A stretch of 50,953 bases of DNA from Acidimicrobiia bacterium (GTDB lineage Bacteria > Actinomycetota > Acidimicrobiia > IMCC26256 > JAMXLJ01): contig DASRES010000050.1 of NCBI GenBank assembly GCA_035651955.1, positions 1-50,953 on the forward strand. The letters run 5' to 3'. The position numbers were made by a program, and so were the translations under genes. The notes beneath the pieces were generated by a model. The model did no database searches. It had not been told where the DNA came from and worked only from the letters and a program-made list of their open reading frames with translations. This document shows, one piece after another, positions 1 to 50,953 of this stretch; the stretch's first letter is position 1; the number at the start of each line of letters is the position of its first letter.

Positions 1-902
<902 letters not shown>

Positions 903-920
903 GCGACTCACGCTCGCTCG

Positions 921-1655
921 GTGAAGTCGCGTGATCGGCGGACGGGTGACCGTCCGCCGATTCGCGTCCTGATCGTCGCGCTCCTCGTTGCCGTCGTCGT
1001 GGCGTCGTGCAAGGCCGACACCGCGCTGACGGTCACGGTGAAGCCGGACGGCAGCGGAACGGTGCGCGTGCACGTCATGCTCGACGCGGACGCGGCGCGG
1101 CAGGTGCCGCCGAGCACGATCCCGCTGGACGACCTCGCACGGGCGGGATGGCGCGTGACGCGCGACGCGACGTCGATCACGGTCGAGAAGGGCTTCGCCG
1201 ACACCGCCGCGCTGCCCGGAGTCCTGCGCGAAATCAGCGGTCCCGGCGGCGTGCTGCGCGACGTGTCGCTGACACGCGATCCGTCGTTCCTCGACGTGAA
1301 GTACGCGCTGCGCGTCGACGTCGACCTGCGCGGCCTGGGCGCGAACGTCGCGAGCGACGCTGCGCTCGCGCAGCGGCTGCGTGCCGCGGGCGTCGACCCT
1401 GCCGCGGTCGACGCCCGGCTGTCCGGCTCGCTCCGCGACGCGGTGTCCCTCGACGTCCACGCGCTGTTGCCGGGTGGCGGGGTCCGGACGTGGCACGTCG
1501 CGCCGGGCGGCCAGGTGGACGCGCGCGCGACGTCGACCGTGTCGAACGGCGGCCGGCTGTGGTGGCTCGTCGCGGCCGGGATCCTCGTGGTGCTCGCAGT
1601 GCTCGTCGCGGTGCTGTCACTCCTCGCCCGGCGACGCGCGGCGACCGTCAGGTGA
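921..1655 (+). CDS. Lipoprotein with C-terminal membrane anchor, LppM/DUF3153-like
   Basis: 244 residues from a GTG start 18 bp after clpC. An N-terminal hydrophobic segment ends in a lipobox (VVASC, Cys30), so the protein is probably lipidated and exported. The body has an alternating beta-strand pattern beginning ADTALTVTVKPDGSGTVRV. A second strongly hydrophobic segment near the C-terminus (about residues 212-233) is followed by LARRRAATVR, giving an anchored protein with a short cytoplasmic tail. This layout (lipobox, beta-rich domain, C-terminal TM) resembles mycobacterial LppM/DUF3153 proteins, but that family assignment is from pattern only. Its last 8 bases overlap the convergent SARP-type gene. 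Confidence 0.7.
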   Translation: MKSRDRRTGDRPPIRVLIVALLVAVVVASCKADTALTVTVKPDGSGTVRVHVMLDADAARQVPPSTIPLDDLARAGWRVTRDATSITVEKGFADTAALPGVLREISGPGGVLRDVSLTRDPSFLDVKYALRVDVDLRGLGANVASDAALAQRLRAAGVDPAAVDARLSGSLRDAVSLDVHALLPGGGVRTWHVAPGGQVDARATSTVSNGGRLWWLVAAGILVVLAVLVAVLSLLARRRAATVR

Positions 1656-2406
1656 TCCGCAGCAGCTGGTCGTACACGTCGCGCGTCGACGGGCTCGGTG
1701 ACGCGCCGAGCTCGTCGCGCAACGCCTCGCACAACGAGCTGTAGACCTGCAACGCCTCGGCCGCGTTGCCCTGCGCCGCGAGCGCGCGCATGAGCACGCA
1801 GTACCCGCTCTCGCGCAATGGCGCGAGCGCGACGAGCCGCCGCGCCGCGCGCACCGCGGCCGCGAGCTCGGTCCCGCCGATTCCGAGACCGGCTCGCGCG
1901 TAGGCCTCGAGCGCGCGCAGCTGGAGCTCGTGCAGATGGCGCCGCCGATCGACGATCCAGTCGAGGTCCTCGCCGGGGAGGAGCTCGCGCTCGGCAGCGA
2001 ACAGCGCGACGAGCGACGGACCCCAGGCCCGGTCGTACGACTCCAGCGCGATCGCGGACTCGGCGCGGTGGATGGCCTCGAACGCCGCCTCGACGTCTAT
2101 CCACGCGGGGTCGATGCGCAATCGCACCCCGGCGCGGCCGTCGACCGCGTGCGCTCCCAGCGCCCGGCGGAGCTTGGAGAGCAGCGCGTTCAGCGCGGTG
2201 TCGGTGGCCGCCGGCGACCCGTCGGGCCACAGCGCGGCGAGCAGCTCGTCGCGCGTCACGGGCCGGCGCCGGTTCAACACCAGGTACGCGAAGAGCAGGC
2301 GTCCCTGCCGTCCCGGCAGCGCGCCGTCGAGGCGCTCGCCGTCGCGCTCGATCACCAGTGGTCCGCACACCTGGACCCGCGTGGTCGCCACCGACGCCAA
2401 GGTCAC
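1648..2406 (-). CDS. SARP/BTAD-type transcriptional regulator (short form)
   Basis: 252 residues. The N-terminus carries a winged-helix OmpR-like domain typical of SARP/AfsR regulators (RVQVCGPLVIERDGERL, GRQGRLLFAYLVLNRRRPVTRDELLAALWPD, LNALLSKLRRALG). The C-terminal half is a bacterial transcriptional activation domain (BTAD), a helical TPR-like region ending ESGYCVLMRALAAQGN and EALRDELGASPSPSTRDVYDQLL. There is no NB-ARC or ATPase module, so this is a small stand-alone SARP. Start is GTG at 2406, close to the divergent DUF1059 gene. The 3' end overlaps the lipoprotein gene on the other strand by 8 bp. In other actinobacteria such proteins activate secondary metabolism or stress operons, but no target is evident here. 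Confidence 0.85.
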   Translation of the reverse strand: MTLASVATTRVQVCGPLVIERDGERLDGALPGRQGRLLFAYLVLNRRRPVTRDELLAALWPDGSPAATDTALNALLSKLRRALGAHAVDGRAGVRLRIDPAWIDVEAAFEAIHRAESAIALESYDRAWGPSLVALFAAERELLPGEDLDWIVDRRRHLHELQLRALEAYARAGLGIGGTELAAAVRAARRLVALAPLRESGYCVLMRALAAQGNAAEALQVYSSLCEALRDELGASPSPSTRDVYDQLLRIT

Positions 2407-2456
2407 ACCAACATTCTGGCAATCACGCCGTCGTACAACGAGCGAGGGAGATCCCG

Positions 2457-2615
2457 ATGGCCAGGGTGATCAGGTGCGAGTGCGGATTCGTCGCCCGGGG
2501 CGAGACCGACGACGAGGTGGTCGCGGGCATCCGCGAGCACATGCGGACGGACCATCCGGTCCTGCTCGAGACCGTCGGCCACGACGACCTCCTCGGTTGG
2601 ATCGAGCTCGAGTGA
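2457..2615 (+). CDS. DUF1059 family small protein
   Basis: 52 residues, starting ATG at 2457 with purine-rich AGCGAGGGAG upstream. The sequence begins MARVIRCECGFVARGETDDE and contains EHMRTDHP, the conserved CxCG...H...H layout of DUF1059 proteins, where two cysteines (C8, C10) and two histidines are likely metal ligands. The molecular function of the family is unknown. It lies 20 bp upstream of the rhodanese gene on the same strand, so the two are probably co-transcribed. Longer open frames through this region are GC-rich shadows; the family match begins exactly at this ATG. Confidence 0.85.
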   Translation: MARVIRCECGFVARGETDDEVVAGIREHMRTDHPVLLETVGHDDLLGWIELE

Positions 2616-2635
2616 GCACCCGACGGAGGTGGACG

Positions 2636-3481
2636 ATGGAGATGCTCGACGACTTCATGGCCGCGCGCGACGACGCGCTGGTCGGGCCGGACTGGCTCGA
2701 GGCACACCTGGACGATCCCGACGTGCGCGTGGTCGAGGTGGACGTGAACGCCACCGCGTACGGCGACGGGCACATCCCGGGCGCCGTCCTCTGGGACATC
2801 TACACCGATCTGAAGGACGCCGACTACCGGCTCGTCGACGACGACGCGTTCGCGCGTCTCGTCGCACGCTCGGGGATCGACAGCGACACGGTGGTCGTGC
2901 TCTACGGGTACGGACCGGCGATCGGGTTCTGGGCACTCGCGCGCTCCGGTCATCCGCGCGTCCGCATGCTCGACGCGACGCGCGCGAGCTGGCAGAGCGA
3001 CGGGCGTCCCTGGACGACCGCGACGACGGAGCCCGTCCCGCGGTCGGTGCCCCGCCCGCTCCCGCGCCCCGACGCGCGGGTCCGCGCCAGCCGGGCGGAC
3101 GTCGAGCGGGTGATCGGCGACCCCGGCGTCGTCGTCCTCGACGTCCGCAGCGAGGCCGAGTACCGCGGCGAGCGGTTCTGGCCGTCGGGCGCGTCCGAGC
3201 CGGGCGGCCGAGCGGGGCACGTTCCGGGCGCGGTGCACCTCCCGTGCGACACGCTCTACGGACCGGATGGCCGGTTCCGGTCGACCGACGAGCTCCGCGA
3301 GGTGGTCGAGCCGCTCGGCCTCCGCGCCGGGACCGACGTCATCACGTACTGCACGATCGGCGCGCGCGCGTGCGCGGCGTGGTTCGTGCTCGCCGTGCTG
3401 CTCCGGCACGAGCGAACGCGCGTGTACGACGGGTCGTGGGCCGAGTGGGGCCGGACGCCGACGACACCCGTCGAGCGCTGA
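2636..3481 (+). CDS. Tandem-rhodanese sulfurtransferase (thiosulfate/3-mercaptopyruvate type)
   Basis: 281 residues from ATG 2636, with GGAGG ending 6 bases upstream. It has two rhodanese domains. The N-terminal inactive one (about residues 10-125) includes VRVVEVDVN, HIPGAVLWDIYTDLKD and YGYGPAIGFWALA. The C-terminal one (about 145-275) includes VVVLDVRSEAEYRG, GHVPGAVHLPCD and the active-site loop YCTIGARA, where the cysteine should carry the persulfide. The size fits the family. It likely moves sulfane sulfur from thiosulfate or mercaptopyruvate to an acceptor such as cyanide or thiols. The loop resembles, but does not equal, the CRxGx[R/T] loop of canonical thiosulfate sulfurtransferases, so the donor is unclear. 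Confidence 0.9.
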   Translation: MEMLDDFMAARDDALVGPDWLEAHLDDPDVRVVEVDVNATAYGDGHIPGAVLWDIYTDLKDADYRLVDDDAFARLVARSGIDSDTVVVLYGYGPAIGFWALARSGHPRVRMLDATRASWQSDGRPWTTATTEPVPRSVPRPLPRPDARVRASRADVERVIGDPGVVVLDVRSEAEYRGERFWPSGASEPGGRAGHVPGAVHLPCDTLYGPDGRFRSTDELREVVEPLGLRAGTDVITYCTIGARACAAWFVLAVLLRHERTRVYDGSWAEWGRTPTTPVER

Positions 3482-3515
3482 GCGCGCGCGGTCGGATCCA
3501 CGCGCCGCGAGGTGG

Positions 3516-4127
3516 TCAGGCGTTCGTCGACGTCTCGAGCCACGCCGCGAAGTCGTGCAGCGTGGTGAGGACGACGTCCGCGCCGGCCTCGCGCAGCTCC
3601 TGGGCGTCGTGCGGCCCGGTCGTCACGCCGACGGGGACCGCGCCCGCGGTGCGCGCGCCCAGCACGTCGGGCGGGCTGTCGCCGACGAACACGTGCGCGC
3701 CGTGACGCGCGAGGACGTCGCCCTTGCCCGCGCCCCACACGAGCCCCTCGACGACGTCGACGTCCAGACCGACGTGCTCGACGCAGGCGCGCGCGTTCGC
3801 GGTGTCCTTGGCCGTCACGACGAGGGAAGTGCCGGACGCGCGACGCACCGCCGCGAGCGCCTCGTGCGCGCCGGGCATGGCGAGCGTGCCGGGCACGCCG
3901 AGGCGCGCGTAGATCGTGCGGTAGCGGTCCGCGGCGGCGTCGACGCGCTCGGCCGGGAACCAGTTCGCGAGCTCGACCTCGAGCGGGGCCCCCAGCCGGG
4001 AGAGCACGAGCTCGGTGTCCACGAACGTCCCGGTCTCGCGCGCGAGCGCGTCGCAGGACGCACGGATGCCGGGGCGGGAGTCCACCAGCGTCATGTCGAG
4101 GTCGAACCCGACGACGAGCCGTGCCAT
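3516..4127 (-). CDS. HAD-superfamily phosphatase, phosphoglycolate-phosphatase-like
   Basis: 203 residues. The HAD motifs are in order: motif I FDLDMTLVDSR (nucleophile Asp in DxDxT), motif II SLVVTAKDT, a lysine before motif III, and motif III/IV FVGDSPPDVLGARTAG. A helical cap sits between about residues 15 and 85. This is the Gph/HAD-IA type and would dephosphorylate a small phosphorylated metabolite; the substrate cannot be told from sequence. The ATG start is supported by a TAGCGT box 6 bases upstream on this strand, which suggests a leaderless mRNA. It is divergent from radA and convergent with the rhodanese gene. Confidence 0.85.
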   Translation of the reverse strand: MARLVVGFDLDMTLVDSRPGIRASCDALARETGTFVDTELVLSRLGAPLEVELANWFPAERVDAAADRYRTIYARLGVPGTLAMPGAHEALAAVRRASGTSLVVTAKDTANARACVEHVGLDVDVVEGLVWGAGKGDVLARHGAHVFVGDSPPDVLGARTAGAVPVGVTTGPHDAQELREAGADVVLTTLHDFAAWLETSTNA

Positions 4128-4133
4128 CGAAGG

Positions 4134-4139
4134 ACGCTA
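4134..4139 (-). promoter_or_regulatory. -10 box of probable leaderless promoter for the HAD phosphatase
   Basis: On the minus strand TAGCGT lies 6 bases before the ATG at 4127. This spacing would place transcription initiation at the start codon. The same arrangement recurs at several other genes in the window. Confidence 0.5.
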
Positions 4140-4187
4140 TGCGACGGGCCGTCGTTCGGTGTCACACCCCCGTGCGATCGTGCTCGC

Positions 4188-5675
4188 ATGCCGAAGACAC
4201 GCACGGTCCACCGCTGTCGCGAGTGCGGAGCCGCCGCGCCCCGCTGGCTCGGGCGCTGCCCGGAGTGCGGCGAGTGGGGGAGCCTGGTCGAGGAGGCGAC
4301 CGGTCCGTCGCCGTCGTCGGGTGCCGTGCTGCGCGCGGGCGCGGAGCGACCCGTCCCCGTCCGCGAGATCGATCCCGTCGCGACGCTTCGGCGGTCGACG
4401 GGGATCGACGAGCTCGATCGCGTGCTCGACGGGGGGCTCGTCCCCGGGTCGGTCACGTTGCTCGGCGGCGAGCCGGGGATGGGGAAGAGCACGCTGCTCC
4501 TCCAGGCGCTCGCGGCGATGTGCGATCGCGGCGCACGCGCGCTGCTCGTCACCGCGGAGGAGTCGAAGGAACAGGTGCGGCTGCGTGCGTCGCGGCTCGG
4601 CACCACGCCGGACGATCTGTTCGTCCTCGCCGAGACGTCGCTCCCGGACGTGCTCGCGCACGTCGACGCGCTCGACCCGCACGTCGTCGCGATCGACTCG
4701 ATCCAGACCGTCGTCGATCCCGACGTCGGCGGCGTGGCGGGCTCGGTCGCGCAGGTGCGGGAGTGCGCGGCCCGGCTCGTGCGGATGGCGAAGGAGCGCG
4801 ACGTCGTCACGCTGCTCGTCGGCCACGTCACCAAGGACGGGTCGCTCGCCGGGCCGCGCGTGCTCGAGCACGCGGTCGACACCGTCCTCGCTTTCGACGG
4901 CGATCGCCACCACGCGCTGCGGCTGGTGCACGCGTTGAAGCACCGGTTCGGGTCCACCGGCGAGCTCGGGCTGTTCGAGATGACCGAGCGCGGCCTCGTC
5001 GGTGTCGACGACCCGTCCGCGCTCTTCCTCGCCGACCGCCGGCCCGGAGCACCCGGCTCCGTCGTCACCGCGGTCCTCGAGGGCGCGCGCCCGTTGCTCG
5101 TCGAGGTGCAGGCGCTCGTCGCGCCGGCGGCCAACAGCACGATGCCGCGCCGCACGGTGCAGGGTCTCGACCCCGGCCGTGTCTCGCTGGTGATCGCCGT
5201 CCTGCAACAGCGCGTGCGCCGCGGGTCGCTCGGGGCCTGCGACGTGTGGGCGAGCGTGGCGGGTGGCGTGCGCGTCCGGGAGGCGGCCGCCGACCTCGCG
5301 GCCGCGCTCGCGCTGGCGAGCGCCCGAGCCGGTGCGCCCGTCGCGGCGGACATCGTCGCGGTCGGTGAGGTCGGTCTCGGCGGCGAGGTACGCCAGGCCG
5401 CGCACACCGCGCGTCGGCTCGCGGAGGCGGCCCGCCTGGGGTTCCGGCGGGCGATCGCGCCGACGACCGCGCCGGATGTCGACGGGATGGAGGTCGTGCG
5501 GGTTGCCGACGTCGGGGAGGCGCTGCTCGCGGTCGGACTCGGCCGCGACCGCACGCGACCCGTCCCACCCCGCGACGACGACGCCGGCGAACCCGCCATG
5601 GTGCCGACCCGGGGCACGGCTCGCGTGCTCCGGGCGGTCGGGCCGGCGACCGGCGACACGCGGCATCGCTGGTAA
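4188..5675 (+). CDS. radA: DNA repair protein RadA (Sms)
   Basis: 495 residues from ATG 4188. A zinc finger opens the protein (C10, C13, C24, C27: CRECG and CPECGEWG), followed by a RecA-like ATPase with Walker A GGEPGMGKS (93-101) and Walker B VVAIDSIQT. The RadA signature loop reads KHRFG at 251-255 where the family norm is KNRFG. A Lon-protease-like C-terminal domain follows (PRRTVQGLDPGRVSLVIAVL, GEVGLGGEVR), then a roughly 40-residue disordered tail. RadA is a DNA helicase that helps branch migration and processing of recombination intermediates. disA follows directly, as in Bacillus, where RadA is known to inhibit DisA. Larger frames upstream are shadows; the zinc finger fixes this start. 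Confidence 0.96.
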   Translation: MPKTRTVHRCRECGAAAPRWLGRCPECGEWGSLVEEATGPSPSSGAVLRAGAERPVPVREIDPVATLRRSTGIDELDRVLDGGLVPGSVTLLGGEPGMGKSTLLLQALAAMCDRGARALLVTAEESKEQVRLRASRLGTTPDDLFVLAETSLPDVLAHVDALDPHVVAIDSIQTVVDPDVGGVAGSVAQVRECAARLVRMAKERDVVTLLVGHVTKDGSLAGPRVLEHAVDTVLAFDGDRHHALRLVHALKHRFGSTGELGLFEMTERGLVGVDDPSALFLADRRPGAPGSVVTAVLEGARPLLVEVQALVAPAANSTMPRRTVQGLDPGRVSLVIAVLQQRVRRGSLGACDVWASVAGGVRVREAAADLAAALALASARAGAPVAADIVAVGEVGLGGEVRQAAHTARRLAEAARLGFRRAIAPTTAPDVDGMEVVRVADVGEALLAVGLGRDRTRPVPPRDDDAGEPAMVPTRGTARVLRAVGPATGDTRHRW

Positions 5676-5742
5676 ATTCCCGGGCATCCCTCGGACGATC
5701 GCGTGCTGAACGTTCGAGTTCCCCCGAGGAGGTGACGGCTCG

Positions 5743-6816
5743 GTGCCGCTCCAGCCGCGATCCGAACCGATGCTCGCCGCGCTCCGGCTCGTCGCCCCCG
5801 GCCGTCCGCTGCGTGAGGGCCTCGATCGCATCATCCAGGCCAAGATGGGCGCCCTCATCGTCGTGGGCGACGGCCCCGACGTCCTCAGCGTCTGCTCGGG
5901 CGGCTTCCTCCTCGACGCCGAGTTCACGCCCCAGCGGCTCTCGGAGCTGGCGAAGATGGACGGCGCGATCATCCTCGCCGCCGACTGCTCGCGCGTCGCA
6001 CGTGCGAACGTCCACCTCGTCCCGGACCCGAACATCCCGACGTTCGAGACCGGAACCCGTCACCGCACCGCCGAGCGGGTCGCGCGCCAGATCGACGTGC
6101 CCGTCATCACCGTCTCGGAGGACATGTCGGTCGTCGCGATCCATCGGCGCGGGCAGAAGCACACGCTCGAGCCCGTCGCCCGCGTGCTCGCGCGCGCCGA
6201 CCAGGCGTTGCAGATCCTGGAGCGGTACAAGGCGCGCCTCGACGCCGTGAGCGGGTCGTTGTCGGCGCTCGAGGTGGAGGACCTCGTGACCGTGCGCGAC
6301 GTCGCGACGGTCCTGCAACGCGCGGAGATGGTCCGGCGCATCTCCGAGGAGATCGAGGGCTACATCATCGAGCTGGGTACCGACGGCCGGCTCGTGCTGC
6401 TGCAGCTCGAGGAGCTCATGGGCGGTGTCGGCGACGACCGTCGGCTCGTCGCCAAGGACTACTTCCACGAACGGGGCGACTGGGAGCTGCAGGACGTGAT
6501 GGAGAAGCTCGCCGCGCTCGACACCGAGCAGCTCGTCGACCTGCGCGAGGTCGCGGCCGTCCTCAACCTCAACGCGGACTCCGATCTCGACACACCGCTG
6601 CAGCCGCGCGGCTTCCGCCTGCTCCACAAGGTGCCGCGCCTGCCCGAGATCGTCGCCGACCACGTCGTCGAGCGCTTCTCGAACCTGCAGAAGATCATGC
6701 GCGCCGGCGTGGCCGATCTCGTCGAGGTGGAAGGTGTCGGCGAGGCGCGTGCGCGTGCGATCAAGGAAGGGCTGTCGCGTCTCGCCGAGACGTCGATCCT
6801 CGAACGGTACGTGTAG
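5743..6816 (+). CDS. disA: DNA integrity scanning protein DisA (diadenylate cyclase)
   Basis: 357 residues, starting GTG 5743 behind an excellent Shine-Dalgarno, GAGGAGGTGA, about 8 bases upstream. The N-terminal DAC domain has both catalytic motifs: DGA (73-75, in AKMDGAIILA) and GTRHRTAER (104-112). A coiled linker region (about 150-280) follows, then a C-terminal RuvA-like helix-hairpin-helix domain (KIMRAGVADLVEVEGVGEARARAIKEGL) that binds branched DNA. It condenses two ATP to c-di-AMP and is expected to form octamers that scan DNA and slow synthesis on lesions. It is 67 bp downstream of radA, whose stop overlaps a possible TAAATT -10 box, so disA may also have its own promoter. Confidence 0.97.
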   Translation: MPLQPRSEPMLAALRLVAPGRPLREGLDRIIQAKMGALIVVGDGPDVLSVCSGGFLLDAEFTPQRLSELAKMDGAIILAADCSRVARANVHLVPDPNIPTFETGTRHRTAERVARQIDVPVITVSEDMSVVAIHRRGQKHTLEPVARVLARADQALQILERYKARLDAVSGSLSALEVEDLVTVRDVATVLQRAEMVRRISEEIEGYIIELGTDGRLVLLQLEELMGGVGDDRRLVAKDYFHERGDWELQDVMEKLAALDTEQLVDLREVAAVLNLNADSDLDTPLQPRGFRLLHKVPRLPEIVADHVVERFSNLQKIMRAGVADLVEVEGVGEARARAIKEGLSRLAETSILERYV

Positions 6817-6838
6817 CGCGCTTCGCGTCGCTTCTCGC

Positions 6839-6844
6839 TAGCGT
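6839..6844 (+). promoter_or_regulatory. -10 box of probable leaderless promoter (dienelactone hydrolase)
   Basis: TAGCGT lies 7 bases before ATG 6852 and there is no Shine-Dalgarno, consistent with transcription starting at or next to the ATG. Confidence 0.5.
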
Positions 6845-6851
6845 CGAAGGC

Positions 6852-7583
6852 ATGGGACTGCTCGCCGAGGGAACACACGAGCCGTTCGTCGAGCGTGTCA
6901 CGATCCGGAGCGCCGACGGCACGACGGTGCCGACGATCCACGCGCGGCCCGAGGGGTTGCCGCTCGGCGGGCTCGTGCTCGTCACCGACATCATGGGCGT
7001 GCGCGAGCTGTTCGATGACACCGCCCGTCGTCTCGCGTCGCACGGTCTCGCGGTCGCCGCGCCGGAGCCGTTCGCGCACGTTCCGGGCTACGAGTCGCTC
7101 GACGCGAACGCCCGCATGGCGCAGATGAAGGACCTCGTCGACGACGTGCAGCTCGACGACCTGGCCCGTGCCGCGGACCTGCTCGTCGTCGAGGACGACG
7201 TGTCGGATGTCGCGGTGCTCGGCTTCTGCATGGGCGGGATGTACACGCTGAAGGCCGCCGCGACCGGTCGGTTCGACCGCGCGGTTGCGTTCTACGGGAT
7301 GATCTGCCTGCCCGACGCGTGGCGCGGTCCCCGACAGCGTGACGCGCTCGACACCGCGGCGGACACGTGCCCGACCCTCGCGATCTTCGGCGGCGACGAC
7401 CCGTTCACGCCGACGGAGGACATCGACGCGCTGCGCGCCGCGTTCGCCGGTCTTCCCGACCACGAGGTCGTCGTGTACCCGGGCGCGCAGCACGGCTTCG
7501 TGCACGCACCGGACCGCGACGCGCACCGCCCCGACGACGCCGCCGACGCGTGGCGCCGCGCGCTGTCGTTCCTGTTGGGCTAG
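6852..7583 (+). CDS. Dienelactone hydrolase family protein
   Basis: 243 residues, alpha/beta hydrolase fold. The nucleophile elbow is GFCMGG with Cys126, as in true dienelactone hydrolases rather than serine esterases. The acid lies in GGDDPF (D182/D183) and the histidine in GAQHGFVH (H214). An acid/histidine/Cys triad of this type hydrolyses enol lactones in chlorocatechol degradation, but many homologues act on other esters or lactones and no catabolic neighbours are present. No signal peptide, so cytoplasmic. It ends at a strong inverted repeat shared with the convergent Crp-type gene. Confidence 0.88.
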   Translation: MGLLAEGTHEPFVERVTIRSADGTTVPTIHARPEGLPLGGLVLVTDIMGVRELFDDTARRLASHGLAVAAPEPFAHVPGYESLDANARMAQMKDLVDDVQLDDLARAADLLVVEDDVSDVAVLGFCMGGMYTLKAAATGRFDRAVAFYGMICLPDAWRGPRQRDALDTAADTCPTLAIFGGDDPFTPTEDIDALRAAFAGLPDHEVVVYPGAQHGFVHAPDRDAHRPDDAADAWRRALSFLLG

Positions 7584-7592
7584 GACCCACCA

Positions 7593-7643
7593 CCGCGTTG
7601 GGACAGTTTCTCGGCGTATGGACGACAAAACGACCCAACGCGG
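7593..7643. terminator. Inverted repeat between convergent genes (candidate bidirectional terminator)
   Basis: Perfect 10-bp arms CCGCGTTGGG (7593-7602) and CCCAACGCGG (7634-7643) enclose 31 bases. The only position is the gap between the dienelactone hydrolase and Crp-type stop codons. There is no U-tract on either side, so it would act as a hairpin block or 3' stabiliser rather than a classical intrinsic terminator. Confidence 0.5.
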
Positions 7644-7650
7644 CGAGAGG

Positions 7651-8316
7651 TCACGGGTTCGCGCGCTGCTCGAGTGCTTCGCGGTCGAGGAGCTTGTAAC
7701 GGCCGCGGCCCTTCGGCTCGACCCAGCCGAGCCGGACGAACAGCGCGAGGGCCTTGTTGACCCGCTCGCGTGACGCACCCACCAGACCGGCGAGCTCCTC
7801 CTGCGTCATCGCGAGCCGGAACTCGTCCGCGTCGCCGGCCGCCTCGAGCAGCCGCTTCGCGGTCCGCGCGGGCACGTCGAGGAACTGCGCGTCCGCGAGC
7901 GCCTCGTCCGTCGCCCGCAACCTCCGGGCGAGCAGGCGAACGATCACCCACAGCAGCTCGGGTCGGTCGCGGAGCACCTCCTGCACCGGGTCGTAGTCGA
8001 GCGCGAGGAGGCGGGCATCGGTCAGCGCGCGCGCGTCGGCCGAGCGGCGACCGCCGTCGAAGAGCCCCAGCTCGCCGAACAGCCCGCCACCGTCGAGCAC
8101 CGCGACGACCGACTCCCGCCCGTCCGTCGAACGGCTCAGCACCGCGATGCGACCGTCGAGCACGACGAACAGCTCGCTCGACGGGTCGCCCTGGACGAAC
8201 AGCAGCTCGTTGCGCCGCAACGACCGGACGCGCGCCTTGGCGCTCAGGTCGTCCAGCACGTCGGGTGGCAGCGCCGCGAAGAGCTCGGTCGTGTCGAGAA
8301 GGCGACGCTCGGGCAC
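7651..8316 (-). CDS. Crp/Fnr-family transcriptional regulator
   Basis: 221 residues from GTG 8316 with GGAGGT 7 bases upstream on this strand. A cyclic-nucleotide-binding beta-roll (about 10-125) includes [26 protein letters not shown] and [32 protein letters not shown], with the phosphate-binding-cassette-like [16 protein letters not shown]-helix dimerisation region and an HTH_Crp domain follow ([46 protein letters not shown]). The cassette conserves GE and RRSA, so cyclic nucleotide binding is possible. It has no Fnr-type cysteine cluster. Divergent from carD. Confidence 0.92.
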
Positions 8317-8400
8317 GGCTGTACCTCCGGATGCGAGCGAGGTGTTCGACGATCGAGGCTACCGGTCGCCCGCGCCGTCGCCCTTGGTGCGCCCCCGGGA

Positions 8401-8429
8401 TTGGGGAACGTCGGCACGTCCGGTATCCT
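8401..8429 (+). promoter_or_regulatory. Candidate carD promoter
   Basis: TTGGGG (8401-8406) and TATCCT (8424-8429) are separated by 17 bases, a fair match to a housekeeping sigma-factor promoter, about 38 bases before the carD ATG. Read by eye only. Confidence 0.45.
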
Positions 8430-8467
8430 TGAAGGCCCTGCTGGCACGGCGTGCTCCGAGGAGTGAC

Positions 8468-8950
8468 ATGGCGTTCGACGTCGGTGACAAGGTGGTCTAC
8501 CCCCATCACGGGGCGGCGACGATCGAGCGACGTGAGAAGAAGGACGTCTTCGGCGAGAAGCGCGACTACCTGGTCCTGCGCCTCGCGTACGGCGATCTCA
8601 CGCTGATGGTCCCGGCCGACAACGCCGAGGAGATCGGCCTCCGTGACGTCATCAACGACGAGGAGGTCGAGGAGGTGTTCGCGGTGCTCCGCAAGAAGGA
8701 GGCGCGGATGCCGACCAACTGGTCGCGCCGCTTCAAGAACCACGTCGAGAAGCTCAAGAGCGGCGACATCTACCAGGTCGCCGAGGTGGTCCGGAACCTC
8801 ACGATCCGTGAGAAGGACAAGGGCCTGTCGGCCGGCGAGAAGCGGATGCTCGGCAAGGCCCGCCAGATCCTCGTCTCGGAGCTGACCTTCGCCATCGGCG
8901 TCGACGAGGACGCCGCCGAGGCCAAGCTCGACGAGGTCCTGACGAAGTAG
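8468..8950 (+). CDS. carD: CarD-family RNA-polymerase-binding transcription regulator
   Basis: 160 residues from ATG 8468 with GAGGAG just upstream. The N-terminal RNA-polymerase-interacting (Tudor-like) domain reads [23 protein letters not shown] and [26 protein letters not shown]. The C-terminal helical DNA-binding domain includes the conserved tryptophan region [20 protein letters not shown], which inserts at the upstream edge of the open promoter bubble, followed by [33 protein letters not shown]. CarD stabilises open complexes and controls rRNA and stringent-response output in mycobacteria. Length and motifs are typical. Confidence 0.97.
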
Positions 8951-9035
8951 CTGCCGCGCGCGCTGCGCGCGGAGGTTCAAGCCGCCTCGGTGAGGCGCCG
9001 ATCCTCTCTTGCGGGATCCCGCGGGAGGAAGCGCC

Positions 9036-10097
9036 ATGTTCGTCGAGGTCGTGCGCCTGTTCATGGTCGTGCTGTTCACCGCGGCCGGCTACTGGCTCGG
9101 TCGCGACACCGGCAGCACGGCGGCGACGGCGTCGGGCATCGCCGCGATGCTCGGCTGCCTCGTCGGGTACGTCATGGGCGGGCTGTTCGGCCGGTTGCTC
9201 GAGCGCGCGGTCGGCGTCGTGGAGCGCCGCGTCGAGCGCCTCCCGGCCGCGCAGGTCATCGCGGGGTTCGTGGGCGCGTGCATCGGTGGTCTCGCGGGCG
9301 CCATCCTCGCGGCACCGATCGTGCTCGTCGCGCCGCCCCAGCTCTCGCTGCCGTCGGGCGGGATCCTCGTGTGGACGGGCGGCTACCTCGGGTTCCGCAT
9401 CGCGGCCGGCAAGAGCACCGAGCTCTTCCACCTCGTCGGCCTGTCGACCCGCCCGCTCGTGCGCGCGCACCCGTTCGACGGCGAGGACGGGTTTCTCGTG
9501 GACACCTCTGCGGTGATGGACGGGAAGCTGCTCCCGCTCGTCACCGCGGGTCTCTTCCGCGACGACCTGATGGTGCCGCGCTTCGTGCTCGACGAGCTCC
9601 AGGGTCTCGCCGACGCCCCCGACGTGAAGCGTGCGCGTCGCGCGCAGCGCGGGCTCGAGATGCTCGACGTCGTACGCCGCGACTCTCCGCTGCGCGTGTA
9701 CGTGCTCGACGACGAGGTCCCGGAGATCGCGGCCGTCGACGCGAAGCTCGTCGCGCTCGCGAAGCGCCTGCAGCTCCGGCTGCTCACGACCGACACGAAC
9801 CTCGTGCGCGTCGCCGAGGTGCAAGGCGTGCCGACGTGCAACCTGCGCCAGCTCGCAACCGACCTCGGCCCCGAGGTGACGGCCGGCGAGGTGCTCGAGG
9901 TCGACCTGACGAAGCCGGGCCGCGAGCCCGGTCAGGGCGTCGGGTTCCTCGACGACGGCTCGATGGTCGTCGTCAACGGCGGCGCGGACCTCGTCGGCGC
10001 GGGCCGCGTGCCGTTGGTCGCGACGTCCGTCGTCCCCACGTCGGTCGGTCGCATCGTGTTCGCGCGCCCGGCCGAGGACGACGCCGAAGGCGGGTAA
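9036..10097 (+). CDS. PIN/TRAM-domain integral membrane protein (YacL-like)
   Basis: 353 residues from ATG 9036 with GGGAGGA 7 bases upstream. The N-terminus has about four hydrophobic segments (about residues 1-20, 30-53, 75-105 and 108-125). A PIN ribonuclease-like domain follows, starting FLVDTSAVMDGKLL, with further acidic residues in PRFVLDELQ, AVDAKLVALAKRLQLRLLTTDTNL. A C-terminal TRAM RNA-binding domain includes LTKPGREPGQGVGFLDDGSMVVVNGG. It is a membrane-tethered putative RNase; its RNA target is unknown. It sits between carD and ispD, the same relative place as yacL before ispD in Bacillus. Confidence 0.92.
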   Translation: MFVEVVRLFMVVLFTAAGYWLGRDTGSTAATASGIAAMLGCLVGYVMGGLFGRLLERAVGVVERRVERLPAAQVIAGFVGACIGGLAGAILAAPIVLVAPPQLSLPSGGILVWTGGYLGFRIAAGKSTELFHLVGLSTRPLVRAHPFDGEDGFLVDTSAVMDGKLLPLVTAGLFRDDLMVPRFVLDELQGLADAPDVKRARRAQRGLEMLDVVRRDSPLRVYVLDDEVPEIAAVDAKLVALAKRLQLRLLTTDTNLVRVAEVQGVPTCNLRQLATDLGPEVTAGEVLEVDLTKPGREPGQGVGFLDDGSMVVVNGGADLVGAGRVPLVATSVVPTSVGRIVFARPAEDDAEGG

Positions 10098-10108
10098 TAC
10101 TGGCCGGC

Positions 10109-10753
10109 GTGCCGGTGTGGGCGATCGTCGTCGCGGCAGGTCGCGGCGACCGGTTCGGCGGCGCCAAGCAGTTCGTGACGCTGGGCGGCGCGCGCGTGGT
10201 CGATCGCTCCGTCGCGGTCGCGCGCCGCGCGTGTGACGCGGTCGTCGTCGTGTTGCCACCAGGCGAGCACTGGACCGGTGAATCCGTGACCGCGGTCGTC
10301 GAAGGCGGCGCGACGCGCTCGGAGTCGGTGCGGGCGGGCCTGGCCGCCGTACCGGACGACGTCGACGTGGTCGTCGTGCACGACGCGGCGCGGCCGCTCG
10401 CGTCGCGCGAGCTGTTCGACGCGGTCGTCGGCGCGGTGCGCGCCGGCGCGGACGCCGCCGTGCCCGGCGTCGCGGTCGCGGACACCGTCAAGCGCGTCGA
10501 CGGTGCGCAGGTCGTCGAGACGGTCACGCGTGACGACCTCGTCGTCGTGCAGACGCCGCAGGCGTTCCGCGCGGGTGCCTTGCGTGACGCGCACGCGCGG
10601 TCCCACGACGCGACGGACGACGCTGCACTCGTCGAGCGGGCCGGCGGCCGTGTGGTCGTCGTGCCGGGCGGCCGTCACAACCTGAAGATCACGGATCCGG
10701 ACGACGTCCGCATCGCGACCGCTCTGCTGCACGACGAGGCGCGGAGACCGTGA
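10109..10753 (+). CDS. ispD: 2-C-methyl-D-erythritol 4-phosphate cytidylyltransferase IspD
   Basis: 214 residues. It converts MEP and CTP to CDP-ME, the third step of the non-mevalonate isoprenoid pathway. Visible motifs are the nucleotide-binding AIVVAAGRGDRFGGAKQF, the VVHDAARPL active-site loop, ATRSESVRAGL, VQTPQAFRAGAL, DDAALVERAG and LKITDPDDVRIA. The start was set at GTG 10109 because the family N-terminus begins right there. The stop codon of the preceding gene contributes to a TAATAC -10-like box 8 bases upstream, so leaderless initiation is plausible. The 3' end overlaps ispF by 4 bases (GTGA), giving translational coupling. Confidence 0.95.
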   Translation: MPVWAIVVAAGRGDRFGGAKQFVTLGGARVVDRSVAVARRACDAVVVVLPPGEHWTGESVTAVVEGGATRSESVRAGLAAVPDDVDVVVVHDAARPLASRELFDAVVGAVRAGADAAVPGVAVADTVKRVDGAQVVETVTRDDLVVVQTPQAFRAGALRDAHARSHDATDDAALVERAGGRVVVVPGGRHNLKITDPDDVRIATALLHDEARRP

Positions 10754-11250
10754 GCGGGCGCGTCGGGATGGGCTTCGACGTGCATCCGTTCTCGTCCGAC
10801 GGGGCGCGGCCGCTCGTGCTCGGGGGCGTGACGATCGACGGCGCCGGGCTCGACGGCCATTCCGATGCCGATGTCGTCGCGCACGCCGTGGCGGACGCCG
10901 TCCTCGGCGCCGCCGCGCTGCCGGACCTCGGCACGCTGTTCCCGGCCTCGGACGAGCAGTATCGGGGCGCGTCGTCGATCGAGTTGCTCACAGAGGTCGC
11001 GGGGCGCGTCGCGCAGCGTCGGCTCTGGGTCGTCAACGTCGACGTCGTCGTCGCGGCGGAGCAGCCGAGGCTCGCACCGCACGTCGAGCAGATGGGCGAG
11101 AACCTGGTCGCCGCGCTCGCCGCCGCGCGTGAACCGATGGGCGAGGCGCTGCGCGTCTCGGTGAAGGCGAAGCGGGCCGAGGGCCTGGGCGCGATCGGCC
11201 GCGCGGAGGGCATCGCCGCGTGGGCGGTCGCGCTCCTCGAACGCGGCTGA
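10750..11250 (+). CDS. ispF: 2-C-methyl-D-erythritol 2,4-cyclodiphosphate synthase IspF
   Basis: 166 residues starting with the GTG of the GTGA overlap with ispD. It cyclises CDP-ME-2P to MEcPP with release of CMP. Zinc and active-site motifs are present: GMGFDVHPF (Asp and His zinc ligands), GHSDADVVAHAVADAVLGAAALPDLGTLFP, and the C-terminal KAKRAEGLGAIGRAEGIAAWAVALL. Size is normal for a homotrimeric IspF. Operon partner ispD catalyses a preceding step; the intervening kinase ispE is not in the window. Confidence 0.97.
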   Translation: MSGRVGMGFDVHPFSSDGARPLVLGGVTIDGAGLDGHSDADVVAHAVADAVLGAAALPDLGTLFPASDEQYRGASSIELLTEVAGRVAQRRLWVVNVDVVVAAEQPRLAPHVEQMGENLVAALAAAREPMGEALRVSVKAKRAEGLGAIGRAEGIAAWAVALLERG

Positions 11251-11293
11251 ACGGATCCCGTCCGGTCCCGCGGGACCGCTCGATCGCGTCCGT

Positions 11294-11332
11294 GCGTCGC
11301 TCGTTGTCGCATGGCGACGTTCAGCGACGCAG
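11294..11332. repeat. Dispersed palindromic repeat, copy A
   Basis: Outer arms TGCGTCGCT (11294-11302) and AGCGACGCA (11324-11332) are perfect 9-bp complements. Inside is a second short stem GTCGC/GCGAC (11307-11311, 11315-11319) with an ATG loop. Two further copies with the same two-stem design lie at 26911 and 40057. This one is between ispF and cysS. Confidence 0.65.
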
Positions 11333-11364
11333 AAAGTGCGCCGGGTGCCGCCGCAGGCCGGCGG

Positions 11365-11370
11365 TAGCCT
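11365..11370 (+). promoter_or_regulatory. -10 box of probable leaderless promoter for cysS
   Basis: TAGCCT ends 6 bases before ATG 11377 and no Shine-Dalgarno is visible. This supports ATG 11377 over the in-frame GTG at 11374 as the start. Confidence 0.5.
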
Positions 11371-11376
11371 CGGGTG

Positions 11377-12734
<1,358 letters not shown>

Positions 12735-12750
<16 letters not shown>

Positions 12751-13541
12751 ACCGGCGCCGGCGACCGCGCGATCGCGCGACCGGCGGGGAGCAGGTCGAG
12801 GGCCGGCGATCGGTGCGCGAGCTCTTGCGCGCCGGTCGTCGCCGGACGCGCCAGGTGTGGATGGCCGACGACAACGCGCCCGCCGCGGTGCTCGACGAGA
12901 TCGTCGACCTCGCAGCGGAGCGGGGCGTTCCCGTCCGGCACGTCCCCGCCGCGCGTCTGGAATCAGCCGCACGCACGGACGCGCCGCAAGGCGTGCTGGC
13001 GTTCGCGGATCCGCTCCCCGAGGCCGACGTCGACGCCTTGTTGCACGATCCGCATGCGTTCCTGGTCGTGCTCGACGGCGTCACCGATCCGCACAACGTC
13101 GGATCGATCCTCCGGAGCGCGGAAGGCGCGGGAGCAACCGGCGCGGTGCTGCCGCGACACCGCGCGGCGGGGCTCGGACCGACGGTCGCGAAGGCCTCCG
13201 CGGGCGCGATCGAGCACGTGCCCGTCGCGAGGGTCGGCGGCATCCCGGCGACGCTCGAGCGCGCGTCGCGTGCGGGCGTGTGGACCGTCGGTCTCGACGG
13301 CGACGCGGTCGACGACCTGTTCGCGCTCGATCTCGCCGACCGCCCGATCGCGCTCGTGCTCGGGTCGGAGGGACGCGGGCTGTCGCGGCTCGCGGCCGCG
13401 CGCTGCGACGTGCTCGTGCGCATCCCGATGCACGGCGCAGTCGAGTCGCTCAACGTCAGCGTCGCCGCCGCCCTCGCCTGCTACGAGGTGGCGCGCAAAC
13501 GGGGTGCGGAGCCGGAGGTCGGATTCGAACCGACGACCTGA
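12735..13541 (+). CDS. rlmB: 23S rRNA (guanosine-2'-O-)-methyltransferase RlmB-like (SpoU family)
   Basis: 268 residues from GTG 12735, within the end of cysS. An N-terminal L30e-like RNA-binding substrate domain starts EQVEGRRSVRELLRAGRR. A SpoU knotted methyltransferase domain follows with the three motifs LDGVTDPHNVGSILRSAEGAGATGAV (motif 1), IALVLGSEGRGLSRLAAARCDVLVRIPMHGAVESLNVSVAAALACYEVAR (motifs 2 and 3). It would 2'-O-methylate a guanosine in 23S rRNA (G2251 type). The stop codon lies inside the tRNA-Thr gene of the opposite strand, so the last 10 or so residues (EPEVGFEPTT) are encoded by antisense tRNA sequence. The downstream position after cysS matches the Bacillus yac order. Confidence 0.88.
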
Positions 13542-13583
13542 CGCTTACAAGGCGCCTGCTCTGACCAGCTGAGCTACTCCGGC
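13510..13583 (-). tRNA. tRNA-Thr (UGU anticodon)
   Basis: On the minus strand the acceptor arms GCCGGAG and CTCCGGC pair perfectly. D-arm sequence AGCTCAGCTGGTCAGAGC, anticodon loop CTTGTAA (anticodon TGT, reading ACA), and T-arm GTCGGTTCGAATCCGAC complete the cloverleaf. The discriminator base is U and CCA is not encoded. A TAGCCT box about 12 bases upstream of the 5' end may be the promoter -10. The 3' half overlaps the end of rlmB on the other strand by 32 bp. Confidence 0.96.
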
Positions 13584-13700
13584 GAGCGCACGCGCAGGCT
13601 AGCCACGATCGTCGAGCTCGCACGGCGGCACGCGCGCCGCGGCGGCGTCGACCTCGAAATGCTTGATTCGCGCGCGGTGGGCGGCCAGGATCGACGCCCG

Positions 13701-13952
13701 ATGCCGCTCTCCGACCGCGATCGCGCGATCCTCGATCTCGAACGCACCTGGTGGCGGTCGTCGGCGTCGAAGGAGTCGCAGATCCGCGACCGGCTGCGTC
13801 TCTCACCGGCGCGCTACTACCGGTTGCTCGCGTCGCTGGCCGACGAGGACTCCGCTCTTGCGTACGACCCGCTCACCGTCAAGCGTCTGCGTCGCCGTCG
13901 CGCCGCGCGCCAAGCTGCACGCGTGCACGGACGCCAGGAGCGGAAGACATGA
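13701..13952 (+). CDS. DUF3263 family protein
   Basis: 83 residues from ATG 13701. The sequence PLSDRDRAILDLERTWWRSSASKESQIRDRLRLSPARYYRLLASL is the DUF3263 signature: a helix-turn-helix-like segment in which the WW motif and SPxRYYxxL are conserved. A basic tail (RLRRRRAARQAARVHGRQERK) follows. It is probably DNA binding, with unknown role. It overlaps the next gene by 4 bases (ATGA). The pair DUF3263 plus LytR_C protein matches M. tuberculosis Rv0430-Rv0431, as I recall it, so the two likely act together. Confidence 0.88.
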   Translation: MPLSDRDRAILDLERTWWRSSASKESQIRDRLRLSPARYYRLLASLADEDSALAYDPLTVKRLRRRRAARQAARVHGRQERKT

Positions 13953-14554
13953 GTGAATCCGGCGGCACGTTCCTTCCCGGTGGCGAGCAGGGGCCGCGGC
14001 GGCCGCGCAACTCGGGCGGCGGCACGCCGTCGCACGGCATCGGCGTGCACACGACGCGCGCGGCGCGTGGCGCGGGTCTGATCGCGCTCGCGGTGATCCT
14101 CGGCATCGTCCTGCTCCAGGTCGTCGACAAGGGCAACACCGGCCCGATCGGTGACCGCAGCGCCGCGAAGCACGCGGTCACGACGACGACCACGACCGGC
14201 GCCGCGACGTCGTCGACGACCGCGACCACGGCGCCGCCCGCGTCGACCACGACGGGCGCCGCCGCGACGCGGCCACCGAGCCAGGTCGTCGTCGACGTGC
14301 TCAACGGCTCGGGCACCGCGGGCGTCGCCGGTCAGCTCACGACGCAGCTCAAGGGCAAGGGCTACCAGACGATCACACCGGGCGACACGACCCATCGGAC
14401 CGGATCGGTCGTGTACTACCGCTCCGGGTTCGAGCGCGAGGCGACCGCGCTGGCCACGCTCGTGCCGAACAACCCGAAGGTCGCGGCGATGCCGTCGCCG
14501 GCGCCGCAGAACGCCGACTCGAGCGCGAACGTCGTCGTCGTCATCGGCGCCTGA
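13949..14554 (+). CDS. LytR C-terminal domain membrane protein (VirR/Rv0431-like)
   Basis: 201 residues. A cytoplasmic N-terminal segment (1-45) is followed by one TM helix (about 46-66, GLIALAVILGIVLLQVV). A long Thr/Ala/Ser-rich extracytoplasmic linker (about 80-110) leads to a LytR_C domain (VVVDVLNGSGTAGVAGQLTTQLKGKGYQTITPGD to the C-terminus). In M. tuberculosis the homologue VirR links membrane and cell wall and affects vesicle release. Start ATG 13949 overlaps the DUF3263 stop and has CAGGAGCGG upstream. Followed 7 bp later by otsB. Confidence 0.88.
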   Translation: MSESGGTFLPGGEQGPRRPRNSGGGTPSHGIGVHTTRAARGAGLIALAVILGIVLLQVVDKGNTGPIGDRSAAKHAVTTTTTTGAATSSTTATTAPPASTTTGAAATRPPSQVVVDVLNGSGTAGVAGQLTTQLKGKGYQTITPGDTTHRTGSVVYYRSGFEREATALATLVPNNPKVAAMPSPAPQNADSSANVVVVIGA

Positions 14555-14561
14555 TCCCGGC

Positions 14562-15344
14562 GTGAACCTGGTCGCGACGCTCGCGGACGGTGATGCCGCG
14601 CGCCTCGCCGTCCTGTCCGACTTCGACGGGTCGCTGTCGCAGATCGTCGACGAGCCCGACGACGCGGTCGCGCTGCCCGCCGCCCGCGACGCGCTCGCCG
14701 CCGTCGCGCGCCGTGCCGGTCTCGTCGCCGTCGTGAGCGGCCGGCCGGTCGCGTTCCTGCGTGAGCAGCTCCCGATCGATGGTCTGCGCTACGTCGGGCA
14801 GTACGGCCTCGAGTGGACCGACGACAACGGCGCGATCACGTACGACGACCGCGCCGAGCCCTACCTCGACGCCGTAGCCCGAGTCGCCGATGAGGCCGAC
14901 GCGCGCTTCCCGTCCGCGTGGATCGAGCGCAAAGGTCGTCTCGCGGTCACGCTGCACTGGAGGATGCATCCCGAGCTCGGCGACGACGTGACGCGCTGGG
15001 CCGACGACGCCGCCGCGCGCCACGGCCTGGCGGTGTACCCGACCCGGATGGCGCGCGAGCTGAGACCGCCAGTACCCGTCGACAAGGGCACTGCGGTCGG
15101 CGCGCTGCTGGACGCGCACCCTGCGATCGACCGGGCGTGCTTCGCCGGTGACGACCACGGCGATCTCGCCGCGTTCCAGGCCCTCCGTGACCACCGCGCT
15201 GCGGGGCGGTTGCGGGACGCCGTGCGCATCGCGGTCCGTTCCGACGAAGCGCCGCCGGACCTGCTCGCACGGGCGGACGTCGCCGTCGACGGACCGGCCG
15301 GTCTCGCCGCGCTGCTCGACGAGCTCGCGCGCTCGCTCAGTTGA
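14562..15344 (+). CDS. otsB: Trehalose-6-phosphate phosphatase OtsB
   Basis: 260 residues from GTG 14562. HAD-superfamily IIB: motif I is LSDFDGSLSQI (DFDGS rather than the usual DxDGT), motif II is VVSGRPV, GQYGLEW is the typical trehalose-phosphatase strand, PVDKGTAV holds the motif III lysine, and CFAGDDHGDLAAF is motif IV. It removes phosphate from trehalose 6-phosphate. The convergent otsA overlaps its 3' end by 8 bases, so synthase and phosphatase are physically paired but transcribed from opposite strands. Confidence 0.92.
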   Translation: MNLVATLADGDAARLAVLSDFDGSLSQIVDEPDDAVALPAARDALAAVARRAGLVAVVSGRPVAFLREQLPIDGLRYVGQYGLEWTDDNGAITYDDRAEPYLDAVARVADEADARFPSAWIERKGRLAVTLHWRMHPELGDDVTRWADDAAARHGLAVYPTRMARELRPPVPVDKGTAVGALLDAHPAIDRACFAGDDHGDLAAFQALRDHRAAGRLRDAVRIAVRSDEAPPDLLARADVAVDGPAGLAALLDELARSLS

Positions 15345-16713
15345 CGCGGTCGGGCTCGACCCCGCACGCGCGCAGCTGATCCACGAGCCAGTCGTGCGGA
15401 GTGCGCGCCGACGCACGCTCGCACAGCGTCTTGGCGCGCGCCCGCCGCTCGACGGCGTCCATGTCGAGCGCGGTGTGCAAGGCGGCCGCGGTCTGCTCGA
15501 GGTCGTACGGGTGCACGCGCACGGCCGCGTCACCGAGCTCCTCGTACGCACCCGCCTCTCGCGACAGGCACAGGACGCCGTCGCGGCGGTTGAGGATGGG
15601 ACCTTCCTTCGCGACGAGGTTGAGCCCGTCCTTGATCGGGTTGACGAGCAGCACGTCCGAGCGCTGGAGACCGGCCACGCTGCGCGGGAAGTCGTCGCGG
15701 CTGTTCACCACGACGGGTGTCCAGTCCCGACGCGCCCACCGCTCGTTCACGCGCGCGGCCGCCTGCTCGACCTCCTGCGCGTACGCGAGGTACTCGGCGA
15801 GCCCCTCGCGTGACGGGTACAGGTAGGCCACGAACACGACTCGCTCGTGCCATTCGGCGTGCGTCTCGAGGAACCGGTCGTACGCGAGGAACCCACGCAC
15901 GATGTTCTTCGAGAGCTCCATCCGGTCGGTGCGCAGCACGACGCGCCGGTCGCCGACGAGCTCGTCGAGCGCGTCGCGTGCCGCGGCCGTCTCGTCGGAC
16001 TCGGCGACCTCGGCGAGCGCCTCGCGGTCCGGACCGAACGACGCCGCGAACGCGGGCGCGTCGATGCCCAGGAGCTCCGTCACCGTCGAGCGGTACTGGG
16101 CGACCCAGCGAGCGGTGTGGAAGCCGGCGGGCCCGCCCGCCATCGACGCGCAGATCTCGTCCGCGACGTCGTCGGGCAGCACGCGCATCATGCTCGGACC
16201 GCTGAACGGCGTGTGCGTGAAGTGCCCGACGTGGAGGTCCGGGCGCACCCGGCGGATCATCCCGGGCGTCAGCGCGAGCTGGTAGTCCTGCACGAGGACG
16301 ACCTCACCGTCCCCGGCGCGTGCCGTCACCGCGTCGGCGAACACCTGGTTCACGGTTCGGTACGCCTCCCAGGCCTCCCGGAAGCGGTGGTCGAAGCGCG
16401 GTCGCCGCGGCAGGTCGAAGAGCACGTGGTGGAGGAACCACAGGACGCCGTTCGACACGACGTCGTAGTGCATGCGGTGCAGCGCGGGGTCGATGTCGAG
16501 GAGCGTCAGGTCGATGTCGTCGTCGCGCGCCGCGCCGGCGTGCACGGCGGCGCGGTCGTCGTCGGTCATCGCGGCCGCGACCCAGACGTGACCTTGGCGC
16601 GCGAGCAGCGGCGTCAACGCGCTCACGACGCCCCCCGCGCCGCGACGCGTCTCGAACGTGCCGTCGTCGCGCCGCGCGAACGAGTACGGACCCCGGTGCG
16701 AGACGACGATCAT
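15337..16713 (-). CDS. otsA: Trehalose-6-phosphate synthase OtsA (GT20, actinobacterial subtype)
   Basis: 458 residues from ATG 16713. GT20 fold: IVVSHRGPYSF at the N-terminus and RGAGGVVSAL as the glycine loop. VLVQDYQLALTPGMIRRVRPDL, FTHTPFSGPSMM, AGFHTARWVAQY and RTDRMELSKNIVRGF (in place of the canonical RLDYSKGI) complete the core, with the nucleotide-sugar region LVNPIKDGLNLVAKEGP. It joins a glucosyl donor to glucose 6-phosphate. Streptomyces OtsA is reported to prefer GDP-glucose; whether this enzyme does is unknown. It lies 25 bp downstream of the treT-like gene on the same strand. Longer N-terminal extensions have no family similarity. Confidence 0.9.
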   Translation of the reverse strand: MIVVSHRGPYSFARRDDGTFETRRGAGGVVSALTPLLARQGHVWVAAAMTDDDRAAVHAGAARDDDIDLTLLDIDPALHRMHYDVVSNGVLWFLHHVLFDLPRRPRFDHRFREAWEAYRTVNQVFADAVTARAGDGEVVLVQDYQLALTPGMIRRVRPDLHVGHFTHTPFSGPSMMRVLPDDVADEICASMAGGPAGFHTARWVAQYRSTVTELLGIDAPAFAASFGPDREALAEVAESDETAAARDALDELVGDRRVVLRTDRMELSKNIVRGFLAYDRFLETHAEWHERVVFVAYLYPSREGLAEYLAYAQEVEQAAARVNERWARRDWTPVVVNSRDDFPRSVAGLQRSDVLLVNPIKDGLNLVAKEGPILNRRDGVLCLSREAGAYEELGDAAVRVHPYDLEQTAAALHTALDMDAVERRARAKTLCERASARTPHDWLVDQLRACGVEPDRVN

Positions 16714-16738
16714 GCGCGGGCGCCGGTACGGGGGCCGT

Positions 16739-17989
16739 TCACGACCCGAGGTCCACGAACAGCCGGAGCCAGTCCTCGAGCTCGCGTGTCGACAGGAAGT
16801 TCGCACGCACGTGCTCGCGCCCGCTCTCGCCCATCGTGTCCGCAGTTGCCGGATCGGCGAGGAGCTCGATCGTGCGGCGCGCGCACTCGTCGACCGAGTC
16901 CACGAGGTAGCCGTCGACGCCGTCGCGCACCTGCAGCACGATCCCGCCCGCGCGGCCGCCGATCACCGGCCGGCCCTTCCAGAGGCCTTCGCTGACGGTG
17001 AGCCCGAAGCCTTCGCGCAACGACTTCTGCAGGACCACGTCGGCGGCGCGTTGGAACGCGTTGATCTGCACGTTGCCCACCTGCTGGATGTTCGACAGCA
17101 GGTGGATGTCGCGGTCGCCGCCGCGCGCGTCCTCGGTCTGCTCCCACACGCGGAAGCCCTCGGGATCGTCGGTCGCCATCGAACCCGCGAGGACGAGCTG
17201 CGCGTCCGGCACCTTCTCGCGTACGACGCGGAACGCCTCGATCACGCCGACCGGGTCCTTCCACGGGTCGAATCGGCTCACCTGGCAGACGAACGGACGT
17301 CGCGTATCGACGCCGTACTGCTTGCAGATCTCGGTGACGAACGGGGTCGGCAGGTCGAGGTTCTTGACCGACAGCGGATCGATGCACGGCGGTGCCTGCA
17401 CGATGCGGTCCATCTCGAGCGACGTCGGCACGAACTCCGGCATCGTCCACACCGACGCGTCGTACCGTTCCACGTGCGGACGGAAGAACTCCCACACCGC
17501 GTCGTTCGCGTCCGTGAGGTCGATGTGGCAGCGCCAGATCCAGCGCGTGTCGGGCCGGTCGATCGCGGTCCCGTGCAGGAAGCTCAGCATCGCCGCCGGT
17601 TGCGGGTCGTGCACGACGATGAAGTCGTACTCGCCCTCGAGCAGCAGCGCGTTGTCGAGCACCTTCTCGAGGTAGGTGCGGGCCATCTCCGGCGTCCACT
17701 CGACGTCCGAGCCCTGCAGCGCGTTGTGCACCTGCTTCGTGACACCGAAGAAGTCGTCGCTGCCGTGCATCACCTGCCACTCGGCCTCGAGCCCGGCGCT
17801 CCGCAGCAACGGGACGTGCGTGGCGAGCAGCTCGGCGACGCCACCGCCGTACGCCGTCGCGTTGAGATGCAGCACGCGTGCACCCCGCAGCGGCTCGGCG
17901 AGCGCACGGATCCGTTCGATCGTGTCGCTTCCGGCGATCTCGACATAGTCGTCGAGGTCCTTCTCGAGCAGCGGGACGCGTTCGAGCAC
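16739..17989 (-). CDS. treT: Trehalose synthase/glycosyltransferase of the TreT type (GT4)
   Basis: 416 residues from GTG 17989 (GGAAAG nearby upstream). GT-B fold of family GT4: LHLNATAYGGGVAELLATHVPLLRSAG at the N-terminus, FIVVHDPQPAAML, RWIWRCHIDLTDAN, then the donor-binding half FVCQVSRFDPWKDPVGVIEAF and the E-x7-E type region SLREGFGLTVSEGLWKGRPVIGG. This matches TreT-type trehalose glycosyltransferring synthases, which make trehalose from glucose and NDP-glucose, or run in reverse. It is divergent from glycerate kinase with only 48 bp between. A TTG at 18025 is an alternative start. Longer minus-strand frames reaching 19360 are shadows of glycerate kinase. Confidence 0.85.
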   Translation of the reverse strand: MLERVPLLEKDLDDYVEIAGSDTIERIRALAEPLRGARVLHLNATAYGGGVAELLATHVPLLRSAGLEAEWQVMHGSDDFFGVTKQVHNALQGSDVEWTPEMARTYLEKVLDNALLLEGEYDFIVVHDPQPAAMLSFLHGTAIDRPDTRWIWRCHIDLTDANDAVWEFFRPHVERYDASVWTMPEFVPTSLEMDRIVQAPPCIDPLSVKNLDLPTPFVTEICKQYGVDTRRPFVCQVSRFDPWKDPVGVIEAFRVVREKVPDAQLVLAGSMATDDPEGFRVWEQTEDARGGDRDIHLLSNIQQVGNVQINAFQRAADVVLQKSLREGFGLTVSEGLWKGRPVIGGRAGGIVLQVRDGVDGYLVDSVDECARRTIELLADPATADTMGESGREHVRANFLSTRELEDWLRLFVDLGS

Positions 17990-18037
17990 GGGCGCGCTTT
18001 CCGGTTGGGGCGGGAACGCGGTCAATCTATCGGGATC

Positions 18038-19075
18038 ATGAGCGTCGCCCTTGCCTGTCCCGACAAGTTCCGCGGGACCCTCACCGCGTCCGAGGCGGCC
18101 GATCGGATCGCGGCGGGTCTCCGGACGGCCGGCTTCGACGAGGTGCGCGCGCTGCCGCTCGCCGACGGCGGCGAGGGCACGCTCGACACGTTGCTCGCCG
18201 CCCGCGGTGGCTCGCGTCGCCCGGCCCGGGTCACGGGACCGCTCGGCGAGCCCGTCGACGCGGAGTGGGGCCTCCTCCCCGACGGCACCGCGGTCGTGGA
18301 GATGGCGAACGCGAGCGGGCTCGCGCGCGTCGACGGTCGCAACGACCCGTTGCGCGCGACGACACGCGGCACCGGCGAGCTCGTCGCGGCCGCGGCGCGC
18401 GCTGGCGCGCGCCGGATCATCGTCGGTGTCGGTGGCAGCGCGACGACCGACGGTGGGCTCGGCGCGGTCGACGCGCTCGGATGGTCGCTCGCGGGACTCG
18501 ACGTCGTCGTCGCGTGCGACGTGCACACGCGCTTCGTCGACGCGGCGCGTGTGTTCGGCCCGCAGAAGGGGGCGACCGACGCGCAGGTCGCGCTCTTGAC
18601 GCGCCGGTTGCAGAGCGTCGCGCAGCAGTACCTCGACCGGACGGCATTCGACGTGCACGGTGTCGAGGGTGGCGGTGCAGCAGGCGGGCTGGCCGGTGGC
18701 CTCGCCGCGATCGGTGCCCGTCTCGAACCCGGCTTCGACGTCGTCGCGCGCGTCGCGGGCTTCGAGGACGCGGTTGCGGACGCCGACGCCGTCGTCACCG
18801 GGGAGGGAAAGCTCGACCCGACGAGCTTCGACGGCAAGGTCGTCGGCGGCGTGCTCGAGTGGGCGGGCGAGCTCGGCGTCGAGCACCGCGCGGTGATCGC
18901 CGGTCAGGTGACGCCCGAGGCGCGTGACGAGGCGTCCGTCCTCGGCGACGTGCAGGTGCTCGCGCTCACCGACCGCGTCTGGCAGGCGGGCGAGGCGTTC
19001 CAGCGCGCCGGCACGCTCGTCGAGGAGGCCGCGATCGAGGCCGGCAAGGACGCGCTGACGAAGATGCGGCACTGA
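18038..19075 (+). CDS. glxK: Glycerate kinase (GlxK/GarK type)
   Basis: 345 residues from ATG 18038. Family motifs: ACPDKFRGTLTASEAADRIAAGLR, LPLADGGEGTLDTLLAA, VEMANASGL, RATTRGTGELV, IIVGVGGSATTDGG, VACDVHTRFVDAARVFGPQKGAT, GAAGGLAGGLAAIGARLEPGFD and VVTGEGKLDPTSFDGKVV. This is the class II glycerate 2-kinase family, phosphorylating D-glycerate to 2-phosphoglycerate. Its neighbours make glucosylglycerate and trehalose, so it may recover glycerate released when glucosylglycerate is hydrolysed (inference). The final codons and stop are the left arm of a perfect 17-bp inverted repeat. Confidence 0.94.
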   Translation: MSVALACPDKFRGTLTASEAADRIAAGLRTAGFDEVRALPLADGGEGTLDTLLAARGGSRRPARVTGPLGEPVDAEWGLLPDGTAVVEMANASGLARVDGRNDPLRATTRGTGELVAAAARAGARRIIVGVGGSATTDGGLGAVDALGWSLAGLDVVVACDVHTRFVDAARVFGPQKGATDAQVALLTRRLQSVAQQYLDRTAFDVHGVEGGGAAGGLAGGLAAIGARLEPGFDVVARVAGFEDAVADADAVVTGEGKLDPTSFDGKVVGGVLEWAGELGVEHRAVIAGQVTPEARDEASVLGDVQVLALTDRVWQAGEAFQRAGTLVEEAAIEAGKDALTKMRH

Positions 19076-19108
19076 CCGTCGCTTTGCGTACGTCAGTGCC
19101 GCATCTTC
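19060..19108. terminator. Perfect 17-bp inverted repeat spanning the glycerate kinase stop codon
   Basis: The arms 19060-19076 (starting GAAGATGCGGC) and 19092-19108 are exact complements, separated by a 15-base loop. The left arm holds the last codons (Lys-Met-Arg-His) and stop of glycerate kinase. The right arm lies just downstream of the convergent HAD gene stop (19116), so transcripts from both directions would form the hairpin. No U-tract follows. Confidence 0.7.
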
Positions 19109-19115
19109 ACCCTCG

Positions 19116-19919
19116 TCACCCGTCGAGGAGCGTGTCGACGGCCTCGGCGAAGCCGGCCCCGTGGCCCTGGCGCGTGATCGTCGCGTTCGGCACGCGCGCC
19201 ACCACGTCGGCGAACGGCGGGTCCTTCTCGATCGCGTTGCGGACGACGAAGCAGCGCGCGACGACGTCGTGACACGCGAGGTCGGCGGCCGCGTCACCGA
19301 CGACGGCACACTCGGCCGCCGCGATCCCGCGCTCCTTCCGGTCCGCGAGGACGGCGTCACGCTTCGAGATCCCGCGCGGTGCGAGGTGGTAGACGCGCAC
19401 CTTCGAGACGGACGGCAGCGAGTCGTACGTCCGCGGGATGATCCCGTTCTCGACGATCTCGACCCACCCGTACCCGTCGCGGTCGAGGCGCGCGTGCGCG
19501 TCGTCGACGTCGAGCTCGCCGCGCACCATCAGCGAGACGAGCCGGCCGTCGTTCCACGGATCGTGCGGCTCCAGCCGACCTGGCGCGCGAGCGACGAGCT
19601 CGCCGACCAACGGATAGAGCGCGTCGACCGGTGATCCGTCACCTCGGTACGCGCCGACGTCGACCACACGCCGCGTGCCGCGCTCGTACACGCGCACGCC
19701 GCCGAGCTCCGCGATCCATGCCGCGAGACCGAGCAGCCGGCCGAGCTCGTCGACGCGCGCGACGTCACGGCCGCTCAACGCGACGATCTCCAAGCCGCTC
19801 GCACGAGCGCGCAACAGCGCGTCGACCGCGACGCGTGTCGGCGCGCCCGACCCGTCGAGCAACAGGTTGCCTCCAGGACCGACGAGCGTGCCGTCGACGT
19901 CGGTGTAGAGGACGCGCAC
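19116..19919 (-). CDS. HAD-IIB phosphatase, candidate glucosyl-3-phosphoglycerate (or mannosyl-) phosphatase
   Basis: 267 residues. HAD motif I is LYTDVDGTLVG, motif II IVALSGRD, motif III lysine in SKRDAVLADRKERG, and motif IV CAVVGDAAADLACHDVVA. A Cof/MPGP-type cap lies between (EPHDPWNDGRLVSLMVRG). It is 3 bp downstream of gpgS on the same strand, essentially a coupled pair. GpgS makes glucosyl-3-phosphoglycerate, so this enzyme is the natural candidate for the next dephosphorylation step to glucosylglycerate. Mycobacterial GpgP is a histidine-phosphatase-type protein instead, whereas thermophile MPG phosphatases are HAD enzymes; this one is HAD. Function is inferred from context. Confidence 0.75.
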   Translation of the reverse strand: MRVLYTDVDGTLVGPGGNLLLDGSGAPTRVAVDALLRARASGLEIVALSGRDVARVDELGRLLGLAAWIAELGGVRVYERGTRRVVDVGAYRGDGSPVDALYPLVGELVARAPGRLEPHDPWNDGRLVSLMVRGELDVDDAHARLDRDGYGWVEIVENGIIPRTYDSLPSVSKVRVYHLAPRGISKRDAVLADRKERGIAAAECAVVGDAAADLACHDVVARCFVVRNAIEKDPPFADVVARVPNATITRQGHGAGFAEAVDTLLDG

Positions 19920-19922
19920 GCG

Positions 19923-20852
19923 CTATGCGGAGAGCTCGCGCGAGAACTTCGCCCGGTACGCGGCGACGGTGTGCATCGGCGGACGCTCGCGCGTCTCGAC
20001 GGGCACCCGCTCGACGACGTGCGCGTCCGTGAACCGCACGAGGTCCCGCCCGTCGCTCACGTCGATGCCCGCGCGCCGCAAGGCCGTCACGAGGATCTCC
20101 GTCGCCTGCGGGCCGAGCTCGTCCAGCGGGCGGTTGCGGTGCCGGCGCGTCCCGAGGTCGACCTGCGCGACGGCACCCAGGCCGTACCGGTCGACGACGT
20201 CGACGAGCAGCCCGAGCTCGACGCCCCAACCCTCGACGAACGGGACGGCTTCGAGGAGTTCGCGCCGGCCCGCGTACTCGCCGGACAGCGGCTGCACGAA
20301 CCCGGTGAGGTGGGGGAACAGCTGCGAGACGAGCGGCCGGGCCACGAGCTCGGTCACCCGGCCCCCGCCGTCGCCGTCGTCGCCGGTCGGGCGGCGGTAG
20401 AAGCCCTTCACGAAGCCGATCTCGGCGCGGGTCAGCAGCGGGCCGACGAGACCCGTGACGAAGTGCGGCTCGAAGCCCCGGATGTCCGCGTCGACCCAGC
20501 ACAGGAGGTCGCCCTCGCACGCGAACAGCGACTTCCACAGGACGTTGCCCTTGCCCGTCCCCGGTCCCGCATCGGGCAGCACCTCGGCGGCCCCGACGAC
20601 CCGCGCCCCTGCCGCGGCCGCGGCCGCGGCCGTGCCGTCCGTCGAGCCGTCGTCCATGACGACGATCTCGTCGACGAGCGGGACGCGTTCGGCCAGCTCA
20701 CGGCGGATGCCGGCCACGATCGGGCCGACCGTGGCGACCTCGTCGCGGGCGGGGAGGCACACCGAGACGGTCGTCCCGAGCGCCGCCTTCACCGCCGCCA
20801 GGGCGGCCGGCGTGAAGTCGCGGTGGTGGGACGGCGCGAACGGCAGGGACAC
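19923..20852 (-). CDS. gpgS: Glucosyl-3-phosphoglycerate synthase GpgS (GT81)
   Basis: 309 residues from GTG 20852. GT-A fold: TVSVCLPARDEVATVG, EIVVMDDGSTDGT, AGPGTGKGNVLWKSL, the DxD-containing LLCWVDADIRGFEPHFV, IGFVKGFYRRP, PHLTGFVQPLSGEYAGRREL, FVEGWGVELGLLVDVVDRYGL and the acceptor-side AQVDLGTRRHRNRPL. It transfers glucose from NDP-glucose to 3-phosphoglycerate. The product serves as precursor of the compatible solute glucosylglycerate and, in mycobacteria, of methylglucose lipopolysaccharides. A TACACT box 6 bases upstream suggests leaderless translation. Followed immediately by the HAD phosphatase. Confidence 0.93.
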   Translation of the reverse strand: MSLPFAPSHHRDFTPAALAAVKAALGTTVSVCLPARDEVATVGPIVAGIRRELAERVPLVDEIVVMDDGSTDGTAAAAAAAGARVVGAAEVLPDAGPGTGKGNVLWKSLFACEGDLLCWVDADIRGFEPHFVTGLVGPLLTRAEIGFVKGFYRRPTGDDGDGGGRVTELVARPLVSQLFPHLTGFVQPLSGEYAGRRELLEAVPFVEGWGVELGLLVDVVDRYGLGAVAQVDLGTRRHRNRPLDELGPQATEILVTALRRAGIDVSDGRDLVRFTDAHVVERVPVETRERPPMHTVAAYRAKFSRELSA

Positions 20853-20858
20853 GGCCGG

Positions 20859-20864
20859 AGTGTA
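20859..20864 (-). promoter_or_regulatory. -10 box of probable leaderless promoter for gpgS
   Basis: On the minus strand TACACT is 6 bases upstream of GTG 20852, with no Shine-Dalgarno. The remainder of the 319-bp gap to the next gene (20853-21171) is occupied by the palindrome, riboswitch and leader described below. Confidence 0.45.
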
Positions 20865-20937
20865 CGGGAGGCCCGGGTCTTCGGATCGCCCCGATCGTGC
20901 CGATGAACCCGCGATGCTTTGACCAGGGCCGCCGCGA

Positions 20938-20957
20938 CGTGCGACCCTGGTCGCACG
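20938..20957. promoter_or_regulatory. 20-bp palindrome directly upstream of the SAM riboswitch
   Basis: Arms CGTGCGACC (20938-20946) and GGTCGCACG (20949-20957) are perfect complements around a central CT. The very short centre suits a dimeric DNA-binding protein better than an RNA hairpin. It ends one base before riboswitch stem P1. The right half can also pair with GACCAGGG at 20921-20928, so an RNA role is not excluded. Confidence 0.45.
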
Positions 20958-20958
20958 C

Positions 20959-21062
20959 GTTCATCAAGAGCGGCTGAGGGACAGGCCCGACGACGCCGCG
21001 GCAACCAGCACCGATGTGCGAGGAGCACTGACGTGCCAGGTGCCAATGCCTGAACGATGAGC
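20959..21062 (+). promoter_or_regulatory. SAM-I (S-box) type riboswitch
   Basis: P1 pairs GTTCATC (20959-20965) with GATGAGC (21056-21062). Between them the conserved S-box core appears in order: ATCAAGAG, GAGGGA, GGCCC, then GCCGCGGCAACC, and later GTGCCAGGTGCCAATGCC, which is the P4/J region GGTGCYAAW. The linear order and the 104-nt length fit SAM-I/SAM-IV clan aptamers. It should sense S-adenosylmethionine and turn off the downstream thrC-like and moaD-like genes. The class call was made by eye without a covariance model. Confidence 0.88.
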
Positions 21063-21078
21063 CGCCGAAGAGCGATCC

Positions 21079-21163
21079 GGCCGCCGATCGGCCTCCGCTC
21101 GAGGCGCTCACAGAGCGCGTCGAGGCGAGCGGGCACGGGGCCCGCTCCACGGAGGACGAGGAG
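21079..21163 (+). other. Riboswitch expression platform (competing hairpins near the ribosome-binding site)
   Basis: This leader contains several short stems: GGCCG/CGGCC (21079-21083 with 21089-21093), GCCTC/GAGGC (21091-21095 with 21101-21105), GCGCTC/GAGCGC (21104-21109 with 21113-21118), and GAGCGGG/CCCGCTC (21127-21133 with 21141-21147). CCTCCG (21092-21097) could also pair with CGGAGG (21150-21155) close to the Shine-Dalgarno GAGGAG (21158-21163). No U-tract is present, so translational control is more likely than termination. Confidence 0.4.
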
Positions 21164-21171
21164 CAACGGCG

Positions 21172-22413
21172 ATGCCCCACGTGGCCGGACTTCGGTGTCG
21201 TGAATGCGGACGTGAGTACGACGTCGCGCCCACCTACACCTGCGAGTGGTGCTTCGGGCCGCTCGAGGTCGTGTACGACTACGCGTCGATCAGGAAGACG
21301 GTGACCCGCGAGTCGATCGCGGCCGGGCCCGCGAGCATCTGGCGCTACCAGGACCTGTTGCCCGTCGAGCGTGCGGCGGCCGTCGACCTCGGTGCCGGGT
21401 TCTCGCCGCTGATCCGCGCGGACCGGCTCGCGGCCGAGCTCGGTCTGAGCGAGGTCTGGGTCAAGAACGACACCGTCAACCCGACGAACTCATTCAAGGA
21501 CCGCGTCACCGAGGTCGCGCTGTCGAAGGCGCTCGACTTCGGGTTCAAGACGGCCGCGTGCGCGTCGACCGGGAACCTCGCCAACGCGGTCGCCGCGCAC
21601 GCCGCGCGCGCCGGGCTGCACAGCTTCGTGTTCATCCCGTCGAACCTCGAGGCCGGCAAGGTCGTGACGACCGGCATCTACGGCGGGAACCTCGTCGCGA
21701 TCGACGGGAACTACGACGACGTCAACCGTCTCTGCGCCGAGCTCGCCGGCACGTACCGCTGGGCGTTCGTGAACGTCAACATGCGGCCGTTCTACGCCGA
21801 GGGCTCGAAGACGCTCGCGTTCGAGACGGCCGAGCAGCTCGGCTGGGAGACGCCCGACCACGTCGTCGTGCCGGTCGCGAGCGGCTCGCTCCTCACGAAG
21901 ATCCACAAGGGGTTCCACGAGCTGCACGAGGTCGGACTGCTCGACGCCGAGCCGAACGTGCGCGTCTCGGGCGCGCAGGCGCTCGGATGCTCACCGGTCG
22001 CGACCGCGTGGATCGAGGCGAGCGACACGATCCGTCCCGTGAAGCCGGACACGATCGCGAAGTCGCTCGCGATCGGGAACCCGGCCGACGGCTACTTCGC
22101 GCTCGACGCGGTGCGCAGCACCGGCGGCGGGCTCGCGGCCGTCACCGACGACGAGGTCGTCGAGGGCATCCGGTTGCTCGCGCGGACCGAGGGGATCTTC
22201 GCCGAGACCGCGGGCGGCGTGACGATCGCGAGCCTCAGGCGTCTCGCGCAGGATGGCGTGGTCCGCGCCGACGAGCGCGTCGTGGTGTACATCACGGGCA
22301 TCGGGTTGAAGACGATCGAGGCGGTCGCGCCGCGCGTGGCACCGACGGCGACGATCGCGCCGACGCTCGATGCGTTCCACGACGTGTTCACGCCGGACAC
22401 CATCGAGGACTGA
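21172..22413 (+). CDS. thrC: Threonine-synthase-like PLP enzyme under SAM riboswitch control (candidate homocysteine-forming enzyme)
   Basis: 413 residues from ATG 21172, with GAGGAG 8 bases upstream. An N-terminal zinc-ribbon-like motif (C9, C12, C24, C27) precedes a fold-type II PLP domain: VKNDTVNPTNSFKDR with Schiff-base Lys109, CASTGNLANAVAAHAARAG, and PVASGSLLTK as phosphate-binding glycine/serine loop. By homology it is a threonine synthase using O-phosphohomoserine. Two contextual facts point elsewhere: expression is behind a SAM riboswitch, a methionine-pathway signal, and a sulfur-carrier gene follows 14 bp later. It may therefore replace the phosphate of O-phosphohomoserine with sulfur delivered by the carrier, giving homocysteine. 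That reaction is an inference; ordinary threonine synthesis remains possible. Confidence 0.85.
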   Translation: MPHVAGLRCRECGREYDVAPTYTCEWCFGPLEVVYDYASIRKTVTRESIAAGPASIWRYQDLLPVERAAAVDLGAGFSPLIRADRLAAELGLSEVWVKNDTVNPTNSFKDRVTEVALSKALDFGFKTAACASTGNLANAVAAHAARAGLHSFVFIPSNLEAGKVVTTGIYGGNLVAIDGNYDDVNRLCAELAGTYRWAFVNVNMRPFYAEGSKTLAFETAEQLGWETPDHVVVPVASGSLLTKIHKGFHELHEVGLLDAEPNVRVSGAQALGCSPVATAWIEASDTIRPVKPDTIAKSLAIGNPADGYFALDAVRSTGGGLAAVTDDEVVEGIRLLARTEGIFAETAGGVTIASLRRLAQDGVVRADERVVVYITGIGLKTIEAVAPRVAPTATIAPTLDAFHDVFTPDTIED

Positions 22414-22427
22414 GAGGAAGCGAATCC

Positions 22428-22703
22428 ATGCCCGTGTCCGTCCGCATCCCGACGCAGCTGCGCGAGCTGTCCGGCGGCAGGTCCGAGGTCGAGGTCGACG
22501 GCGGCAACGTCGCCGAGGTGCTCGCCGGGCTCGAGAAGCTGCACCCGGGCTTCGCGAACCGACTCCACGACGACGACGGCTCGTTGCGCCGCTTCGTCAA
22601 CGTGTTCGTCGCCGACGAGGACATCCGCTTCCTGCAGGGTCTCGACACCGCGGTCAAGGACGGCGACACCGTCAGCATCGTCCCCGCCGTCGCCGGCGGC
22701 TGA
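22428..22703 (+). CDS. MoaD/ThiS-family sulfur carrier protein
   Basis: 91 residues from ATG 22428 with GAGAGGAA upstream. Beta-grasp ubiquitin-like fold: VSVRIPTQLRELSGGRSEVEV, VAEVLAGLEKLHPGFANRLHDD, LRRFVNVFVADEDIRFLQGLDTAVKDGDTVSIVPAVAGG. It ends in the Gly-Gly tail (90-91) that is adenylated and converted to a thiocarboxylate in CysO, ThiS and MoaD. The layout, including the FVN.....IR segment, is closest to CysO-type carriers. No E1-like activating enzyme, Mec+ hydrolase or molybdopterin genes are nearby. It is in one operon with the PLP enzyme behind the SAM riboswitch, so its sulfur is probably meant for that enzyme. Confidence 0.9.
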   Translation: MPVSVRIPTQLRELSGGRSEVEVDGGNVAEVLAGLEKLHPGFANRLHDDDGSLRRFVNVFVADEDIRFLQGLDTAVKDGDTVSIVPAVAGG

Positions 22704-22758
22704 CGTCTCGGGAACGCGCGACTCGGGTACGCCCGCGCGCGCTGGCAGACTGACGATC

Positions 22759-23151
22759 GTGCGCCGCCTCCTCGCTGCCGGTCTCACGTCCGCGCTCGCG
22801 GTGGCGCTCGTCGGCGCGTGCGGCAACGGCTCCACGGGGTCGAACCCGGCGACCGCGTCCACGTTCGCCATCGACACGCAGGTCACCGACGGGTTCCAGA
22901 CGATGGTCGCGTCGGCAAACCAGGCGACCGCGGGACTCGGCCAGGCGAGCACCGCGGCCGACGCGTGCGCCACCGCGTGGAACGGGATCCGCGCCCGGGT
23001 CACGCAACGCGAACCCGCGCTGGGCCAGGAGCTCGACGCCGCCGTCGCGGCGTTGCAGCGGGGTGCCGCGGCCCACGATGCCGTCGCGGTCGCCAACGCG
23101 GCCGCGACGATCGCGCGCGACGCGGCCCGGTACACCCGGCTGTACCCGTGA
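22759..23151 (+). CDS. Small lipoprotein of unknown function
   Basis: 130 residues from GTG 22759. The signal peptide ends in the lipobox VGAC (Cys21). The mature part is Ala-rich and helical, with DTQVTDGFQTMVASANQATAGLGQAS and VTQREPALGQELDAAVAALQRGAAAH. It has one further cysteine (in ADACATAW). No family is recognised. A CAGACT hexamer 7 bases before GTG may be a -10 box for leaderless expression. It precedes the ZIP transporter on the same strand but is separated by a regulated promoter, so joint function is not implied. Confidence 0.7.
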   Translation: MRRLLAAGLTSALAVALVGACGNGSTGSNPATASTFAIDTQVTDGFQTMVASANQATAGLGQASTAADACATAWNGIRARVTQREPALGQELDAAVAALQRGAAAHDAVAVANAAATIARDAARYTRLYP

Positions 23152-23168
23152 CCGCGCCCGATCCCGCC

Positions 23169-23206
23169 TTGACGGTCGATCGGACAGTTAGTTAGGCTTC
23201 CCTTAC
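23169..23206 (+). promoter_or_regulatory. ZIP-transporter promoter with overlapping DtxR-family operator
   Basis: TTGACG (23169-23174) and TAGGCT (23193-23198), 18 bases apart, form a plausible promoter. Overlapping the -10 region, 23187-23205 matches the DtxR consensus (TTAGGTTAGSCTAACCTAA) at about 13 of 19 positions. A DtxR-family gene is the convergent neighbour of the transporter. Repression by a metal-loaded DtxR protein is therefore likely. Confidence 0.6.
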
Positions 23207-23296
23207 CGCTGCTGGCGGGTACACCCCAAGCATCGGCGGTCCGCACCGCGAGTGGTGGCGGGACCGGCGACGTGAACAGCGACACGGAGGAGCCGC

Positions 23297-24142
23297 GTGT
23301 CCACGCCCGAGATCCTCGGCCTCGGCGCCATCGCCGGCCTGACGATCTTCCTCGGTCTGCCGATCGGCCGGCTGCGCTCGCCGGCGCCGCGCACGCAGGC
23401 CTTCCTGAACGCCGTCGCGATCGGGATCCTCGTCTTCCTCGTCTTCGACGTGCTGGAGCACGCCAACGAGACCGTCGAGACCGCGCTCACGCACGCGAGC
23501 GACGGCGACGGGAGCTGGTGGCGGTTCGCGATGCTCGCCGCGATCTTCGCGGCGGGCGTCGGCATCGGGCTGCTCAGCCTCGTGTACTACGACCGCTGGC
23601 TCGCGCGACGGCGCCGGGCCCGGTTCGGGCCGGGCGCGATGGCCGTCGAGGAGCTGCACCGTCCCGCGCCCCGCAAGATCCACGAGCCTGCGTACCAGCT
23701 CGCGACGTTCATCGCGCTCGGCATCGGGTTGCACAACTTCTCGGAGGGGCTCGCGATCGGTCAGTCCGCCGCGCGGGGCGAGATCAGCCTCGCGCTCGTG
23801 CTGATCATCGGCTTCGGCCTGCACAACGCGACCGAGGGTTTCGGCATCGTCGGACCGCTCGCCGCGGAAGGCGAGCGCGCGTCGTGGGGGTTCCTCACCG
23901 TGATGGGCCTCATCGGCGGCGGCCCGACCTTCCTCGGCACGCTCGTCGGGCAGTCGTTCGTGAACGACGAGCTGTTCCTCGCGTTCCTCGCGCTCGCGGC
24001 CGGCTCGATCATCTACGTCGTCGTCCAGCTCGTGCAGGTCGCCCACCGTCTCGGCCACAAGGAATGGCTGATGTGGGGCCTGTTCCTCGGCTTGGTGCTC
24101 GGCTTCGCGACGGATTACGTCCTAGTAGCTGCCGGCGCGTGA
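23297..24142 (+). CDS. ZIP-family divalent metal transporter
   Basis: 281 residues from GTG 23297 with GGAGGA upstream. About eight hydrophobic segments are visible. The metal-site helices carry the ZIP signatures GIGLHNFSEGLAIG (about residue 146 onward) and GFGLHNATEGFGIVGPL. A variable His/Arg-containing loop lies between TM3 and TM4. It should import Zn, Mn or Fe into the cytoplasm. The promoter carries a DtxR-like box and the convergent gene encodes a DtxR-type regulator with Mn-type ligands, so Mn(II) or Fe(II) uptake is the favoured role. Confidence 0.92.
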   Translation: MSTPEILGLGAIAGLTIFLGLPIGRLRSPAPRTQAFLNAVAIGILVFLVFDVLEHANETVETALTHASDGDGSWWRFAMLAAIFAAGVGIGLLSLVYYDRWLARRRRARFGPGAMAVEELHRPAPRKIHEPAYQLATFIALGIGLHNFSEGLAIGQSAARGEISLALVLIIGFGLHNATEGFGIVGPLAAEGERASWGFLTVMGLIGGGPTFLGTLVGQSFVNDELFLAFLALAAGSIIYVVVQLVQVAHRLGHKEWLMWGLFLGLVLGFATDYVLVAAGA

Positions 24143-24292
24143 GAAGAGTTGCTGAGACGCGTGACGCGGCGTGACCTGCGCGACCGAGACGCGTTGCGCA
24201 GCGTGGGTCGCTGTTGGCAGGGCGCCGCTTGCCAACGGTCCAGCCTGCCCCGCTCCGACTCCGGGGCGGCGCAAGGAGACATCGCGCCGCCG

Positions 24293-26836
<2,544 letters not shown>

Positions 26837-26910
26837 TCGCACCACTCGCGGCTGCGAACGTCCGAGCGGGGCGCCCTCCGGGGCGCCCCGCTCTCGCGTC
26901 TCCACGCACG

Positions 26911-26957
26911 TTCATGCGTCGTTCGTCGTCGTATGGCGACGTTTGACGACGCATGAA
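26911..26957. repeat. Dispersed palindromic repeat, copy B
   Basis: Outer arms 26911-26922 (TTCATGCGTCGT) and 26946-26957 are 12-bp perfect complements. An inner CGTCG/CGACG stem encloses TATGG, with 4-base internal loops. It shares the design and core TGCGTCGY with copies at 11294 and 40057. It lies between groL and the next lipoprotein gene and could end the groL transcript. Confidence 0.65.
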
Positions 26958-27001
26958 GGCGTGAGGGCTGGACCGGTGCACCGGGCGGCCGATCAAGTCC
27001 C

Positions 27002-27943
27002 GTGCGTGTGTGGTCGATCCCGTCGACGGTGCCGTCGTTCGTCCGCGTCCGTGCTGCCGTCGTCGTCGTGGCGGTCGCCTCCGTCGTCGCTGCGGCGTGC
27101 GGGACCGGGTCGCAGCCCAGCCGCTCGTCGCAGCAGCGCTCGACGTTGCCGACGCCGCTCGAGCTCGTCGCCGCGAGCGCGGACCGCACCGCCGCCGCGA
27201 AGACGTCGAGGGTGTCGCTCGAGCTCAGCGTGACAGGCAGCGACGCCGTCACGATCACGGGTGACGGCAACGTCGACTACGTCACCGTCCGGATGGCGCT
27301 CGACATGAGCGTGTCGAGCGCGTCGGCGGGCGTGGTCGCGACGACGAGCGAGCGCGTCGTCGGGAGCGCGCTGTATCTCGACGTGTCGGGCATCCCGGGG
27401 AGCGGATTCGACCGTGCGCTCGGCGGCAAGCGGTGGGTGAAGGTCGACATCGGCGACGACGCGCTCCACCGTCTCGGCCTCGACGACACGAGCGCGCTCG
27501 GGTCGAGCGATCCGTCGCAGGTGCTGCAGGCGCTGCGCGGCGTCGCGGACGTGCGCGAGGTCGGGCACGACGTCGTGCGCGGTGTCGACACCACGCACTA
27601 CGCCGCGAACGTCGACCTGCAAAGGGCGATCGCGAGCACGCCGTCGCAGGACCGCAACGACGCGCGCCGCGCGCTCGGCATGCTCGGGTCGACGACGATC
27701 CCGATCGACGTGTGGGTCGACGCGCAGGGACGCGCGCGCCGCATGACGGTGCACGCGGACACGAGCGCCCTCGGCGTGTCGGGCCGCGCGTTCACGATGA
27801 CGGTCGAGCTGTACGACTTCGGCGCTCCGGTCGACGTGCAGCCGCCGCCGGCGGACGACACCGTCGATCTCAGCGCGCTGTTCGGCGGGGCGAGCGCCCG
27901 CCGTCCCCGCCACGACGGCGGGGCGTCGCGCATCTCGGCCTGA
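27002..27943 (+). CDS. LppX/LprAFG-like lipoprotein
   Basis: 313 residues from GTG 27002. An N-terminal signal ends at lipobox AAAC (Cys33). The mature domain resembles the LolA-like U-shaped beta-sheet of LppX/LprG proteins, which carry lipids across the periplasm: ELVAASADRTAAAKTSRVSLELSVTG, GDGNVDYVTVRMALDMSVSS, DVRGVDTTHYAANVDLQRA-type strands, and TIPIDVWVDAQGRARRMTVHADTS. The fold call is from the alternating pattern and family phrases, not a search. An unusual Arg/His-rich C-terminal tail (SARRPRHDGGASRISA) follows. Translation start is uncertain. Confidence 0.7.
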   Translation: MRVWSIPSTVPSFVRVRAAVVVVAVASVVAAACGTGSQPSRSSQQRSTLPTPLELVAASADRTAAAKTSRVSLELSVTGSDAVTITGDGNVDYVTVRMALDMSVSSASAGVVATTSERVVGSALYLDVSGIPGSGFDRALGGKRWVKVDIGDDALHRLGLDDTSALGSSDPSQVLQALRGVADVREVGHDVVRGVDTTHYAANVDLQRAIASTPSQDRNDARRALGMLGSTTIPIDVWVDAQGRARRMTVHADTSALGVSGRAFTMTVELYDFGAPVDVQPPPADDTVDLSALFGGASARRPRHDGGASRISA

Positions 27944-27969
27944 CAGGGCCGGTCGGACACGCCGAGGGC

Positions 27970-27975
27970 TACCCT
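27970..27975 (+). promoter_or_regulatory. -10 box upstream of hemQ
   Basis: TACCCT lies 8 bases before ATG 27984 with no Shine-Dalgarno, consistent with a leaderless or very short-leader transcript. Confidence 0.4.
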
Positions 27976-27983
27976 CGACGGTC

Positions 27984-28775
27984 ATGCAGCCGGTCTACCC
28001 GTCCGTCGGCTGGGGGGTCCTCCACCTGCTCTACCGGGTCGACCGGGCGCGCGCCGAGGCCGAGCCGCAGGCCGCGAAGCGGGTGCTCGACGCGGTCGCG
28101 TCGCTCGAGGCCGACGATCACCAGGCGCTCGTGTTCGCGGTGCTCGGTCACAAGGCCGACGTGGGGGTGATGGCCCTCGGGCCTGACCTCGCACGGCTGC
28201 AGGCGTTCCAGCAGGAGCTGCTGCGCGCGCCGCTCGTGCCCGCGTACTCGTACGTCTCGCTCACGGAGCTGTCCGAGTACTCCTCGAGCGAGCAGGAGGA
28301 ACGGGCGCGGCTCGCGCATGACGAGGGTCTCGCCGGTGACGAGCTCGACGCGCGCCTCGCGACCTGGCGCGAGCGGATGGCGCACTACGCGGAGAACCGG
28401 CTGCACCCGCGCTTGCCGCGCAAGAACCTGATCTGCTTCTACCCGATGTCGAAGCGGCGCGACGGCGACGTCAACTGGTACGAGCTGCCGTTCGACGAGC
28501 GGAAGCGGCTCATGGGCGGGCACGCGCGCGTCGGCCGCGCGTACGCCGGTCGCGTGTTGCAGCTCATCACCGGTTCCGTCGGGCTCGACGACTGGGAGTG
28601 GGGTGTGACGCTGCTGGCCGACGATCCCGTCGCGCTGAAGGAGATCGTGTACGAGATGCGCTTCGACCCGGTCTCCGCGCGCTACGCCGACTTCGGGCCC
28701 TTCTACACGGGCCTGCTCCTCGACCCGGCCGATGCCCTCGCGCGTGTCGGCCTGGACGTCGACGGAGGGGCGTGA
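27984..28775 (+). CDS. hemQ: HemQ, coproheme decarboxylase (chlorite-dismutase family)
   Basis: 263 residues. Clear actinobacterial HemQ sequence: NRLHPRLPRKNLICFYPMSKRRDGDVNWYELPF holds the catalytic Tyr153 within YPMSKRR. RLMGGHARVGRAYAGRVLQLITGSVGLDDWEWGV contains the proximal heme histidine region (His180 candidate), followed by LKEIVYEMRFDPVSARYADFGPFYTG. It converts coproheme to heme b using peroxide, the last step of the coproporphyrin-dependent heme route of Gram-positives. The distal Arg of true chlorite dismutases cannot be confirmed, and HemQ is the usual role in this phylum. Followed 2 bp later by a NIL-domain gene. Confidence 0.94.
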   Translation: MQPVYPSVGWGVLHLLYRVDRARAEAEPQAAKRVLDAVASLEADDHQALVFAVLGHKADVGVMALGPDLARLQAFQQELLRAPLVPAYSYVSLTELSEYSSSEQEERARLAHDEGLAGDELDARLATWRERMAHYAENRLHPRLPRKNLICFYPMSKRRDGDVNWYELPFDERKRLMGGHARVGRAYAGRVLQLITGSVGLDDWEWGVTLLADDPVALKEIVYEMRFDPVSARYADFGPFYTGLLLDPADALARVGLDVDGGA

Positions 28776-28777
28776 CG

Positions 28778-29020
28778 ATGGCGAGCGAGCGACTGTTCGT
28801 GTCGTTCCCCGAGTCGCTCGTCGAGCGGCCGATGATCTACGAGATCGTGAAGTCCTACGACGTCGTCCCGAACATCCGGCGCGCCAACGTCGAGGCGCAC
28901 TCGGGCTGGGTGATCCTGCAGCTCACCGGCGAGCAGGACCAGCTCGACGCCGCGGTCGCGTACCTCGAAGGGGTCGGCTGCCAGGTGAACCGCATGGAAG
29001 GCGACATCGTCGCCGGTTGA
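28778..29020 (+). CDS. NIL-domain small protein
   Basis: 80 residues from ATG 28778, which has GGAGGGG 8 bases upstream; this sets the start over the in-frame GTG at 28772. The sequence RLFVSFPESLVERPMIYEIVKSYDVVPNIRRANVEAHSGWVILQLTGEQDQLDAAVAYLEGVGCQVNRME fits the NIL domain, known from the C-terminus of the methionine importer ATPase MetN and stand-alone in NIL-ferredoxin proteins. Only the NIL domain is present; there is no ferredoxin cluster. It is likely co-expressed with hemQ. Ligand unknown. Confidence 0.82.
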   Translation: MASERLFVSFPESLVERPMIYEIVKSYDVVPNIRRANVEAHSGWVILQLTGEQDQLDAAVAYLEGVGCQVNRMEGDIVAG

Positions 29021-29041
29021 TGCGCGCGTGACCCGCAGCCG

Positions 29042-29317
29042 GTGAAGATCCTCGCCACGGCGGTGTTCGAGCGGATCGTCTACTTCTGCCACTGCGTGGA
29101 CCCGAGCGATCCCGCGCACCCCGCGCTGCAGGTCGACGCGCTGTTGCGACCCGGCGACGCGGACGGACCGCTGCTGCTCCCGGTGGCGGAGTGGAAGCGG
29201 ATGGCAGGCTTCGACGTCGTCGACGCGAACCTGCCTCGGCTGCGGGCCGCCCGGCGCACGACGCGCCGTGACGGTGTCGAGTACGTCGTGTTCCCGGTCT
29301 GGGAGCGGTGCCCGTGA
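29042..29317 (+). CDS. Conserved hypothetical protein, 91 residues
   Basis: GTG start at 29042. It has no signal peptide or TM segment. Noticeable features are FERIVYFCHCVDPSDPAHPALQVDALL near the N-terminus, with two cysteines two residues apart (CHC), and EWKRMAGFDVVDANLPRLRAARRTTRRDGVEYVVFPVWE. It overlaps the next gene by about 10 bp (or by 4 if that gene starts at 29314), so it is probably translated with it. I do not recognise a family. Confidence 0.6.
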   Translation: MKILATAVFERIVYFCHCVDPSDPAHPALQVDALLRPGDADGPLLLPVAEWKRMAGFDVVDANLPRLRAARRTTRRDGVEYVVFPVWERCP

Positions 29318-29883
29318 CCGACCCGCGCGAGCTGCCGCCGGGTGTCGGCGCGGGCGCGCCCGACGTCGAGGCGGATCCCGCCGGCGCCGAGGCGCGGGGC
29401 ATGGCGATGCTCGAGGAAGCCGCGCGCGCCATCGTGGACGGCGTCGCCCGCGAGGTCCCGGGCTGGTCCGTTCGGCGCGTGACGGAGCTGGTGACCGCAT
29501 GGGGCGCGGATCCCGACACGCGCGCCCGAGCCGTCGACGCGGCCGGCGACGCCGGTGAGCGGGCGGCCCGACGCGTCACCGCCGCGCTCGTCGAGCTCTT
29601 CGCCCAGGACGTCGAGGTCCAGCGGGCGACGCCGCTGCAGATCGTCCGGTCGGTCTACGAGGAGCCGAGCCGCGTGCTCGCCGACGCGGGCGTGCCCCCG
29701 GTCGTGCGCGACGAGTTCGACGAGCGGGCGCTGCCCGGCGACCGCTACGGGCTCGCGCCGCGGGGCCTCGGGGACCTCGGCGATCCCGAGCTGGGGCCCA
29801 TGCAGCTGGCGTGGGGGATCGGGAAGGCGACGGTCATCCGGGCCCGCCGCGCGGCCCGGGGCCGCGGCCGCCGGCGCCGCTGA
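29308..29883 (+). CDS. Conserved hypothetical protein with Arg-rich tail
   Basis: 191 residues if GTG 29308 is used. GTG 29314 (GTGA overlap with the preceding stop) is equally plausible and would remove two residues. The middle is helical (AMLEEAARAIVDGVAREVPGWSVRRVTEL). The C-terminal part carries TPLQIVRSVYEEPSRVLADAGVPPVVRDEFDERALPGDRYGLAPRGLGDLGD and AWGIGKATVIRARRAARGRGRRRR, a highly basic end that could bind nucleic acid. No TM segment. Family not recognised, although the phrase pattern looks conserved in actinobacteria. Confidence 0.65.
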   Translation: MPVTDPRELPPGVGAGAPDVEADPAGAEARGMAMLEEAARAIVDGVAREVPGWSVRRVTELVTAWGADPDTRARAVDAAGDAGERAARRVTAALVELFAQDVEVQRATPLQIVRSVYEEPSRVLADAGVPPVVRDEFDERALPGDRYGLAPRGLGDLGDPELGPMQLAWGIGKATVIRARRAARGRGRRRR

Positions 29884-29977
29884 AGTCCCGAATCCGGGCC
29901 GGTTTCCCTGATCGGTGGCCCCGATCGCCCGATAGCACTCGTGACGGCCGACACGCCGGCCGGGCGCGAGGGCGCAG

Positions 29978-32900
29978 ATGCGGAGCGAGCGCGAACGGAC
30001 GGACACCACGGGCTCCACGGGCGGGGCGAAGCCCGCGCGCGGCCCCGTCGCGTCCGCAGCGCCGCGCGCGGCGGACGAGGCGCCGGGCGCCGCGCTCGCG
30101 GCCGAGCACCGACCCGCGACGGCGGTGCTCTCGGCGGACGGGCTCGTCGTCTCGTGCGACGACGAGTGGCTCTCGCTCGCCGCCGCGCCCGCCGCCGAGG
30201 TCCTCGGCCGCCTCCCGTTCGAGTCGGCCTGCTTCGCGCGGGACCGTGACCGGCTCCACCGGGCCGTCGACGGCGTGGTCCGCGAGCGCGCGTCGGCGAG
30301 CGTCGCGCACCGCGTCGTGCGTGACGACGACACGGTCGCGTGGTTGCACACCTGGATCGTCCCCGTGCCGGGTGACGCGCGCGGGATCCTCGCGGTCAGC
30401 GAGGAGACGACCGACCGCGTCGCGCTCGTGCAGCTCGGCGACCAGCTGCGCGCCGCGCTCGACGAGACGACGGATCACGTGATCCTCGAGACCGGCGACG
30501 GCCGCGTCCTCTACGTGAACCGCGCCGCGCGCCGGGCGTACGGCGTCGCCGACGACGCCGACGTCGCGACCCTCGACGTCCGCGCGATCTACCCGCCTGC
30601 GATGCGCGAGCGCTTCGCCGAAGACGTCGGCCCCACGCTCGCACGCGAGGGGATCTGGCGTGACGACGTCACGATGCCGACCGCGGACGGGGACACCATC
30701 CCGCTGTCCGTCGTGTGCGTCGCTCGCCGCGCGCCCGACGGCGCGATCGAGCACATCGCGACGCTCGGGCGTGACATCCGCGACCTCAAGGACGCCGAGG
30801 CGCGGCTGACCGCGTCGGCCGAGTGGTTCCAGTCGCTCGTCCAGCATTCGAACGACATCATCAGCGTCAGTGACGCCCACGGCCGGTGCCGGTACGTGAG
30901 CCCGTCGATCGAGCCGCTGCTCGGCTACCCGCCCGAGCTCCCCTTCGTCGAGGACGGGCTCGACCTCGTGCACCCGGAGGACCGGGAGTCGGTCGCGGCG
31001 ATGCAGCGCGAGCTGCGGGCCCGGCCGGGCGCCACGATCACGCACGAGTACCGCTTCCTCGGCTCCGACGGGCGGTACCGCCACATCCAGTCGCACGTGA
31101 CGAACCTTCTCGACGACCCGCGCGTGAACGGCATCGTCGCGAACTCCCGTGACGTCACCGACGCCCGTCGCGCGCAGGAGGCCTTGCAGCGCGGTGAGGA
31201 GCGGCTGCAGGCGCTGCTGCAGAACTCGACCGACTTCGTGCTCGTGTGGGACGAGGACGGGAACATCACCTACGTCACGCCGTCGGTCCGCCGGTTCCTG
31301 GGCGCCGCGCTCGACAGGCACACACCCGGTCAGGCACTCGACATCACGCACGAGGACGACCGCGCTCGCGTCGACGCCGTCCTCGCACGTGTCCGCGCGA
31401 CGCCCGGCGCGGAGGAGGCGATGCGGTTCCGGGGCCGACGCGCCGACGGCGAGTACCGCTGGCTCGAGACCGTCGTCACGAACCTGACGGAAGACCTGGC
31501 GGTGGGCGGCATCGTCCTCAACGCGCGCGACGTGACCGCGCAGGTCGCCGCCGAGCACGCGCTGCACGAGTCGCACGACGCGTTGCGGCGTTCGAACTCG
31601 ACGATGACGGCCATCCTCGAGAACGCGCCGCTCGCGATCTACGCGATCGATCGCGACTGCAACGTCATCCTGTGGAATCGCGCGTGCGAGACGTTGTTCG
31701 GGATCCCGGCCGCGGACGCGCTCGGGCGCTACCTGCCGATGATCAACGACGACGAGGTGGAGCGCTTCGAGCAGTTGTGCGCGCACGTCGCCGAGGGTCG
31801 CGTGTTCAACGGGATCGAGTCGCGCACGGTTCGGCCCGACGGACGCCCGGTCGACATCAGCCTGTCCGTCGCGCCGATGGTCGGACCCAACGGCGCCATC
31901 ACGGGGATGCTGCTGCTGTGCGCCGACATCACCGACCGCAAGCAGACGGAGCGCGCGCTGCTCGCGAACGAGGCGATGTTCCGCGGCGTCGTCCAGCACG
32001 CGTCGGACCTGATCCTCATCGTCGGCCGCGACGGCCTGATCCGGTACGCGAGCCCGGCGGCCGAGTCCGTCTTCGGGTACGCGCCCGACGAAGCGATCGG
32101 TCTCGACCCGCTGTCGTTCGTGCACCCCGACGACGTCGAGCGCGTCGCGCTCGAGCTCGCCGAGTCGCTCGTCGAGGCGGGGCCGCGCACGCCGTCGGAG
32201 TTCCGCGTCCGGCACGCCGACGGCTCCTACCGAACCGTGCAGTCGGTCGGGCACAACCTGATGGACGACCCCGCGGTCGAGGCGCTCATCGTCACGGCAC
32301 GGGACATCACCGAGCAGCGCAGCTCCGAGATCGCGCTGCGCCGGAGCGAGGAGCGGTTCCGCGCGCTCGTCCAGAACCTGTCCGAGATGATCACGGTGAT
32401 CGGATCCGACGGTGAGCTCGTCTACTCGAGCCCGTCGGCCGTGGAGTTCTTCGGGAACACCGGGGTCCACCTGGAGGACAGGGCGTCCGTCATCCATCCC
32501 GACGACGTCGAGCGCGTGACCGAGGCGTTCGTGCACCGCGTCGCGAACCCGACGAGCGACCGCGCTCCGATGCGCTATCGGGTGAGACGGGCGGACGGGG
32601 AGTGGCGGCACGTCGAGTCCGTGGTCCTCGACCTCAGCGAGGATCCTGCCGTCGGCGGCGTCGTCGTCACGACGCGCGACGTCACCGAGCAGCGCGAGGC
32701 GCAGGAGCGCATCGCCGCGAGCGAGGAGCGCTATCGCGCGATCGTCGAGGACCAGACCGAGTTCATCGCGCGTGTCGACCGCCACGGGCGCTTCACGTTC
32801 GTGAACGACGCCTACGCGCGCTACATGGGCAGCACGCCCGAGGAGCTCCTCGGAGGGCGGCTGGCCGACGTCCTCGGCGAGGAGGGCGCCGAGCGCGCGA

Positions 32901-35029
32901 GCGAGCACGTGAGCAGGATCAGCGCCGACGGCGGCACGCTCGCGCTCGAACGCCAGGTCACGATGCCTGACGGCGCGACGCGCTGGCAGGCGTGGACGAC
33001 GCGCGCCATCGTCGACGAAGCCGGCCGCGTCGTCGAGTACCAGTCGATCGGCCGCGACGTGACCGAGCGCAAGAAGGCCGAGGCTCGGCTCGCGGAGCAG
33101 GCGAAGATCCTGGAGCTGGTCGCGGAGGGGCGTCCGCTCGCGCAGACGCTGGAAGCCGTCGCGCGCGCCGTCGAGGCCGGGCTGGGCGGCGCACGATGCT
33201 CGATCGTCCTGCTCGAGGAGGGAAGCCGCCGCCTGCACTGCATCGCCGCACCCAGCATGCCGGACGGATTCGCCGCGGACGTCGAGCGCATCGACGTCGG
33301 TGACGACGTCGCGTCCGGCCTCGTCTCGATGGGCGACGTCGTGATCGTCGAGGACCTGGTCGCCGACGAGCGTTGGGGCGAGCGGTACGGCCGGATCGCG
33401 CGCGGGCTCGGCTTCCGCGGCGTCTGGTCGACCCCCGTGCGTTCGGCGTCGGAGCGGCGAGCGCCCCGGAAGGCCGCGCCGGGTATCCCGGCGCCGAGCG
33501 AGAGAGATCCGACGGCATCGAGTGCGTCCGTCCTCGGTGCGCTCACCGTGTACTTCGACGACGTGCGCACGCCGCTTCCGGAGGACCGTCAGCTCGTCGA
33601 TCAGATGGTGCACCTGACCGCGATCGCGATCGAGCGCAAGGAGTTCGAGTCGCAGCTCGCGCACCAGGCCCATCACGACCCGCTCACCGGGCTGCCGAAC
33701 CGCGTCCTGTTCCTGGAGTTCCTCGACGTCGCGCTCGCGCGCTCGCGCCGGCGCGACACGACGGTCGGTGTCCTGTTCCTCGACCTCGACCGCTTCAAGT
33801 ACGTGAACGACAGCTTCGGGCACGACGCCGGCGACGAGCTCCTCACGTCGCTCGCGCGCCGGCTCCGCAGCGTCGTGCGTCCGGGCGACACGATCGCCCG
33901 GTTCGGCGGCGACGAGTTCGTCGTGCTGTGCGAGGACCTCACGCCCGGTCTCGCGCGCGAGCAGGCCGTCGACGTCGCGGAGCGGCTCATCGCCGCGATC
34001 CAGCAGCCGTTCTCGCGCCAGGGTGAGTCGCAGTTCCTGAGCACGAGCATCGGCATCGCGCTCTCGACCGGTGAGGACGACCGGCCCGAGGCGTTGCTCC
34101 GCGACGCCGACGCCGCGATGTACCGCGCCAAGGAACGCGGCAAGGGCCGGTGGGAGCTGTTCGACGAGGCGATGCGCGCGACGGCGCTCCGGCGCGTCGA
34201 GACCGAGAACGCGCTGCACCGTGCCGTCGAGCGCAACGAGTTCCGCGTCTTCTACCAGCCCGTGATGTCGCTGCGGGACGGCACGTGCGTCGGGGCCGAG
34301 GCCCTGGTGCGCTGGCAACACCCGGATCGAGGGCTGGTGTCGCCGGCGGAGTTCATCACGCTGGCCGAGGAGACCGGTCTCGTCGTGCCCCTCGGACGGT
34401 GGGTGCTCGAGGAGGCGTGCCGGCAGACCGCGCACTGGCACCGCGTGCGCGGCGGGGGACCGTTCACCGTCTCGGTGAACCTCTCGGCCCGTCAGCTCGC
34501 GCGCGCGGAGCTCGTCGGCGAGGTCGCGGCCGCGCTCGACGCGTCCGGCGTCGCGCCGGAGTGCATCTCGCTCGAGATCACCGAGAGCGTGCTCATGGAG
34601 GACGTCGAGGCGTCACTCGGTGCGATCAAGGCGTTGCGCGCGCTCGGCGTGCGGCTCGGCATCGACGACTTCGGCACCGGCTACTCGTCACTCGGCTACC
34701 TGAAGCGCCTGCCCGTCGACACCGTGAAGGTCGACCAGTCGTTCGTCGACGGTCTGGGCACCGACGCCGAGGACTCCGCGATCGTCGCCGCGGTCGTCAA
34801 CCTCGGTCACACGCTGACGTTGAACGTCGTCGCGGAGGGCGTCGAGACGGAGGAGCAGCTCGCGGAGCTCGTCGCGCTCGGATGCGACAGCGCGCAGGGC
34901 TTCCTCTTCGCGCCTGCGTTGCCACCGACGGAGTTCGAGGCGCTGCTCGCGCCGGGTGCGCTGTGGCGCCCGACCCGTGGTGCGCTCCCCGGTCCGTTCG
35001 GCGAGGCACACGAGCGCCGCGCCGGCTAA
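29978..35029 (+). CDS. Multi-PAS GAF-GGDEF-EAL c-di-GMP signalling protein
   Basis: 1683 residues, no clear TM helix, so probably cytosolic. About eight PAS/PAC units sit in a row, starting near residues 35, 157, 283, 409, 542, 667, 793 and 918 (spacing about 126). A GAF domain (about 1042-1225) follows. The GGDEF domain has an intact RFGGDEF (from about 1310) with the inhibitory-site RPGD five residues before it. The EAL domain has EALVRW (near 1441), VNLSARQL, LEITES, DDFGTGYSSL, VKVDQSFV, VAEGVET and AQGFLF, so all catalytic and metal residues are present. Both synthesis and hydrolysis of c-di-GMP appear possible. It is transcribed alone. A 1535-residue frame on the other strand is a shadow. 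Confidence 0.95.
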   Translation: MRSERERTDTTGSTGGAKPARGPVASAAPRAADEAPGAALAAEHRPATAVLSADGLVVSCDDEWLSLAAAPAAEVLGRLPFESACFARDRDRLHRAVDGVVRERASASVAHRVVRDDDTVAWLHTWIVPVPGDARGILAVSEETTDRVALVQLGDQLRAALDETTDHVILETGDGRVLYVNRAARRAYGVADDADVATLDVRAIYPPAMRERFAEDVGPTLAREGIWRDDVTMPTADGDTIPLSVVCVARRAPDGAIEHIATLGRDIRDLKDAEARLTASAEWFQSLVQHSNDIISVSDAHGRCRYVSPSIEPLLGYPPELPFVEDGLDLVHPEDRESVAAMQRELRARPGATITHEYRFLGSDGRYRHIQSHVTNLLDDPRVNGIVANSRDVTDARRAQEALQRGEERLQALLQNSTDFVLVWDEDGNITYVTPSVRRFLGAALDRHTPGQALDITHEDDRARVDAVLARVRATPGAEEAMRFRGRRADGEYRWLETVVTNLTEDLAVGGIVLNARDVTAQVAAEHALHESHDALRRSNSTMTAILENAPLAIYAIDRDCNVILWNRACETLFGIPAADALGRYLPMINDDEVERFEQLCAHVAEGRVFNGIESRTVRPDGRPVDISLSVAPMVGPNGAITGMLLLCADITDRKQTERALLANEAMFRGVVQHASDLILIVGRDGLIRYASPAAESVFGYAPDEAIGLDPLSFVHPDDVERVALELAESLVEAGPRTPSEFRVRHADGSYRTVQSVGHNLMDDPAVEALIVTARDITEQRSSEIALRRSEERFRALVQNLSEMITVIGSDGELVYSSPSAVEFFGNTGVHLEDRASVIHPDDVERVTEAFVHRVANPTSDRAPMRYRVRRADGEWRHVESVVLDLSEDPAVGGVVVTTRDVTEQREAQERIAASEERYRAIVEDQTEFIARVDRHGRFTFVNDAYARYMGSTPEELLGGRLADVLGEEGAERASEHVSRISADGGTLALERQVTMPDGATRWQAWTTRAIVDEAGRVVEYQSIGRDVTERKKAEARLAEQAKILELVAEGRPLAQTLEAVARAVEAGLGGARCSIVLLEEGSRRLHCIAAPSMPDGFAADVERIDVGDDVASGLVSMGDVVIVEDLVADERWGERYGRIARGLGFRGVWSTPVRSASERRAPRKAAPGIPAPSERDPTASSASVLGALTVYFDDVRTPLPEDRQLVDQMVHLTAIAIERKEFESQLAHQAHHDPLTGLPNRVLFLEFLDVALARSRRRDTTVGVLFLDLDRFKYVNDSFGHDAGDELLTSLARRLRSVVRPGDTIARFGGDEFVVLCEDLTPGLAREQAVDVAERLIAAIQQPFSRQGESQFLSTSIGIALSTGEDDRPEALLRDADAAMYRAKERGKGRWELFDEAMRATALRRVETENALHRAVERNEFRVFYQPVMSLRDGTCVGAEALVRWQHPDRGLVSPAEFITLAEETGLVVPLGRWVLEEACRQTAHWHRVRGGGPFTVSVNLSARQLARAELVGEVAAALDASGVAPECISLEITESVLMEDVEASLGAIKALRALGVRLGIDDFGTGYSSLGYLKRLPVDTVKVDQSFVDGLGTDAEDSAIVAAVVNLGHTLTLNVVAEGVETEEQLAELVALGCDSAQGFLFAPALPPTEFEALLAPGALWRPTRGALPGPFGEAHERRAG

Positions 35030-35039
35030 GGGACCCGCC

Positions 35040-35077
35040 GTAACACGCCCGTAACCGAGCAGCCATCGGCACGAAAC
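35040..35077 (+). promoter_or_regulatory. GlnR-type operator upstream of amtB
   Basis: Pentamers at exact 11-bp spacing: GTAAC (35040), GTAAC (35051), GCCAT (35062), GAAAC (35073). The GlnR model is GTNAC-N6-GAAAC-N6-GTNAC-N6-GAAAC; sites 1 and 4 match fully, site 2 with one change, site 3 weakly. It lies 46 bp before the amtB start, as expected for activation under nitrogen limitation. Confidence 0.68.
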
Positions 35078-35123
35078 GCGCGACGTTCATGCTCCCGCAG
35101 GCCACATGAACGGGAGGTGACGC

Positions 35124-39277
<4,154 letters not shown>

Positions 39278-39285
39278 AGCGCACG

Positions 39286-39291
39286 TAGGCT
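39286..39291 (+). promoter_or_regulatory. -10 box before the NUDIX gene
   Basis: TAGGCT is 7 bases before an in-frame GTG at 39299. Transcription would then start at about 39299, giving either a leaderless 250-residue protein or a 63-nt leader to ATG 39362. Confidence 0.4.
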
Positions 39292-39361
39292 GCCGGCCGT
39301 GCGGACGACGCCGGGCCGTGCGCGGCGGCGCGGGACGGCCCGGCCCGAGGGAGTCGACGAC

Positions 39362-40051
39362 ATGAGCGATCCGGAAGCGCACCCCGTCTCGGCGGCGGAC
39401 CTGCTGCGGTGGTGCGAGGCGCTGTCCGGCATCGCGCGCACGGGACTCGGCTTCACCGAGAACCTCTACGAGCGCGAGCGGTTCGAGGAGGTGCTGAAGG
39501 TCGCCGCCGACATCCGCGCGGCGGCCATCGAGGAGGCCGAGGCGGACGCGCTGTTCGACGAGTGGATCAGCACCGTCGGTCAGGGCGTCGCGGGGTACGT
39601 CACACCGAAGGTCGCGGTCGCCGCGGTCGTCGGCAACGACGACGGCGAGATCCTGCTCACGCAGCGGGCCGACTCCGGCATCTGGCTCTACCCGGTCGGC
39701 TGGGCCGACGTCGGCTACTCGCCCTCCGAGATCGCGATCAAGGAGGTGCACGAGGAGACCGGCATCGAGGTCGAGCCCGTCCGCCTCATCGCGGTGTTCG
39801 ATGGGCTGCGCCTCGGCTTCGCGCGCGTGCCGATGTACTCGATGGTGTTCCACTGCCGGATGCTCGGCGGCGAGCTGCGCGGCCACCCGCTCGAGACGCG
39901 CCAGGTCGGCTTCTTCTCGCGCGACACGCTGCCGTGGCCGCTCGCAGGAGGCGAGCGTTGGGTCGACCTGGCGTTCGCCGCGATCAACGGCGAGGAGCGC
40001 CCCTGCGTGTTCGACGCGCCGCGTACGCCACCTTGGCGCGGCGACTCCTGA
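39362..40051 (+). CDS. NUDIX hydrolase with Nudix_hydro_N domain (YjhB-like)
   Basis: 229 residues from ATG 39362, with GAGGGAG about 11 bases upstream; a leaderless GTG at 39299 would add 21 residues. The N-terminal helical domain (LLRWCEALSGIARTGLGFTENLYERERFEEVLKVAADI) is the Nudix_hydro_N type. The Nudix box reads GWADVGYSPSEIAIKEVHEETGI: the catalytic EExG is present, Lys replaces Arg in REU, and the first Glu of the canonical box is Tyr, as appears usual in this subfamily. Probable ADP-ribose or nucleoside-diphosphate-X pyrophosphatase. Ends at palindromic repeat copy C. Confidence 0.9.
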   Translation: MSDPEAHPVSAADLLRWCEALSGIARTGLGFTENLYERERFEEVLKVAADIRAAAIEEAEADALFDEWISTVGQGVAGYVTPKVAVAAVVGNDDGEILLTQRADSGIWLYPVGWADVGYSPSEIAIKEVHEETGIEVEPVRLIAVFDGLRLGFARVPMYSMVFHCRMLGGELRGHPLETRQVGFFSRDTLPWPLAGGERWVDLAFAAINGEERPCVFDAPRTPPWRGDS

Positions 40052-40056
40052 CGTTC

Positions 40057-40097
40057 GTGCGTCGTTGAACGTTGCGCTGCGACGACGAACGACGCAC
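40057..40097. repeat. Dispersed palindromic repeat, copy C
   Basis: Outer arms GTGCGTCGTT (40057-40066) and AACGACGCAC (40088-40097) are perfect 10-bp complements. The inner stem CGTTGC/GCGACG (one G-T pair) encloses GCT, with 3-base internal loops. Fills almost all of the gap between the convergent NUDIX gene and the gene at 40110. Confidence 0.65.
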
Positions 40098-40109
40098 AAA
40101 GGCGGAAGC

Positions 40110-40619
40110 TCAGGACCGCAGCTGCTCCTCGAGCAACGCGACGACCGACACGTCACCACGCGACCGCTCCCACGCGTCACCGATCCGGTCGTGGTCGACC
40201 ATGCCGACGGCGTCGGGCGGGATGCCGAGCGCGTCGCTGACGACACGCGCGAGGTTGACGGGCTCGAGGTCGTCGCCGAACGCGACGAAGCACTCCAGCC
40301 CGTCCCACAGCGAGCCGAGCGCGCGCTGCTCGTCACCGAGCTGCAACGCGTCGGCCGGCGCGCCCGCGGACAGCTGCGCGACGACCTGCTCCCACACGTC
40401 GTAGTGCGAGATGCCGGCCGGTGCGCGGTACCCGGCGACGGGGTGCAAGCGCCACTCGAACGTCGGCGCCGGGTCGCCGGCCGTGTGGCCCGACTCCTCC
40501 ACGAGCCACGTCTGCGCGCCGTTGACGTAGCTGTCGACCGGCAAGCCGAGCCGCTCGTCGAGGGCGAGCACGATCTCCGGACGGGTGTGCCACAACGCGC
40601 TCGCGACGCGCTCGGCCAC
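40110..40619 (-). CDS. Hypothetical protein downstream of acyl-CoA dehydrogenase
   Basis: 169 residues from GTG 40619, which has GAGG 5 bases upstream and lies 10 bp after the acyl-CoA dehydrogenase stop. Frames extended beyond 40619 only read the shadow of that enzyme. Segments such as ASALWHTRPEIVLALDERLGLPVDSYVNGAQTWLVEES, FEWRLHPVAGYRAP, ISHYDVWEQVVAQL and GSLWDGLECFVAFGDDLEPVNLARVVSDALGIPPDAVGM look like a folded soluble protein. I recognise no family. The spacing suggests it works with, or is coupled to, the dehydrogenase. Confidence 0.65.
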   Translation of the reverse strand: MAERVASALWHTRPEIVLALDERLGLPVDSYVNGAQTWLVEESGHTAGDPAPTFEWRLHPVAGYRAPAGISHYDVWEQVVAQLSAGAPADALQLGDEQRALGSLWDGLECFVAFGDDLEPVNLARVVSDALGIPPDAVGMVDHDRIGDAWERSRGDVSVVALLEEQLRS

Positions 40620-40629
40620 GACGACCTCG

Positions 40630-42426
40630 TCAGGCCGCGACGTCGGACGGCTCGACGCGCCCGTAGCGCACGATCGCGTCGAACAGGTCGAGCGCGGTGC
40701 GGTCGTCGTCGAGGATGCCGCGGACACGCGGCGGCGCGAGCCGGCGACGCGCGAAGCGCTGCGCGACGACGGCCTTGCGCGCGTCGCCGTCACGTCGCAG
40801 CGACCACGACGCCTCGTCGAGCAGGAGCGCGCCTTCGGCGAGATCCGCGAGGAGGTACGAGAACCGGCGGGCGTGCAGCAGCTGCAGGTCGGTGGGCGAC
40901 GTCTCGAGATGCGCGATCGCCTCACGGGCGTCCTTCAACGTCGTCGCGACCGCGTCCGCTGTCAGCGCGAGCGCGCGGTTCCCGTTCGCCTCGTCGAGCG
41001 CGCGCTCGACCCTCGCGAGGAGCGCCTCGTGTGCCCCTTCGTTGCGCATCGCGCGGCGCACGTCGAGGCAGAGGATGTTCTCGGCGCCCTCCCAGATGGT
41101 GTGGCACTGCGCGTCGCGCAGCTGGCGTGCCATCGGCCAGTCCTCCATGTAGCCGTTGCCACCGAAGATCTCGAGCGACTGACTGGCCGCGCCGATTGCT
41201 TCGCGCGTGGCGCGCATCTTCGCGAGCGGCACGAGGATCCGGCGCAGGAGCCGTCCCTCGTCCTCCGAGGCGGCGGCACGTGTCGCGACCGCGCACTCGA
41301 ACGTCATGGCGAGCCCGGCCTCGAGCTCGACGAGCACGTCGACGAGTGTCTCGCGCACGAGCGGGTAGCGGTCGATGCGCTGACCCCACTGCTCGCGGTG
41401 CGCGGCGTAGATCGCGGCCTCCAGGAACGAACGCCGGTGGATGCCGAGCCCCATGAGCGCGACGCCGAACCGGCTGCCGTTCACCATCTCCATCATCTTG
41501 TTGATGCCCGCGCTGCGGCCTCCTCCGTCGGCCTTGGCGGGTGCGGCAACGCCGCCGGCGCTGTCGCCCTGACGGGCGCTGCCGCGCGGGTCGCCCGCCA
41601 TCCATGCGCGCGCGCCGTCGAGGGTGACCTCCGCGGTCGGGACGCCGACGGTGCCGAGCTTCGGCTTCAGCCGCTTGATCCGGAACCCGTTGGGCGAACC
41701 GTCCGGAAGCACCCGCGGGACGATGAACGTCCCGAGGCCCGCGGCGCCGTCGGGCGCGCCCTCCGGACGTGCGAGGACGATGAACACCTCGGCGTCGACG
41801 TTCGAGCAGAAGTGCTTGTCGCCGAAGATGCGCCACTCGTCGCCGTCCGGGACGGCACGTGTCGTGTTCGCGCCGACGTCGCTGCCGCCCTGACGTTCGG
41901 TGAGGAACATTCCCCCTTCCCAGGCGTCCTCGGGGTCGAGGCTGGTGAGGCGACGCAGCAGGTCGTCGCGCACGCCGTCGGGCGCGTACCGCTCGACGAT
42001 GTCGGCCGCGCCCGCGGTCATGCCGAGGCCGCAGTAGATCGCGGTCTCCGCCTGTGACACGAGGTACGCGATCGCAGCGGTCACGACGGCGGGCACGGGG
42101 CGTGACGCGTGCCACGGGAGCCCGACGAACCCGGCCCGCACGAGGTCGGCCTTGTTCGCGGTCCACGTCGGGTGGTGGACGACCTGGTCGACCTCGAGCC
42201 CCCAGTGGTCGTAGCGGCGCAGCTCGGGACCGTGCTTGTCGGTGATCTCGGCGCGGCGCGCGACGTCGCCGCCGACGAGCGCGCCGAACCGGCCCACGTG
42301 CTCCTCGGCGAAAGTCCGGTCGGCGGGGTCCGGGAGGTGACGGTCGAGGAGGAACCGCAGGTTGGGGTCGCCGGCGTACCAGTCGAGTCCGACCGCCTGC
42401 TCGTGCGTCGCGTAGTCGGGAAGCAT
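40630..42426 (-). CDS. Acyl-CoA dehydrogenase, AidB-like
   Basis: 598 residues from ATG 42426. The length and extra C-terminal region fit the AidB branch of the acyl-CoA dehydrogenase superfamily. FAD-binding motifs include MFLTERQGGSDVGANTTRAV (middle domain), IFGDKHFCSNVDAEVFIVLARP, INKMMEMVNGSRFGVALMGLGIHRRSFLEA, AASQSLEIFGGNGYMEDWPMARQLRDAQCHTIWEGAENIL. A 30-residue Gly/Ala-rich insertion follows the middle domain (about residues 285-315, RGSARQGDSAGGVAAPAKAD). E. coli AidB binds DNA and guards against alkylation; substrate here is unknown. TACCCT 7 bases upstream supports this start. Confidence 0.88.
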   Translation of the reverse strand: MLPDYATHEQAVGLDWYAGDPNLRFLLDRHLPDPADRTFAEEHVGRFGALVGGDVARRAEITDKHGPELRRYDHWGLEVDQVVHHPTWTANKADLVRAGFVGLPWHASRPVPAVVTAAIAYLVSQAETAIYCGLGMTAGAADIVERYAPDGVRDDLLRRLTSLDPEDAWEGGMFLTERQGGSDVGANTTRAVPDGDEWRIFGDKHFCSNVDAEVFIVLARPEGAPDGAAGLGTFIVPRVLPDGSPNGFRIKRLKPKLGTVGVPTAEVTLDGARAWMAGDPRGSARQGDSAGGVAAPAKADGGGRSAGINKMMEMVNGSRFGVALMGLGIHRRSFLEAAIYAAHREQWGQRIDRYPLVRETLVDVLVELEAGLAMTFECAVATRAAASEDEGRLLRRILVPLAKMRATREAIGAASQSLEIFGGNGYMEDWPMARQLRDAQCHTIWEGAENILCLDVRRAMRNEGAHEALLARVERALDEANGNRALALTADAVATTLKDAREAIAHLETSPTDLQLLHARRFSYLLADLAEGALLLDEASWSLRRDGDARKAVVAQRFARRRLAPPRVRGILDDDRTALDLFDAIVRYGRVEPSDVAA

Positions 42427-42433
42427 GCTGCCG

Positions 42434-42439
42434 AGGGTA
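42434..42439 (-). promoter_or_regulatory. -10 box of probable leaderless promoter (acyl-CoA dehydrogenase)
   Basis: On the minus strand TACCCT is 7 bases before ATG 42426, and no Shine-Dalgarno is present. It argues against the upstream TTG at 42450. Confidence 0.45.
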
Positions 42440-42531
42440 CTGGTGCCCAACCTGCGCGAGAGCCCGATCCGGCGCCACGGGCGCGACTACCTTGCCCCGG
42501 AACGTGCGGCGAACGATCGCCGGAGGCAGGC

Positions 42532-42996
42532 GTGGGAACCCGACTCGCAACGCTCCTGGTCGCTGCGACGGTCGCGCTCGTGACCGTGTCGTGCGGCGGT
42601 GGTGGCACCAAGGCCGACGCGCCCACTCGCTCGCAGTACGTCGCGCAGGTCAACCGGCTCTGCCTCGAGTCGCTCGCGCAACGCCGCACGCTCGTCCCGT
42701 CCACCGCGACGCCGAAGGCGCTGACCGACGCGCTCCAGCAGTCGGTCGCGATCGACGAGCAGCTCCAGCAGCAGATCGCGGCGATCCAGCCGCCCGCCGC
42801 GCTCCGGCAGGACGTGCGCCGGCTCCTCGACCTCGAGACGCAGGAACACCAGGTGATCCTGCAGCTCGTCGTCGCGATCAACCGTTCGGACGCGCAGTCG
42901 ACGAACACGCTCTACACGCAGCTCGACCAGCTGGGTTCGCAGCTCCGGCCGCTCCTCGACCGGCTCGGCTTGACGAAGTGCAGCGAGAAGGTGTGA
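42532..42996 (+). CDS. Small lipoprotein, member 1 of a tandem pair
   Basis: 154 residues from GTG 42532 with GGAGG 5 bases upstream. Signal peptide ends in TVSC (lipobox). The mature protein is helical: RSQYVAQVNRLCLESLAQR, then an IQPPAAL motif, then QLGSQLRPLLDRLGLTKCSEKV. Two cysteines, one after the YV motif and one near the C-terminus, could form a disulfide. The adjacent gene encodes a protein with the same layout, indicating duplication. Function unknown. Confidence 0.72.
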   Translation: MGTRLATLLVAATVALVTVSCGGGGTKADAPTRSQYVAQVNRLCLESLAQRRTLVPSTATPKALTDALQQSVAIDEQLQQQIAAIQPPAALRQDVRRLLDLETQEHQVILQLVVAINRSDAQSTNTLYTQLDQLGSQLRPLLDRLGLTKCSEKV

Positions 42997-43448
42997 GTGG
43001 CCGACGGGCCGCGTGTGGTGTCGTCGCGGCCGCGCTCGTCGCGGCGGTGTCGTCGTGTGGCGGTTCGTCGCACAGCATCTCGAAGCCCGAGTACGTGACG
43101 CGCGCGTCGGCCGTGTGCCGGGATGCCGACCGTGCCGTCAACGCGGTCCGCGGCGACGCGACCGACACGACCGCGCTGGCCACCTCGATCGGGCGCGTGC
43201 TGTCGATCGAGCGCGACGCCGTGAAGCGGGTTCGCGCCATCCCGCCGCCGCGCGCCGACGAGCCCGCGCTCGACCACTGGCTCGATCTCGTCGACCGGTC
43301 GCTCGACGAGGTCGACGACGCCCGGCAGGCCTCCGAGCACGGCGACGCCGCCGCGGCGGCCGCGGCGAACGCACGGGGTGCCGACCTCGCCCAGCAGGCG
43401 ACGGAGGCGGCCCGTGCCTACGGCATCACCGCGTGCGTCACCGGCTGA
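42993..43448 (+). CDS. Small lipoprotein, member 2 of a tandem pair
   Basis: 151 residues from GTG 42993, overlapping the previous stop by 4 bases (GTGA). Lipobox VSSC. Layout mirrors its neighbour: KPEYVTRASAVCRDADRAVNAV (YV then Cys), an AIPPPRADE proline motif, and a C-terminal GITACVTG with the second Cys. The overlapping start indicates coupled translation, so the two may form a heteromer at the outer face of the membrane. Function unknown. Confidence 0.72.
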   Translation: MSGRRAACGVVAAALVAAVSSCGGSSHSISKPEYVTRASAVCRDADRAVNAVRGDATDTTALATSIGRVLSIERDAVKRVRAIPPPRADEPALDHWLDLVDRSLDEVDDARQASEHGDAAAAAAANARGADLAQQATEAARAYGITACVTG

Positions 43449-43501
43449 GCGACCGTACTGTCCCCCCGAGCGCGAGAAGCGAGGCGCCAGGGAGCGGAGA
43501 C

Positions 43502-44923
43502 ATGACCGAGTTGTGGGAGCGGGACGCATGGACGATCGCGGACGACGTGCGCGCCGGGACGCTGCGCGCGCGTGACGTCGTCGACGTCCATCTCGCGCGG
43601 ATCGAGCGCCGCAACGGGGAGCTGAACGCGATCTGCCACCTCGACGAGGACGGTGCGCGCCGGCAGGCCGACGACGTCGATCGACGCGTCGCGGCCGGTG
43701 AGGACCCCGGGCCGTGGGCCGGCATCCCGATCGGCGTCAAGGAGCTCTCGCAGGTCGACGGGTTCCCGGACACGCACGCGTCACTGTTGCATCGTGACGC
43801 GGTCGCGAGCGCCGACGCCCACGAGGTCGCGCGCCTGCGCGCCGCGGGTGCGGTGATCGTCGGGCTGACCACGTCGCCCGAGTTCGGCTCCGTCAGCTTC
43901 ACGAACACGCCGCTCCACGGGATCACGCGCAATCCGTGGGATCCGAAGCGGACGCCCGGCGGCTCGTCGGGCGGCTCCGCGGCGGCCGTCGCCGGCGGCC
44001 TGCTGCCCGCGTGCACCGGCAGCGACGGAGGTGGCTCGATCCGCATCCCGTCGAGCTACAGCGGCCTGTTCGGATGGAAGTGCACGTTCGGGCGCATCGG
44101 TGCGGGCCCCGACCCGTTCGACACGTCGCTCACCTCCGTGCACGGCCCGATCGTCCGGTCGGTGCGCGATGCCGCGCGCTACATCGACACGGCCGCGGGC
44201 CCGACCGCGACCGACCCGACGTCGCTGCCGCCGCCCGCGCTGTCGTACGAGGACGCGCTCCTGTCCGGCGAGGCCGTCGCGCGCCTTCGTGGGTTGCGCG
44301 CCGGTTGGAGCAGCACGCTCGGTTACGGCGTCGTCGACCCCGAGGTCGAGCGGGTGACGCGCGAAGCCGCGGCGGTGCTCGCCGAGCGGGCCGGGATCGA
44401 GCTCGTCGACATCGACGTCGACCTGCCGCCGCCCGGCCGCTCGTGGAGCATCGAGTCGTCGGTGTCGATGGCCGCGTGGCACCTCGACGCCGCGCGCGAG
44501 CACTGGGACGAGCTCACGCCCATCGTGCGCTCGGGCCTGCAGATGGTCGACCGGTTGCGACCCGACGGCCTGCTGAAGGCGATGCGTCGCCGCCACGAGC
44601 TGCTCACCGCGGTCGGCGCCGTCTTCCGCGACGTCGACCTGCTCGTCACCCCGACGACCGCGACGACCGCGCTGCCCGCGGAGGGTGTGTTCGTCACCGA
44701 GGTCGCGGGACGCGAGGCGGACCTGTTCGTCGCGTCCGCCGCGTTCACCGCGCCGTTCAACATGACGGGTCAGCCCGCGGCGAGCATCCCGGCCGGGCTC
44801 GTGGACGGCATGCCCGTCGGCGTGCAGGTCGTCGCGCGCCGGCACTGCGACGAGCTGCCGCTCGCGGCCGGCGCGGTGCTCGAGGCGGCGCGGCCGTGGC
44901 CCAAGCTCGCACCCGGCTGGTAG
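43502..44923 (+). CDS. Amidase signature family hydrolase
   Basis: 473 residues from ATG 43502. The amidase-signature Ser-cisSer-Lys triad is visible: Lys80 in GIPIGVKELS, Ser155/156 in TPGGSSGGSAAAVAGG, and Ser179 in GSDGGGSIRIPSSYSGLFGWK. The C-terminus FTAPFNMTGQPAASIPAGLVDGMPVGVQVVARR is the usual substrate-pocket end. It hydrolyses a carboxylic acid amide; GatA is unlikely because gatB and gatC are absent and the GatA-specific context is missing. No signal peptide, so cytoplasmic. It follows the lipoprotein pair by 53 bp. Confidence 0.9.
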   Translation: MTELWERDAWTIADDVRAGTLRARDVVDVHLARIERRNGELNAICHLDEDGARRQADDVDRRVAAGEDPGPWAGIPIGVKELSQVDGFPDTHASLLHRDAVASADAHEVARLRAAGAVIVGLTTSPEFGSVSFTNTPLHGITRNPWDPKRTPGGSSGGSAAAVAGGLLPACTGSDGGGSIRIPSSYSGLFGWKCTFGRIGAGPDPFDTSLTSVHGPIVRSVRDAARYIDTAAGPTATDPTSLPPPALSYEDALLSGEAVARLRGLRAGWSSTLGYGVVDPEVERVTREAAAVLAERAGIELVDIDVDLPPPGRSWSIESSVSMAAWHLDAAREHWDELTPIVRSGLQMVDRLRPDGLLKAMRRRHELLTAVGAVFRDVDLLVTPTTATTALPAEGVFVTEVAGREADLFVASAAFTAPFNMTGQPAASIPAGLVDGMPVGVQVVARRHCDELPLAAGAVLEAARPWPKLAPGW

Positions 44924-44934
44924 CCCACCGGCGA

Positions 44935-44992
44935 ACTGGGAAGTGCGGCGGCAACCCAGTGGCCGTCCCGCTTCACAACACGCGCGAGCGGG
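44935..44992. terminator. Two short hairpins between convergent amidase and lipoprotein genes
   Basis: ACTGGG/CCCAGT (44935-44940 with 44955-44960) and CCCGCT/AGCGGG (44967-44972 with 44987-44992). Both are 6-bp stems with 14-base loops and no U-tract; weak terminator candidates. Confidence 0.35.
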
Positions 44993-44996
44993 TCCG

Positions 44997-45332
44997 TCAG
45001 GGTGTCGGGTTGCAGACGAGCGAGCCCGGGTCGTTGTCGACCGTGTAGCCGAACGGGACGACCGCGCGACCGCAGCCGACGTCCGCGATCTCCGATGGCG
45101 CACCGACCCGCGCGACGTCGTCCTGCTGCGCGACGTCGGGCGGGAGCTGGCACGTGCCGTACTCGAACTGCGTCCCGTCGGTCGGGCACGCCGGCGGCGT
45201 GACGCCCTCCGGGACGAGCGACACGCTCGCCACGCGGTGGGGCGGGTTCACGGCCGCCTGGTGCGGCTGGAGGTCGCAGGCGCCGAGCGCAGCGGCGGCG
45301 ACCACGACGAGCACGAGCGCGTATCGGCGCAT
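44997..45332 (-). CDS. Small cysteine-containing lipoprotein
   Basis: 111 residues from ATG 45332, with AAGGAGGGG upstream. Signal peptide with lipobox LGAC (Cys19). The mature region has four more cysteines (PPACPTDG, YGTCQLPP, DVGCGRAV, SLVCNPTP), which probably form two disulfides, and is Pro-rich. No family is recognised. Its start codon sits in the 3' arm of a strong hairpin (see 45331-45366). It lies 92 bp downstream of the metallophosphoesterase on the same strand. Confidence 0.7.
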   Translation of the reverse strand: MRRYALVLVVVAAAALGACDLQPHQAAVNPPHRVASVSLVPEGVTPPACPTDGTQFEYGTCQLPPDVAQQDDVARVGAPSEIADVGCGRAVVPFGYTVDNDPGSLVCNPTP

Positions 45333-45366
45333 GGGAGACCCCTCCTTCGACCTGTGGGTCTCTCAT
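45331..45366 (-). promoter_or_regulatory. Translation-start hairpin of the Cys-rich lipoprotein
   Basis: On the minus strand ATGAGAGACCC (45366-45356) pairs with GGGTCTCCCAT (45341-45331), 11 bp with a single G-T pair. The loop contains AAGGAGG and the 3' arm ends in the initiator ATG. Folding would hide the start codon while leaving part of the Shine-Dalgarno in the loop. Confidence 0.5.
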
Positions 45367-45424
45367 CGGGCGCCGACGGCCCGGAATGAGGAAAACCGCC
45401 CGACGGCTTTCGCGGCGCGCCGGT

Positions 45425-46765
45425 TCAGAAGTGATACGTCTGCACGTCGAACGTGCCGCCGTTCTCGTTCGTGGGCGTGACGGTCACCGTGTTCCCGTTC
45501 ACCGAGACGAGCAGGAACCCGTAGACCTGGCTGTCGCTCGAGGGCGCAGGGGCGTTGCACGACGTACCGGACGCGCCGATCGCGTAGGCGTCGAAGCTGC
45601 TGCACCCCTGGACCTTGCTGATGAAGTCCGCGCCCCCCGTCCCGTCGATGTAGCTCACCATCGACGTCCCCGCGATCTGCGGCGTGTTCCGCTCGTAGTC
45701 GTGGGTGTGTCCGTTGAACACGATGTTCACACCGTTGCTCGCGAGCAGACCCTCGAGGCCGTTCGGTCCGTCGAGGTAGGTGTCGGACCCGTCCCCACCG
45801 TCCGAGTGCAGCGGATAGTGGAAGAACGCGAACTTCAGCGGCGTGCTCGCGTGCGCGGCGAGGTCGCTCTTGAGCCATTGCAGCTCGGCGCCGCACGCCG
45901 CGCAGCCCGGGACGGGTCCGTTCCAGTGTCCCTCGAAGTCCGCCTCGAAGGCGGGATAGTTGTCCGACCACGCGACCTCGAGGACGTAGAACCGGGCGTT
46001 GCCCCAGTTGAACGCGTACCAGGCGCTGGCGAACGTGTTCGTCTGCTGCATGGCCGGGATGCAGCAGTACTGGTCCTGCTGCATCCGGCCTCCCGAGCTC
46101 GTGACCGCGCTCGTCTCCGGGAAGTTCTGCAGGTACGGCTGGCTGATGTCGAAGCCGTGGTTGCCCTGCGCGAGGAACCACGACTTGGTCTGTCCGCCGA
46201 GGGGCCAGTCGTCGAGGTTGAAGACGTTCCCGTCTCCGATGTCCCCGTAGTCGGACTGCGTCCCGTCCGGGTACGCGTTGTCGCCGACGCTCACGACGAA
46301 GCTCGCGTTGCTCGCGCGGACGCGCGACAGCACGTTCGTCTCGTCGGGCGTCCCCCCGCCGAAGTCACCGATGACCGCGAAGGAGAACGGCGTGGTCGCC
46401 CCCGGCGTGACCGCGGTCGTGAACGTGCCCGGCGCGCCGTTCTGGAGGTCGGTCGAGCCCTGGGTGAGGTGGTAGCAGTACGAGGTGTTCGCGGTCAGAC
46501 CGGTGAGCGCGGCGCTCCACTGGTACTCGGTGTTGCTCCCGACCGTGATCGGCGAGACGAGCGTCGCGTTCACGCTCGACCCGCTGCACGACGGCGACGG
46601 GCCGAAGGTGACGACCGGTACCGCGTTCTGATCCGCCGTCGCGAAGTTGATCCTCTCCGACGTCGTCGTCGCGTCGGTCGGGTACGGGGTGCGGGCGAGG
46701 CACCCCGCGGCGACGACCGAGAACGCGACCAGCGCGCCGAAGACGAGCGCGCGCGATCGCGTCAC
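45425..46765 (-). CDS. Purple-acid-phosphatase-like metallophosphoesterase, lipoprotein
   Basis: 446 residues from GTG 46765 with GGGGAGGA 8 bases upstream. Signal peptide ends in lipobox VAAGC (Cys22). An N-terminal fibronectin-like domain (about 25-120) includes TEYQWSAALTGLTANTSYCYHL. The metallophosphoesterase domain has the full motif set: FAVIGDFGGG, SVGDNAYPDG, AQGNHGFD, FAFFHYPLH and VFNGHTHDYERN, giving a dinuclear metal site. The C-terminal strand region carries further cysteines. It is probably an extracytoplasmic phosphatase releasing phosphate from organic esters. Codon use is slightly less extreme in GC than its neighbours. Confidence 0.92.
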   Translation of the reverse strand: MTRSRALVFGALVAFSVVAAGCLARTPYPTDATTTSERINFATADQNAVPVVTFGPSPSCSGSSVNATLVSPITVGSNTEYQWSAALTGLTANTSYCYHLTQGSTDLQNGAPGTFTTAVTPGATTPFSFAVIGDFGGGTPDETNVLSRVRASNASFVVSVGDNAYPDGTQSDYGDIGDGNVFNLDDWPLGGQTKSWFLAQGNHGFDISQPYLQNFPETSAVTSSGGRMQQDQYCCIPAMQQTNTFASAWYAFNWGNARFYVLEVAWSDNYPAFEADFEGHWNGPVPGCAACGAELQWLKSDLAAHASTPLKFAFFHYPLHSDGGDGSDTYLDGPNGLEGLLASNGVNIVFNGHTHDYERNTPQIAGTSMVSYIDGTGGADFISKVQGCSSFDAYAIGASGTSCNAPAPSSDSQVYGFLLVSVNGNTVTVTPTNENGGTFDVQTYHF

Positions 46766-46833
46766 CGGCCCATCCTCCCCGCTCGTAGTGCGGTGGAAAA
46801 CCCCGCGTGTTGTAACCGTCGCGGACGCGCGAC

Positions 46834-46890
46834 GTCACGCGCGCGAACGAAGATTTTGCGCTTCGTTCATCGTCGTCACACACGCGTGAC
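46834..46890. other. Nested inverted repeats in the divergent phosphatase/glycosyltransferase spacer
   Basis: Outer arms GTCACGCG (46834-46841) and CGCGTGAC (46883-46890); inner arms GAACGAAG (46845-46852) and CTTCGTTC (46861-46868) around ATTTTGCG. Both are perfect 8-bp pairs. The 357-bp spacer 46766-47122 is the largest gene-free stretch and is AT-richer than average. It must hold two divergent promoters, but I could not assign them with confidence. Confidence 0.5.
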
Positions 46891-47061
46891 ATCTCGCGCG
46901 CGACGCCCGCGTCCGTCCGCGAGAAATTGATGGGGCGCGCGTTGTAGCGCGCCGGTCGCCGGACATACTTTCGTTGCCGGTTCGTCGCGTCCCCCCGGCG
47001 CGCACGTGCCAGTGACGACGCGGCGGGACAACATTCGAACGCGCCACTCCGTCGCCTGGTG

Positions 47062-47092
47062 CCAGTGGTTCAACCGGTTGGTTCCAGCGGTT
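47062..47092 (+). promoter_or_regulatory. GGTT repeat cluster upstream of the glycosyltransferase operon
   Basis: CCAGTGGTT (47062-47070) and CCAGCGGTT (47084-47092) are direct repeats 22 bp apart, two helical turns. The palindrome AACCGGTT lies between them. About 30 bp before ATG 47123; a candidate activator or repressor site for the polysaccharide operon. Confidence 0.4.
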
Positions 47093-47122
47093 AGGGGCTT
47101 CCTTTTGGGCAAGGGAGGAAGC

Positions 47123-48061
47123 ATGCTGGTGAGCGACCGCGACGTGGTCGTCGACCTCCCGGGAGCCGGTTCCGCGGGGCCCGATGCGATCCGCGTCAGC
47201 GTCGTGATCCCGACGCTCGACGAAGCGGCGAACCTTCCGCACGTGTTCGACCGTCTGCCGGCCGACGTCTACGAGGTGATCCTCGTCGACGGGGGTTCGA
47301 CGGACGGCACGGTCGACGTCGCGCGCCGTCTGCGACCGGACGTGCGCGTGCTGCACCAGACCGGCCGGGGCAAGGGCAACGCGCTGCGGGAAGGGTTCAC
47401 CGCGTGTCGCGGCGACGTCGTCGTCACGCTGGACGCCGACGGCTCCACCGACCCCGCCGAGATCCCGCGCTTCGTGCGCGCGCTCGCCGACGGTGCCGAC
47501 TTCGCCAAGGGCTCGCGGTTCATGGTCGGGGGTGGGAGCAGCGACATCACGGGGTTCCGCCGCCGCGGCAACCGCCTGCTGCGAGCGACGGTGAACTCCC
47601 TCTACCGGACCCGCTACACCGATCTCTGCTACGGCTACAACGCGTTCTGGGCGCGCCACGTCGCCTTGCTCACGGCCGACGCAGTCGTGCGGGCCGACGG
47701 CGCCGCGCGCATGCGTCTCGGTGACGGCTTCGAGATCGAGACGTTGATGAACGTGCGCGTCGCGGCCGCGGGGTTGCGCGTCGTCGAGGTGCCGAGCTTC
47801 GAGGGCGAGCGGATCCACGGGGTGAGCCGGCTCAACGCGCTGCGCGACGGCGCGCGTGCGGTGGTCGTCATCGGCCGGGAGCGGCTCGGCCGGCGTGCGG
47901 GGGCACGTCGCATCCCGAGCGCGGTCGCGTCGACCGACGGCCGGTCGACGGACCTGGCGGCGGCGGCCGGCGCGTCCCGCGACGGCGCGTCCCCCGACGG
48001 CGGGTGTCCCGAGCACGTGCCCGCGTGGGTCTGCTGCTGCCCCGCGGAGGTCGCCGGATGA
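47123..48061 (+). CDS. Family 2 glycosyltransferase (dolichol-phosphate-mannose-synthase-like)
   Basis: 312 residues from ATG 47123 with AAGGGAGGAA upstream. GT-A fold: VSVVIPTLDEAANLPHVFDRL, VILVDGGSTDGTVDVARRL, QTGRGKGNALREGFTACRGDVVVTLDADGSTDPAEIPRFV, then the DPM1-like FAKGSRFMVGGGSSDITGFRRRGNRLLRATVNSLYRTRYTDLCYGYNAFWAR. DxD is in LDADG. No C-terminal TM helices are present; a Cys-containing tail (VCCCPAEVAG) closes it. It probably transfers a sugar from an NDP-sugar to a lipid carrier or glycan. First gene of a coupled operon; overlaps the next by ATGA. Confidence 0.88.
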   Translation: MLVSDRDVVVDLPGAGSAGPDAIRVSVVIPTLDEAANLPHVFDRLPADVYEVILVDGGSTDGTVDVARRLRPDVRVLHQTGRGKGNALREGFTACRGDVVVTLDADGSTDPAEIPRFVRALADGADFAKGSRFMVGGGSSDITGFRRRGNRLLRATVNSLYRTRYTDLCYGYNAFWARHVALLTADAVVRADGAARMRLGDGFEIETLMNVRVAAAGLRVVEVPSFEGERIHGVSRLNALRDGARAVVVIGRERLGRRAGARRIPSAVASTDGRSTDLAAAAGASRDGASPDGGCPEHVPAWVCCCPAEVAG

Positions 48062-49059
48062 CGGCGACGAGCAGCGCGCAGGACGACGCGCAGCGCGCAC
48101 CGACCGCACAGGACGTCGGTACCGTCACCGTCGTCGTGTGCACCTACGACGGTGACCGCTGGGACCTGCTGTGCCGCGCGCTCGCCTCGGTCCGCCAGCA
48201 GTCGCGGGTGCCGGAGCAGATCGTCCTCGTCGTGGACCACAACCTCGCGCTGCTGGAGCGGGCGCGTCGTGCGTTCCCGGACGTCGACGTCGTGCCGAAC
48301 GCGTGTCCACGCGGCCTCGCCGGCGCGCGCAACACCGCGCTCGTGCACGCGCGCGGCGACGTCGTCGCCTTCCTGGATGACGACGCGCGCGCCGATCCCG
48401 CGTGGTTGGAGCGGCTGCTCGCGACGTACGCCGACGACCGGGTCGTCGGCGCGGGCGGTGCGGTCGAGCCCGCGTGGGTCGCGCCCAAGCCGCGCTGGTT
48501 CCCCGACGAGTTCCTGTGGGTGGTTGGGTGCAGCTGGCCGGGCCTGCCGTCGTCGGTCGGCGCGGTGCGCAACCCGATCGGGGCGAGCATGTCGTTCCGC
48601 CGGCGCGCGTTCGAGCGGGCCGGATCCTTCACCGACGGCGTCGGGCGCGGCGCGTCGAACCTCATGGGCTGCGAGGAGACCGAGTTCTCGATCCGGCTGC
48701 ACCAGGCGCTGCCGGACGGTGTGGTCCTGTACGTGCCGGCCGCTCGCGTCGGCCACTCCGTCGACCGGTCCCGCACCACGTGGCGCTACTTCGTCACGCG
48801 CTGCGTCTCGGAGGGCCGCTCGAAGGCGCTCGTCGCGGCGAGCGTCGGCGCGGACGCCGCGCTCGCGAGCGAGCGGACGTACACGACGCGGACGCTCCCG
48901 CGCGGGATCGCCCGCGGCATCGGCGACGCGATGCGCGGCGACTGCGCCGGGTTGCTCCGCGCCGGCGCGATCGTCGCCGGGCTCGGCGCGACGGCGGCCG
49001 GCTACATCCGCGGTCGCGTCGCGTTCGTACGAGCGAAGAGGAGGTCGTCACTGCCGTGA
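48058..49059 (+). CDS. Family 2 glycosyltransferase
   Basis: 333 residues from ATG 48058 (ATGA overlap). GT-A motifs: VTVVVCTYDGDRWDLLCRALASVRQQ, EQIVLVVDHN, PRGLAGARNTALVHARGDVVAFLDDDARADPAWLERLLATY (DxD-equivalent DDDA), GASMSFRRRAFERAGSFTDGVGRG and MGCEETEFSIRLHQALP, where the Glu-Glu-Thr-Glu segment holds the acceptor base. The C-terminal 90 residues hold moderately hydrophobic stretches (LLRAGAIVAGLGATAAGYIRG) that may associate with the membrane. Acceptor unknown. Translationally coupled to both neighbours. Confidence 0.88.
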   Translation: MTATSSAQDDAQRAPTAQDVGTVTVVVCTYDGDRWDLLCRALASVRQQSRVPEQIVLVVDHNLALLERARRAFPDVDVVPNACPRGLAGARNTALVHARGDVVAFLDDDARADPAWLERLLATYADDRVVGAGGAVEPAWVAPKPRWFPDEFLWVVGCSWPGLPSSVGAVRNPIGASMSFRRRAFERAGSFTDGVGRGASNLMGCEETEFSIRLHQALPDGVVLYVPAARVGHSVDRSRTTWRYFVTRCVSEGRSKALVAASVGADAALASERTYTTRTLPRGIARGIGDAMRGDCAGLLRAGAIVAGLGATAAGYIRGRVAFVRAKRRSSLP

Positions 49060-49826
49060 GCGACGACGGGATCCCCGTCCTGCTGTACCACGCCGTCTCC
49101 GACGTCGCCCGCCCGGGGCTGGAACGGTGGACCGTCTCGCGTGCGGCGTTCGACGACCACGTCGCGAGGATCGCGGCGTCGGGGCGCGTACCGCTGACGA
49201 TCCCGGAGCTCGCCGACGGTCTTCGGGGTGAGCGGCCGCTGCCCGACCGCCCCGTCGCAGTCACGTTCGACGACGGCTACGACGACACGCTCGCTGCGGT
49301 CGGGCTGCTGGCGGACCGCGGCATCGCGGCGACCGTCTACGCGACCGTGTCGTCGCTCGGGACGACCGGGATGCTCACGGCCGACCACCTCGCGGACCTC
49401 GCGCGCGTCGCACGTGTCGAGGTCGGCGCGCACGGCATGACGCACCGACGGCTCGACGAGCTCGATCGTGCCGACATCGTCCACGAGCTCGTCGCGTCGC
49501 GCGGCTGCATCGAGGCGATGACCGGCCGCCCGTGCACGACGTTCGCCTACCCGCACGGCGCGCACGACCGTCGCGTCCTGACCGCGGTCGTCGCGGCCGG
49601 CTACCGGTCGGGCGCGGCCGTCAAGAACGCGCTCTCCCACAGAGGCGACGACCCGTTCGCGATCGCGCGTGTGACGATCGAGGCCGGGACGTCGACGTCC
49701 GATCTCGAACGCGTCCTCGCGGGCGTGCGCGGGCTCGCACCACGCCACGACCGGCTGCGCACGCGCGGGTACCGGTGGGCACGCCGTACCCGCAGCCGGC
49801 TCCTCGCCGGGACGGCCCGTCGATGA
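49056..49826 (+). CDS. Polysaccharide deacetylase (NodB/CE4 domain)
   Basis: 256 residues from GTG 49056 (GTGA overlap with the preceding stop). CE4 motifs: VLLYHAVSD at the N-terminus, motif 1 AVTFDDGYDDTLAAVGLL (catalytic base Asp and metal Asp), motif 2 VEVGAHGMTHRRLDEL (two metal His), motif 3 TTFAYPHGAHDRRVLTAVVAAGY. No signal peptide is seen, so it either acts in the cytoplasm on a lipid-linked intermediate or is exported by another route. It removes N- or O-acetyl groups from a glycan. Next gene overlaps by ATGA. Confidence 0.9.
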   Translation: MSDDGIPVLLYHAVSDVARPGLERWTVSRAAFDDHVARIAASGRVPLTIPELADGLRGERPLPDRPVAVTFDDGYDDTLAAVGLLADRGIAATVYATVSSLGTTGMLTADHLADLARVARVEVGAHGMTHRRLDELDRADIVHELVASRGCIEAMTGRPCTTFAYPHGAHDRRVLTAVVAAGYRSGAAVKNALSHRGDDPFAIARVTIEAGTSTSDLERVLAGVRGLAPRHDRLRTRGYRWARRTRSRLLAGTARR

Positions 49827-50953
49827 GGTCGGAAGCGGCATCCGGAGCGACGGACGCGCGGGTCGTGACCCTGCCCGGCACCGCGACGCGTGTGGACCCC
49901 GGCGCCCGCTCGCTCGCGTCGCCCGTCCTCCTGCGCCAGGTCGAGCTGGCGCGTGGGTTCGCCGACATCGCGGTGCCACACGGCGCGCACGGCCCGTACG
50001 GCGAGCGCGCGCCGTACGCCGAGCTGCGACTGCTCGTGCGACTCCACCGCCGCCCGCTGGGGATCGTCTCGATCGGTGTCTCGGGCCGCGACGTCGTGAC
50101 CGCGTCCGAGCTCGCAGCGGCCGTCGTCGACGAGCTCGGCGACGACATCCACGCTCACCTCCGCGACGACGCGTTGCAGCGGCGTCAGACGAACGGATCG
50201 TCGTCGCACGCGATCCCGCCGACCGCGGGAGCGTCGTGCACCCATGAGGTACGGCTCGCGCGCGCGGCGAAGCCATACGTGTCGGTCGTCGTCACGACGT
50301 GCAACGACGCGGCGCACCTCGTCCCCTGCGTGCGCAGCATCCTCGCGTCGTCCTACGACATGTTCGAGGTCGTCGTCGTCGAGAACCGACCGCGCGGCTC
50401 GACCGTCGCGCACGCGCTCCGCGACGCGTTCGCCGGCGACTCCAGGGTGAGGTACGCCGAGGAGCCGATCCGCGGTCTCTCCGCGGCGCGCAACCGTGGA
50501 GCCGACGAGGCGCGCGGCGACGTCGTCGTGTTCACGGACGACGACGTCATCGTCGACCGGCACTGGCTCGCCCACGTGGTCCTCGCCTTCGTGGAGACGT
50601 CGGCGGACTGCGTGACCGGGCTGATCCTGCCGTACGAGCTCGAGACGTCCGCGCAACGGTGGCTCGAGGAGTTCGGCGGCTTCGCCAAGGGGTTCCGTCG
50701 CGTCGTGTACGACGCGAGGTCCGGTGACGGTGACCCGCTCTACCCGTACGCGGCGGGCCGGTTCGGCTCCGGCGCGAACACCGCGCTGCTGACGTCGGTC
50801 GCGCGCGAGATCGGGCCGTTCGACACCAGCCTCGGTGCAGGAACGGCGTCTGCGGGTGGTGAGGATCTCGACCTGTACATCGGGCTGCTCCGCGGTGGTC
50901 GCCGTCTCACGTACGAGCCGGCGGCGATCGTGTGGCACCGCCATCACGCCGAC
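49823..50953 (+). CDS. Family 2 glycosyltransferase with N-terminal extension (3' truncated by window)
   Basis: At least 377 residues from ATG 49823; the frame is open to the window edge. The first 150 or so residues form a separate domain (SLASPVLLRQVELARGF, LRLLVRLHRRPLGIVSIGVSG, LAAAVVDELGDDI) I cannot name. The GT-A domain starts near residue 151: KPYVSVVVTTCNDAAHLVPCVRSIL, VVVVENRPRGSTV, GLSAARNRGADEARGDVVVFTDDDVIVD (DxD), then FGSGANTALLTSVAREIGPFDTSLGAGT and GGEDLDLYIGLLRGGRRLTYEPAAIVWHRHH, the catalytic ED and acceptor-loop region. Belongs to the same coupled operon. Confidence 0.88.
   Translation, partial: MRSEAASGATDARVVTLPGTATRVDPGARSLASPVLLRQVELARGFADIAVPHGAHGPYGERAPYAELRLLVRLHRRPLGIVSIGVSGRDVVTASELAAAVVDELGDDIHAHLRDDALQRRQTNGSSSHAIPPTAGASCTHEVRLARAAKPYVSVVVTTCNDAAHLVPCVRSILASSYDMFEVVVVENRPRGSTVAHALRDAFAGDSRVRYAEEPIRGLSAARNRGADEARGDVVVFTDDDVIVDRHWLAHVVLAFVETSADCVTGLILPYELETSAQRWLEEFGGFAKGFRRVVYDARSGDGDPLYPYAAGRFGSGANTALLTSVAREIGPFDTSLGAGTASAGGEDLDLYIGLLRGGRRLTYEPAAIVWHRHHAD

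Follow-up and report, generated by a model that had tools for sequence, protein, structure and literature searches.

A SAM-I riboswitch upstream of a threonine-synthase-like gene and a sulfur-carrier gene in an Acidimicrobiia-related genome: a candidate system for carrier-dependent homocysteine synthesis

The metM–metO locus and its leader

The window, by which we mean the whole 50,953-nucleotide stretch of DNA that was analysed, carries an S-box aptamer, a gene for a threonine-synthase-like PLP enzyme, here called metM, and a gene for a small sulfur-carrier protein, metO, in that order (Table 1). The original prediction, made from the sequence alone, had placed an S-box aptamer at 20959–21062 and had proposed in advance a check with the RF00162 covariance model; the model accepted the aptamer well above its gathering score (69.1 versus 44.4 bits), with each end within one base of the prediction. 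Aligned to RF00162, the aptamer retains little of the model's P4 arm and carries an insertion in P3. This was the only SAM-I site found by covariance search of the genome, a draft assembly. The aptamer lies 108 nt from metM, and an intrinsic terminator was rejected as the switch because none was found between the two (21064–21171). A purine-rich ribosome-binding region is located at about 21151–21163, and part of it is predicted to pair with CCUCC at 21092–21096. The predicted pairing, which fits a probable translational control of metM–metO, is identical with and without the aptamer P1 helix, and the folding prediction shows no SAM-dependent change.

Table 1. Features of the metM–metO region and the separate ThrC of the same genome.
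Feature	Position	Strand	Remarks
SAM-I (S-box) riboswitch aptamer	20958–21063	+	RF00162, 69.1 bits, gathering 44.4, E 3.7e-14
Probable expression platform	21064–21171	+	sequence between aptamer and metM
metM, threonine-synthase-like PLP enzyme, proposed O-phosphohomoserine-dependent homocysteine synthase	21172–22413	+	413 aa; TIGR00260, PALP
metO, ThiS/MoaD/CysO-like sulfur-carrier protein ending Gly-Gly	22428–22703	+	91 aa; ThiS 62 bits
groEL (ORF)	24341–26836	+	Cpn60 match, downstream of metO
Chlorite-dismutase/HemQ-like gene	27984–28775		directly before the NIL gene
NIL-domain protein	28778–29020	+	80 aa; relative of the NIL protein adjoining metM–metO elsewhere; candidate accessory part, weak link here
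Separate ThrC	contig C30: 6188–7381		normal ThrC by profile

MetM matched the NCBIfam thrC profile TIGR00260 at 291.2 bits, above the cut-off of 167.1, and Pfam PALP at 242 bits, and solved threonine synthases match it by sequence. Its PLP lysine, K109, lies in an SFKDR motif and is a lysine in all 108 aligned relatives, in agreement with the earlier assignment of a ThrC-like enzyme with a Schiff-base Lys109. Ahead of the domain, MetM carries an N-terminal Cys4 motif (C9, C12, C24 and C27).

The predicted MoaD/ThiS-type protein with a terminal Gly-Gly was also recovered: metO follows metM after 14 bp, and its product matches ThiS and ends in VAGG. The best solved-structure matches of MetO were 4n6e chain B, named a ThiS/MoaD family protein, and 3dwg chain C, which we take to be M. 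tuberculosis CysO. In a redundant set of 105 MetO rows, the C-terminus was exactly Gly-Gly in 66, as in the window MetO, which needs no trimming, and extended 1–9 residues beyond it in 39 (e.g. L093, L085 and L116). HcyS, which has residues after Gly-Gly like many MetO relatives, and QbsE are carriers trimmed by a protease before activation; by analogy, the extended MetO relatives would need such trimming.

The groEL gene of the neighbourhood that the original prediction had mentioned for Streptomyces is present downstream, as a Cpn60 match in the ORF listed in Table 1. Elsewhere in the window, two long overlapping ORFs within 16658–19360 are over-extended; this region holds trehalose-synthase-type glycosyltransferase domains on the − strand (about 16810–17870) and, beginning near position 18050 of the + strand, a glycerate-kinase-like domain. 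The very long ORF at 29978–35029, with many PAS, GAF, GGDEF and EAL domains, is likely a multi-sensor cyclic-di-GMP enzyme. Several of the scanned ORFs gave no match in the Pfam scan.

Methionine, threonine and sulfur genes in the genome and its order

The host assembly is a 4.1-Mb draft, 96% complete. Among named relatives the closest at metM, with 86% identity, is an Acidimicrobiia MAG. A search of the host assembly recovered eight PALP-family genes. The separate ThrC on contig C30 is adjoined by homoserine dehydrogenase and by an ApgM-like protein, and metM as the genome's only threonine synthase was rejected on this basis. The ApgM-like protein resembles TIGR02535 ('proposed homoserine kinase') at 411 bits, below the cut-off of 446; the GapMind authors regard the function of one member of this family as uncertain (PMC7311316). 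MetY and MetX are adjacent on contig C41, metO being on contig C50, and both exceed their profile cut-offs (MetY, NF005872, 753 versus 703 bits; MetX, NF047917, 526 versus 475 bits). The surroundings of metX/metY on C41 gave no Rfam match up to E 0.5. The original prediction had considered that a genome with no threonine synthase other than MetM and with a complete conventional homocysteine pathway would speak against it: MetX and MetY are indeed present elsewhere in the genome, but so is a separate ThrC. By sequence, this strain thus has two candidate homocysteine routes, only one of which is under SAM-I, and MetM need not be the sole homocysteine route here.

Of three ThiF matches in the genome, one, on contig C35, was above the cut-off, and visual inspection of its reading frame indicates a rhodanese-like N-terminal part as well, so that machinery for carrier activation is, as far as sequence can tell, present. 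This rhodanese–ThiF protein, the homoserine dehydrogenase and the relative of the proposed homoserine kinase family are candidate supply genes. A further cluster, on contig C13, brings together a JAB-protease-like gene, a CysO-like carrier gene and a CysM-like gene; the carrier is 54% identical to MetO.

We surveyed 58 genomes of the host's order, accepting metM at E up to 1e-60, MetX up to 1e-40 and the ThrC orthologue up to 1e-80, with stricter filters for the SAM-I scan; these are draft genomes, in which missing genes may be assembly gaps. metM was found in 54 of the 58, SAM-I likewise in 54 (not all of them the same genomes), MetX in 32 and MetA in 3. The MetX counts are by E-value: a curated 500-bit cut-off was unreached in order and control genomes alike, and full-length hits lay at about 1e-125. 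HcyBio/DUF39 had no match in any of the 58 genomes, and the DUF39 route was rejected as a homocysteine supply. In 52 of the 54 metM genomes a SAM-I site preceded the metM match on its own strand, at 15–428 nt (median 100), the largest distance (G023) being measured to a match starting only at residue 262. In the other two, metM begins at the contig start (G004) or the match lacks its first 112 residues (G052), the latter gene probably being cut by the contig end (compare L113, on a 4776-base contig). In G035 metM is in two pieces, the first with SAM-I. As a separate observation, 21 of the order's 73 SAM-I sites were not found next to metM (e.g. G050:C72); some of these lie near each other, as at G008:C1 1907403–1907503 and 1909018–1909118.

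A ThrC orthologue was present in 52 of the 58 genomes and coexisted with metM in 48 of the 54 metM genomes; in the remaining six, two of them 95% complete, it was not found at E 1e-80. These counts bear on a bifunctional enzyme, that is, a threonine synthase that also makes homocysteine when the MetO thiocarboxylate is available. The six genomes agree with such an enzyme, as does a Microcystis homologue (51.6% identical to the S. albulus protein, without riboswitch) for which the available text reports threonine synthase and threonine deaminase activity (PMC12172450). The 48 genomes with a separate ThrC, together with the nature of the regulator found, a SAM riboswitch, nevertheless make bifunctionality unlikely.

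Neither MetX nor MetA was found in 23 of the 54 metM genomes, nine of which are at least 90% complete, including G027, from the same genus, and the 100%-complete G041. To these 23 genomes the MetM reading would give a homocysteine route; a cystathionine γ-synthase acting on O-phosphohomoserine, as in plants, may be another. The metM match was absent from four genomes of the order. One (G017) has MetX, and a SAM-I site at a contig edge. The other three (G024, G025 and G026, family f12) are the only MetA holders among the 58, and no metM, SAM-I or MetX was seen in them, a pattern that suggests pathway replacement, perhaps as one event since they form one lineage.

Relationship of MetM to ThrC and loci in other phyla

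For comparison with ThrC we aligned 108 of 111 MetM rows (length at least 395, no stops), which include near-duplicates from two overlapping collections, and all 30 ThrC rows, which come from the host's order only. The window MetM was at least 54.7% identical to the MetM rows, 40% to the best ThrC row and about 37% to the genome's own ThrC. Thirty-four columns separate the two sets (one residue in at least 95% of MetM rows, another in at least 85% of ThrC rows). The counterparts of Thermus S155, R160 and N188, presumably the substrate-phosphate ligands of threonine synthase, are N203, Y208 and S237 in MetM by counting along the alignment, the N203 pairing being less sure owing to a one-residue gap near it in some ThrC alignments. 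MetM rows had N203 in 107 of 108 cases and Y208 and S237 in all 108, and all 30 ThrC rows had S, R and N there. R205 and K243 are invariant in MetM and its own. None of the 30 ThrC rows has the Cys4 motif; in MetM rows its cysteines are present at positions 9, 12 and 24 in 108 of 108 and at 27 in 104. A quick tree of 51 rows separated MetM from 16 ThrC rows by a branch with SH-aLRT 100; in it a Natrinema thrC occupied its own long branch between MetM and ThrC, and the Nonomuraea enzyme grouped within MetM on a long branch. ThrC keeps the released phosphate to assist water addition, and we infer that MetM, by holding it less tightly, gives the carrier tail access to the substrate.

An ordinary second threonine synthase, next to the carrier gene by chance alone, would agree with the TIGR00260 score (291 versus 167 bits), but it sits poorly with the separate clade and altered residues, the SAM-I upstream in 52 of 54 genomes, the conserved carrier neighbour and the separate ThrC beside homoserine dehydrogenase on C30, and we regard it as very improbable. 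Examples of MetM from Nonomuraea, Nitrospira and Chloroflexota also scored above the TIGR00260 cut-off. Because the thrC profile scores MetM in this way, it can seem as if nothing accounted for methionine prototrophy in such lineages.

A scan of named genomes returned 422 relatives, of which 80 were kept, from actinobacteria including Acidimicrobiia, Chloroflexota, Nitrospirota, Verrucomicrobiota and one record named Acidobacteria. At these 80 loci metO followed metM within 150 bp in 55, at 285–685 bp in 18 and farther in 3; it was not found in one (L117), and the contig ends in the other 3. This tight linkage across phyla, and the existence of a separate CysO-like carrier beside its own CysM-like gene, argue against an O-phosphohomoserine sulfhydrylase that works with free cellular sulfide while MetO serves another pathway. 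Such an enzyme, which we consider extremely improbable, would be in line with the unidentified peak near methionine that, in the accessible text, the Microcystis enzyme gave with Na2S as the sulfur source mimicking MetM (PMC12172450). The same text states that metM homologues occur in cyanobacteria and that in Microcystis a gene similar to S. albulus metO adjoins one of them. A plasmid search for an annotated Streptomyces-like copy yielded none; its sole matches were Nonomuraea, for which no features are listed, and a haloarchaeal thrC.

The Rfam scan covered 51 of the 80 named loci and the Nonomuraea gerenzanensis locus L170, the other 29 being left out for reasons of size and close similarity. 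SAM-I preceded metM at 8 of 19 Chloroflexota loci (including L133), 4 of 4 Verrucomicrobiota loci, L084, L086 and L130, and at 14 of 15 further actinobacterial loci, the one miss (L079) having 8 nt of upstream DNA. At L170, in an actinomycete, SAM-I, metM and metO are all present in this order. The scan found no SAM-I at any of the 10 Nitrospirota loci or at the other 11 of the 19 Chloroflexota loci, three of these 21 misses having less than 1 kb of upstream DNA (L107, 80 nt; L101, 409 nt; L114, 924 nt). Since the order of aptamer, enzyme and carrier recurs through the host's order and in other phyla, their association is more than a chance match.

A NIL protein of about 80 aa adjoined metM–metO in 45 of the 50 loci outside Acidimicrobiia (L083–L133 without L113), many of which are close relatives (Nitrospira). 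Its gene lay between metM and metO in 19 of the 45 and less than 250 bp after metO in 26, and such adjoining genes occurred in Chloroflexota, Nitrospirota and 3 of 4 Verrucomicrobiota loci. PF09383 was confirmed in seven sampled NIL proteins outside the window. The window NIL protein is 41% identical to a Chloroflexota one and lies six kilobases downstream of metM–metO. Among the 30 Acidimicrobiia-type named loci, NIL was found, within flanks of up to 4 kb, in L082 only. L082 and 20 order genomes, 21 cases in all, each have metO and groEL after metM in the same orientation; within the available DNA, which is short in several, HemQ was present in 13 and NIL in 7. The DUF39 pathway requires a NIL/ferredoxin protein to make homocysteine (PMC5764234), and by this analogy the NIL association fits a homocysteine role; the NIL protein is a possible third component of the MetM/MetO system.

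Proposed pathway and comparison with known systems

From the observed parts, order and conservation of the locus, the separate ThrC and the candidate supply genes, we consider it highly probable that metM–metO is a SAM-repressed operon for carrier-dependent homocysteine synthesis from O-phosphohomoserine. The homocysteine reaction, sulfur transfer and switching would, by homology, be those of the Streptomyces system of Hasebe et al. 2024. An E1-type adenylyltransferase would activate the C-terminal Gly-Gly of MetO, and MetO would then be thiocarboxylated. MetM would bind O-phosphohomoserine as a PLP aldimine, and the phosphate would be eliminated as in threonine synthase; the MetO thiocarboxylate would then add at C-γ, whereas in threonine synthase water adds at C-β, and release from the carrier would yield homocysteine. 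High SAM would lead the S-box riboswitch to switch the operon off, probably at translation. The comparative evidence supports this proposed MetM/MetO mechanism well.

According to Price et al. 2018, Acidimicrobium ferrooxidans, a member of the class Acidimicrobiia, has no traditional, DUF39 or thiocarboxylate route and belonged to the organisms whose way of making homocysteine was then unknown (PMC5764234); MetM offers a possible answer. More tentatively, and with somewhat less than even confidence, MetM/MetO may be the principal, or even the sole, homocysteine synthase in much of the Acidimicrobiia, fill the A. ferrooxidans gap and, in a wider three-part form with the NIL protein, be tied to the NIL protein of the DUF39 pathway. 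Neither metM in Acidimicrobiia nor a metM–NIL association appeared among the matches listed in a literature search that took in few subscription papers.

MetM resembles threonine synthase in fold, PLP lysine and likely substrate; unlike ThrC, it forms its own clade, with changed phosphate-site positions, a Cys4 motif, SAM-I control and a carrier neighbour. The pairing of a ThiS-fold carrier with a fold-type II PLP enzyme recalls CysO/CysM of actinobacteria, but MetM is ThrC-like rather than CysM-like, and the genome has its separate JAB–cysO–cysM-like cluster on C13. In Wolinella, as reportedly described by Krishnamoorthy and Begley in 2011, the PLP partner of the carrier is of MetY type and the carrier gene lies beside it. 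The use of a carrier thiocarboxylate as the sulfur source, as proposed here, is shared with the methionine pathway of Wolinella succinogenes, as far as the available parts of the sources describe it (PMC5764234, PMC6225789). Unlike in HcyS/MetY, the PLP partner here is of ThrC type, and metY lies with metX on C41, away from metO on C50. In S. albulus, metO is said to be adjacent to metM, and the MetO thiocarboxylate to donate the sulfur, in the work of Hasebe et al. in 2024.

The S. albulus system is the closest parallel: it shares the ThrC-like enzyme, the sulfur carrier, the upstream SAM riboswitch and O-phosphohomoserine, the last proposed here from the genes (PMC12172450, in part). The original prediction had suspected that a related Streptomyces pathway might already be reported, and the available text does describe Streptomyces MetM as a homocysteine synthase converting O-phosphohomoserine (Hasebe et al. 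2024, PMC12172450). The methionine link that the prediction drew from the riboswitch holds for the aptamer, which was confirmed here, but is not new, as S. albulus metM has a SAM riboswitch upstream (PMC12172450, same text). Enzyme, carrier and riboswitch are thus already known from Streptomyces. The present system differs in its Acidimicrobiia-related host, whose genome also has MetX and MetY, and our additions are the close SAM-I–metM linkage and the MetX/MetA pattern in the order, and the NIL neighbour elsewhere.
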